A DNA stretch of 64,000 nt, from contig OX940863.1 in assembly GCA_954871525.1 (NCBI GenBank), forward strand, positions 22,208,001-22,272,000. Direction: 5' to 3'. A model generated the notes under the pieces. It had not been told where the DNA came from. It saw nothing but the letters and a program-made list of their open reading frames with translations, and searched no databases. The DNA comes from Parietaria judaica (lineage: Eukaryota; Streptophyta; Magnoliopsida; Rosales; Urticaceae). This document shows positions 1 through 64,000 of the stretch, one piece after another (position 1 is the stretch's first letter; each line of letters opens with the position of its first letter). The translations under genes and the position numbers were made by a program.

Positions 1-163
1 TCTAAGTTATTTACCAGATGATAAATATGATGGTGCAATAATATAGTATTTGTCATGTGGCTAAGGAAATAGACAAGTAATCATGAAGCCAAGACTCTAG
101 TTGATAAATATGATGGTGCTATTCATTCCCTAAGGTTGCCTTTAAAGTCCCTCTCACTCTGTC

Positions 164-170
164 TATATAT
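164..170 (+). promoter_or_regulatory. Probable TATA box of the bHLH-like gene
   Basis: TATATAT lies about 50 bases upstream of the start codon at 216, a plausible distance for a short 5' leader. No other core promoter element was recognised. Confidence 0.45.
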
Positions 171-215
171 GCCAAGCAAATTAAAAAAGATTAATCCAAA
201 AGAGAGGAAACAAAT

Positions 216-2757
216 ATGAGTTCTTCATCTAGAGACAGAAAAAGAGTAAGTCTCTATCAGAAGTTGCAAACCCTCCGAGCCATCACCAACTCCTCCGCGG
301 TAATTGCTTCGGAATTCTTGCTATGTGTTTTGGGCGACATGTTCGGTTTAAACTCTGTACATCAATGATACAAGCTCAAATATCAATCGCCGGAGCAGCC
401 GAGCTCTACTATATCGACATTAATTGTTGAAAATACATCTCTCCATCGCCCGAGCCCTACAAGTTAATTGTCGTTGTTGTTGCTTTTTTCTTTCTTGTCT
501 GGCTGATCATGTTTTAGCAGGTGAACAAAGCCTCGATTATAGTTGATGCCTCCAAGTATATTGAGGAGTTGAAGAAAAAAGTGGCGACACTTAACCAAGA
601 GATTGGTAGTACTTCTCAAATACAACCAATCAACGACAATAAATTGCCTGTGGTACGTATACATATATATATATAATTGCAATAAAATGTATATTTTTTC
701 AATATTCACATCATTATATATATATATATATATATATTTGTATATTGAATGTTTCGTATTATTTATAAGCAGGTCAAAGTGGAAGCCCTGGAAAAGGGTT
801 TTGTTATTAATGTGTTCTCCGACAAGAATTGCCACGGTTTGCTTGTTTATATCCTTGAAGCCTTTGAGAACTTGGGGCTTGATGTGCTTGATGCTAGTGT
901 CACTTGCACCTATAATTTTCAACTAGAGGCAGTTGGAGGAGAGGTAAGAATATTATCTATAATTATAATTATTTATTATCTAGGGGTGAAACAAAAAGCC
1001 CGTAAAACAAATATTAAATGAAAATCGGATATACCGATACAATATATAGCGAATACCAATTTTAAACGGTTAAAATCCAATGTACTGAATACAAATCAAA
1101 GACTTATATATTATTCGGTTGTGGTGTTCAAAATTATTAAATAAATTAACCAAACCAAAAATCGAACCGCATATGATTAGAAATTAATATATAATTTTAT
1201 ATTATTAGTATCAAGTTTATATTATAACTCATTTCACACTTAATAATTATGTTATTCATTTTATAATTTATATTTATTATTATCTTTACTCAATTTTAAT
1301 CATATTATTCGAAGCGGTAATTGCATACCGGATATGTCATAAATACATATTTTATCTTGGGTTAATGACTACAAAAATACCCAAAGTTTGGTCAAAGAAC
1401 CCATCGTGTACCCAAAGTTTAAAAGTGGTGGCAAAAATACCCAAAGTCACATTTGGAGAGTTGACCACTCCATTCTCGTAACACCGTTAACTTACCTGTT
1501 AATTCTGGCCACGTGGACAAATCTGTTTTGTTAAGTGTAAGCATTAGGGGTTCAATTAGTTGTGTTAAATAGTATTAATTAGGGGTTTAATTCCTTGTTT
1601 TGTCATAAACGAGGCTGATGTGGGCTCGTTCACGTGGAAAAAATTATTATGTCAGCAACCCACGTTTGTCCACGTGACCAGAGTTAACGGGTAAGTTAAC
1701 GGCGTTACGAGAATGGAGTGGTCAACTCCCCAAATGCGACTTTGGGTATTTTTGCCACCACTTTTAAACTTTGGGTACACGAGGGGTTCTTTGACCAAAC
1801 TTTGGGTATTTTTACCGTCATTAACTCTTTTATCTTTTCAAAAGGAGTCTTCGGTTTTCTTTTCAAATTGAGTAATATTAGTAGAAAAGTCACTGAAACC
1901 ATTACCGTTTACCATGTTTTGAGGGTATGCCAACGGGTAACCGAAAGATGGAAGCAAGAAAATCTAAAAATTAGACAAAAAATAATCAATGAATCTTATA
2001 TAAATATTGAATATAAATAAAGATGTATCTAGATGTTATGCATCCAATAACATATGCACAAATCCCATCTCTCAGAACCGTTAAGTTAATATTTTTACTA
2101 GTGACACGTATATATCTCCTACATATATGGAATATGTACGTAATCGTTGTAATTTTTTAGAAATCTATCTATTTCTTTTTCTTCTTTGTCTGATATTGGT
2201 GAGAGCTTATATATATCGACATAAAAAAAAAAACATCACGTGTGATTAATAGATTTAAGTACTATCATCATTCACAAGTGTGTCTGAACTCTGAAGTACC
2301 ACATTTTTCTGTTAATTCTTGCTCTAGTACTAATGCTTACGCATGCAAGCTATAGAAAGAAAAATTTGAATGCTTCCTAGGGTAATACTTATGTATATAA
2401 TATATATATATAGGTGTTACAAATCTTGGGATATAATTTATAAAAAAAATACATGTACATTTTTTAAAGAAGTTTAGGGGCGATTACCCTTGCATTGCTA
2501 TTGTATGTCCGTCACGGTGTACGCCTCGTTAAATTTTTCATGAAATTTCACGGAATTGACAATCTTAGTACTCCTTGACTAATTTATTTTTATTTTTTTC
2601 TTCAAAATTAATTTAGATTAATCTTTTTTTTTTTTGCTCTCGGAGATTAATCTTATTCGTTTTCTTGATTTCAATGTAGTTAGAGAATCAAATTGATGCT
2701 CAAATGGTGAAGCAAGCGGTCATGCAAGCAATTCAAAATTGGAGTGAACAAGATTAA
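216..2757 (+). CDS. Atypical bHLH protein with C-terminal ACT-like domain (SCREAM-like small bHLH family)
   Basis: Four exons (216-299, 521-652, 773-943, 2680-2757), all introns in phase 0, give a 154-residue protein. Residues 8-28 (RKRVSLYQKLQTLRAIT...) and 29-60 (KASIIVDASKYIEELKKKV) form helix-loop-helix-like segments. The His-Glu-Arg set of a DNA-contacting basic region is absent. Residues 73-129, starting VKVEALEKGFVINVFS, resemble the beta-alpha-beta ACT-like dimerisation domain that follows the HLH in plant bHLH proteins. Size and layout match a small plant family annotated as SCREAM-like bHLH. By inference it may act by dimerising with other bHLH factors rather than by binding DNA. 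The start is the first ATG after a TATA box. Donors are gtaatt, gtacgt and gtaaga. Intron 3 (944-2679) is long and holds a transposon. Confidence 0.85.
1359..1827. mobile_element. Non-autonomous Mutator-like element, family A copy 1 (469 bp)
   Basis: It starts GGGTTAATGACTACAAAAAT and ends with the inverted equivalent. The terminal inverted repeats are about 160 bp. An exact 9-bp target duplication, TTTTATCTT, flanks it at 1350-1358 and 1828-1836. Long inverted repeats with a 9-bp duplication are the signature of the Mutator superfamily. There is no coding capacity. It lies in intron 3 of the bHLH-like gene and carries three CACGTG boxes (1510, 1631, 1671). Family A copy 2 at 42425 has the same length and the opposite internal orientation. 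Confidence 0.92.
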
Positions 2758-2882
2758 TTTTGTGTTTCATCCTATTAATTAATTGCTTTTCCATATTCCT
2801 TTCTAATCACTCTTCATTAAGGATGTCATCATTGTAAGTTGTAACATAATGTTCAGTTCAATGAGAAATTTGTTAACTTTTT

Positions 2883-3084
2883 GGAATTCTCTTAATGTTA
2901 ACTATAATTCTTCGAAGATATCCCAGATATAATTCCGAAAAAGTAAATGATTTTATAACTCAACTAATTAACAAGATGCTTATGGAATTCTCTTAATGTT
3001 AACTATAATTCTTCGAAGATATCCCAGATATAATTCCGAAAAAGTAAATGATTTTATAACTAAACTAATTAACAAGATGATCAA
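2883..3084. repeat. Tandem duplication, 101-bp unit, two copies
   Basis: The units 2883-2983 and 2984-3084 both begin GGAATTCTCTTAATG and differ at only a few positions, mostly at the 3' edge. It begins about 125 bases past the bHLH stop codon and could overlap that gene's polyadenylation region. Confidence 0.9.
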
Positions 3085-3107
3085 ATCAAGATTAAAGACT
3101 AATTACA

Positions 3108-3151
<44 letters not shown>

Positions 3152-4427
3152 CACGTATATATAGACTCTTCTATCTTATGATACTGAAAAAGTGGCGTAA
3201 CTTCTTAGACGACATTATTGATGAACATTTCAGTGACATCTTTTCGCAAAAAGGCATCATAACTTGTCCAATGAATTTAAGTTAAAAAAAAAACGACATG
3301 AAATGAGGAAATTGGAGAAACGACAGGAAATTAGTCAACAAAATTTGAGTAAAGAAACACTCTCGTGATCAAATTCAAAACTAAGGAAAAGAAAAACGAC
3401 AATTTACGGGTACAGAGAGGGGTAGCATATAGCACGACATCATGAAAAGCAATTTAAAATTAGAACGACAACATTTCCATAAAAACGACAAGAAATTGAT
3501 AAAAATCTTGAAAGTAAAGATAAGAATCTAGCTTATTAAAAGAAAAAGAAAAAAAGAAGACCATTTATTGTAAATGAAAGTCGAAAAGACAACTAAACTA
3601 GTCGATAAGTACTGAGGAATGTGATATTATCAGTTTAGCCCACACGGTTTTGCTCTCCAGTCTACTCCTTAAAGTCCTATATTTAATAGGAGATGCTAAT
3701 CTGCTTACTAATGAATTAATCAAGTTGCTAAAAGAATAACAACTTAATCGATAACATGACCAATGTGTCTATTACGAAGTTGAGAGAAAGCTTCGGTAGA
3801 AAGAGAAACGAGGAGGGAGAAAATATATTCTTTATTGATTAAAAAACAATTACATACTAAAGGCTTGGTATATATGCCAACCCAGAATCAATTAATCAAG
3901 CTTAAAATGGAACCTTATAAAGAAGCTTTATACAATAGCTTAATGGTTCGATGCTCAATTAATTGATGTCGTATATGATACAAACGACAAGAAACATAGG
4001 AAGAGCTGCAAAAACGACAAGCACTTATATGAACAATAAGATGTTAGTCGTTAGAAATAATCAGAGAGATAGAGACTATGTTATCAATTATATAATATCT
4101 CAATAGTGTCCCTAATTTTACTCGATATTATATTTTTTGTTTTGCATCTAGCCCGAACAGTTTCGCTCTTGGATCTACCCTTAAAAAATCTCGTACCATT
4201 GAAAAAAGTGACTGTCTCACTCTCACTTATATATCATCTTACTTGATCACACCCGAATAATGCGCAACTAGTACTCTATCTTAGGATCGTCCCTCGAGGA
4301 TTTGGGTCGTCAAAGACTAGAAGAGACTTAGGCCTGAGAGGATTTTACGGGGGTTAATCCACTCACCATAATTGTGAAACCATTAGTCCCAAAATAAAGT
4401 TCATGCTAGGATTTTTTAACCTAAATT
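3085..4427. other. Intergenic, no gene seen; cluster of ACGACA-type motifs
   Basis: No conserved reading frame was seen. Between 3208 and 4020 the motif ACGACA, usually inside AAACGACAA, recurs at irregular spacing (for example near 3208, 3292, 3317, 3391, 3432, 3462, 3484, 3986 and 4011). No terminal repeats were recognised. The segment around 3785-3970 looks like decayed retroelement sequence, but I cannot prove it. Confidence 0.35.
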
Positions 4428-4443
4428 CCCAAATTCAGAAAAC

Positions 4444-4481
<38 letters not shown>

Positions 4482-4600
4482 TGGAATTTACATAGAGAAT
4501 TATAGTCGTTCACTCTCACTGTAGGAAGTAAGTCCACTTGCTTCTTGCAAATCTCATCGGAGTTCTACGTTACACCCTCAAATTCGCTCCCACTGTTTTG
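4428..4600. repeat. Dispersed repeat related to 7557-7760, with 30-A tract
   Basis: The block after an uninterrupted run of 30 A (4446-4475) contains GAATTATAGTCGTTCACTCT and then a GTAGGAAGTAAGTCCACTTG segment. Both recur in diverged form at 7634-7685. The pair is probably the same transposon family, of unknown class. Confidence 0.6.
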
Positions 4601-4883
4601 TTCGTGCTATACACAATGCACAATGAGTATGACGGCTCAAAGTTACAAAAGGCAAAAGTCTTTAGACAACAACAACATTAATCGTATAAAAAGTCTAGAA
4701 CACCATCGCTATACATAACTTTATTTATTAGTTATGCCTGCTCTACGTCGTGTCTTAGCAACATTCCGTGTACAATAAGACATCGCACCCAATACATGCA
4801 AAGATTAATTTGGATTCTTCAATTGTACATCTATGCTCTAGCTAGGTATGTTTTTTTAGCTATTCTAATTAAAGTGTTTGCAA

Positions 4884-5105
4884 CCAAGCTTGTTTGACCT
4901 AGTGGTAAATCCACCACAATAAGACTTTTACTGAGGTCTTGGGTTCAATCTCTTGAGACGCGGAAATTGCGTAATATATGTAATCTTGGCCGATAGTGCT
5001 TGCGGCAAATAGTGCAGGTTGTTCTTACCATGACAAATATCTTGTAACGTGAGTACATGTAATCTTGGCCAATAGTACCACCCAATTTAAAAAAATAAAA
5101 ATAAA
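4884..5105 (+). mobile_element. tRNA-derived SINE, copy 1
   Basis: This is a 222-bp element. Its head has an A-box-like TGACCTAGTGGTAA and a B-box-like GGGTTCAATCTC, and its A-rich tail holds AAAAATAAAAATAAAA. A 17-bp target duplication, AATTAAAGTGTTTGCAA, flanks it at 4867-4883 and 5106-5122. The body shares CTTGGCCGATAGTG and CACCCAATT-type blocks with the copies at 39301 and 60305. It is not a tRNA gene because no cloverleaf can be closed. Confidence 0.9.
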
Positions 5106-5122
5106 AATTAAAGTGTTTGCAA

Positions 5123-6272
5123 TAAACAAACAAACAAAGTTGTTTGGTTTTGTTGATTGCGTGTTGAATAGACGCGTAGAAAGAAATGCACTAATAAAAA
5201 GAAAGAATATTTTGTTGTGTTGATCAAATTGGCATCAAAGTTTATTCACACGGCCAAGGTCAAAAAGAAGAAATACCAACTACTTATGAAGACAGCTATG
5301 TCTTTTCGATCGATTTACAAGCTGCATGCTGAAACTATTTGATTACTTTTTCTATCAACTTGTAATTTTATAAACAAAATTTTTTAAATGATTCTATGGA
5401 ATTTGGAATCTAATTAATATGATAGACTAGTTCCGATTTTAATTTGAAATTATGTGACATTGAAAAGTCAAAAGGTTTGAATATGAATGCATTGTATATT
5501 TCTGTTTTGTTAAAATAATTTTATGATTAAATTGTTATTACTTTAGAGAAACATTATTGCTTGAAGAGAAGATAATTTGTACGTAGTTTATCTTAAAGTA
5601 ACTGAGTATCACCAAATCATCAAATCAGTCAGGTAAATTAGTAAGAATAAAAAAAATATATACTTATGGGGCAATGGTATCTATATATATGTTCATACAC
5701 ACACTGCTTATAATGCATGGGGACATAATCATATTGTATCTAACGAATCAATTTTATGAAGAGAAAGTTTTGAATTGACAAATTAGTAGTAAATTAAACT
5801 TTATATTTTACCAAACAAAAAGAGGGAAAGACAAGACTTACGTTCATTAATCACATCAAACTACTGGTGTGGTGGAGTTGTAAGTTGAAAAAAATGACAT
5901 GCATGCATGTATTTAATAATCATTTGTGAATATATATATTTACTTAAATGTAAGACCAACATACTTTTGACACGTATGAAATCGTGCATGAATACGTTAA
6001 ATTCATTTGTTAGCTAGATTATTCTCGATAATTTTAAGCTAGGTATGAGATTTCTCGAAAGATCATTTAACGGCCTTTGAAAGATCATGAAACGAATAGT
6101 ACGTGAACAGGGAACTTTCAATTCACTAAAGAAATAAATGTGATAAATGGCGTACACAAAAGAAAAGTTTGACTAAGAATATCATTGGTTCTATAAAATA
6201 CATTTTTTATTAATATTTTAGGTAAAAATGAAAGCTTGAAATCTCGATAAGTGACTCAGATCTCAACTAAAT
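5123..6272. other. Intergenic AT-rich sequence, nothing recognised
   Basis: No conserved open frame, RNA gene or transposon end was found on either strand. Confidence 0.4.
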
Positions 6273-6462
6273 TAGAGGTCGCACTTCTATAGAAATACAT
6301 AGTTTTTTTTTTTTTTTTCATTTTTGAATGATTTTCATTTTATTTTTATCATTTCACTATAAAAAAATAGAGGTCGCACTTCTATAGAAATACATAGTTT
6401 TTTTTTTTTTTTTTCATTTTTGAATGATTTTCATTTTATTTTTATATTTCACTATAAAAAAT
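6273..6462. repeat. Tandem duplication, 95-bp unit, two copies
   Basis: The block starting TAGAGGTCGCACTTCTATAG at 6273 is repeated at 6368. Each copy contains an internal poly-T run and ends in an ATTTCACTATAAAAAA-type segment. The copies differ by small indels. Confidence 0.88.
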
Positions 6463-7556
6463 AAAATAAAAAAACCTATTTTGGACTGATTATTCAATCA
6501 TTGATACTTTTTTAGAAGCGGGTTAGTACGTCACCCATAATTCCACCTCCCCCGGAAACTATATCATTTTATTTTATTTCAATATAAGTACTTATAAAAT
6601 ATCATTTCAACTCCCTATTTTTTTTTACTTATAAAATTTAAACATAACTCTTTCAATTTAATTTTTATTCAAAAAATTAAACTTAACTTCTTCGAATATA
6701 ATTTAGGGTTCCGTTACTGAATTAATCAGTCATTGTTGCTTTAGTCAATATTCTATAATTCTTGAAAGAAAAAAAATCCTAAGATTAATTTACATCTTAA
6801 CTTCCTCTATTTAGAGGTCCACCAAAAGCAAATGTGCACCAATATAGTAGCATGCAATGTTCAAAGAAAAAGCTTAGCGCATTGATAAATAAAAAATAAT
6901 TGACTTATTATAATTAATTACTTCGATTCTTTGACCGAGTAAAACACCTTTTATCCAGCAAAATGTTACACCCGGTTACTATATAAATCAATAGCTCTAA
7001 GCCAATAGAGAAGAAAAGACGTTAGTTTGGCCGTGGAAATTAGTATTTAATTAATTATAGCTAGCATCTTTGAATTTAATGTCTTGCTTCTTTAGTAAGA
7101 AAAATCAGCAACTAGACATGAAAGGGACAATCACTATATAAAGCAAGTCGCCATTTAGATATTTGTCTTATAATATCTAGAGTAATTAAAATTAGTGCCT
7201 TCAATATTTTGCATTTTGATGCAATTTTTCCTCCGAATTTTAATTTGTAGCAATTACACCAAATACTTCCATAAAATAAATTGTTTCTTATGTGTTAAAA
7301 ATCAAAACAAGATGTTCACATATGCGCAATGAATAATTTACGAATATATTTTTGTTCAAACCGTACTTAAACTATTATACTAGATAGTTATCTGGCTAAT
7401 TTAATCAAAACAATCACTAAATCTATTTATTTTTAAACCTCACAAAATTAGAAAATAATAATAATAGTATTATATAATAATACCACAAAAAGTTATTAAC
7501 TTTTTACATTTAAGGAGAGCATGTTACTTTTAAAAATGTAAGAGGTATTATTGTAT
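6463..7556. other. Intergenic AT-rich sequence, nothing recognised
   Basis: Low-complexity AT-rich DNA. No coding frame or terminal repeat was seen. Confidence 0.35.
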
Positions 7557-7760
7557 GAAAATGCTAGGAAATCGACTTAAATCTCCAAATTAGAAGAAAA
7601 ACGCAAACGAAATATATAGAAACTTGACTCCAGAATTATAGTAGTTCACTCTCAATGTAGGAGGTATGCCCATTTGCCCCTTGTAAGTCTCGATCCACTA
7701 TAATCTCCAATCGAAATTCTTGGTTACTCTCTCTGCTTTGACTACTCTGTGTCGGATCTT
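7557..7760. repeat. Dispersed repeat related to 4428-4600
   Basis: GAATTATAGTAGTTCACTCT followed by a GTAGGAGGTATGCCCATTTG segment matches the block near 4498-4550 with substitutions. An upstream AGAAAAACGCAA matches the AAAACGCAAAA before it. This is a decayed pair of copies of one unclassified transposon family. Confidence 0.6.
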
Positions 7761-8344
7761 AGACTTAATAATGTGGAGCAAACTGCACCGACATGTAAAG
7801 GAACTAATTACTCTAATATCTGTTATCTCTAGCGATTTTATTGTTGTATTTTCTTAAACATTTGACTGCTAAAAGCTTTGCATCTACTATTTCATTAGCC
7901 ATATCATTAGTTAAAAAATGAGTAGATCGATCACGTAGAAAAATGGCCGACCAGTAGAGTTGAATATTAGAAGCTTCTACGACTAATGTATATCCTGTCT
8001 TTATTAATTACTTTTCACTTTCCTCATTTAGCATGCAATTATACTTAGTTTTTAACTAATTATTTCCCTAGAACTGAGATTATAGTAAGAACTATATGAT
8101 ATAATTGAGTTGTGTTTACGTAGGTTTATTTACTCAAATGAATTGCTTGACTTTACAAAAGGTCTTGACTTTATAATTAGGTCCGCGTAATATGTTGAAA
8201 AATATCGCACCTCAATAATTTAATCCCTGTAAAAGATATATATATATATATATATATATATTACATGTGCGTCCTTTATCCATGCAACAATATACTACTA
8301 ATTAGTGGAAAATATCATATTTACGGTTATTTACGGCGAAAATG

Positions 8345-8540
8345 CTTACTTTTATCACCTTGTTGTATTTTGGTGTGGATGTTCAAAATCTGGTGGCAAA
8401 AATGTATGATTTGTCACTTTATTGTCATTTAATATTTATTTTCATAATTTAGTGGCAAAAATGTTCAAAATTATCACTTTATTAGACTCTAGTACTCATG
8501 TTCGAAATTTGATGGTAAAAACACCTATGGTTAACAATCT
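8345..8540. repeat. Three diverged ~75-bp direct repeats
   Basis: Units share the pattern TTCAAAATNTGGTGGCAAAAAT followed by TNTCACTTTATT, near 8380, 8445 and 8500. A partial inverted counterpart (CGCACCACCAAATTTTAAACA) near 8742 suggests they belong to an old foldback element of about 450 bp. Its ends are not resolved. Confidence 0.45.
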
Positions 8541-8789
8541 ATGAAATTTAACACTTGCATCATTTCTATTTTTGTAATTAATTTATTTTTTTCTTAGCTA
8601 ATTGTGAGGCTCACGTTGATGATGTATCATTTAACAACCAAAAACGTTAAATGTAATAAATTATTAAATGTAGTACTTTTCGGCTATGAATTTGGAATGT
8701 AAATATTGAAGTACATAAGATGACAAATTTTGAGCATTTTCGCGCACCACCAAATTTTAAACATAAGTATTTAACTGTAATATGACCTA

Positions 8790-9070
8790 AACTGGATCTT
8801 TAAGCCAAAAGCACACACAAGAACACAAAGAGAAACGAGAATAGTTTTGGGGGAGAATATCCTCTGTATTGAAATAATGTCGAAATTACAAAGGGTGGGG
8901 AATGGGAAGTTGTTCCTAACTACACTATAAAAGGTATATATAAGGTATATATAGGCACTCCAAACTCAGTGCCCAAGTTTAACTATAAATGCTAAACTAA
9001 ATAAAGCAAATGCCAATTCAGTAAAACTTGCCACGCAAGCAAACTTGGAGAGCAAGTCAAAACGTAATCG
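8790..9070. repeat. Possible retroelement remnant
   Basis: The segment has the composition of a plant copia LTR in antisense (ACACAAGAACACAAAGAGAA, then a T-rich stretch and short direct repeats GGTATATATAAGGTATATATA). No paired LTR or target duplication was found, so the class is a guess. Confidence 0.25.
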
Positions 9071-9726
9071 CCACGTAATATAGTGAAAATTTCGATCTAT
9101 TTTCCACCGCAAATACCCTACATATATTTTGAATTAATCCAATTGTTGATTGAAAATTATCCTGAAACGGAGCTCAAACTATAGATACAAAAAGAGAAGG
9201 ATAGATTAATTGAGAAATAGAAAACACGTAAAAATGAATAATATTAAGTTATTAACCACACTGCATGATTCTCATATGGGTCAATTTATCTTGTAGGTAC
9301 TTTACTAGAAGATCAGGAAAAAAAAAAAGCATATGAAGAAAATAAAGGAACACGACAAAGGAACACAAACAAATAATAGATAGAGATATATATACCTTGC
9401 GTGTATATAGATAACACTCACCTACAACTACAGCTAATAGTCAAACGCTTTATTTTAATAAAACAAAATTTACCAACCTATAAACCCTACAAATTACCAA
9501 CCCTACTACACCTCGTCAAGTTCAAAGTAATACATATACTGATATACACACAAATATTATTTATATATAATTTATATATAGTTAACTTAATTTGTTATAT
9601 ATATAACATATATATATGTAATGTAAACATTTTCTATACATATCTCAAAGTTGACTCGGGAATCAAATCAACTTGGAGAGAAATAAAAAATAATAAAAAA
9701 GAACAACAGTCCTCGCCAAATTTCAC

Positions 9727-9736
9727 CTATAAATAC
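9727..9736 (+). promoter_or_regulatory. TATA box of the first peroxidase gene
   Basis: CTATAAATAC lies 100 bases before the ATG at 9827. The second peroxidase has an equivalent element at a similar distance. Confidence 0.65.
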
Positions 9737-9826
9737 ACACAAAACCGAATAACATTTCCACAATCAATCATATACTCTCTAAAACCCTATATATCTTAAC
9801 CTTTTCCAAATCCTAGTTAGTAAAAA

Positions 9827-11902
<2,076 letters not shown>

Positions 11903-12025
11903 ATGATATTGCTAGGGTTTTGGCTATACATGGATGAATAATTATGTGTTGATCTTTGATCATTTTGAATTTTTGAGTGCTATAATTTTTACTTAGTGAT
12001 CTATGTACTTGTTACTTTTCTTTCA

Positions 12026-12650
12026 ATTGCGGCATAAATACCCCATATTTATAGTTTGTTTGAGTCAATATTCTCTATGTTTGTTTTTTCCGGACCCAAT
12101 GTTTTATTTTTTGTATATAATTTTCAGTCTTTGACACTAAATGAACAATAAACGTTAAGTTTCTCCGACATACTCGGCGGTATTGGTGATGCACTTGGTA
12201 GTCTCAACGGTGTAGGTGACGTATGATTGGTGGTGTCGGCTATACATTCGACATTCTCGACAGTGTCTGTGATGTAATCGGTGGTATTGGTGACGCACTC
12301 GGTTTTTGGACAGTGCCGGTGATGTATAAATGAGCGTTAGCGACAAAATTGGTAGTTTTGGTGACGACTAAGCGGTATCGGCGATGTATACTCGCGGTAT
12401 TGGGAGATTCATCTTAGTTTTTCAACAGTAAAAAAATGAATATATAAAACTAATAATCAATAAAATTTTATAAAATTGACACATACCACATACTTAACCG
12501 AAACTTAATGTTCATTGTTTATTTAGTGTCTAAAACTCAAAATTATATAAAAATATAACATCGGGTCTTTATGTCGGAAAAAAAAAATATAGAAATATGC
12601 TTCAAACAATTGATAGACATGGGATATTTATGCCTGCAAACATATCTCAA
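12026..12650. mobile_element. Foldback / long-TIR element downstream of the first peroxidase
   Basis: Imperfect inverted repeats of about 150 bp pair 12026-12160 (AATTGCGGCATAAATACCCC at the edge) with 12490-12650 (GGGATATTTATGCCTGCAAA). The edge resembles the family A-C Mutator-like ends (GCGGCAWAAAT). No convincing 9-bp duplication was found. The centre (12178-12407) is a degenerate tandem array of GGTGAYGTA / CGGTRKTNTCGG words. It starts about 120 bases after the stop codon, so it may lie inside the 3' UTR. Confidence 0.65.
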
Positions 12651-13790
12651 AATCATTCAAACATATTCAATATTACTGTACTTATGAAATATGCCACGTG
12701 TAGATGATGATTTAAGTAACAAAATGGACTAGCAAAAACCTTACATAAAATGGTAAATATACTTAGGGATAATAGAGTAATTTGACTAGAGTATTAAAGG
12801 ACAAGAAGCTACATAGATAAGATAAGATTACATCTTCCTCTTCTTCTTTTTCGTTTCTCATCTCACCAAATTTGTATCAATGAAAAATAATAGTTTTCAG
12901 CATTTAAATCTCGTTAAATTTACACCCGGATTGAGTATTAAAGTTCCGAATTTTATTTCTTCCTGTCGGAATTCTATAAATTTTGAAATTTCCTATCGGA
13001 TAACGACTTTTGTAAAATTGATTATTTGGGACTGGTACCCGTATAAGTAAATAGTTGTATTAAACCGAATTTTCATTGGGAACTGATAAAAGTAACGATT
13101 ACCATTTTTTCCTCAAAAATATCAATTTTTAAACTATTATTGGTAACCGTTAACTTCCACACATTAAAAACTATTTCAAATGTGTAGTCTTGTTTAAGTC
13201 GTTTATCTTAAGAGTCTCGTTTTTAGATTGTACTACAGTTTTTTGTCATTTGAGTTGTAGAGGAACTATTGAATTCTTTATTATTTATAGGCCGAATTCT
13301 CAAAATATTAAGAGAGTATGCGAGTGATATAAAAAAAAAATTAATGAAATTTAGAATATATTAATGAAAATTCTCCATAGAAATCAATTCAATTTATCGT
13401 GAAAAATAGTACATTTAAAAATGTCTAATTTCATCTGCCAATGAATTGGGCCATCTCGTTTTAAAATTTCTTCGACATAGTTTTGTGAGGCCCAATATAC
13501 ATATACATATAGAAGGACTCGAATGGTTTAATTAGGCTTGTCTTAAATAAATAAATAAATAAATAAATAAAAAAAAAAAAAAACTATCGAAGAAAAAAAA
13601 ATTATTCATAAAAAAATACCTTCAATTTTCTGTCTTTTTCTAGTTTCTGGTTTTAGCCTTTTAGGTAGATATTGTTTAATTTAGTTATTCTAGTTGTAAA
13701 AGATATAGGGGAAAAAATAGATAGAGAAGAGTTTGATTAAAAACACGAGGTATTATAATATATTTCAAAGAGTTAATTGAATAAAAATTT
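12651..13790. other. Intergenic AT-rich sequence with an (AAAT)n tract
   Basis: No gene was seen. An AAAT microsatellite merges into poly-A at about 13545-13583. Confidence 0.4.
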
Positions 13791-13799
13791 ACCGCAATA

Positions 13800-13965
13800 T
13801 TGGGTTGGGATTCATAGGCCGAGGTGGGCTTTGATGACTCTTTCAAAATTTACCGCGTCCCGCAAATTGAACGGGGCGAGTCAAGCTTGCTCCTTCAATG
13901 TGCAAGCTTAATAGGCTGTGGGCCGGGCCGCCCAAGCCCAATTGACCCCTCTAAATTCCTCTAAT
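13800..13965. repeat. GC-rich transposon remnant
   Basis: This GC-rich patch contains GGCTGTGGGCCGGGCCGCCC and then AAGCCCAATTGACCCCTCTA. That resembles the end of the common plant hAT-type elements that begin with TAGRGGTCAATTGGGCTTGGG read from the other strand. The other terminus was not found. Confidence 0.35.
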
Positions 13966-14478
13966 TAATAACTATCAACATGAAATCAAGTGTAGGGATC
14001 TAGGAATAATTTCTACATGACTTCTTAGTATGATAAGGTTTTCTTAAATTAGCATTATCTGTTACATTTTTAATTAATTGAATTTTTGAAGCAAGTGACC
14101 CAACAAGTATTTAAACCAAGTAAAACAAGTTAACATGTCGAAATCTTTAGACCCATTCAATATACTTCTTCTTTTCTTAACTAATCCATTAATAATTGTG
14201 TTGACCTTCATTAATTAATTAATAACTATAAACACGCGGACCATTTAAACATAAAATAAAAAATACCATAGAAGTTTCCGACTTTCTTCGAATCTTCTTT
14301 TTCTCAAGTATATGTTTGGTTAATAAAAGTTAGATAAAATATTGGAATTTATATTAGACTTTATCTTGAATCCGGATATATTGCCAATAATATAACGAAA
14401 CGGAATATGATTCTTTTGCCTTTTTTCTTGTTAACTTTCTCTTACTTGTTCATGACACATAGGAGATGTATGATATTT

Positions 14479-15046
14479 ACGTAAGAATTAATACTCGATA
14501 AATTAATAACCTCGATTAAATAATAATTTTGTCCGGTCCCGAATCGGGCCTAACTAGCTATAATTTATTAAATTTATTAGATAATCATTTTTAAGAAGTA
14601 TATAGGTCCTAACTTATATAAATTAATAATCCGTATAAAAATAATAATATTACATATATATACTTATGAAATTACTATAAATAAAATATAACATTGCATA
14701 ACTAGTTATAAAATCATATTTAATAAAAACAAATTACACTAATTACCTAATTATACAATATTTTTAAAATATAATTATGAAGGTATTTGCCTATTTTTGA
14801 AATTTATGTCTCATGTTTAACTTCAACTTTAAGCTTTAGCATAGCATTAAGAAGGTCTGATATTGTATTTTCGTGATGTAAACAAAATTGTTCAATCTCT
14901 ATTTTAGTAGTATCATCTTCAATATTCTTGACATATCATATAGGAGTTTTATAATGAAAATATAACTAATACTTTATAAATTAATAATTAAATAGTATAA
15001 TAAATTTTGACGGTCTCAAAATTATTGATTTATAAAGGTTTTACTG
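14479..15046. mobile_element. Emigrant/Lemi1-like pogo MITE, copy 1
   Basis: The right end reads TTTATAAAGGTTTTACTG, the reverse complement of CAGTAAAACCT..., the known end of plant pogo-type Emigrant/Lemi1 elements. The left end is degraded but keeps CTCGATAAATTAATAACCTCG. The body matches 37229-37590, including GTCCCGAATCGGGCCTAACTAG. There is no coding capacity. Confidence 0.75.
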
Positions 15047-16245
15047 TGTATATAATATATATATATATATATATATAAATGACGAGAAATAAAGGATATT
15101 TACAAATGTCTTAAATGAGTAAGGATAAAGGTACATTTAGTATACTCTAAACTCTACATCATTTGCTATAAAATTAATTTTTAATTCACCAAAGTCTATA
15201 AGTTGATTTTATTTTTATTTGTAGTTGCTCATTCATATTTGTTTGATAGTTTCATTTGATTGGATAATCCGTGGTCAGCACAAAAATAAAATACTATTTA
15301 AAACCCTTAACGAATATTTCCAAGAAACTACTCAGCCATTCAATTTTCTAAAACCTACTCATGTGACCATGTCCATTTTTTAACTAGTTTATCCCTATTT
15401 CATAAACAAGAGCTAAAAATAAATGTCCATGAAAAAAAAAAAAACAATAGCGTTAATAAAAATCCATTAGCCACAATATTTTGAATATAATTTTTCCAAA
15501 GAAAAATTAAGTAATTGATAGCTAACATCTTATTATTACCTGTATATATATTAGATGCTAGAATTCACTATATTATGCATAAATTGATTATATTATATCC
15601 ACATTGATAATATGGCGATCTTACCTTGATATATGTAAAATAATATTTCAACTTGGTTATACATACAATATATCCTACAACAACTATATACTATAATATC
15701 TATCGAGAATTGGTCGGAATATCTAGCTCAATCTCTGTCGTGGACAATATATATACACTTTTTTTAATCATTCAATGACTAGTTCTCTATGATACCTTAG
15801 GTAGAATGCGTAAGCAACTTGAGGTAAAAGTATCCAAGTTGTAGTCAATTTGAGAAGAGAGTAGTTACGTTCTTTTTGTAACGGACGATGTACACAAATA
15901 AAATAAAAGGATGCGACTAGAAATTTCGTTGAAGTTGAACTGCCGTATCTTTGACACACGGCGGAACCTTAACGGAAGAGACAACATGTGGACAGAATTG
16001 TGTGGTAGCAATTTTATTTCATTTGGTGTGTTGCCCAAAGAACTTGGGTAGTTTGAGTACAACTTAAGTACTTTTACTTCAATTATCCAAATATATTATT
16101 ATATACCTAGGAATTATCTCAACAAGCAAACATATATGGTACTTGGTCTTCATTTATAGACAACACTAAATACACAATATTAATCATATGTTGTCCAAGT
16201 CTAAGAGACAAAAATTAGCCTTATTATCTCTTTAGATTTCTAAAT
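15047..16245. other. Upstream region of the second peroxidase, no gene seen
   Basis: AT-rich, with a (TA)n tract at about 15054-15077. Short minus-strand open frames around 15770-16060 show no recognisable domain and were not called. Confidence 0.4.
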
Positions 16246-16255
16246 CTATAAATAG
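16246..16255 (+). promoter_or_regulatory. TATA box of the second peroxidase gene
   Basis: CTATAAATAG lies 112 bases upstream of the ATG at 16358, nearly the same motif and spacing as in the first peroxidase gene. Confidence 0.65.
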
Positions 16256-16357
16256 TGGTTATTATCAAGTTTAATCACATACCAAATATCTAATTTAATT
16301 AGCTAAGGAAGGTAACAATATACATTAACGGCTCAATCAAAACCAGCCTTTGAGCAA

Positions 16358-17765
<1,408 letters not shown>

Positions 17766-18299
17766 ACTGTTAAAGAAACAAGTGTGTGTGTGTGTGTTTT
17801 CAATTACTAAACTTGAAATAATTAAATACTAGTGATGTGTGGTTCTATCTTCTATGAATAATTTAATGTGATCATGACATGAATGGATATATGGGACAGT
17901 TAATGATCATTTTGTAATAATTGAGAGAGTTATGTAACTGTTATTTGATATGGCAATCGTATACTATTGAGTATTGAATATATATGGTGTATTTTCAATG
18001 TAATTTTTTTTTTTTAATTTTGGAAGAAAAATGGTATATTACATATTTACATGGTTAATCGAGGCATAAGTTCGTAAACTTAGGTTAAGTGAGGTTGCAT
18101 GAGTTCAAACTCATTTAATAACGGCATATGTATGTAACGTTAGCTAAAATGAGCTGTTTTTTTTTTTCATCCAATTTTAACCAATGTCCATGTGGCATTT
18201 CCACGTCATCTACCTCACTTGGCATTTCCACGTCATCTGCCACGTGGTTGAGGCATGCCAGCAAATGCCGCATAAAACCAAGCCCCAAAATGTATACAA
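17766..18299. other. 3' flank of the second peroxidase
   Basis: A (GT)n run at 17782-17797 lies in the probable 3' UTR. Around 18060-18125 a GAGTTCAAACTC B-box-like word with flanking AT-rich DNA could be an old SINE head. This is not proven. Confidence 0.3.
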
Positions 18300-18545
18300 A
18301 AAACCTATCCGGGTTTTAGTTTTTTTATTTTATTTTAAAAAACCCGGATACGGATATATCCGGGGACCGGGAAAAAAAATCCCTGATATATCCGGATCCG
18401 GGTTTTTATTTGTTTTTTTTTTTTTTAAATCCCGGATATTTATATATCCGGGTTGTAAAAAACCCGGATACCAAAATATCCGGATCCGGATATTTCGGTA
18501 TCCGGTTTTTTTTTTTTTTTTTTTTTTTTGCGAATCCGGGTTTAA
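18300..18545. repeat. Cluster of CCGGATAT palindromes
   Basis: CCGGATA / TATCCGG words in both orientations (AACCCGGATA, GATATATCCGGGG, ATCCGGATCCGGG, CCCGGATATTTATATATCCGG, TATCCGGATCCGGATA) are packed into about 240 bases, separated by T runs. They can form several alternative hairpins. The class is unknown. Confidence 0.6.
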
Positions 18546-18677
18546 CCTGGTTCGCACATTTTGGGGTTTACATAAAACCAATCTCTTGAATTTGCTCATT
18601 AAACACCATAATTATTCACACACCCAAAAAAAAATGCAAAATCCAAAATCTAACTACAATAATTCATCAAGCATAAA

Positions 18678-19739
18678 GGCTGTGTTTGGTACGTATCTGC
18701 AAAAGTGTTTTTGACTTTTTGTTGCTTTTGTTTTGTTTTCGTTTTCTTCCAATCCTACACAATTTCAAGATGAAGTAAAAAGCTGTTTTTGTGTTTCTTC
18801 ACTCATTTTTTTCTTATCAATGTTTTCTTCTCTTTCAGTGCTGACAGTTCGACTCTTCACCAAGCCGACTTTTGCCTTGCACTTCCATCTCGCCGCCGAC
18901 TGTTCTTTTCGCCGGTTGCTCGAACTCGCCGCCGTCTTCCAGTGCCGACTTCTGACATCGCCACTTTCCTCCACCGTGCGCCATCAGTTCGAGCTCGCCA
19001 CCATCCTCCATCAAGCTCTGACTTTCGACCTCGTCACCGCCCCCCAACAAGCTCCGATTCCGACCTCGCCTTGGGCCTCCACTGAACGTCGCACTGAGCC
19101 ACTGACTGCTTAATTAACGCCAAAACTGTCGCCGCCTGAGACGCCAACGCCGACTCTGACCCGACTACAACGCCGACTCTTTTCCGTTTTAGACTTCTCC
19201 CCGATTTTTTTTTATTTTTTTTTTATCATTTCTATTGTACTAAAGAAGGTGATTGTTTTGATCTCTGTGATGTTGGGAAGTAACTCTTTTTGTGCGATGA
19301 ATATCGGAAAAATAAATATGACCATGGGAAAAATGAATATGAACCACTTTGAGTGGTTGTTAATATGCAATTCTTGCCAATATAATGCTCGATAAAATGT
19401 TTGTTAAAACTAGTGGTGTAAAATGACATTAGCTTAATAGCTTTTTTTTTTTTTTTTATACTTTTAATATATATATACATATATATATAGTATAAGATAT
19501 AATTTACACCATTATATTTTATTATAAATGTAATTATATTTTTTAATTATGCATTAATGGTTTTATAATTGAAACATATATCAAACAGTTATTCAGTTTT
19601 TTCATTTTCATAAATAAGAAAATTAAAATCAGTACCAAACAATCACTTACAAACAACTGCAAAACAATTTTACACTGCACCTATAAAATTCTGAATCGAA
19701 AAAACAAAACACAGTTTGAGTTCACCACCAAACACAGCC
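18678..19739. mobile_element. Harbinger/Tourist-like or hAT-like non-autonomous element (1062 bp)
   Basis: It is bounded by 13-bp perfect inverted repeats, GGCTGTGTTTGGT and ACCAAACACAGCC, typical of PIF/Harbinger-type MITEs. The flanking AAA on both sides could be a 3-bp target duplication but is ambiguous. The interior 18830-19195 is strikingly GC-rich, with repeated CGCC and GCCGAC words and no recognisable protein. It could be a captured fragment of host DNA. Confidence 0.65.
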
Positions 19740-22122
19740 AAAATTCCTCTAATGTTTTTCTCTAATAGTTCCATTTGTAAAGTGAAAACACTTATGTAAT
19801 TAATTACCAGACAGTCCCTAAGTTATTAGTGTTCTCTTGTATGAAAGAGCTACTTCTGTCTTTATTTATAACTTGTCTTTATTTATAACATGGATTCTCT
19901 TTGACGCTTTAACTCTTTGTTCATTAGAAAATTGAAAAATATAAAATAGTAGGAAATGAGAATTCATTTGCTCTTATTGTGATGACCCGTGAATTCTTGA
20001 ATGGAAAGTAAATCGCGAACTCGGTGTAGTAGATGATGGAGACGGCTGCACGCATGAGATAATGAAGAGATGATGACATACATGATCTGAAAAATTCATA
20101 TTTTTATCAACGTCATTTCATAATCGTATTTAGAACCTACTACCACGATGAAACGTCATAGCATACCTTTATGCGTCGTCGGTCTGCCTGACATAACGAA
20201 TAACTTCCTTATGATTTTCCCGGACTTCTGTTATTTTCTTGGAGAGCGGACGAAAAAAATATGTTGGCGCTCGCGCTCGGCACGGCGAAGAGGATCACCA
20301 GCGACGATTAAAACAGATTTGTGGAGCAGGAAGATGAAATAAAAACGAATATTTCAAATGCTAATGCAGCAATATGAGATTTTGTGAGATAATATTTTAT
20401 ATAAATATTAGAGAATTTGCAACGTTAAAAGTGTTAAAAAAGAAAAAGTCTCGTGAACTCCCCTTTTAGGTTATAGCATGAAGCTTCTCTAAAAAAAAAG
20501 GTTACAACTTGAAGCGTGAAAGGACATACAAATTTAAAATTAATTACTACTCTTTAATGTGACAGTTAATAAAAAAAACATGGTTACTTGTTAAATTTGT
20601 CATTCTTCAATATCTTTTGTAATTATAATAATTCTGACTTTCTCTCTTCCATACTCCTTAGTGTAAAGCATTAAATAGATTAAGTGGTATGTATTTGCAC
20701 AATACGTTTTCAATTATTATGAGACATTAAATGGAAGATCGTGAGGAAGTGATCTTCATGGGACATTAGCTTGATAAACTTAAAAAATCAAGTATTGTTG
20801 TTTCAATATTTTGCCATGTCATTAACAAAAAACTGTCTTTTTATAGACATATAGATAGATTGATTACTTGTGTTATGCCTATCGACATAATACTGATACG
20901 AAATATTTTATTATATATAGGGCTCTTTTTATTCCAAGAAGTAATAGATTAACAACTACATTAATTGGCTCAAAACTGTAACATAGCTTCTCCACATTTA
21001 TTTGGCTATACCAAAATACCAATAAAATGTTTTATGAAACTGTTAACATTCAAAACTGTAAAAAGTTTTGTTGATTAAGTGCATTTTGAAAAAAGAGCTT
21101 CACAAAACTATTGAAACACTTTGTAACTAATTTACAAAATGATTATATGATTATAACACACCATTAATTAATTTTAAAACTATTATTTTGTCCATTTTCT
21201 ATTCATAAACCGTGATTTTAGGTTGAGAAATCTGTTTTATGAGAAAATCTTTACACTTCCCAAACATCAATTCTAATTGAGCAAAATTGGGAACTAATAA
21301 ATCAGTAACTGCAAATTACTCTATCACCGCTAAAAAATCTGAATGGACTAATTATTATCTTTTCGTAAGTGCGTCATTCTTTTACGTATGTCATTGATTA
21401 TTATATAAACATTACATATATAATATATAAGAAATAGAAGTCCATATATAAAAGCCAACTCTGTCAACTAAATTATTTCACAACTTTGAAGATATTCAAT
21501 GACCCAAAAAAATCACGTTTCCAATTTTTAAGACTTTGATCCTTGTAACACATTTATCATATAGCATAAAATAAAAATACAACTGAATTCATGAATAAAA
21601 TTAACAAATAAAGCAATTGCAGAAGAAATGTGTAAGCTCGCAAGAGCCGAATCGTTGAATTTACCAAAATTCTGCCACAGGATTACACGATTAAAAGCCA
21701 GAGAAACAATATATATTTATAGATCAGAGGATGGTATCAATACAAACATTGTTGTTTGTATTAACGCCGATGATGTCATAGGATGGTAATAGAGCGAGCG
21801 AGGACTGCACCGCGCTTCGCACGAATTAACCAGCAACATATTCATGACGGGAGATTGATGAAGATGGAATCTGTTTTTGACAATTGGCGAGACGGAGCAG
21901 TGAAGCTGGAGCAGAGAATCCCGGGCGAGTTTCCCAATCGCAAGGCTTGGAGCTTGATTTTTTTTTTCTTTTCAGAATTCGATCGCCTGAAATATGACAA
22001 TAGACGTTCTTCATGGCAGTACCTTCAAAATTGATGTTGATGCCAAAAGGTAAATCTTTAAGCTGGTTCGTCTCCCTCTAGGAGAGCTGTAGATAAAGAA
22101 AACTTTTATATATATATATATA
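19740..22122. other. Intergenic, no supported gene
   Basis: Short open frames at 20148-20342 and 21783-22034 have no recognisable domain. The second lies in a GC-richer island (21780-21950) interrupted downstream by the hAT insertion at 22123, so a broken small gene cannot be excluded. Confidence 0.3.
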
Positions 22123-23159
22123 CAGGGGCGAAGCCAGAAAAAATTATGAGAGGGGGCGAGATTTTTTTTAAATTTTAAAATCAAACGAGTCGACATTGAA
22201 ATTACTAACATTTATTGTAATTTAATTATCTCTTACGAAAGTTCTTGGTATGAAAGTGGTTTATAATTTCTTATTATCATCAGAATTTTCCTCAACGGAT
22301 TTTCATGTTTGTAATATTAATATAAGATGATATCTCATCCAAAATTAAAGGCTTTTTACATAGTGTAAATTATTGATTAATGGTGCACAATTTTTTTTAA
22401 GTATTAAATATAAAATATATCTATTGAACAGTCACCGAGTTAAAATACTAGTCCAGCTGAGACATTAACTGATTACATCTACGTTATAATTTCTTAATTT
22501 TAATTTTTTATAACTTGTTGAAGTATAAAGATTATAAAATATTGAAAATGTAATATAATATATTGATATATCATTATATTTGACAAAAAACAGTAAAAAG
22601 ATTCAAATAAAATAACAAAACTTAATCTATCTATAATTAACTATCTTGAAATATAATATTTATTTAAAGAGTCGTACAAAGATAATTCAATAATTTATAA
22701 TAAAAAAGAGCATATTGCTATTCTTTTTAATAGAATTCAATAAAATTTGAGAAGCTAATAAAAATAATAATTATACTCCAAATTTGAGTAACTAAAAATA
22801 TACGTGTAGGATGCAGACTTACTTTTATAGTATTATTCACAATTAAGTAATGTAGAAAAAATGGTTTTTGCTTACCTACAGATCTTAACTCTAGCTTTCT
22901 ATAGTAGGTATATGTAAAAAAAAATTATGCATCTTAGGAGTAGGAAGGAATCGAACCCACATCTTCCATGCATAAAAGACCTTTAAAGGCAACAACTATA
23001 CCAGTGAGACAAAGATGTCTAGTTTAAGGCTTTGGAATTTTTATTTACTAAATAATATTTCATTAAAATTGTATATATATATATATATATATTAAAATAA
23101 CGCGCCGAAACCGAGTGGGGGCGGCCGATCCCGCTAGGCCCAACGTAGTTTCACCCCTG
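22123..23159. mobile_element. Non-autonomous hAT element, CAGGGGCG family (1037 bp)
   Basis: The left end is CAGGGGCGAAGCCAG and the right end is GTAGTTTCACCCCTG. The 8-bp flanking repeat TATATATA (22115-22122, 23160-23167) fits a hAT target duplication but lies in TA-rich DNA. Subterminal GAGGGGGCGAG and GTGGGGGCGGCCG blocks match the element at 36410. Near the right end (22943-23020, minus strand) is a tRNA-like stretch with CACTGGTATAGTTGTTG and GTGGGTTCGATTCC. Confidence 0.88.
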
Positions 23160-23167
23160 TATATATA

Positions 23168-23761
23168 CATACATCACATAGACGGCGAAGGGCCCGGAAG
23201 TCCAGAGAGATGGCAACGACGGAGGCTGCAAAGTCGAGAGAGGGGAGAGAGACTAAGAGTCGAACTAAGTGGAGTCAGGGTTGCCGGACAACTGGCCATA
23301 AACAATTAAATTGAATAACGATTACAATGCCAATAATCAAAGCAAAATAACCGGAAAAAATTTAACGAAAATCTGTGAGATAATAAACTCACCGTGGAGT
23401 CAGGCATGAAGAGACGCTGCTAGAGAAAAGAGAGAGTTTTCTTTCTGCTCCATCAAAAGCGATCAATGGGTTCGAGAGATGAAGGTTTTCGTCGTTGCGG
23501 ACAAAAAAACCTCCTAGCAACCCCTCGGAAATCTTCCAAAAAAGAAATGACCGTAAAGACCAAACTTGTAGCTCTGATGCAGCAAGTCGGCAACGTCTGC
23601 AACGACGAATGGAGCGACAATACAGAGAGATGAGAGACTGTTAATCACCGCAACTTAGCAACGCGACGTCAAGGTCGAGAGAAGGAGAGTAGAAGCCGAG
23701 AGAAAGAGATCGACCAAGTGACGGTGTGTCGACAGACCAATATAACCAACCGATCGAGGCT

Positions 23762-23802
<41 letters not shown>

Positions 23803-24509
23803 TGCAGAGCTTTCAAGCAGAGAAAGAAAGATCGACCGGAATGAGACCAACGAATGAAAGAAAACTTTTGTTTGCTTTTTAATGTTTCACCTCCACAGCT
23901 CACATCACAGCACCTTTTGGAATTCTTGGAGAAAAAATTTCAGACACACCTTTTGGAATTCTTTTGCTATATTAGAAGAAGAATACAAAGCAAAATAATT
24001 ATGATAGCATTTAATTAAATCTACCATCTACAATTACGAATAGCAACGTAAATAGGCTGAAGAGTAATGACTAAAATATATAGAGAGAAGTAATTCAGAG
24101 AGAGTAATCGGAAGAGTGCAATAAATAAATTTGTTATTAAAAAAATTGTAAATTCTAAAAATTGGTAGCTTTTTAAGCTACTAATTTATTGTGGGTGAGA
24201 TTATATGGGTGAGATTTTGCTTTTATATATATATATATAGATTATGCATACAGTATTACACTAATATTATTATCAAATTATTAATTATTAAATATGTTAA
24301 TTCATTAAACTCTATCATTAATCAATCTAGTATATAGTAATGAAAACATATTCGTTCAGAAAAGATTAATTTTTAATTGAAATAACACTAAGTCAGACGA
24401 AGTTGGAAATTTGAGGATTTACTTTGATGAGAATTTATAATTGGAGCAATTTCGGTAAATCACTGAGATTAAATACATAAGTAATAATCAACTGTTATAA
24501 ATTGTAACT
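23168..24509. other. Intergenic; GC-richer 23170-23660, (GA)n at 23766-23799
   Basis: The stretch 23170-23660 has near-genic composition but no domain in any frame. A (GA)n microsatellite follows. It could be leader sequence of an unrecognised minus-strand gene, but I cannot support a model. Confidence 0.3.
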
Positions 24510-24514
24510 AAATA

Positions 24515-25145
24515 TGATAGAACCTTTGCGGTGCGATTGATTCACAGTATTTATTATAGAATCATGTAATTAGTATAATTGACTAATTAATATATTAATT
24601 ACATATATACATTTCCTTAATAAGATGATATCTTTCATAATAAAGAAACTTACCGATTATATGAGATACACATTAATGGAGATTATTCTCCTTAATGGTG
24701 ATTATTCTCATTGATGGAGATGATTCTCATCTCCCTATAAATAGAGAATTCGACCACCTCATTCCACACACCATAGAAAGAGTTCGAATTCTACTATTCC
24801 CGAGAGAGTCTTTGTCCGTTTCCAATCGCTGATTAGGAACTAGTATTCTGATCCGACAATTTTTCTTCTCCTAGAGAAGTTCCGTTAGCGATGTGGCGGA
24901 CTACGGAGAGGCCGAACACTTGAGTGGCTCGTGATCTCCTAGAAGGCGTGGTGAAGGCGACGACGTGAAGAAAATCCTCCGACGAACACTCGGAGATCCA
25001 GTTATAAAAAGAATCAAAGTAATCGCCAGAGAAATCATTATCTATCCAAGTAAGTCCAATTTATTATTTATCTAGATCCGTATGTTTTCTAGGATTCTTC
25101 AGAATTTCCGCTTCCGGAAATGAGAAATCTTAGAAAAACCCAACA
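24515..25145 (+). mobile_element. Solo LTR, copia-like (631 bp)
   Basis: It begins TGATAGAACC and ends AACCCAACA, flanked by the exact 5-bp duplication AAATA (24510-24514, 25146-25150). A TATA box, CTATAAATAG (24735-24744), is followed by a GC-richer transcribed-type region, giving plus orientation. There is no internal retrotransposon sequence on either side, so it is the product of LTR-LTR recombination. Confidence 0.88.
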
Positions 25146-25669
25146 AAATATTCAGCGGCTGAACCTGAAAGATTAATAGTTTTGACTTTTGATGATAGTA
25201 TATTATTACATATTCCTAAATTGACTACTTGAAACGTATAAAAATAAACAAGGAATACGTGCGGCATAAGTATCTAATTTTGTATTAAGTGTGTCAGAAT
25301 AATTTCATTGTTTTAGTGGCAATAGTACTTAGAAAAAGCAGTGTCAAGGTCCAACTCCTTCCATTATAAAAGATACGTTTACGTCTCAAGTAATGTTTTT
25401 AGAGTTTGATCATAAAAGTATCCATTGTTTTGTATCATTTAGATACTATTACCTAAAAATATTGAGAATATATCGACGCACTTCATAAAGAATTGGGTTT
25501 TTATGTTGTAGATATTCTTAAAATAATGACTCGAGCCTAAACATGATTATTTGGTGTCTCTTCAAAATACCCTTTTGGACAATATTGGACAAACCAGAAT
25601 TCAAACTAAATTCTGTTGGCCACGAGAAAACATATCGAAAGACTTTTATTTAATCTATAATTAAAAATA

Positions 25670-26275
25670 TTCTAATACTAGATTATAGCCCACTGAAACC
25701 CAAAGCAATCAAACTACTGTATTAAAAAGCAAGGGTGATATCAGAATTGAAAATCGGGATTGTAGCCTTTTTCTGTCCCGTTTCCTGGAAGAAGATAGTG
25801 AGAAGAAAAATAAATTAAAGTAAAACCCATATTTGAAGGAAATATTTATATATATATATTTAAAATTGGAAATTGGGACAGAAAACACGAATTTTAGGAT
25901 CTAACACGGACCTAATCAGTTCTTGAACCGGGATCCAGGACGTCTTGGTTACCGATTTAAAATAAAAATCTCTGATTTTGGGCTAAAATCATGCTAGGAT
26001 CGAGCGTGAGACCGGGGGAAAAGGGAAATCGAGTACAAAATTTTAAGGCGTAGATTTAACCAAAAGGGTTCCAACCATGGAACACAATTGAGTCTTGAAA
26101 TGATAATACTATAATATAGCCCACCGTAACCCAAAACGATCAGACTATATTTAAAACCATGGAACATCAACACCAAGAAGAAATTTCAATAGATTCAACC
26201 ATTATATTTTTTTTTATATATATATATATATATATTACACATTAAATCTCTATAGATTCAACCATAGATATTACT
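25670..26275 (+). promoter_or_regulatory. Upstream region of the aminotransferase gene with duplicated segment
   Basis: A roughly 45-bp block containing TATAGCCCACTGAAACCCAA (25685) recurs diverged as TATAGCCCACCGTAACCCAA (26116). A 14-bp direct repeat, ATAGATTCAACCAT, brackets a TA-rich segment just before the start codon (26190 and 26252). No clear TATA box can be singled out in the TA run at 26218-26236. Confidence 0.4.
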
Positions 26276-29200
26276 ATGCAGTACCTAAAATGCATGTCCT
26301 CAAACACAAAACTCACGAGAGTAATAAGACTCTTGTCGACCTCACGAGCAAGGCCGTGGTGGGAGCACGTGAGGCCTGCTTCTGCAGACCCCGTCTCCGC
26401 CGCTACCGAGGCTTTTCTCGCGGACACAAACCCCAACAAGATCAACCTCGGACTGGTAAGTTTGTTTCTATGTTTGTGAAGGTTTGATTTTTTTTTTATT
26501 TTTTTTTTAAATGAATGTAAGTGTTTTATAAATAGGGGGGTTATAGAGATGAAAATGGAAAGTTAGTTATTCTTCAGTGTGTTAGAGAGGCTGAGGCCAA
26601 GATTGCAGGTTCAGAGTTCTGGTAAGTTCTCCAAGCCCTCTTTTATTACACGGATAACTGCGGCATAAATATCAAAACTTTTAATTATGCAAAATAAATA
26701 TATAAGATTGTGAAATTTGTGTTTTTGATTGATTTTGTTCCATGTGTCTTCATTAATATTGAATTTTTTTAATATGTATAGAGCTCAAATTAACACTTAT
26801 AATTTATTTTTTTAATTTTTTGATATATCTCATGCTAAAGACATCCATAAGATTTTTTTATATATATGCTTAACGTCAACGAGGCATAACTAGAAGAGAA
26901 AAAAAAACAATTAAAAATGCGAATTTTCATAACTTTGGATATTTATTATCGAATATTTTGGATTATGCTGCACAAATTTAAAAAACTTGAGTACTTTTTG
27001 TCGCAATTACCTTTTATTTTATACACACGCGTGCACTATTACTTTGTTGCTATTGGTTGAAATATATTTGTAATTAGTAATTTAGTTCAATTTATAATAA
27101 TGGGTGTTATTTATGATAGATATAGTGGGTCTTTTTGTTGAATTTTTTTTTAAGTTCTTCATGTATGTATTTTTATCCTTTTCCTTTTTTTCCTTTTTTT
27201 TTTTCTATCAAGAAAAGCTCTAAGTACTTTCGGTGCAAACTTTCCTTTCATTTCCTGTTAATGTCGTTTATCGATACTAGTGTCGTTTACACATGTATTG
27301 AAATCGTATCGTTTACAAATATTAGTGTCGTTCCATTGAAGCTTAAATAGGCGTGCAAATTTTCTTCAATTCGCTGCTAAAATTTCTAACACATGTGCAG
27401 GGGGTCGACTTCTATGGCGGCCTGTGAAAATTTTGTCGAAGAGAGCCTGAATTTGGCTTACGAAAAACGCTCCGATGTGAGGGAACGACTCGCTGGAGTT
27501 CAAGCGCTCTCCGGCACGGGAGCTTGCCGGCTCTTCGCCGAGCTCCAAAGGCGCTCGTACCCGCGATCACCAATTTACTTGCCTGACCCAACTTGGCATA
27601 AGTAAGTTTCTAATGCGAGCTAACCTAATCAAACAATGTCAATATGTCTAGTTCATTTACTCAAAACTACGATAATTGAAATAAATTGTTGGAGCCACGT
27701 GATAAAAATAATATTAAGATAAAATACTCACTTTACTAAAGGGTCCGTTTGTTTACATTAAGATTAAGACGTCTGAATCTGAATGCACATCTGAATAATA
27801 AGATGTGACATCTGAATCTGAATGACAGATAATTAAGTGTGTTTTTTAAGATCTAAATGCAGATCTGAATAAAATTTTTCTTGTAAAAATTAAATTTTAT
27901 TATACACCTTTATATATACGGTTATTTTTAATAATAATAATAATTAAAATTAAAATAATTTATTTAATAATATCCAATTATTTTATTTTTCATAAAATTT
28001 CCATTGAAAATATTTTATAATAACACATAAATATAATAAATTTTTAAAAATTTATTTGAAAAATTGTACACTATAAAAAATTATATCGTCTATTAAATTA
28101 TTTATGATAATTAATTATATGTAAATTTTTTTAATGATTATTTAATTAATTATATTAATAAATTTGGAAATATGTAAATTTAAACGTAAATATATATATA
28201 TATATATATATATCCATTAAAAATATAATATATATATATATATATATATCCATTAAAAATATAATATATATATATATATATATCCATTAAAAATATATAA
28301 TATATATATATAAACTAATTGATATATTTGATAACTTTTAATTACAAATTCTTGATAATTTTTTTACTTTAATATATTTTTTAAACGTAATATATTTTTA
28401 TTATATTATAAATTTGGAAATATGTAAATTTAAACGTAAATACATATATATCCATTAAAAAAACGTAAATATATATATAAACTAATTGATATATTTGACA
28501 ACTTTTAATTACAAATTCCTAATAATTTTTTTATTTTAATTTTTTTAATATATTTTCTATATATTTTCGAAACTAATTTTTTTTAAAAAGCGTCAAAAAT
28601 ATATCTTCCCACCTATCAATGGATTCATCTAGTCGTAACCTTTCCAACGGTATATCATATGAGTCAATCCGATGCTCGGTTTAAGAGTTATGGAGTTTTA
28701 AAGTTTTAAGGAGTAGAGAGAAAAATAAATTTGGAGAGAGAATATGAGGAGAGAACTGAACGTGAAATGCCAAAATATAGCTCTTAATGGATAAGACTTG
28801 AGTGTAGATCCTACCGAATAAGTGGATAATCAGACTCATTAAGATGTTTAGTAAGAAAAAAAACAAATACACTTAATGACTCTAAATCTGACCCATTAAG
28901 ATTAAGAGGTTCATTAAGTGCAAACAAACACAGCCTAAAAAGAAAAAAGCATAAGGAATCGGTGGACCGAGTCTGTCTCGTAATAACCACGGTGTCTGTG
29001 CAGCCACAAGAGCATTTGGAGCGACGCCGGAATCACCCCAAGAACCTACCGGTACTACGATCCCGACACGAAGAGCTTGAACTTTGGTGGACTGATCAAC
29101 GATATCAAGGTCTTCGATGACATGAATGATCCGCGGCTTCATGTTTCAAGCTTTATGAAAAAATGAAACCCTAGTAGCTCACCGATTTACTTTGTTTTCT

Positions 29201-32039
29201 TTTGGTGAGTTCTTTGCAGGACGCGCCAAATAGTTCTTTCTTCTTGCTCCATCCGTGCGCACACAATCCGACTGGGGTTGACCCGACTGAAGAACAATGG
29301 AGAGAAATTTCGTATCATTTCAAAGTATAGTCTTGCTAATTGAAAATTTGAACTTGTAGCTTTTCAAATATGAAATTGTAGCATAAAAATAAGATAAAAA
29401 AAACTCACTTATATAAAGGAATTAATATTTCGTTCGACAAATACAATTTTATGCTATTGGCGGCAAAATTTCAATTTTCAGGTAAAGTACCATTTCGCCT
29501 TCTTTGACATGGCGTATCAGGGATTCACAAGCGGAGATCTCGACACCGATGCCAAGTCAATCAAAATCTTCATCGAGGATGGCAATTACATCGGTTGTGC
29601 TCAGTCTTTTACAAAGAATATGGGATTGTACGGACACCGAGTCGGGTGTCTCAGGCAAGCGAATCATCACACTTTTACTTCTTAACACATTTTAACTATT
29701 ACATAAGTTTTCAATTCTCATCATTCATTTTTTTAATTCCTCTTCCAATCGAATTTTTTAGCATCAATTTCGTGGTTTGATCGTGATATATTATCATTGA
29801 TTGAATTAACACCTGATTCAGCGTGCTTTGCTCGGATGAAGCGAAGGCGAATTCAGTGAAAAGGCGAGTTTTGCAGATTGCGAGGGCTATGTATGGCTCT
29901 CCTCCGGTGTACGGTGCATTGCTGGTCTCGACGATCTTGAGCGATTCGGATATTAGATCACTCTGGACCAGAGAAGTCAAGGTATAATACTTGAAAGTAA
30001 TCCATCGAAGAAACCTTATAATTTAACTATTCTCGAAAAGTACATTTTATTTTCTTTATTTCATTTATAATGAAATCCCTCAAGATCATAAAGTTCTGTG
30101 TCCTAAAATGAACCTCATTAATAGCATGATCGACAAAATTTTTACATATTAGATTTATTATTTCTTAATTATTTATAAGTTACTTAATGATTAATATATT
30201 AAATAGTTAATAATTAATAATTAATAATTAAATTATATATCATTGAAATTATAATAAATGTACAATTATTAATTAAATTATTAAAAAATAATTATTCACT
30301 CAGCAAACTAATGATAAAAAAACAGCTTTAAATTAAGTTTTGGTTCCTTGATAAAGTATTAAACTATAATTTTAGTTTTCAAAACTAGTTTAAGTTTATA
30401 TATATAATAAAAATAATAAATTTTAAAATTACTCCAATTCTGATCAAAATTTTGTTCATCAACTCTTACTTTCTTCGTGCCTCGACACTCAAAAGGCGAT
30501 GACCGATCGCATCAAGCAAAGCCGCTCAGCACTGCGCGATAATCTCGAGAAATTAGGCTCTCCTCTCGATTGGTCACATATAACAAGCCAGGTCTAAACA
30601 AAACTATATATTTTAAAAAAAAAAATCCAAGAATTTAAAGCACAAAATTCTTAGCTTTTCCATTGAAACTACAGGTGGGAATGTTCTGCTACTCCGGCCT
30701 AACATCTCGTCAAGTCGATCGGCTTGCAAGTGAATTCCACGTCCACGTGCCCCGCGATGCAAGAATTAGGTATATATCTTCATGATCAACTTTTATCATA
30801 GCCGGCCCTTGCTATAGGAAAATAAGTTTGCGTTAGACCCCAAATTTTTTTGGCCTCCATAATAAAACATTATAGCAAATACATAGTGATAGGTTGTATA
30901 CAAAACTTAAATCGAAATTCATATATACTTCTACATATAATTATGTATTTATACGTCTAAATTTGTACTTGAATATTTTCGATCATATTTAGCAATATTA
31001 GTTAAATATATAATTTTGTGAGAGTTTCAAAATTTTACTTTGCCAAGAATCTTGACATACTTAGAGTCAACCGTGTCACGCTCTTACATCACATATCTAT
31101 GATCTTAGTCAAAATGTCCATGTTTCATATAGATCAACGTATAAAAAAAGATAATGGTGGCAAAAGTAATCAATCTTTTTGAAATTCGGGCTACGTAATC
31201 ATAAGCTCTCAATTGAGCGGATACCCAAAGACTGAAATGTATGTCAATCAATGTCTCCCTTATAAAACCATTCGTGAACGTCAAAAAATAGTACACGTTG
31301 TCCCCCAAAAAAAAATAGTACACGTTGTTCCCCAAAAAAAAATAGTACTACACGCAGCTCGAATTTACATATTTTCTCTAATATTTGTCCAAATATTTTC
31401 CCAATTATTTACCGTACTATTTGGACAAAATATGTTAGATCCGAGCTACACACGTGTACTATTTTTTTTACTTTCATTGACGGTCTTATAACAGAAACAC
31501 TGGTTGACACAAATTTTCATTCTTGGGTTCGAACGCTCACCCTCCAAAGTTTCCGTATTCCATTAGAATGGTTGGAAACCGCGTTTCCAAACGCGTTTCT
31601 CAAACAATAGCACTTCCGACCTGAGGTCATCGAAACCTCTCGTTTCGACAACCACTAGGTCGATCCCCCGAAAGAGCATCCAAAGACGCTTTCGTTTCGG
31701 AAATCTCCCTAGGAAACGACTCTCGTGAACATCGTTATGATTGTCTAGATAATAGTTGGTGGCCTAATCCGCACAATTGGTAGCATGGGCTTACCCGCCC
31801 AAACTTAAAAAAGACTGGATATTTTTATTACCATTAACCTTATATAAAATTTAAAAAAAAAAATTACCTAAAAGAAACAATATATTACTTTTATTATTTG
31901 ATTATTATGCATATCTAAGTGTGTCACGCTAATTTAATATGATGATGATGATGTTGGCAAATGCAGCATGGCGGGTGTGACCTCAAGCAACGTTGCTTAC
32001 TTGGCTAAGGCCATCCACGGAGTTACCACCAGCTCTTAG
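26276..32039 (+). CDS. Aspartate aminotransferase, mitochondrial-type, divergent
   Basis: Ten exons (26276-26455, 26536-26621, 27401-27601, 29004-29109, 29220-29324, 29482-29654, 29822-29981, 30496-30591, 30675-30769, 31967-32039) give an uninterrupted 424-residue PLP enzyme for aspartate + 2-oxoglutarate to oxaloacetate + glutamate. It is closest to plant mitochondrial forms. The Arg/Ser-rich N-terminus ([19 protein letters not shown]) looks like a presequence. Seen: [10 protein letters not shown] (phosphate loop), [13 protein letters not shown] (Asn), FFDMAYQGF (Asp and Tyr), [14 protein letters not shown] (Schiff-base Lys and phosphate Arg), [10 protein letters not shown] (substrate Arg) and ARISMAG (carboxylate Arg). 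Odd: the family EYLPMGG segment reads GSTSMAA, so the Tyr that contacts the partner subunit's PLP phosphate is Ser. Intron 6 has a GC donor (CTCAG|GCAAGC). Introns 2, 3 and 9 carry repeat or transposon DNA. Start could also be Met at 26294. Confidence 0.93.
26650..27012. repeat. Possible decayed long-TIR element in aminotransferase intron 2
   Basis: GGATAACTGCGGCATAAATATCAAAA at the left faces TTTTTGTCGCAATTACC at the right, resembling the family A-C Mutator-like ends. Interior pairing is weak. Flanks TTTTATTAC and TTTTATTTT are only a partial match for a target duplication. Confidence 0.35.
27741..28935. mobile_element. Non-autonomous hAT/Harbinger-type element in aminotransferase intron 3
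   Basis: The ends GGGTCCGTTTGTTTACATTA and GTGCAAACAAACACAGCC form an inverted repeat. Subterminal ATTAAGATTAAGA words also pair. The interior includes three tandem copies (28195-28310) of a (TA)n plus TCCATTAAAAATATA unit and a repeated AAATTTGGAAATATGTAAAT block (28160, 28410). It occupies most of the intron between 27601 and 29004. The target duplication is not certain. Confidence 0.7.
31270..31490. mobile_element. Foldback MITE in aminotransferase intron 9
   Basis: GAACGTCAAAAAATAGTACACGT at the left pairs with ACGTGTACTATTTTTTTTAC and CATTGACGGTC at the right. Inner AGCTCGAATTTACATATTTT pairs with AAAATATGTTAGATCCGAGCT. The left arm has two tandem copies of AATAGTACACGTTGTYCCCC. No target duplication was resolved. 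Confidence 0.6.
31495..31815 (+). repeat. SINE-like, GC-richer segment in aminotransferase intron 9
   Basis: A B-box-like GGGTTCGAACGCTC (31526) is followed by a hairpin-rich stretch (GGAAACCGCGTTTCC, CGTTTCGGAAATCTCC). The end is GGGCTTACCCGCCCAAACTT plus an A run. The 5' end and target duplication were not found, so SINE origin is an inference. Confidence 0.35.
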
Positions 32040-32172
32040 ATATACAACATCCTTTCTTCTTTTTCTTTTTTCTTCCTAAGTTTTGATTTGTGAACTTGTG
32101 CTAAGTAGTTTTTGGGATTGAATTTTGAGAATTTTGGACGTTATGACTATATTGAGACATATTGTTAAAAAT

Positions 32173-32724
32173 TAGGGTGGCAATTTGGGTTTCGTGTCGT
32201 GTTCGTGCTGGGTCTTAATCATTTTTTACTTATTTTATGTAAATACAGACTCGGCCCATTTATTAATTAGACCCGCCCCATTTAAATACCGTGTTTATCG
32301 TGTCTACCCTTTTAGCCCATTTAACATATTCATGTATTATAAAATATTAAATTAGTTCAATTTATATTCATTTAACTTAATTTTTTAATTATATTGTCGA
32401 AGATTTTAAAATTTACTAACATTTTATATGTTCATTAATTGTACGATGTAATAAATAAGTAAAAAATATAAATTTTATATATATAATAAGTATTAAAATA
32501 CTTAATAATATGTATAAAATGCAACTTTTTGCTCTTTAATTGTGTCTAATTGGGTCTCGTCGTGTTATCGTGTTCGTGACGTGTTTAACCGTTATTTAAC
32601 CGTGTTAATCGTGTTGGACACGGTTGGACCCAAATCCATTTATTGTAGACCCAGAGGTCAGACCCGTTTAAATCGTGACGTAACCGTTTCGTGTTTCAAG
32701 TCTGGCCCCAAATAATCACCTCTA
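32173..32724. mobile_element. hAT MITE (552 bp) downstream of the aminotransferase gene
   Basis: Ends TAGGGTGGCAATTTGGGT and CCCCAAATAATCACCTCTA are flanked by 8-bp repeats TTAAAAAT and ATAAAAAT (7 of 8 match). Repeated CGTGTCGTGTT-like words lie near both ends, as in the widespread plant elements starting TAGRGGTGGCAA. It begins 134 bases after the stop codon and may supply or disrupt the 3' end. Confidence 0.82.
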
Positions 32725-32964
32725 ATAAAAATAAATAAAATAAAAAGATGGAGATGGACCTACAAGTCACGGGCACATGGGCAATGGCCTTTGAGCGTTG
32801 ACACTCGATGCTTCTGCTACAAATACTGCCCCATGGGCCATACTTCACCTGCCGACAATATGAAACTTATATATACATATATCTTTAGAAATCTTGTTAG
32901 TTAAATAATTTTAATTAAATAATATTTTTATATAATTTTAATTTTAATTAATTTCACTAAATTA

Positions 32965-33044
32965 TACTTTGATAAATTAATAACTTCGATGATATAGTAA
33001 AATTTTCTGATCACAAATAATTTATAAAGGTTTTACTTTATATT
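32965..33044. mobile_element. Very short Emigrant/Lemi1-like pogo remnant
   Basis: GATAAATTAATAACTTCGAT on the left and AATTTATAAAGGTTTTACT on the right are the two ends of the pogo family at 14479, about 80 bp apart. This is an extreme internal deletion. Confidence 0.6.
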
Positions 33045-33813
33045 AAAAAACTAAATTAATTTAGTATGTTTTTTTAAGCATGAAGTTTTTTTTTTTAATC
33101 AAAATTACAATACATTAGGATTTATTTTATTTTTTGTATTTAAATTCATTTTTCTCACTTTTCAGTTTTGAGTTTTAGGACACCTTCACATATATTTTTT
33201 ACATATTATATAATAATAGCCAAAAACTTTCTTTCCATATATCTCTTGAATGGCTGTAACTCTCTGCTTGTCAATTATTTTTCTTTTTCCCATATGTCTT
33301 TAGCTCTTGGTTTCCGACATTCATTATTGAGGACATAAAATGAGCATATAAACATTTTGGAGAATTTTCTATCTATGGAGTTTTTTATATTTATATATAT
33401 ATATATATATTGTCATTTTATTTGTTAATTAGAAACACCTAACTTTTATATAAAAAAAATAAAATTAAATTAAAGTTCACTATTTGTAAGATTACATAAT
33501 ACATACGTATCAATTATGTCTTTTTACATTGCAAAAAAAATTGAACTTTAAACTCCGTATTAGAGGCGGAGCCCGGTTGAATTCCAATTACATTAGCAGA
33601 CACCGCGCTTACTAAAATAATTTTTTTAATTATTTTCAAATAAAATTATAAAGTTATAACATAAAAAATGAATACGAATTGATATCTCTCAAATTTAAGG
33701 ATGGGCGGGTTTCCCGTCTGGAATTAATGCACGGCCCCATATAACCCGTGACCGTTCAACCCCGAGTGGAGATCGCATGTGGGGAAGATAATGGCCTCTC
33801 CGTCCTGTATGTC

Positions 33814-33860
<47 letters not shown>

Positions 33861-34720
33861 GGACCTAATGTGACATGGCTTGTTACCAAGAGTTCTGATT
33901 AGTGAATAATAAATGAGAATAATTGCAAAGGAATGTCCCAAATAATAAATATTTGGTACATATTATGTCCCACTTTCTTGCATTTTCCACATTTTTTATT
34001 TATCTAAAGATTGCCTGCAAATACAGACCTCGTGTGACCATATTTATTCACTTGCTTTATATTGATTTGATATTTTACTAGATCAAACTTATTATATCAT
34101 CAATATTATTGTCAATAATATTCTTGTCATATATATTATATATAGCTATATGTTACAACCTAAGTCGTAGAAGAGTCAAAAGCTATTTTGATATAGCTAT
34201 CTGATCAGCACGTTTTGGTTGAAAATTGCAATAAAAATTACGTCGTCTCACAAGTCTGCATGTCTGATGAGACTTGATAAGTTGATAAAACAATAATAAA
34301 GTCGAGTAAATATTTTGAAATTTTATATTGAGCTATAAAATTAAGAGAAAATATGAAACTTTTTAATTTTTCTTAGAAATGACAACAAAAAATAATAATA
34401 ACTAGCAGACGAACCACGATGACTATATTTTAGTGCATATTTATTAAAACACGTATAAAATAATAATTAAAAAAACTTATCTAATATTATTATTATAATG
34501 TATCGTACAAAAAAACTTATTGTACGTCTAAAATTAATTCTGTACTCTAGTAGAAAATAAAATTAGCAGTGTCGGTCTACAAATATTTTTATTCAATACG
34601 TCTTATATAATAAGGCGAAAAATTAATGTAATTTCTTCATCAGATCACTCTAATCAGTACAATATAAAGTAATTTACTCACATTAAACATACAATTAAAT
34701 GGCACTATATATGGTCCAGT

Positions 34721-34769
<49 letters not shown>

Positions 34770-35389
34770 AATGTATCTTTTTTGTTAAAGATTAAATGTA
34801 TCTAATTAAATGGCATGTATTTAAATTGTGGTGGTAGTTGTGTTCAGTGTTCAATGTTCAATAAGTGAGGGTTGGAATTTAACAAAAACCACTATCAAGA
34901 AAAAAAAAACTATTGCTTTTAATTTATTGATTATCATAATACACCCAACTATATCAATTAAATGACATTGATTACCTATAAGTATATAACATTGCATCTT
35001 TAATTTGTACCCTCCAAAATATTTACTAAACATATTGTTGCATATTTATATATTTAAGATAGTATAAAAGTAATATAACTCATCAATTTTTATTAAAGCT
35101 ACATAACAAAATTATCACATTATTAATTTAATAAGTAAGTCATGAAATAAAATAAAATAAAATAAAATAAATCGTTCTAGTAGAAGCAATATTACTTGAA
35201 GATGTTTCAAAAAATAAATTCACATACTTGCTCAGCTCCTAATCAAAATGAATGACATACAAAACAATATATTATATATATGACACAAAATTTTATAAAG
35301 AGATAGAGATTGAGAAATCACATAGAAAAATTAAACAATAATAACATAAAATGTACTAATAATATGAAGCCAAACCCTAATTTTATATA
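33045..35389. other. Intergenic, no gene; long TA tracts
   Basis: (TA)n tracts lie near 33396-33410, 33817-33857 and 34724-34766. GAGGCGGAGCCCGG at 33563 may be a lone hAT end. A GC-richer island at 33700-33810 has no recognisable domain. The rest is featureless AT-rich DNA. Confidence 0.4.
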
Positions 35390-36085
35390 TCATCGTCGAC
35401 GGTAACAGCCAAAAAAACACAGCGTCGACTTAGGAGAGCCCTCACCAACCTCGTTGTCTTCCTCCTCGAAGGAGGTCGTCGAGCTCGAGCTCGAAAACCA
35501 GCTGGCGCTCGTGCTCCGACCGCGGAACACCGATGTTTGACTCTCTGAGGTGTCGCCCTCGGACTGAGAAAAAGGCGAGAATATTCGGCGCGGTTTGAGC
35601 TTGATGAGAGCATAGCGAATCCCGAGCTTTTTTGGTAAAATCGAGCTAAACAAGTTCGAAGATCTCCAAACCCGGAGCTTGCTCGATTTTTGAAAGCTTT
35701 GAAAACCAGGACTATGCCGAAAAAACTCAAAACGCCCGGTATTTTGCGACGGTTTCACAGCCCCTAGATGATGTTGTTCGTGATTATGATAATGGTGATC
35801 TAATTTCTCCGACGTGTCATGGCCGTTGAGGAAAAATGACGGCGGCGGCGTCAGTGGCGGAGTGTCTGGATCAGCGAAGTTCCGATCACGAGACGCTGTA
35901 TTTTTTGGCGTGCCGGGCTCGGACTCCCAGAGGAAGGGGACGGAGCCTCGCCCGCCGGTGTAGTAGAGGCGGCGCGACGACGGGCTGGCCCGGGAGCTCT
36001 CCTTCGAGAGAAGCCTCGAGAAGAACTTGTCCTCTTGCGACATGTCGATCGCAGTCTTGTGATCGCCGGAATAAACGCAAGACAT
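35390..36085 (-). CDS. Plant-specific DUF688-like protein, 231 aa, single exon
   Basis: The start at 36085 is the first ATG in the leader; the open frame continues upstream but without ATG. The protein has a basic/Ser-rich N-terminus with SQEDKFFSRLLSKESS. Then come the motif GSVPFLWESEPGTPK (about residues 47-61) and DTPPLTPPPSFFL, a His-rich stretch, a basic central part (RVWRSSNLFSSILPKK, IKLKPRRIFS), a Ser-rich region, and the tail CFFGCYRRR. The VPFxWExxPGTPK signature is typical of plant proteins annotated DUF688 or unknown. Biochemical function is not known, so none is assigned. GC content is well above the flanks, supporting coding. Confidence 0.82.
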   Translation of the reverse strand: MSCVYSGDHKTAIDMSQEDKFFSRLLSKESSRASPSSRRLYYTGGRGSVPFLWESEPGTPKNTASRDRNFADPDTPPLTPPPSFFLNGHDTSEKLDHHYHNHEQHHLGAVKPSQNTGRFEFFRHSPGFQSFQKSSKLRVWRSSNLFSSILPKKLGIRYALIKLKPRRIFSPFSQSEGDTSESQTSVFRGRSTSASWFSSSSSTTSFEEEDNEVGEGSPKSTLCFFGCYRRR

Positions 36086-36277
36086 TAGGGTTACGATGTG
36101 TTCGATCGAACTGTGGTTTTGAATAGAGTTTGATGAGTTAGTTTGTTTTTCTTTTTGGTGAAGAAAAATGTGAGAAAATTGAGTGAAGAACAAGGAAGAG
36201 AAAGTGAGAGAATATGGCTTATTTTCTTGAATTTTTTCGGTGCGTTAAATTACTTACATGGAGAGGTACTTATACTG

Positions 36278-36288
36278 TATATATATAG
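36278..36288 (-). promoter_or_regulatory. Probable TATA box of the DUF688-like gene
   Basis: On the minus strand CTATATATATA lies about 195 bases upstream of the ATG at 36085. It is followed by a CT-rich leader, as common in plant genes. Confidence 0.5.
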
Positions 36289-36304
36289 GTGTACGTATTA
36301 TGGG

Positions 36305-36336
<32 letters not shown>

Positions 36337-36409
36337 GGAATATGTGACTATGTGGCTTATATGCAAGATAATTATTGACAGTAAATGTTAAAAAAAAAAT
36401 GTGTGGAGG

Positions 36410-36956
36410 CAGGGCGGAGTCAGAACTTTGACTAAGAGGGGGCGAAAATTAGTAAACCCTAAATTTTAAAATAAAACAAGATATTGAAACTACTATATAA
36501 ATAGCATTATAAATGTTTTTTTTTTAGAACTTTCGGTTTATGAAAATAGTTCATTAGGATCACTATATGATTAGAATTCTACATATTACATTCTCAAAAT
36601 ATTAATATAATTTTTTTTTCAATATTTAAAATTTTGCACGTTTTTATTCATTAGTTTTGTAAGTAGTAATTATTTTAGTATACTTATAATTAAGTTAAAG
36701 TACAAAAGACCATGAAAAAAAATTATAATCATAAAAATTATTGTTAAAAAAAATTAAAAAATATGTTGGGATTGGGAATTGAACTCAGGGCTTTAACTTG
36801 GAAGAGCAACAAAAGTCCACCATACTAGAGTGACATTTTGTGTGCAAATGCTATGATTATTATAATTTATATAGAAACTTATAGTAATATGACCAAATTA
36901 AAACCAAAATAACGAGCTCGGACCAAGTGGGGGCGGCCGCCCCCGCTCCGCCCCTG
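36410..36956. mobile_element. Non-autonomous hAT element, CAGGG family (547 bp)
   Basis: Ends CAGGGCGGAGTCAG and CCGCTCCGCCCCTG are flanked by the exact 8-bp duplication TGTGGAGG (36402-36409, 36957-36964). Subterminal AGAGGGGGCGAAAATT and AGTGGGGGCGGCCG match the element at 22123. A tRNA-like stretch (36770-36835, minus strand) has a B-box-like GAGTTCAATTCCC. It lies upstream of the DUF688-like gene. Confidence 0.93.
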
Positions 36957-37228
36957 TGTGGAGGGGTGTTATCGATCATAAATAGAAACTCTTTAAATAT
37001 GAGTAAATATTACTTATGGTAATTGTACGGTTTAGTTCAACAATTTGCTTAAATTTTTTTCTTTCTCGATTTCTCTCTTAAATATCATTTGCGTCATTTA
37101 CTACTTTATTTTTTAATAAGCAATCTCAAACGGACCCTAGATTAGATAGCTCACCACAACGGTTTAGTTTTAAGTTAAAAAATCGTCATTTTTAATAATA
37201 TAACAAACATGACAAGCTTGAAAGGTTA

Positions 37229-37590
37229 GTACAATAAAACCTCAAAATAACCTCAATTAAATAATAATTTTGTCCGTTCCCGACTCGGGCCTAACTAGTT
37301 AAATTAATAATTCTCTAAATTAATAAGATAATAACTTTTTAAGAAGTATATAGGTCACAAGTGAATATAAATCAATAATTGAATATAAAAAAATATTACA
37401 TGTATAATCTTGAAATTACTATAAATAAAATATAATATGGCATAACTAGTTATAAAATAATCTTAAATAAAAATAAATTACACTAATTAACTAATCGTGA
37501 AAATGTATTTTATGATTATGTCTCTTTCAACTTCAACTCTAAGCTTCCGCATGACATTAAGAAGATTCAATTTTGTACTTTTTTTTATTA
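37229..37590. mobile_element. Emigrant/Lemi1-like pogo MITE, copy 2, truncated
   Basis: The left end ACAATAAAACCTCAAAATAA and a body with GTTCCCGACTCGGGCCTAAC match 14479-15046. Similarity stops after GATTCAATTTTGTAC, so the right third is missing. Confidence 0.72.
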
Positions 37591-39284
37591 CGTGACAAAC
37601 ATGACTAACCTACAATGCCTTAGTTTTTGCATTATAGATTACATTTTGGATATTATGCGGGAATTTAGCGTTCATTGTCAACTTTTAGAAGTTCTTATAA
37701 CTCATAGGTGGTCAAACGCCGAATATTATATGTCTTCACATGGAACTTCACGATAGCTAGCGAGATAACAAAAAAATTAATTACTTATGCTAATATTTTT
37801 TATATCACGGAGAATGTGTACGATTAAAAAATTTGGACAAATAAGTCATATTTTTTATTATATAATATATTAGATATTTATGTAGCAAATATCTCTTAAT
37901 CATAGAAAATTAACGATACTTACTCTAATTTCATCCATGGAGGTACCTAAGGGAAGGCGGAGTAGAAGTGCGCCTATAATGAAATAATAATTTCAAATCC
38001 CAGGGCCTCAAAAAACACAATTTAAGAGCCCTAAAATATGTTGAGCAATTTAGCTACATTGTGTATTGAAGAAAAAAAATATGGTCGAAAAAATTAAATA
38101 GATTTTGATTGGTACGTTTGCCTCTAAAAACGCTAGACTCGTATATTTTAAAGAGTATTTATTTATTATACAAAGATCTTATATATTTTTTAATTGAAAT
38201 TTAATCTTGCAATTTCAATAGGAGCTTCTAAAATTATTCCTCGACTCGTGCCCCAAAATTCCGAGACACGACCTAAATTTCATGGATATTTATTTTCTTC
38301 GAAAAATAAAAAGAAAAGAGACCGAAACCATCATTTGACACCATTCTGACTGCACTTTGGATACATAGTAGGTATCTGCCTAAACTAGTTCCAACTTTTT
38401 TTTTTTTTTGAATGGTACTAGTTCCAACTTTCAAGTAAGATCTAAGTTAAGATTTAATAATGGTGTAGTTGGTTGGTAGCACATTATATATATATATATA
38501 TATATAATTTTTATTTTTATTTTAAAATTCGAATTGTTTTTGCTACAATACTTCTTTATAATTAAAGCATCAAAGAAAGGATATCAAATCCGATAAAATA
38601 TAATTTCTTTATAAAAAGAATTCATACATTATAATACGAAACTCATGATTGTTTGGACTCTAGTAACATTAATGGTAATTTAATTGTATTTATAGATATA
38701 CGGAAATATACTTTTAGTCTTTTAGATATATAGGTGTCACTGTGACAGATCCATTATGAACTTCTTAAATATTTTACTCGCTTCTTTTGATCCGAGTTAT
38801 AACTAATTAACCAATAATTCAACCGCCTTGATTAAAAAATCTAGCCTTAGTTTATATATATATATATATGTATATATATATGTATATTAAACTCCATACA
38901 CTGACTATAATATAGCACAAATACTTATTTATAAAAATAAAAAACCAGGTTGGTATTGATCAATAGTTAAATTTTTATCCATTTATTATTCTTAATTAAT
39001 ACACATAAACTAACGCATAATTGATTTAATACATTATTTAAATTCTAATAATACAAATTCAATATGTCCTAACTATATCATGACATCATGTCCTAACTAG
39101 TACATATATATTATATCTGGCTAATATATATATATATATATATATTATGTTAGCTATATTAGAATTAAACTCTAATCCCCAAACTAAAACAACAAAGTCA
39201 ATCAATATTTTTTTAAAAAAAAAGTGACATAAAGAATTATAATAATTTAGTCTTAATGTGAGAAATACATCTATATGTGCTTAC
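37591..39284. other. Intergenic, no gene seen
   Basis: AT-rich DNA. AGGGCCTCAAAAAACACAAT near 38001 resembles decayed hAT-type repeats. TA tracts lie at 38483-38506, 38857-38885 and 39125-39145. Confidence 0.4.
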
Positions 39285-39300
39285 AAATCGTAAGCACGTA

Positions 39301-39505
39301 ACCAAGTTTGTTTGGCCTAATAGTAACACCACTACTCACCTCTCCTAGAGGTCACAGGTTCAAATTCCATGAGAAGCAAAATGATTGCTCATTTACATAT
39401 GTAAACTTGGCCAATAGTGTCAATCATTCTTACACTGAATATATGTAGTAATGCAAGAGTGCATTGTAATCTTGACCGATAACGCCACCCAATTCAAAAA
39501 AAATA
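39301..39505 (+). mobile_element. tRNA-derived SINE, copy 2
   Basis: This 205-bp copy has an A-box-like TGGCCTAATAGTAA, a B-box-like AGGTTCAAATTCC, a CTTGGCCAATAGTG body and an A-rich 3' end. The exact 16-bp duplication AAATCGTAAGCACGTA flanks it at 39285-39300 and 39506-39521. Confidence 0.92.
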
Positions 39506-39521
39506 AAATCGTAAGCACGTA

Positions 39522-40829
39522 TAAATTTATAAGGTATAAGCTGAAACTTGTATAGTGTAGCGTAAATAAAATTTAAATTATAAACATGAATGGTTTCAAT
39601 CGGATCATCACTACACTTATAAATTTGCATAAATGAGTTAATCAATTTCTAACAACAAGAGAATGGTTATGCATGAAAGTTTTGAGGTCCCATTTTCATG
39701 AAGTCAATGTCACATTTATCAGTTTGATAACAATATTCTTAAATATGCAATCTCAGCTAAAGAGATGTTTATATTAATAAATAGAAAATAATTATTCTAT
39801 GCATTGTATATATTTGCATTTTCTTAAACTTCTCGGAACTTTCTTTATGCTTTTATGTCAAACTATCGAGACTTTAGGCACTTAATTTTGTGTGGCATCT
39901 TTTAGAGAATCAATTAAATGCTTAACTGATATTTATATTATAGACGGATCCTTAAATAAGGGGATATTTGCGATAAAAGGACCACAAAATATTTTATTAT
40001 GTTTTAAATTTTATTTTGTTGTAACAAAAGTTTCAAAAAAGCAGAAAAGATCTTGTCGTAAGTTCCATTATTTTATAATGATAAAAATTTCGTAAAACGA
40101 AAAAGTAGTCCTTGTGTAAGATTCAAATTTCTTACGATGGAATCTTTTTTTGATATTTTGGAACTTTTCCCATGAAATAATAAAAATTAGATATGCCAAG
40201 TATACAGAGATACTTTGTGGTACTTTTGCCCCTAATCCTTTAGATAAATTGATATGGTTTGAAATAATTAGATAGTGACTGTGTATCATTTTGTTTTTTA
40301 AGAATTTGATGAACTCTAAGAGGGACATATTTTTTTATTTTTTTTATGTTCTTTTATAATTTCTTGAGTGAGCATAAAAGTGATGATAAGCAATTATGTA
40401 TACGCGCAAAAGAATTAGACTTTACCAATATAAACACATTAAACATAACACATTGTCACATATTTTATTTGATTATGATTTTGATTTTGATAGGGATGTC
40501 CATATTTTTCCTTGAATTTCATTGGTGAGATTTTCCGTATTAAATCGGTGTACCTTCATTTTGTTTTTTCTTTATTCACATATTTATGTCCGTTTCTCTT
40601 TACAAGGGTAGGAAATAAATTGAGCTATTGAGAAAATTTAAATTGTAATTATTAGCAGGGTTGCCCACTTGAAAATAGTTTATTAAACCCTAAATTTTAA
40701 TTAATAAAAAGAATAAGAATAAATATAAGAATAAGAAATATAACCCCACAAGGCTATGAAAAGATCATGAGAAAATTTCTCTTAGGCCATATTTAGATTT
40801 GGATATCAAATCCTATATTTATATTTCAA
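39522..40829. other. Intergenic, no gene seen
   Basis: Open frames up to 86 codons have AT-rich random-like composition. No terminal repeats were recognised. Confidence 0.35.
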
Positions 40830-40838
40830 TAATTCCAA

Positions 40839-42239
40839 GGGATAATTACGGCAAATATACCCAACCTTTGGTCAAACTTCCCCCCGTGTACCCAACCTTT
40901 AAAATTGGCGGCAAAAATACCCAACCTGCGTTGACTGTGACTCTGGCATAAAAACGTTAATTTTTCCGTTAACATCCCTCATGTGGCCGTTAGCGGCAAA
41001 AATACCCAACCTTTTTTTAAAAAAAAAAACATTTTTTAATTTTTTAATTTATATATTTTTTACTTGATTAGTGATAATTACTTGAATTTCAAATACATGG
41101 AATAACACAAAAGTTAGTCAAAACATCAATTGATATCTTAATGTGCTTGTATAAGCTATATTTGTTGATAAAAGTCTTATTATTATGAGAAATTTTAAAC
41201 ACAATGTTACGTGTATTTAAGTAATTGATTTTTAATAAATTAATAAAAGGATAGTTATATAATTAATTTTTCTTTTTATTAAATAAAGTCAATTTTAGCC
41301 CGAGATATTCATCGAAAGTCTGTTTTCGCGAAATAAAGTGTCTAGATGTTTCCAGAAATATCAAAATACTCAAAAAGTCATTAAGTTTGCAAGAAATAGT
41401 CACGGAACGCTCCCGAAACCCTTAAAGTGGGCCAGGAGCACCTCAGGCGGCCCCACAGGCCCCACACGATCCACCACACGTCTCCTGCCCTCCTCACGTG
41501 CCCTCAGAAGGGCTTACGTCAACCTGATGACGTAAGCAGAGGCACGGGTGTGAGTTTTCATTGTGTTTCATAGCTTCCTTCGGCACTATTCATATTTCTT
41601 AGCAGCGTATTTAAGGGTACGGATTTTAATGGATCTCAAGGGAGGTCTTTTAGCCAACTATTACTAATCAAGCTTATTGATTATTGATAAATTTTTTTAC
41701 TGGTATATATTCTTAAGCCATTTTTTTTTTCAATACGGAGACATTGATTGAACTACCCATATCCGGATTTGGTTTTCTGGGTATCCGAAAATCACTACCC
41801 GTATCCCGATACGGAAATTCAGATACCTTTTTTCAAAACCATGTTCAAATTACTTAAAATACCCGTAACATTATGTATAAAATTTCTCATAATAATAAGA
41901 TTTTTATTACCAAATGTAGGTTATACAAGCACATTAAGAAATCAATTGATGTTTTGACTAACTTTTGTGTTATTCCATGTATTTGGAATTCAAGTAATTA
42001 TCACTAATCAAGTAAAAAAAATATAAATTAAAAAAATTAAAAAATGTTTTTTTTTTCAAAAAAAAAGGTTGGGTATTTTTGCCGCTAACGGCCACATGAG
42101 GGATGTTAACGGAAAAATTAACGTTTTTATGCCAAAGTCACAGTCAACGCAGGTTGGGTATTTTTGCCGCCAATTTTAAAGGTTGGGTACACGGGGGGAA
42201 GTTTGACCAAAGGTTGAGTATATTTGCCGTAATTATCCC
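40839..42239. mobile_element. Non-autonomous Mutator-like element, family B (1401 bp)
   Basis: Imperfect terminal inverted repeats of about 350 bp start GGGATAATTACGGCAAATAT. The exact 9-bp duplication TAATTCCAA flanks it at 40830-40838 and 42240-42248. Subterminal GGTTGGGTATTTTTGCCGC words repeat inside each arm. The roughly 660-bp unique centre includes a GC-rich block (41400-41560) and a TATCCGGAT / GGGTATCCG patch near 41758. There is no transposase. It could be a Pack-MULE-like capture; the source is unknown. Confidence 0.92.
41512..41537. promoter_or_regulatory. Perfect palindromic TGACGTAAGC pair inside element B
   Basis: GCTTACGTCA and TGACGTAAGC form a perfect 10-bp inverted repeat with a 6-base spacer. 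TGACG pairs are the core of as-1/ocs-type sites bound by TGA-class bZIP factors. A TATTTAA sits about 70 bases downstream (41608), so the block looks promoter-like. No transcript is known. Confidence 0.5.
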
Positions 42240-42424
42240 TAATTCCAATAGACCAGCCATGTGCATTCTTGGTGTTTGCCTTGTTTTATATGTATATATA
42301 TAGGATCAAACTAAGACATTTACATATACTAAATTATTAATAAACAAACTATTAGCTAAATTTGTTTGTGCCTACCTCTTTTCCTAATCACAAATTGATG
42401 TCCTAATATATAAAAAAAAAAATA

Positions 42425-42893
42425 GGGTTAATGACGGCAAAAATACCCAAAGTTTGGTCAAAGAATCCCTCGTGTACCCAAAGTTTAAAAATGGTGGTAA
42501 AAATACCCAAAGTCGCATTTGGGGAGTTGACCAGTCTATTCTTGTAACGCCGTTAACTTACCCGTTAACTATGGCCACGCGGACAAACGTGGGTTGCTGA
42601 CATAACAATTTTTGCCACATGGATGAGCCCAAATCAACCTCGTTTACGACAAAACAACAAATTAAACCCCTAATAAACACTATTTAATACAACTAATTGA
42701 ACCCCTAATGATTACACTTAACAAAACAAATTTGTCCACGTGGCCAGAGTTAACCGGTAAGTTAACGGCGTTATGAGAATGGAGTGGTCAACTCCCTAAA
42801 TGCGACTTTGGGTATTTTTGCCACCACTTTTAAACTTTAGGTACACGAGGGGTTCTTTGACCAAACTTTGGGTATTTTTGCCGTCATTAACCC
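42425..42893. mobile_element. Non-autonomous Mutator-like element, family A copy 2 (469 bp)
   Basis: Same length and sequence family as 1359-1827, with the interior reversed. Ends are GGGTTAATGACGGCAAAAAT and the inverted match. The 9-bp duplication AAAAAAATA lies at 42416-42424 and 42894-42902. Confidence 0.92.
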
Positions 42894-42925
42894 AAAAAAA
42901 TATAACATTGCGACCTTTATATTAA

Positions 42926-43722
42926 GGGATAATTGCGGCAATAATGCACAACTTTTGGTCAAGAGGGGTTTTAGGTCCCCAACCTTTCAAAGTGTGGGAA
43001 AAAAATACACAACGTTTGTTGAATGTAAAATCCGTTGGTCCTTCCGTTAGGGATGTTAAATTCTGCTGATGTGGCATCGTTAAACTGCCAAATGGACTGC
43101 CAACTTGTAATATTAATTACATAACCTAATAAATAGGAATAAATTAAAATATTTTAATTATGATTCAAATAATAAATTAAAACTTTAAATTAACGAGCAA
43201 TACTTATTTAACACGTAGTTCCTATTTTTAAACTCGTGCTTCAATATTATTCACATCTTTACTATGTCGTTTTTTAAATTACAGTTGTTTTTAATAATTG
43301 GTAGTTTTTCCAAAATTTTAGTCGTTTCTAATAAACCGTCGTTATGTAATCTTTGTAAATTTTAGTCTTGTTTAATAATCCGTTGTTTTTCAAAATTTTA
43401 GTCATGTTTGACGAAGAGTCTGTAAGATTTTTAGGGGGGAGTAAAAATTATTTATTTAATTTAAAGTATTAATTTTTTTTTGAATCATAATTAAAATATG
43501 ATTTAATTTATTCTTATTAATTAAGTTATGTAATTAATATTACAGTTGACAGTCCATTTGGCAGTTTAACGATGCTACATCAGCAGAATTTAACATCCCT
43601 AACGGAAGGACCAACGAATTTTACATTCAACAAACGTTGTGTATTTTTTCCCACACTTTGAAAGGTTGGGGACCTAAAACCCCTCTTGACCTAAGGTTGT
43701 GCATTATTGCCGCAATTAACCC
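42926..43722. mobile_element. Non-autonomous Mutator-like element, family C copy 1 (797 bp)
   Basis: Terminal inverted repeats of about 260 bp begin GGGATAATTGCGGCAATAAT. The exact 9-bp duplication TTATATTAA lies at 42917-42925 and 43723-43731. The unique centre is rich in TAGTCGTTT / GTCGTTTTT words. The left end lies 32 bases from family A copy 2. Confidence 0.92.
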
Positions 43723-44000
43723 TTATATTAATGCTTGGAACACATAAAATCTAATCGGCACGAATAATATTAGTTAAGTTATGATAATTTGTATAAGCTT
43801 GAGGGTCGTTCGAGGCAAGGTCTGATTTTGAGGCCTAACTGACGTTAGTGTCCCACGCGGACTAGGGCTAGAGGAGTAAAAACCGGGTTCCAAATGTGAT
43901 TCTGTTACAGAATTAAAAGATAATAAAACCTCACGACCTATGACCACTGAATAGCAAAGTAATTTTCTGACTTATTATATATCAATACACCACTTGAAAA

Positions 44001-44690
44001 CAGGGCCGGCCAAGATTTTTTCATGTTTTGTCGATATCCTAAGTTAAATAAATTTTTTGGGCCCCTTCAACGCAAGGTTCGACTTTTCCACGATTATCTT
44101 CGATTATCCGTCTTGCCGGTAGTTATCGGCAAGACGGCCATGCTAGTACTTTTCCATGATTTTTGCCGAAAATCGGCAAACATCTTGAAAAATAACAAAA
44201 ATATGGTACTTTTAAAAAAAAATTGCATTTTTCGATGATTTTATTCGAGTATTTACATATGTGAGAGTGAGACTATATTTTATTTACCTATGTTTGAGTA
44301 TGAAATGATTTTATTTTTGGCATTTTTAATGTTTTATCAACATTATAAACTTAGTAAATATATTCTTAAAAATATTTTAGTGATTTTTCATCGATAATCC
44401 TCGATAAGTGTCGATAATCTGTCGATAATCATCGAAAAGTATCGGTAATCGGTAAGCTACAGTATTATTAGTTTTCCGTCGATAATCCGGTAAGTTATCG
44501 ATTAATCTGTTGATAACGGCAAGCGATTTATCGGCAAGTTCGGTAAATTGAACCTTGCCTTCAAGTATTTTTTTTTTCATATTTAATTTATAAAAAATAA
44601 TATATATATATATATCTATTAAAAAATTAAGGCATTACATTTGGAGAGCTCGAGGTGCCAACCTCCCTATAACCCAGGCCTGCCGGCTTG
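44001..44690. mobile_element. Possible older hAT-type element split by a nested insertion
   Basis: CAGGGCCGGCCAAG at 44001 looks like a common plant hAT end. CCAGGCCTGCCGGCTTG at 44668 could be its degenerate right end. The element at 44071-44557 sits inside. The inverted match is weak. Confidence 0.35.
44071..44557. mobile_element. hAT-like element with CAAGGTTC ends and GATAATC subterminal array
   Basis: CAAGGTTCGACTTTT (44073) faces AAATTGAACCTTG (44557). CCTTCAA flanks both sides (44064-44070, 44558-44564), offset by two bases. Near the right end TCGATAATC-like words recur at least five times. Near the left, GATTATCTTCGATTATCCG is the inverted version. Such subterminal arrays are typical transposase-binding sites of hAT elements. 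Confidence 0.65.
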
Positions 44691-45187
44691 TCCTTGCCTA
44701 AAAATATAATACTTAAATAGTTTTTATTTTACAACAAATTGAAGCTCTAAATTTGCCAATCATTTATGATTCTATTTTTATTTTCAAAAAGAAGAGAGAA
44801 AAGTTTGAAATATCACTATCATGAATCATGATCATCCTTCCTTCAAATAAAAGGTCCATGTATGTATGTACGTTTGAGGTTCAAAATTAATTTGATTGTA
44901 AGGTTGCAACAACACCGAACTTGACCAAACTTCCTTTTGCAGCATAAGCAACGGTCATTTATGTTTATTTGCTTTTATTTGGGATTAATGACTGAGGTCA
45001 TTTTTATTCACCATTTATTGGCTAATCATTTATCAATTTATTCTGTTTAATTACAAATTTTATCGAACAAATGGTTCGACCTAAAAAAAAAAGTATGTCG
45101 TTTTTTTTTTTTTTTTTTTTTTTGAAAACAAGTATGTCGTTTTCTGCTTCAAGTGAACAAAAACAAAAACAGAAGACAACTAAAAGA

Positions 45188-45481
45188 GGGTTAAGTCTGG
45201 TATAAATACCCATCTTAGAACAAAATTAGTAGCAATTTAGGGGTGAAAAGTCCTTTTTTTTTTCGTAATCGAAACCGGAACCGAGACAAACCTTAAAATC
45301 TTGAATTTTTTCAGAACAAAATTTGGGACAAAATTTAAAATTCAAGTCTAAAAAATATGCTACCATAGCATATAACCAACCTTGCCACAAAACATTCTTT
45401 GAGTAGTATTGCCGCCACTTTTTGAGGTTGAGTATATTTCACGAAATTTGACTATAAGTTAGATATTTATGCCGCAATTAA
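45188..45481. repeat. Possible decayed relative of the Mutator-like families
   Basis: GGGTTAAGTCTGGTATAAATACC on the left faces GATATTTATGCCGCAATTAA on the right. Internal GTATTGCCGCCACTTTTTGAGG recalls family A wording. No target duplication was seen. Confidence 0.4.
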
Positions 45482-45600
45482 TAAAAAAAAAATGAGTCAT
45501 CTGTACACTTTCTCGCTCTCTTACATAAGGTGATTATATGTATTTAAATATAAAAAGAAGACAGTCATTTGGAAAATTAAAAAATCAGATAATTAAAATA

Positions 45601-46399
45601 GAGTTAATTGCGGCAATAATGCACAATCTTTAGTCAACAGGGGTTTTAGGTCCCCAACCTTTCAAAGTGTGGGAAAAAATACACAACGTTTGTTGAATGT
45701 AAAATTCGTTGGTCCTTCCGTTAAGAATGTTAAATTCTGCTGATGTGGCATCGTTAAACTGCCAAATAGACTGCCAACTTGTAATATAAATTACATAACC
45801 TAATTAATAAGATTAAATTAAATCATATTTTAATTATGATTAAAAAAATAAATTAAAATTTTAAATTAACGAATAATACTTATTTAACGCGTAGTTCTTA
45901 TTTTAAACTAGTGCTTCAATATTATTCACATCTTTACTATGTCATTTTATAAATTAAAGTTGTTTTTAATAATCAGTCGTTTTTCCAAAATTTTAGTCGT
46001 TTCTAATAAACTCTCGTTATGTAATCTTTGCAAATTTTAGTCGTGTTTAATAATTCGTCGTTTTTCAAAATTTTAGTCATGTTCGACGAAGAGTCTGTTA
46101 GATTTTTAGGGGGGAGTAAAAATTATTTATTTAATATAAAGTATTAATTTGTTTTTTGAATCATAATTAAAATATGATTTAATTTATTCTTATTAATTAA
46201 GTTATGTAATTAATATTACAAGTTGGCAGTCCATTTGGCAGTTTAACGATGTCACATCAGCAGAATTTAACATCCCTAACGGAAGGACCAACGGATTTTA
46301 TATTCAACAAACGTTGTGTATTTTTTCCCACACTTTGAAATGTTGGGGACCTAAAACCCATGTTGACCAAAGATTGTGCATTATTGCCGCAATTAACCC
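45601..46399. mobile_element. Non-autonomous Mutator-like element, family C copy 2 (799 bp)
   Basis: Nearly the same as 42926-43722 in both arms and centre, same orientation. The flanks ATTAAAATA and TTAAAAATA match 7 of 9, so this insertion is probably older. It lies about 760 bases upstream of the WEB-family start codon. Confidence 0.88.
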
Positions 46400-47162
46400 T
46401 TAAAAATATGTCGATTATACCTTGTCGTTTCGATGAACCCACTCTTTCAGTCAACCAATTCGATTCCAAACTTTTGAGTCAAATAGATGTCGTTTTTGTG
46501 AACCCACTCTTTAAGCTGTGTTGTGTGTGTCAACCTTCCCAACGGCCAAACGACAACTAAAGCAACTGTCGGAACTTTCAGTTGTGTTTTGTCAGAGCTT
46601 AACTTAAAAACTAGATGTCAGTTACTAAAGCAATTGTCTTTTTTTTTTTTTTTTTTTAATAATAACCAAAAAAGCACAAATTGGGCCGTTGGAACCGAAA
46701 TGTTCCCGTTAAGAGGCACAATAATTAAATACCCAACACGCGCGAGCTTTATTACCAAACTACCCTTCCGCCCTTTCCCAAAAGAACAAGCTCTCATATT
46801 TATTTACCGTCTTTACCCTCGAGCCCGGCCTCCTATAATTTTCACGATTCACGCCTTGATTTACTCCGTAATTCGTGATCCGTGGCGGGGGTACTTTGGG
46901 AAATTGAGTGTAACGTTCACAAACACACTCGTGTTGTTCGTCGTCTTCCTCTGTTCAGTTCAGTTCAGTTCAGAGACACAGAGCCTCGAAGCCCGTACAG
47001 TCTCCATAGCTCACCGTGCAAGCTCTCTCATCCATTTTCGCTGTGTATTTCCATACAATCGGCGAGAAAGAGGAAGGAGAAGTGTAAGCTTGTGGCTGGT
47101 TTGGTGTTCAGTTTGGATATCCGGCGATTTTTTGAAGGTTTTTGGTTCGTGTTTGGGTTTTC
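46400..47162 (+). promoter_or_regulatory. Promoter and 5' leader region of the WEB-family gene
   Basis: A 21-base word GTCGTTTYGATGAACCCACTCTTT-like occurs twice (near 46426 and 46488). GC content rises after 46690. CAGTT is repeated in tandem at 46957-46973, in the probable 5' UTR. No clear TATA box was found. Confidence 0.4.
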
Positions 47163-49159
47163 ATGGCGGAAACCCTAGAGGCGTCGGAAACCGCGCCGGA
47201 GAAGACGAGCGGAGCGGGAATGGAGAGAGGTCACAGGGCGGAGATCGACACTTCGGCGCCGTTCGAGTCCGTGAAGGAGGCGGCGACTCGTTTCGGCGGA
47301 ATCGGGTACTGGAAACCCTCGAAAGCCGCGAAGCTTCATCATTCGGAGGTAAGTCCCTCTGGAATTTGAATTTATTTGTGTGGAAGTTCTTGTTTTGCTT
47401 CGTAGCTCATTGATTACGACAATGTAGTTTGAGCATTGATGGCAAATGTAGCTTTCTTGCTTCGAATTCGATTACGGCGGCACGCGTTCGGAGTTTAATT
47501 TCGTCCTCCGTAATTAGGTTTAGCTGGTTTTCGTCTCGGTTTCTTGTTCTGAATGTGGATTGGAATCAAATGCATAAGCTGCGAGTTATTTTTCGGTTAT
47601 TCTTTGCTACTTTTGCGAGTTGTAACACGTTTTGGATGCTTTACGCTCACTCGTGATTCGTATAATAGCACGAATAACGGTTTTTCTGGTTTCAGCGGCG
47701 TGAAGCGGAAGAGCTCGATTTAGTGGAGCTCGAGGAGCAGGCGTTATTCTTGGAGAAAGATTTGATGGTGAAAGAGAGGGATACGTTGGATGTTCTGAAG
47801 GAGCTCGAAAAGACGAAAGCGACGGTGGAGGAGTTGAAACAGAAGCTGCAGAAAGAAGTGAACGCTGTCAAGAATGTCGCTCCGCCGATGGACGAAGCGG
47901 AGAAGGAGAATCACGGGAGTAACGGAAGCCATTGCAATGCAGCGCAGGCCACGAGCCACATTCCATCTTCGGCCCCGGGTTTGATCCTGATGGAACTGAA
48001 ACAGGCGAAACTGAACCTGAGCAAAACCACCACTGATCTCGCCGACATTCGAACCTCCGTGGATTCGTATAACAAGAAGCTGGAGAGAGAAAGACTCGGT
48101 CTGGAGAAAACCCGTGAGAGATTGGCCCACAACTCTTCGAAAATCTCTGCTCTCGAAGAGGAACTGAACCAGACGAAGCTGAAACTGAAATTTGCAAAGG
48201 AGGCTTCGGATAACCCTCTTGATATCTCGAAGGAGCTTCAGCGCCTGAGCTGCGAAGCGGAGCAGTTCAAAAAGGTCAGTGAGGCCGCACGGCACGAGAT
48301 TATTAGGGCAACCCGGGAGATCGAACAGACTAAAACCCGTGTTCAAACCGCCGAAACCAAGCTCATAGCCGCAAGAAAGATGAAAGAAGCCGCCAGAGCA
48401 GCCGAAGCCGTTGCCTTAGCAGAGATCAAAGCCGCGTCAAATCCCGATCCTTCACCAAACGACGGAATTACCCTCTCATTTGACGAATATTCGTCGCTCG
48501 TTAACAAGGCTCGGGAAGCCGAAGAACTCTCCAAGAACAGAGTCGTCGATGCGATGCAGAAAGTTGACGACGCAAACGTTTCGAAAACGGAGATCTTGAA
48601 GAAAGTGGAGGAAGCAACAAAGGAAATCAGAACCAGTAAAAAAGCGTTGGAAGACGCTTTGAACAGAGTTGAATCTGCAAATCAAGGGAAGCTCGTGGTT
48701 GAAGAGGCACTCCGAAGATGGAGATCCGACCACGGTCAAAGACGACGCTCTTCCGTAAGCAACTCTATAAAATTCAAGAACCCTAGCTGCTCTTCGTCTC
48801 ACCATCGTCGAGATTCACGTCTTCTCGACGTGAACGGGCTGAATCTCATTTCCGATGGGTCGACACCGGTGTTAAAGTCAACCCTGTCCATCGGCCAGAT
48901 TCTGAGCCGGAAGCTCATGCCTCCAGAAGAGCTTGACGAAAGTCCCGGGAAAGTCTCGGTAAGACCGAAGATGTCTCTCGGTCAAATGCTGAGTAAGAAA
49001 AACGGCGATCTCGGTATCTCTTCGAGACTTGACAAGGAAAACATTGGCAGCAAGCAATTTTCTGGGAAGAGAAAGAAGTTCGGGTTTGCTCGGTTTTCGC
49101 TGCTTTTGGCGAAACAGAGCAAGAAGACGAAGAAGAGGACGTGCGTTGACTTGAGGTGA
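47163..49159 (+). CDS. WEB-family (DUF827) coiled-coil protein
   Basis: Two exons (47163-47348, 47696-49159) give 549 residues. WEB/PMI-type proteins are plant coiled-coil proteins; the founders act in chloroplast photorelocation, but this member's role is not known. Residues 27-52 carry the family signature DTSAPFESVKEAATRFGGIGYW, split here as DTSAPFESVKEAATRF plus GGIGYWKPS. From about residue 63 to 400 the protein is mostly heptad-rich coiled coil (EELDLVELEEQALFLEKDL). TLSFDEYSSLVNKAREAEEL is the conserved mid-protein motif. The C-terminal third has two SIGQILSRK/SLGQMLSKK repeats and a basic tail (KQSKKTKKRTCVDLR). The start is the first ATG in frame with the signature. Codon GC is high compared with flanks. 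Confidence 0.92.
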
Positions 49160-49411
49160 AGTGGAAGGTCAACCATCTGACTTGATTCTAATAATTAATT
49201 TTAGTATTATTATAATATCTAATTATCTACTTATGGATTTATTTGTTTGTTTCTTCGTGCTTGAAATTTAATATTAGGATCTGATTGTATTCTCGTTTTA
49301 TTGTGAAGAAAATGATGCACTAATATGTGAATATTGTTCATATATTATGTGCATTGATTGTATTGTATAATATTGCATTGAGTTGTTTTTTACTTTTGTG
49401 TATATATATAT

Positions 49412-50674
49412 TGTTGTGGATTTTTTACGCAAGTATACGTATCGAAAACAAGTACTAGTTTTTTATCCCACGAAAAATTGTTACTATTAATACTGCTAAG
49501 TACTAGTTTTTTATCACCTTAATTTTATCTAAACAAATAAAATTGAAATACGATCAAGTAAATAACTAATGGAAAATAAAAACTAAAATGAAAGTTTTGG
49601 ACAAATAGAGAAATATAGGATCACAATCATTCATCAACACTTCACCCGATTAGTCATATCATTCATTTGATCATTAAATTGCTACAATTTGTTAACTAAG
49701 ACCCCTAATGCATCAAAAAGAACTCTTCCGATATTCAATTTGAGTTATCTTTCCTAACTTACTCACTATATTCCTATGTGAATTAAATTACGAACGATTC
49801 ATTAAGCATGTGTTCTTAACGGGTAACACATGTTATATAAGTATATTCCTATCCTATATAAACTCAAGACTTCCATCATAAATCAAGTGTCATCCTATTA
49901 ACGGCTAAACACAATTTTTTTTCCCCAAAGTTCCTAAGGTTTACCAAATCAATTTAATTGGTGATCAAGCAATCAAAAGCATGAAGAAAAGGATAGAATA
50001 AACAAACTTAAGCAATTGTCATTAATTAAAGAAACGATAATCCAGATCAAGCTACATGTGAGTTTCTATTGCAATCCTACGAACGGTTTAGCTCATGATG
50101 AATCTAGAGCATAAACAAATCACAAAGAGATACATAATGGAGAAATAAATTCAGCAAAAGAAATTGATACTAATGGAGAGAATCTTTGAGGTGATCTTCG
50201 TCTCCACCGTTCTTCTTCGCAAAACCCGATCTCCAATGGCGTTCTTCGCGTTTCCTAGCCTCTTGTGATGTTTTTCTCTCCCAAAATTCGTCCCTTAATC
50301 CATTTTTGTGATCCCCTTATATAGCCTCCTCATTAGGTTAAGATTAGGCTAAAAATAACCTAATTCGCGAAACAGTGGTTCTGGGGCACGGGAAATTCTG
50401 TGCTAGGGCACTGGGTTAATTATGAGGTTCTTGCTGGGACACCGAAAATCTGTGCCGCGGCACCAAGCTACTGCCTGGTATTCTCAATTTTGGATTTTTG
50501 GGCATGTAAAACTTCGTCCAAATGACTCTATTCATCTTGATCTTCAATCAAAGCGTAATCCAATCATGTAACTCCTAAAATAAACAAAAACACTAAAAGA
50601 AACACATTAAATAGCTCTTGGATAAACGAAACTCAAAGTGAAAGTACTCGATTTATCGGTATAAAACCGACTCA
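49412..50674 (-). mobile_element. Probable solo LTR (1263 bp), minus orientation
   Basis: Read on the minus strand it runs from TGAGTCGGTTTTATACC to AAAATCCACAACA. A GGCTATATAAGG TATA box (near 50318) is followed by a transcribed-type region, with CTAGTACTTGTTTTCGATAC near the 3' end, as in plant gypsy-type LTRs. The flanks TATAT and TCTAT match 4 of 5. There is no internal domain on either side. Confidence 0.62.
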
Positions 50675-50679
<5 letters not shown>

Positions 50680-50708
<29 letters not shown>

Positions 50709-50904
50709 CTTATGCTAAAATCCAGAGATTGATAGAGCAAAGAAAAGAAATTGGATAATCTTCATTTACCCAAAGTTATATTTTGATTTCTGATAAAAAA
50801 AAATAAAAAAATTGTCATGAGGTATATAACTATATATGATTAACACAAGTCGAATTTTCTATATCTATTATTATGTATGATTAACAGAAGTCGATTTTTC
50901 TATA

Positions 50905-50947
<43 letters not shown>

Positions 50948-51601
50948 CATATAGGTCATGATCAATGCTATAATATAATATGTTCAATGCCATTTGCTAA
51001 TTACAATATATTTTCTCCATTTAGTGTTCAATGATTAGGTATTTAACCATGAAAAAAAAGTTAGGGAATATGCTCCATTAAAATTGAAAGGAAGTTATTT
51101 ATACTCCTTTAAATTGAAAAAGATTATTTAAGCTTTAAAAAAAGTTCTTAATATCTCTTTTACATACAAAAAGATTGGGTATTACACCGTTAAAATACAA
51201 CTTTTTTTTTCTTATAATAAAATTGTCACTGAAAAACATTGAATAAACACATGCTTCAGGAAACGACAATATTTTGACACGAGAGAAGTATAAACTTCAG
51301 CGTTGTCCCTAAAAAAATAATAATACTAAAAATGTTCGAAAAGTTAACGTTAAATATTCATTTTTTATTTTAGCATATAAAATATTATTATTTTTCTCAA
51401 ACATCATAGACAGGTACCAACCAACCCCGTATATGTCTATAATGTGAGAGAAAAGTATTGGTATTTTATTCAGTAATCCAGCTAAAACAAAAAATACGTA
51501 TTTAACATTAATTTTTTAAACATTTTTTTTTATCTTTGCCACGAATAATAAAAACCCAAAAATATTACTTGTGTCATCTGCTCATGATTAAAATATATGA
51601 C

Positions 51602-51631
<30 letters not shown>
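50680..51631. other. Intergenic, AT-rich, TA and TAA microsatellites
   Basis: TA runs lie at 50683-50706 and 50907-50944, and a (TAA)n run at 51603-51639. An ACACAAGTCG/ACAGAAGTCG-containing 40-bp block is repeated near 50842 and 50882. No gene was seen. Confidence 0.5.
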
Positions 51632-51639
<8 letters not shown>

Positions 51640-54570
51640 CAGTGGCGAAGCCAGAAACTGTCGAAAGGGGGGGGGGGGGGGGGGGGGGCGAAAAGTAACA
51701 TACAATAATAGTCAAAATAAGATATGATATTAAAATGTAGAACATAAATTTCATTACAATTGTCCTCTACGAGTTTTCATGTTCTGAAAATGATTCATGA
51801 TGGGCTCGTCATAAATTTCATTAAAAACATCTGTCTCAACGTATATAAATAAAAGATCATTTAGCCAGTCGTCTCCCATTTTGTTGCGTAAGTTGATCTT
51901 CACAAACTTCATAGAAGAAAAGGATCTCTCAACCGAAGCCGTAGCAATAGGTAAAATGAAAGCTAACGTCAAGAGTCGATAAACTAACGGAAAGACTTTC
52001 TCTTTTCCTGTCTCCACCATTATCCGTGTAAGGTCGCCAATTTTTTCTATTCCACAAAAGCGATCATCTAAACGAGCATCCTCTATGTAATTTTAAAGCT
52101 GAACTTCTAGCAGAATACGCTCCGCACTTGAAAAATCCATCGGGTAGAACTCAGCTAACTTGACTAACTTCATCACGTCGAAAGCCGCAAATAAATCTTT
52201 AGGATTCAAACATGCTACGCAAAGTAATAACTCGGTGGTTGCCTCGTTGAATCGATCATTTAATTCGTCAAGTTGAGTATCAATCACGGCATTCACAACT
52301 TCAAACTTATAATGCTCCAAGTTACTCCTGTCGTTGATTTTTCGCTTTCCACGACTAGGTACAAATGGACTCTCCATGCTCGGCATATCAATACTATAAT
52401 GAGTACAAAAAGTAGAGACTTTTTCAAAGAGAGCGTCCCATCCGTTATCTCTCATATCCTGCAATCGCTTCTTGCATACTTTCACCAAACTCATAGCATT
52501 AATAATATCTTGATCCTTCCTTTGAAGAGCTTTTGACAAATCATCTGTAATTCCTAGCAAGCTTATCATCAAATGCAAGCTTAACACAAATTCAAATGTC
52601 AACATTGTTGCGTACCCGTTTCGCGCTTGAATCCTTGTAGTTGAATTGTTTGACTCATTAGAAAGGTACTCAAGTACCTCGGTTACAGCCGAAAACATAG
52701 TGAGCACGCTAATCAAAGAGCCATAGTGTGAACCCCAACGAGTATCTCCTGCACATTGAAGATTAGTTTCTTGATTAAGGCCTCGCCCACTTTCAATCAC
52801 GCCATCATCGACCGCTTCAAGAACCAAACCCTTGTGCTTTTCTCGGAGAATGTCACAACGTATTGCTGAAGATCCAACCACATTTATTATTCCATTCACA
52901 ATAAGAAATAAATTTTCCACATAGTCATTGTTTTTTGCGAGTCCCACCAAAGCTAGTTGAAGTTGATGAGCAAAACAATGGATATAAAAAGCACTTTGGT
53001 TTTCCTTTAAGATGAGAGCTTTAAGGCCATTGAACTCTCCTTGCATATTACTTGCTCCGTCGTAGCCTTGTCCTCGTAATCTAGACAAACTTAATCCATG
53101 CCGAGCAAACATTTTGTCGATGGCGGCCTTTAATGACAAAGAAGTGGTGCTAGTGACATGCTCTATTCCCATAAACCGCTCAACTATTTCTCCATGCTTG
53201 TTTACATAGCGTAATATGACAGCCATTTCCTTCATCGAAACATCGCGCGACTCGTCAAGCAAAATAGAGAACAACGAATCACCAAGATCATTCAATATCG
53301 CTTTCATTGTTACCGCCGCACAAGCACTCACACAATCTTTCTGAATATCTGATGATGTTAACTTGCAATTTCCAGGAGCATTTTCTAAGGCAACGGCCTT
53401 GATCTCGGGATCGTGTTTAGCTAGAACCTTCAAAATCTCAATAAAGTTACCTCGACTGTTCGAACTTTGAGATTCATCATGGCCTCGAAATGCCATTCCT
53501 TGTCGTAAAAGAAGTCGAACCACCTCCAATGTACCACCCAATCTTATTCGGTATTCATTGCGAACGTTTTCTGTTTGCCTTGCAAAAACTTCTTCGAGAT
53601 GTTGCTTGTGGTTTTTCAGAGATTCATACTTTGCATAAGCTCGATTATGAGAACTTGAAGGACCTCCAACATGTTGATGTAGTCTTTATTTTTTTCGAAA
53701 AGTCTGAAATCCCTGTCCAACAAAAGTGTCACCACCACCTTTGTCACTACTTGGTTTGAACAAGTAACAACATAAACAATAGACCTTATTCTTATCAATG
53801 CTATACTCTAGCCAACTACTGAATTCATCGTACCAAGAAATGTTGAATCGTCGTCCTTTAACCAATTTAAATCGACGCTCTTTAGGTTGACAAGGCCCTC
53901 TTTGAACGTACGTTCGACGAACTAGATCAACTAGATTACGATCGAAATCTTCAATCGGAGTTCGCAATCCCGGATCACTTGGTAAAACTTCCAGATCAAA
54001 ATCCACTTTCGTTAGTTTACTGGCACTACTTTCCCCCTCTTCCCCTTTTCTCTTAAAATATTTATGCATGATTATCTTTGATACCCTATAATAAAGCATA
54101 AAAAAAATAATCAACATAACATATCAATTAAATCATCATAAATACCAAATAAAATCAAAATTTCTCATAAAAATGAGTAACTTTTAATCCATAATTCAAA
54201 TAAAGTATAACACAAATCACACGGATCCATTATAAGAACCCCATCTAATTTATATCATCATTTCATGATTTAGTAATTTAGTAGCAAGCCATAAGTAATT
54301 TAGGAAATTAGGGTTTAGATTAAATAAGAAGAAAATTGCCTAAAAAATTAGAGGCAGTCGACGAGAATAGGGAAGGCAAGAGAAAAATGAGATTAGGTTG
54401 AAGGTGAGGGTACGATCAGTCATGGCCCAATCAAGTGGTATTTTGCCCCACTTGTTTAAGAATTAAAAAAATAAAAATTAAGTGGGGGCTATTTATGGGC
54501 TATTAAGATATCATGGCCCAATCAAGTGGGGCTTGTTGCACCCAGTTGAGCTCAAGTGGCCTCGCCACTG
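51640..54570 (-). mobile_element. Nearly complete hAT transposon (2931 bp)
   Basis: It begins CAGTGGCGAAGCCAG and ends GGCCTCGCCACTG, with 8-bp duplication ATAATAAT (51632-51639, 54571-54578). The duplication sits at the edge of a TAA microsatellite, so it is partly ambiguous. It contains one long minus-strand transposase frame. Subterminal features include a run of 22 G (51667-51688) and a 19-bp direct repeat TCATGGCCCAATCAAGTGG at 54420 and 54511. Termini resemble those at 22123 and 36410, so it or a relative could have mobilised them. Confidence 0.93.
51754..54069 (-). pseudogene. hAT transposase (TTF-type finger, DUF4371, dimerisation domain) with two in-frame stops
   Basis: One frame of 772 codons from ATG 54069 to the stop at 51754, broken only by TAA at 53686-53688 and TAA at 52093-52095. 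There are no frameshifts. N-terminal part: HKYFKRKGEEGESS, a TTF-type zinc-finger-like region (YCLCCYLFKP) and GQGFQTFRKK before the first stop. After it the frame resumes with HVGGPSSSHNRAY, then the DUF4371/RNase-H-like core (SILLDESRD, GYDGASNMQG, FYIHCFAHQLQLALVGL, DTRWGSHY). After the second stop it resumes with NYIEDARLDDR and the hAT dimerisation block (ATASVERSFSSMKFVK). ATAG, an intron-type acceptor, lies just upstream of the start, suggesting a leader intron. Product class is secure. Activity is doubtful unless the stops are bypassed. Confidence 0.92.
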
Positions 54571-54589
54571 ATAATAATACAATATAATA

Positions 54590-56366
54590 TGTTGGAACTG
54601 ACGTCTAGCCTGGTTACCGATTGTTGAGATCGATACTGCTATGATGCCGATTCCCTGAGATCTGATTCTCAAAGAATCCCCATAAGAAATTCTTGCTCAT
54701 TATGTATGACGCGTGGGGCAACCTTTTAAAATATTTTAACGAGGATTAGAGTCTCATACCAATACTCCTCATTACCCCATCCGGTTATATATAAAACAAA
54801 AATTAATTTGCCAGATCGTGATAAAATAATTTTCTTTACACGTTATTAACTGATTTAATTGACCCACGAGTAAAAGTGAATAATTTCACAATCGATAAAC
54901 ACAAGAACGCATGCCTGACACCTTCGACGATTCTGTCTGCGTTCTCTGGTCTTCAAGAACTCCGTGCCTCTGATCCACATGCGTGCCTCTGATCCACATG
55001 CTCAAAGATTTGATTTAATGATTAAATCAAATGAAGAATAAATCCAAAAACAATTCTTTCAGAAAATATCATATAAGATTTAATAAATCAAATCTTATAT
55101 TATTTTCAAGATTAAAAAACACAAAATCGCATAATCATAATTATAAAATCATTATGATTATTTTCCTAATTAAATATTTCAAGAATTAATTCCAATATTT
55201 AATTTTCTCTCAAATTCGCAGGTATAAACAGTGACTACTTCGACCTTAGCTGAAAATCTGTTTTGACCATAACTCTCAAACTGTACATAAGAATTGCACG
55301 ATTCAAAATGATAAATTCACAGAATTTTATTACTCATAATCCTAGAATTATCCAGGGGTAAAATTCAATTATCAATTTTCACATTCCCGGCATGTACCAA
55401 AAACTTTGGTACTTTTGCCACTTTTAGGTTAATCATTGAATTCGTAACAACAATCACGAATCACTCTTGATTGGATCTATTCAATGTTTTATTAGTATAT
55501 TAAACATAATTGCGGTGTCATCTTGTGGAGCTACAAAGGGGACAAATTGACGACACACCCGAGTTACGGTGATAGTGTAGAACTTTCACCAGCTTCGGTA
55601 ACACTCCATTATAGCCCGAAGTTGAACTCTCAAGTGTGTATATATTATATCTTCCTGATCACAGGTGTCCATTGATACAATCAGATTTCCGATGAAGGTT
55701 TTCGTATTATTGTGATTCTCATCAAAATGGTAAATTTATTATTACCGTTCTGCCCTTTTGACGACACTGCCTTAATCTATGATTATTGCAAACTACTCAC
55801 TTATCGGGTTATGAAGCCGTAAGTCGCGCATGAGTACTTATTCGCTTCCCACAAATCATAATAAGGAAATCATAAAATTATTATCCATATCTGTAATATG
55901 CAGTTTGTCACGGTCAACCTTCCGAACTCAAAATAAAAGTGTTAGGAATACTCGATTGCAAACTGAAACGATTAAATCAAAGATCGTTTAAGTTGAACCA
56001 CACAAACTCATATTACCTCAGGACATCAACCGATTTCATTTGATCATCTAAGCGACCTTATCGTACTTTCATCAGTGACGGACTTACATGATGATTTCGG
56101 ATATAAGTCTATCCCTATCCAACATGAAGACACTTCATACCTGATGAACTTAACAGTGCACGGACAACACTATGACCCGGTAATATGTCACCACATATAT
56201 GTGATCTATTAAGTTCACCAATAGTCGTTCATGATCAGAAGTTCCCACTTCCGATCTAGACTATGGACCAATAGTCTTTATTTATGTTAGTCAAACCTCC
56301 TCACATAGACCCAGTGTGATGACTTAACATAATCTTATACAAGCGGGATACATAATATGTCCAACA
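54590..56366 (-). mobile_element. Solo LTR (1777 bp), minus orientation
   Basis: Plus-strand ends TGTTGGAACTGACG and ATATGTCCAACA are flanked by the exact 5-bp duplication TAATA (54585-54589, 56367-56371). A TTATATATAAC TATA box on the minus strand (near 54790) precedes about 200 bases to the LTR end, giving the orientation. A 22-bp word with GATCCACATGCGTGCCTCT is partly repeated at 54975-55000. There is no internal retroelement sequence next to it. It lies 19 bases from the hAT transposon end. Confidence 0.85.
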
Positions 56367-56371
56367 TAATA

Positions 56372-57385
56372 TTCATCTTAAACACGACCTTTGATTAACT
56401 TAACAAATTGGAAATTATGAAATTTATTAATATTATTAATAAATATATTAAATTTGAAAATCAATTTTACAAAGAAACAAACACGCGTAATCAATTTTAA
56501 ATCATTTATATTAAAAATCAACATCTAATTATTTTAATATGTGCAAGATCAAAATTGGCTTAATGTCAATCTAAAGCCCAAACCATTAGAAGTATGGGCC
56601 TGGTGTGCAAATGCTTCGGCCTAGTGGGGCAGCCCATGGAGCTCAGTACACGTGTCAATCTACCATTAGTGAAATAGATAGAGACTGCATGGTCTCGACC
56701 GCAGAGGATAGAAGGAGTACACGACGACTTTATCTGAAGGTAAGAGCCAACAAACAGTCAGACTCTCTCTCGCGAAGAACACCACGAGAATCAATCAGGT
56801 ATCTTCAATTCCTTCGATTCCAATCGTTGATTTCGTTTCGATCGAGGATTCGCCGAGGTTTGATCGATGAGTATCACGTTTTTTTCTTCTCTTCTCCAAG
56901 TTTTTCGGAGCTGTGAATCGCCGATTGACTTTTTTTTTTTGAAGCTCAATCCGTGTTCTCTGTCTGGTTTTTGCCTTCTCTGTATGTGTTTTCATGAATC
57001 TGTTCATATTTGGGGCCATAGTTTCAACTCGATTTATAGTTTTCGCTGTTCTAGACGATTTGAGGCGAAGATTATGAATATCTGATGAACATAAGGCAAA
57101 TCAAATGTTCGAATCTTTGTTTTTCGGAAATTTTTTAGTTTAATTTTTAATAGTTGCTAATATAGCTTTAAATAGTTCAAATTGTGAATCGGATTATGAA
57201 CTTTGATGTACCTGAATTCGAATTTTGAATGAAAATTTGTTATTCATTTATGTTATCTGATTTTCGAACTTTTTGTGGATTATAGCATGTATTTATTTAT
57301 TTTGGTCTATGTTTGTTGATGTACTGTTAGTTTAGTGATGGTGTTTTCGGTACTTCTCTGAAAAATTCTTGTAATTTCAGGCACG
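56372..57385 (+). promoter_or_regulatory. Promoter and leader intron of the saposin-domain gene
   Basis: GC content rises from 56600. Two possible leader donors are CTGAAG|GTAAGA (56740) and AATCAG|GTATCT (56799). The acceptor TTTCAG (57380) precedes the ATG by 5 bases. Either gives a leader intron of about 580-640 bases. Confidence 0.5.
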
Positions 57386-59152
57386 ATGAATGCGAGAGCC
57401 GGGCTGTTAGTTCTTTTCCTTTTGGGCGTCAGTTGGTGCTGTGAGGCTAGACAATTCGGAAATCCTTTGCCTGGTAAATATTCTATCTTTCATTCTTGAT
57501 GTTTCAGTTCATTATTGGAATTAATAAAAGTATTGAAATAAAATATGTCTCTAGTCGGATATACCCTTATTTCAATTCATTCGGTGTGTTTGACAACGCT
57601 ACGAGATATGTCTATACGAGCGAAGGGGTTGGCTTCTGTTGTAATGAAAAAAATACCCACTCATTAGATATACTGTTTATTTGTTTATTTTTTTCAGGAA
57701 TGCAGATAGCGTACGAGGCAGAAGGTGTGTCCAAGAACGAAGTTTGCACATTGTGTGAGCAGTATACGGATCAGGCACTCGACTACCTTAATCAAAACAA
57801 GACGCGAGAAGAGATTCTTGAATACCTTCACCATTCGTGCTCTCAGTTGCACAACTTTGAGCAGCAGGCACGTAACTTCGCTACTTGAAATACCGATTTT
57901 GTATGATGACCATAGTAGTAGTAATAGGCGAACCAAATCTATTTGTACGAGATGTAGGCGTCATAAATGAGCTCTCATAGCTTTAATTGTTTGATTAAGA
58001 AATTATCATGTTGGTTGGGTTACGTTGAAAGAACAGATTGCGCTCCGTTACGAGAGCTAGTATTTTTTTGTTCATTTTTTCTACATATTAACTCTTTGTT
58101 TCTTTCTTAACAGTGTAACAAGTTGGTGGACTACTATGCTCCTCTTTTCTTCCTGCAGCTTTCGGACATCGAACCGGAAGCTTTTTGCAAAAAAGTCAAC
58201 CTATGCGAAAAAGTCAACATGTTCGCTGTGCAGCTTCGTGAAGATAGCTGTGGCTTATGTCGCCGGACGGTCTCAGATGTAATGACGAGGCTAAAAGATC
58301 CCGATACGCAGGTTTGCACATGTCAATTTTTTTACAGCGAAAATATGCATAATGTTGAGATTCTCGAATCATGTGTGTTTTGTTTTATTCCCTGAAGTTT
58401 ACTGTAAATTAATTAACCATTAACGAAACTTTTCCCAGCTGGAGATCCTCGAGCTTCTTTTGAAGGCGTGTAAGACGATGAAGGACTTTGAGAAAAAGGT
58501 GAGAATGACGATGGAATTAATTCTAAATAGAAACTTTATTGTATGAATTAATAACGTAACGGGTAACAGTATGGTTTTATAGCTATTTTATCTTTATACC
58601 CTCATAATAAAAAGCTATTGTAAGAGACTAAGAGTAACTATTCACGCCTCCTGAGCTTATCGTGTTGTCACAGTGTCCCCTTCGTAATTTACCGTGCCAA
58701 TTTTTCACTGAACTTGTTAATTGTGATTATTTCTCTTGTGATCGTTAAAGTCGGCAAATTTTAAGTCACAAGGCTTAATTTTGACGAAAACTGTCGAGGA
58801 TTTAACAATCAGAAGAAATATGCCGAAATTTACAAGCTCGGAGGATATAATTATGTGAGAAACTGTGGCAACACGACAAGAGGGCATATAAAGCTTTTTC
58901 CGGGTTTTTCGGTCATGTAGCGGAGAAAGTGTTTGAGATTTTCTGTTCATGTAACAATTTATTGCTTTCTTTTCTGTTAATTTATGGCTTGAATAATATT
59001 TGTAATAACTTATTTTGCAGTGCAAGAGGATGGTTTTCGAGTACGGCCCGCTGATCCTCGCCAACACGGAGCAGTTCCTCGAGAAAACTGACATATGCAC
59101 CGCTCTTCACGCCTGCACTTCACCAGGGGAAACATTGCTTTCTGCCTCGTAA
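57386..59152 (+). CDS. Saposin B domain-containing secretory protein
   Basis: Five coding exons (57386-57473, 57698-57867, 58114-58311, 58439-58498, 59021-59152) give 215 residues. Saposin-like proteins are small disulfide-bonded helical bundles that bind lipids, often in vacuole or lysosome. The signal peptide (MNARAGLLVLFLLGVSWCCEA) is followed by two SapB domains of six Cys each. Domain 1 runs from VCTLCEQYTDQAL through FEQQCNKLVDYY to FCKKVNLC. Domain 2 runs from DSCGLCRRTVSDV through KCKRMVFEYGP to DICTALHAC. The intron after FEQQ (57868-58113) has a GC donor (CAG|GCACGT). Using the GT four bases later would give an immediate stop. Others are GT-AG. The gene is intact; substrate unknown. 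Confidence 0.92.
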
Positions 59153-59441
59153 TTATCTCATCTTATTAAATTAAAAAAAAAAACGAGTGGGTCCGAAAAT
59201 CGCAAGTCTCAAACATTATTGATACGTTAATTTATCTGTATTATAATCAACACCAGAGTGTTGGAGTCTTAAGTCTGTTGATACATTGGTTTGCATTACG
59301 TATACGTTTGCTCTTGCTTGTACAAAGGTACTCTCTTCATTTTTAATAAATATTAGCTTTGCCCTTTGCCCTTTTTTATATATAAAATATTGGATTTTTG
59401 TGCCGCTATTAACGAGGAATAATCTCAGACATACACGTGTG

Positions 59442-60177
59442 CAAGGTTTAAAATTACTTAAAAGCGAGGTGAGGCGTTTTCTCACCGCCTCCAGAGGCGT
59501 AAGCCTCGATTATAAGAATAAAATAATTTGTAAAATAATGTCATAAAAACTACACATAATCTCGTAGTCTTAAACTAAAAAAATCACATAAATAAATAAT
59601 TAAATAAATGAAAACATAACAAGTATCTTATAATTAAATAAATGAAAACATAACAAGTATCTTATAAGTATGTCATTAAGAAATAGAAAGAGTTAGGGTT
59701 TAATAAGAATTTTAAAGCCCAAATATTTCATTTAAAATAACTTGATTTAGTCTTTTAATATTTTTTTAAAATCCCATATAAAAAGCTCAAACTTCACTCA
59801 ACCCTAAAACCGTAGCATCCTGTGCAATGCAGCCACATCTCCTTTCTCTTTCCACCGTAACCCTAGCCATTTTCTTAACCCTAAAACCATTCTCTTTCCT
59901 TTATTTCTCCATGTCATATCTCATCTCCTTCCATCTTCAACCTTCATCAAAGGAATTCCTTCTTGGACATTCCTTTTTTTTTTCTCCTTTCTTCGACCTT
60001 CATCAGTGAGGCACACGCCTTGCGCCTCGCATCTCGCCTCTGCCTCGAGGTGCGCGCCTCAAACGCCTCTCCCGAAAGGAGGTGTATGCCTCCTTCCTGG
60101 GCGCCTATAGGCGTGCTTCGGAGGCGAAAAGCTCCGCCTCGCCTAGTGGCGCGCCTCTAGCATTTTTTTAAACCTTG
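59442..60177. mobile_element. hAT-like element with CAAGGTTTAAAA ends (736 bp)
   Basis: Terminal inverted repeat CAAGGTTTAAAA / TTTTTTAAACCTTG is flanked by CACGTGTG and CACTTGTG (7 of 8). Both subterminal regions are packed with GAGGCG / CGCCTC words: about five in 59465-59510 and more than ten in 60005-60160. Such arrays are typical of hAT transposase binding. There is no transposase frame. Confidence 0.82.
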
Positions 60178-60304
60178 CACTTGTGTAGTTTGTAACGTGA
60201 ACATAGATTAGGGTGAATGGGATGGACCAATTAAAAATGTAATTATATCTTTTTTTGAGTATTAATTAACGTGATTGAACGTTTGAGAATATACGATACA
60301 ATTA

Positions 60305-60560
60305 ACCAAGTTTGTTTAGCCTAGTTGTAACTCGGCTACATGCCTCTTCAAGAGGTCACAGGTTTAAACTTCTTGGGACTCAAATGAGTACCCCTTTTAC
60401 ATATGTAAACTTATCAATAATGTCAACTGATTTTACACTGAATATATCTAATAATGCGATAATGCATTTTTACATATGTAAACTTATCAATAGTGTCGCC
60501 TACACTGAATATATCTGATAATGCGATAGTGCATTGTGACTTTTGCCGTTAGTGTCACTT
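60305..60560 (+). mobile_element. tRNA-derived SINE, copy 3, with internal duplication
   Basis: The head ACCAAGTTTGTTTAGCCTAG and B-box-like AGGTTTAAACTTC match the copies at 4884 and 39301. The 3' half is duplicated: ACATATGTAAACTTATCAAT occurs at 60399 and 60471, each followed by ACACTGAATATATCT and AATGCGATARTGCATT. The target duplication was not identified. Confidence 0.78.
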
Positions 60561-62220
60561 TCATGCGATAAGCCGCTTGTCCATCCGAGCATTCACGCGC
60601 CCTCACACGCCCGTTCTTTGCGGCTGTGTAAGTTCACTCGCGCGAGTGAATGGGGTGGGGCCCTGGTGACCCAAGCAGGCTGACATCAGCCACTCAGCGA
60701 GCGCATGGACGCGATAAGTGGTCTCCGGCTTCAGACCTCTCCAGTTCCGATGCTTTGTTTTTATTTATATATTAATTTTTTTAATAAATTATAAATCTAG
60801 ACACTGATAATTATGTGTTGTTAAAGAATAATTGTAGATATATTATATTAGGATATGAGAGTTCTTTTTCTTCCATACCTTCTAAATTTAGAAAAGTCAT
60901 GTTATAGAATAATGTTTCGAGAATAATGTATATGAGAAAGGAGAACTAGAATTTGATCAATATTACAGTACGTATTATTTTATCTTTATTTTAGAGAAAA
61001 CACATCGGAGCACCAGGTTCGTAGCTATTAATCTACATGTTTAAGTGAAATAAATTGTTTAAATGTTGTATATATTACTTTCATTGAATTAAATATTAAT
61101 CTCTTGGAGATATTCATTTTGTTTATGTAGCTTAACTTCCAATTCAGAAATCTTATATAAATATAAAATAACTTTAGATTTCACACTCCGAATTCACTAC
61201 GTTACACTTTGCGCAGTCAAGCCTTTTCCTCTGCTTCAAGCCTTCTCCTCTGCGTCAAGATAGCCACCCCTCGCGCATTTGGCCTTGCATATATTGGATC
61301 CAGAAGATGACGAGGATTCGATATTTTAACTAATCCACAGTTAAATTTATATTTTGTATAAAACAGTGGATCGAGGTCCCTCCCAAGTGAAGGTTGAGCC
61401 ATTGAGGTTCACCCGTACACCTCAACAATTTTGGTTCATGAAAGTCCAAGCTCAATATATTATCGAGGCGATGAGACATGTTCTTTCAAACGACATTGTG
61501 AAGGCAATGATCCAACTCTCGCCCTCAGGAGTTAGACTACACTGATTAATCGACATCGTGACAAATTTGATGTTCGGACAATATATTTATTAATGAAAAA
61601 TATAACACTACAATACTATTTACATAAAAATAAAATAAAAACTAAATATACTATACTATTGAGGGAAAAAAAATTAAAAACGCTAGATGGCTATCCATGT
61701 TTAACTTGGAATTTTCAATGATCTATAAATTATAAGTGAAAAAAACAACGACCACTTTATTAAACCTATGTGGGATTAAAAATGAGTAACTGAACTTACT
61801 TGAAAGAAAAAAATATTAGGATGGTAATTTGTGTCTAGATTCTAGGGTCGATTTTTAATAACTATTTTAAGGTAAAATTGGTAGTTTTGGGTATTTTTTT
61901 TAAAATAAAGATCTGTACAAAATGAATATTTCGTATACATTATTATTTTTAATCAATTTTACATGAATATTGAACCACTTCATTTAATAACTACGTGTAA
62001 CGAGTTTGGCTTGTTTATTAGTGTACTGTTAACATTTAACTCATTTAATTGGTCGTGGTATTATTAAGGAAAATTTTAAACTCGATTTTAGATTAAGAAA
62101 AACTCATAATTTACAACTTTTTAATCACTTAAAAGCTTCTTAAAAAAATTGTTGACGTGTTTTCTCACTTCAACGGTCAAAGTAACTTATGGATGTATGA
62201 TATTAACTTTGCTTAGGTGG
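60561..62220. other. Intergenic; short unrecognised reading frame near 61360-61545
   Basis: A GC-rich palindromic patch (CACTCGCGCGAGTG, 60629) lies in a GC-rich stretch at 60580-60730. The plus frame 61354-61545 contains PLRFTRTPQQFWFMKVQAQY, which faintly recalls retrotransposon Gag N-termini. It is too short to assign. Nothing else was seen. Confidence 0.3.
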
Positions 62221-62229
62221 TATCCTATC

Positions 62230-63100
62230 TTTCGCGTTGTTGACTACGTTCTCTGATAGTTTATTGATACAAAAAACATAAACGGACAGCTACATGCAGC
62301 TGTCTTGTTCGGAGAAAAGATAATGAAGTAGAAAGAATACAAAGGAAAAGCTCTCAAATCAATATAAAGCCGAACAGAAAGCTCTCAATATTCTCTCTCG
62401 ATGAATGCGTCCCCGTTTCCTCGTCTTGAGTTGGTATTTATAACTTTCAATTCTTCCCGTTGGACTTCTTGACAATTTGGGGTCATCTCTCTGAGTTGAC
62501 CGGGTCGACTAATTATCCATCTAACACGTGCTCCACGATTGCGTACTATACGCCGAGCTGGATTCTTGACTGAATAGAGCCGTTGTGGATTTGACTTCGT
62601 GCTCGTAGTCTTTCGCCCATTTTGAATTGATGAAAAGCCGGACAAGACTTGTGACAATTCTGTTGTTTCTCTTCTTTGATGATGACGGATAGTTTTTGGG
62701 CTTTTAGCCGGGTAGCTTCTATTCATGGGCTTTACGGTTGTCAGTTGCCTTAGTGGACTTTTGGGCTTCGTAAATTCGCCTATTTGAATATTATTTAATA
62801 TTCTTGTGAGTCTTTAGGTTATTTTGCTAATTAATTCATAACTTGTACAACATATCATTTCTAATAAAAATGACGAATTTGTACATCAAGAAAAATCACT
62901 TCAAAACAGACACTAAATGCACACAATTATTCATTTCTTCTTTAATTATATCGGACACTCTTATCACGTAATCGTATTTATGGCATGTCACGTTCTCCCA
63001 TTGCATAATTGTATTCGATACGATTAGATCACAATCTAACAAAAATCACCTCAAACCCGACAAAACCGTGATATAAATATACCGTGTCTCGTATCCGTTC
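62230..63100 (-). repeat. Possible LTR remnant, minus orientation
   Basis: On the minus strand a TTATAAATACC box (near 62437) is followed by a CT-rich leader and then an AATAAA-type word near the ATCAATAAACTATC stretch (62266). This resembles an LTR U3-R-U5 order. Ends and target duplication were not found. Confidence 0.35.
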
Positions 63101-64000
63101 CGCTACACTAAACGAGTTACTATGAATAAGAGGTATCGTAATCACCCACACACGTGACGTGAGCGAGCGAGCAAGTCTTGCTTGACGTCTTATTAAATAC
63201 AATAATTATAAGCCAAACAACGTGTCATAATTTGCATAACAAAGAGACACAAATACGAAGCAACTCGGCAAAGTACCAACGTCTTATTAAATACAATCTA
63301 TATATATAAAAGGGCAATAATTTCGGGAATCGTGTCGACCAAAAACCATCAATTTTAACCCCATTCTTTTTTCTCATTTTTTCATATTATTTTTTTCTCA
63401 AAAAAATAAAACACCTGTTCGTAAGAGCTTCAACGACTATATAAAATAAATAAACAACACACTCAGATAGCGTTGTTTGGGTACTAATTTTTCCAACAAG
63501 AGTTGCAACATATCACTCAAAGATCACCTTTAATAAACTATAACTGAAACACCTCTCCCGATTCTCTTTGCCTCACCCTACTACAGTACATATGATCCTT
63601 CTCCGGCGTTTCATCTTTCTGATGATTGTCCATGGCTCCATCTCTCTAACGCTGCATCGCTTGGTCCCACCGAGTCCGTCAAGTGTCGTCTCGCCACAAA
63701 GCCTTCAAGCCCAAATCTGCCAGGACTCTCTTCACCTCCCTCTCAGACTCGGGTCTCTGTTATCAAACCGTGCATGACGCCTCCTCTACCACAGTGAGGT
63801 GAGCGATGCTGCGAGACCATTCTTCGGTAATTTTTTAAATTAATTTTCTCAAAACTCTTCTGATTTCATTAAAGATCTGCCATAGCAATTTGAAAAAAAA
63901 AAAAAAAAAAAACTTTTTGTAGGCTATGTTTGTGTTACAGGATGGCTTTCCTTTTTCTTCACCTGGGTTTGTATATATCTGCAAAACCCATGTAAATTGA
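63101..64000. other. Right edge; possible 5' part of a gene continuing beyond the window
   Basis: GC content and CT-rich sequence rise from 63540. Around 63560-63800 more than one frame is open, but none shows a recognisable domain. An acceptor-like GTGTTACAG at 63934 precedes ATGGCTTTCC. A partial gene is possible, but no product can be named. Confidence 0.3.

Follow-up and report, generated by a model that had tools for sequence, protein, structure and literature searches.

Mutator-like element families of Parietaria judaica with unrelated interiors share an outer end of about 90 bp built of three spaced words

The locus studied here is a stretch of 64,000 nucleotides of Parietaria judaica DNA (contig OX940863.1, positions 22,208,001 to 22,272,000), which is called the window in this paper. 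It contains elements with long terminal inverted repeats (TIRs) whose outer ends resemble each other and whose centres do not. The original prediction, made from the letters alone, read them as the work of one transposase that recognizes the outer end and mobilizes many unrelated cargos. The question is thus what the families share, and whether one enzyme serves all of them. The five predicted elements (A1, A2, B, C1 and C2) are all present, with lengths of 469, 469, 1401, 797 and 799 bp, respectively. The words mentioned in the following list are described below.

1359..1827: A1, 469 bp, a non-autonomous Mutator-like element (MULE), MITE-like; arms of about 163 bp; words at 19, 50 and 79 of both ends; 9-bp duplication TTTTATCTT, 9/9
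40839..42239: B, 1401 bp; arms of about 390 bp; fourth word at element position 164; duplication TAATTCCAA, 9/9
41400..41560: central GC-rich patch of B, with 65% GC at 41400-41499
42425..42893: A2, 469 bp, in the orientation opposite to A1; arms of about 163 bp; duplication AAAAAAATA, 9/9
42926..43722: C1, 797 bp; arms of about 285 bp; duplication TTATATTAA, 9/9
45601..46399: C2, 799 bp; arms of about 285 bp; words at 19, 50 and 79 of both ends; duplication 7/9

As predicted, the duplications of A1, A2, B and C1 are exact, and that of C2 agrees at seven of nine bases. The arms (163, about 390 and about 285 bp) lie in the range of long-TIR MULEs, about 100-500 bp. The target-site duplications have the MULE length of 9-11 bp, with 9/9 agreement in four of the five window elements and, together with the fetched loci, in 31 of 50 elements. 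A1 and the reversed A2 are identical at 432 of 469 positions, and C1 and C2 at 748 of 795 aligned bases with 6 gaps; these identity levels indicate that the copies are not very young. When one representative per family was compared, the interiors of A, B and C showed chance similarity, and the centres are indeed unrelated. The A type has the features of a MITE, being short (469 bp), non-coding and high-copy with TIRs and a duplication. No Pfam match was found in the single overlapping open reading frame scanned (1700-2017), and exact A-type end pairs 446-455 bp apart recur among the 100 tip matches listed, which are all on the contig labelled C1 (not the element). The GC-rich patch of B is possibly captured DNA; a captured host gene fragment, as in a Pack-MULE, was sought by a Pfam scan of three reading frames of B, which gave no match. 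The Rfam search gave 0 matches at the gathering score. A1 had been placed in an intron of a bHLH gene. At 749-1018 there is an exon that encodes the ACT-like domain of a plant bHLH factor, and A1 lies downstream of it. As the domain match ends at model position 61 of 75, the intron position is plausible, not proved.

The shared part of the ends was then delimited by comparing a single representative from each family (the right end of A2, the left end of B and the right end of C1; 3 of the 10 ends). Over positions 1 to about 90, the pairwise comparisons of A, B and C gave 72/86, 63/88 and 63/86 identical bases, and each score was reached by 0 of 500 dinucleotide shuffles. In the inner arms (positions 91-165), 12 (A-B), 81 and 93 of 500 shuffles scored at least as high as observed, and over positions 91-280 the families are similar at chance level. 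The claim of mostly different inner arms is therefore upheld, the A-B stretch being marginal only. Since the similarity ends after about 90 bp, the limit is sharp and the shared end is about 90 bp; the common outer pattern of the original prediction is real, but its length of about 35 bp was too short. The tip consensus is GGGwTAATnnCGGCAA-like. Behind the tip, a ATACCCAA-like word with at most two mismatches is found near positions 19, 50 and 79 in all ten ends of the five elements, one of these words being at 80. The ends in the cluster are as follows.

40839..40928, + strand: B left shared end, about 90 bp, words at 19, 50 and 79
42150..42239, - strand: B right shared end, words at 19, 50 and 79
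42425..42514, + strand: A2 left shared end, words at 19, 50 and 79
42804..42893, - strand: A2 right shared end, words at 19, 50 and 79
42926..43015, + strand: C1 left shared end, words at 19, 50 and 80
43633..43722, - strand: C1 right shared end, words at 19, 50 and 79

Apart from the five elements and the relative D described below, 0 of 118,252 frames in the window showed the word triad at a tolerance of one base. Among 114 near-complete ends of the window and the fetched loci, namely those starting no later than profile position 9 and ending no earlier than 75, 94 have the full triad at a tolerance of two bases.

Three looser relatives had also been suggested, near 12026, 26650 and 45188. 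They were scored with a profile trained on the ten window ends, against 20 shuffled windows.

45188..45484: D, degenerate relative; right end 33 bits, E 2.6e-9, triad at 19, 50 and 79; left end eroded
12020..12645: F, possible eroded relative, weak; arms 12110-12163 and 12500-12553 (87%); GGCATAAATAyCC-like tip on each side

The relative at 45188 is thus borne out by its right end, and no duplication is kept there. The one at 12026 has inverted arms and is marginal, with 9.8 bits against 9.1 bits for the best of the 20 shuffled windows. The candidate at 26650 (4.1 bits) is at chance level; its score and those of 31148 and 59415 fall inside the range of the shuffled windows, and these three were rejected.

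The genome search proposed with the original prediction, for such ends with 9-bp duplications, gave a positive result. The exact 22-base tip occurs 4,643 times (2,329 + 2,314) in the 538.7-Mb assembly, and the reversed controls gave 0 + 0; the tip of a further type, H, occurs 163 + 175 times, again with controls of 0 + 0. Ten matches to the 22-base tip in viral contigs were discarded as chance, because none extends into the rest of the end. A longer end pattern gave 0 matches in the database of genome contigs and 0 in viral contigs, and six end strings had no match in the text of the literature searched. For the duplications, 54 loci (L011-L065 without L017, which overlaps L016) were used together with the window. 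The profile derives from the window and most loci were picked for ends of this kind, so the counts of types given here are not a census. Adjacent ends 250-2500 bp apart, each starting by position 9 and reaching position 50, were paired, resulting in 50 elements. The duplication is 9/9 in 31 of them and at least 8/9 in 40, against backgrounds of 0.00046 and 0.0033, respectively, with a tip offset of one base allowed. For 300,000 random 9-mer pairs from the window and the fetched loci, the corresponding values are 8.3e-5 and 5.4e-4.

Among the 50, the A type accounts for 31 elements (21 with 9/9), the B type for seven (six with 9/9; two of 1401 bp and five of 481-489 bp), the C type for five (two with 9/9) and the G type for two (one with 9/9). 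The H type (8/9) and the I type (9/9) have one element each. The remaining three are mixed pairs: one unclear/A (8/9), one A/B (7/9) and one B/G (8/9). The element J (L037:2466-2936) has a 9/9 duplication and stands outside this list. Some ends have no partner inside the fetched stretch, e.g. in L028, L029, L039, L040, L041 and L055, and could belong to longer elements.

According to these results, A, B, C and D in the window and G, H and I elsewhere are probably non-autonomous Mutator-like elements with a functional end of about 90 bp, served by related transposases, probably one per class of words; we hold this reading with good confidence. Most likely, the shared end is where the transposases of one lineage take hold of the elements. 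The proposed mechanism is as follows. The functional end would be the outer 90 bp or so, that is, the GGGwTAATnnCGGCAA-like tip and the three words. Words about 30 bp apart are separated by three helical turns, and as putative binding sites of a MuDR-type transposase they would be exposed on roughly the same side of the helix. This enzyme would be supplied in trans by autonomous elements outside the window; it would cut at the tip and insert at target cuts staggered by 9 bp, which here are in AT-rich DNA. With the constraint acting on the end only, the inner arms and the cargo could diverge or be replaced past recognition. Related transposases, probably one per word class, would each serve a group of families, and ends would be exchangeable inside such a group. 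The sharp 90-bp limit, the constant word spacing and the free inner divergence are all expected from the constraint of an end-binding enzyme. What was observed here are the elements, their duplications, the shared end, the spacing of the words, the abundance and one hybrid; the binding, the enzyme and the division into classes are inferred from them.

The division into word classes comes from the letters behind the words. When the two bases that follow the words were compared, they agreed in 11 of 30 within-family pairs (permutation p 0.0005, ten families), whereas the same-position control gave agreement in 18 of 135 pairs (p 0.38). When the test was restricted to A, B and C, p was 0.036, and p was 0.053 for A, B, C and D. 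Family A has AG and family B has CC at these positions; C and G also have mostly CC, and I has mostly TG. The letters were picked after inspection, and several families are represented by single ends or pairs; thus the pattern is regarded as a lead. The words vary from family to family and tend to be alike inside one family, which speaks against one single transposase that recognizes the outer end and mobilizes all families, while the 90-bp end common to the families and the tip and spacing, similar in most end types seen, speak for it. Family-specific letters are also what would be expected if each family had its own autonomous partner, the likeness of the ends then being due to shared descent of transposase and end. 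The 16-28% of aligned bases at which A, B and C differ in the outer 90 bp or so point in the same direction.

One element bears on all of these explanations. L022:2652-3340 (689 bp) has a B-type left end and a G-type right end. Over its left 371 bp it agrees with B at 333 of 364 aligned bases, with 11 gap positions; over its right 87 bp it agrees with G at 82 of 87, and the likeness to G stops where the shared end stops. The two ends resemble each other only over about positions 6-87 (62/79). The element is flanked by TAATATATA and TATTATATA, an 8/9 duplication within TA-rich DNA. If this hybrid is real, a single transposition event made use of ends from two families, and it is the best sign that one transposase can act on both kinds of end; it could also be a deletion fusion with a chance duplication. 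A separate partner for every family does not readily account for such a hybrid, and we give that explanation somewhat less than an even chance. The hybrid with its duplication is favourable to the single transposase. However, this only two-family pair at 8/9 joins B and G, which are both mostly CC (the letters after its words are CA, CC and CG on the left and CC, CC and CA on the right), and the lone A-left/B-right neighbour pair, in L020, shows just 7/9, with a B remnant between two A ends. A single enzyme for all families therefore seems rather doubtful to us. As to the prediction of one transposase with many cargos, it is partly supported: the hybrid speaks for a shared enzyme for at least B and G; for the families as a whole, the co-variation of the words within families fits class-specific enzymes equally well.

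The hybrid also touches a third explanation, in which 90-bp ends are spread by recombination onto unrelated bodies and their likeness reflects recent exchange, not constraint. The G-like part being exactly the outer 87 bp is in its favour. On the other hand, the inner arms are themselves inverted repeats (total arms 160-390 bp), unlike the product of a simple end swap, and the identity of the A, B and C ends, 72-84%, is not recent. We judge this explanation to be improbable. The related transposases, probably one per word class, remain the preferred reading. A further, tentative step would take the ends as a code, in which the three-word frame 19/50/79 is read by class-specific transposase variants and 90-bp swaps take place within a class only.

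The original prediction further expected a MuDR-type transposase between such ends, and this was not borne out at the six transposase loci read. A first look for the MULE domain PF10551 gave 723 candidates in the genome; among the matches listed, the 150 with scores were all over the cut-off. In the stretches read, the shared end does not flank the transposase element itself at any of the six loci (L059-L064). In L059 and L060, the alignable stretch starts at 1494 and 1448, respectively, and reaches to or near the fetched edge, and its left boundary differs from the shared end; an A-like end at 343 of L060 lies outside the transposase element. In L061 and L064, arrays of short repeats surround the transposase and no end of the shared type belonging to it was seen; L064 also has a small separate element at about 5474-5822, with an end of this type beside the transposase. 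No end of the shared type above chance was found within 3 kb in L062 and L063. The MULE match at C3:5708139, 5 kb from an H-type end, was rejected as a partner: the H element there is closed at 1,013 bp (8/9), and the match, in L065, is a separate frame of 663 aa apart from it, which we take to be FRS/FAR1-like. When eight transposase reading frames from five of the six loci were searched by tblastn (1e-4) against the window, L011-L058 and L065, no match was obtained. The same search fails to detect the MULE-domain frame of L065 and is therefore not exhaustive. Loci selected by their ends, about 246 kb in all, revealed no partner of any family, which speaks neither for nor against a separate partner for each family; the autonomous partner is thus unseen rather than absent.

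The elements were compared with known systems. Maize Mu elements have unrelated interiors, shared long inverted ends and 9-bp duplications, and they share about 220 bp of end (PMC3276141), whereas the shared end here is about 90 bp and is followed by family-specific arms. MURA of maize binds a site of about 32 bp inside the end (PMC3310237). The tip of the maize MuDR end, GAGATAATTGC, taken from a printed primer (PMC2563033), agrees with C1 left at 10, with B at 9 and with A at 7 of the first 11 bases. Over the first 25 bases of TIRA, six window ends agree at 7-10 of 11 and then at 1-4 of 14 (C1 left, 4/14), and the more than 85% identity to the 220-bp Mu end that marks the maize Mu family proper is not seen over these 25 bases. 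Three 10/11 matches to the maize tip are present elsewhere in the window, so the tip alone is weak evidence.

Among plant MULEs with tandem ends (tomato PM-ZIBP and type 2-46), PM-ZIBP has repeated motifs inside its end, and one TIR family occurs on elements that differ in their internal regions (PMC3310237). The tomato tandem ends duplicate the whole end, whereas here three short words about 30 bp apart are present in one end; of the families A, B and C, B alone carries an additional exact word beyond the triad (position 164). MuTAnT of Medicago truncatula (PMC4486113) and Falling Stone (FaSt) of Prunus (PMC12071656) are described as short elements of the Mutator type that have long arms and 9-bp duplications. 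The printed tip of MuTAnT (PMC4486113) agrees with the window ends at 6 of 16 bases, or 7-9 of 15 when shifted by one, and this is no match; FaSt resembles the window elements in the features described (PMC12071656). The window ends are thus more alike than a generic MULE tip, as had been supposed, by the yardstick of two short outside tips, MuDR (4/14 past the tip for C1 left) and MuTAnT (6/16). In a published model, Pack-TYPE elements gain DNA via neighbouring insertions (PMC8903248), and an exchange of ends of this sort would agree with the hybrid and with the dense clustering of elements at 40.8-46.4 kb.

Maize Mu already has shared ends around unrelated interiors, and the reading of one transposase with many cargos is therefore not new in kind. 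The elements are of a known kind, that of Mutator-like biology, and it is the end architecture that is informative. The word architecture, the letters within families and the hybrid are the parts worth following. To our knowledge, the recognition of ends by MULE transposases has been mapped mainly in maize. With three-word ends in thousands of copies, and with one natural hybrid at least, such a group of families would allow the specificity of the ends to be worked out from one genome and would explain how one lineage of enzymes carries many cargos.

The linker that joins word 1 to word 2 of the shared end (end positions 37-50) was compared between C1 (42926-43722) and A2 (42425-42893), copies of two families of non-autonomous Mutator-like elements (MULEs). 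The C linker, AGAGGGGTTTT, is similar to the reverse complement of the A consensus (AACCCCTC). Judged from sequence, the linker of C looks as if it were locally inverted relative to that of A.

The following element has inner arms (87%) and a GGCATAAATAyCC-like tip, and short GGTGATGTA/TCGGTGGT-like repeats are present inside its middle.

12020-12645, strand not given: eroded element with inner arms and tip

Elsewhere in the genome, a large MULE was found around transposase matches in two copies, which are 94% identical.

L059 1494-8201, strand not given: large MULE
L060 1448-7998, strand not given: large MULE

The large MULE contains an open frame of 729 aa, with more frames downstream. Among the matches listed, a further one of similar score is located ~69 kb from the window, at C5:22340722 of the same assembly. 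The MULE transposase genes of two other loci, L061 and L064, are related (85% protein identity over 243 residues) and are adjoined by short direct repeats; no long inverted ends belonging to them were seen within 6.2 kb. We presume that these loci are VANDAL-like.

The window also contains a transposase of another type and peroxidase gene pieces.

51754-54123, minus strand: hAT-type transposase, Pfam domains in open pieces
11495-11899 and 17100-17762, both on one strand: two peroxidase gene pieces

In the hAT-type transposase, two neighbouring open pieces carry the hAT dimerisation and DUF4371 domains, and the third has no Pfam match; all three are in the same frame, separated by single stop codons. 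The peroxidase pieces probably represent a tandem pair.
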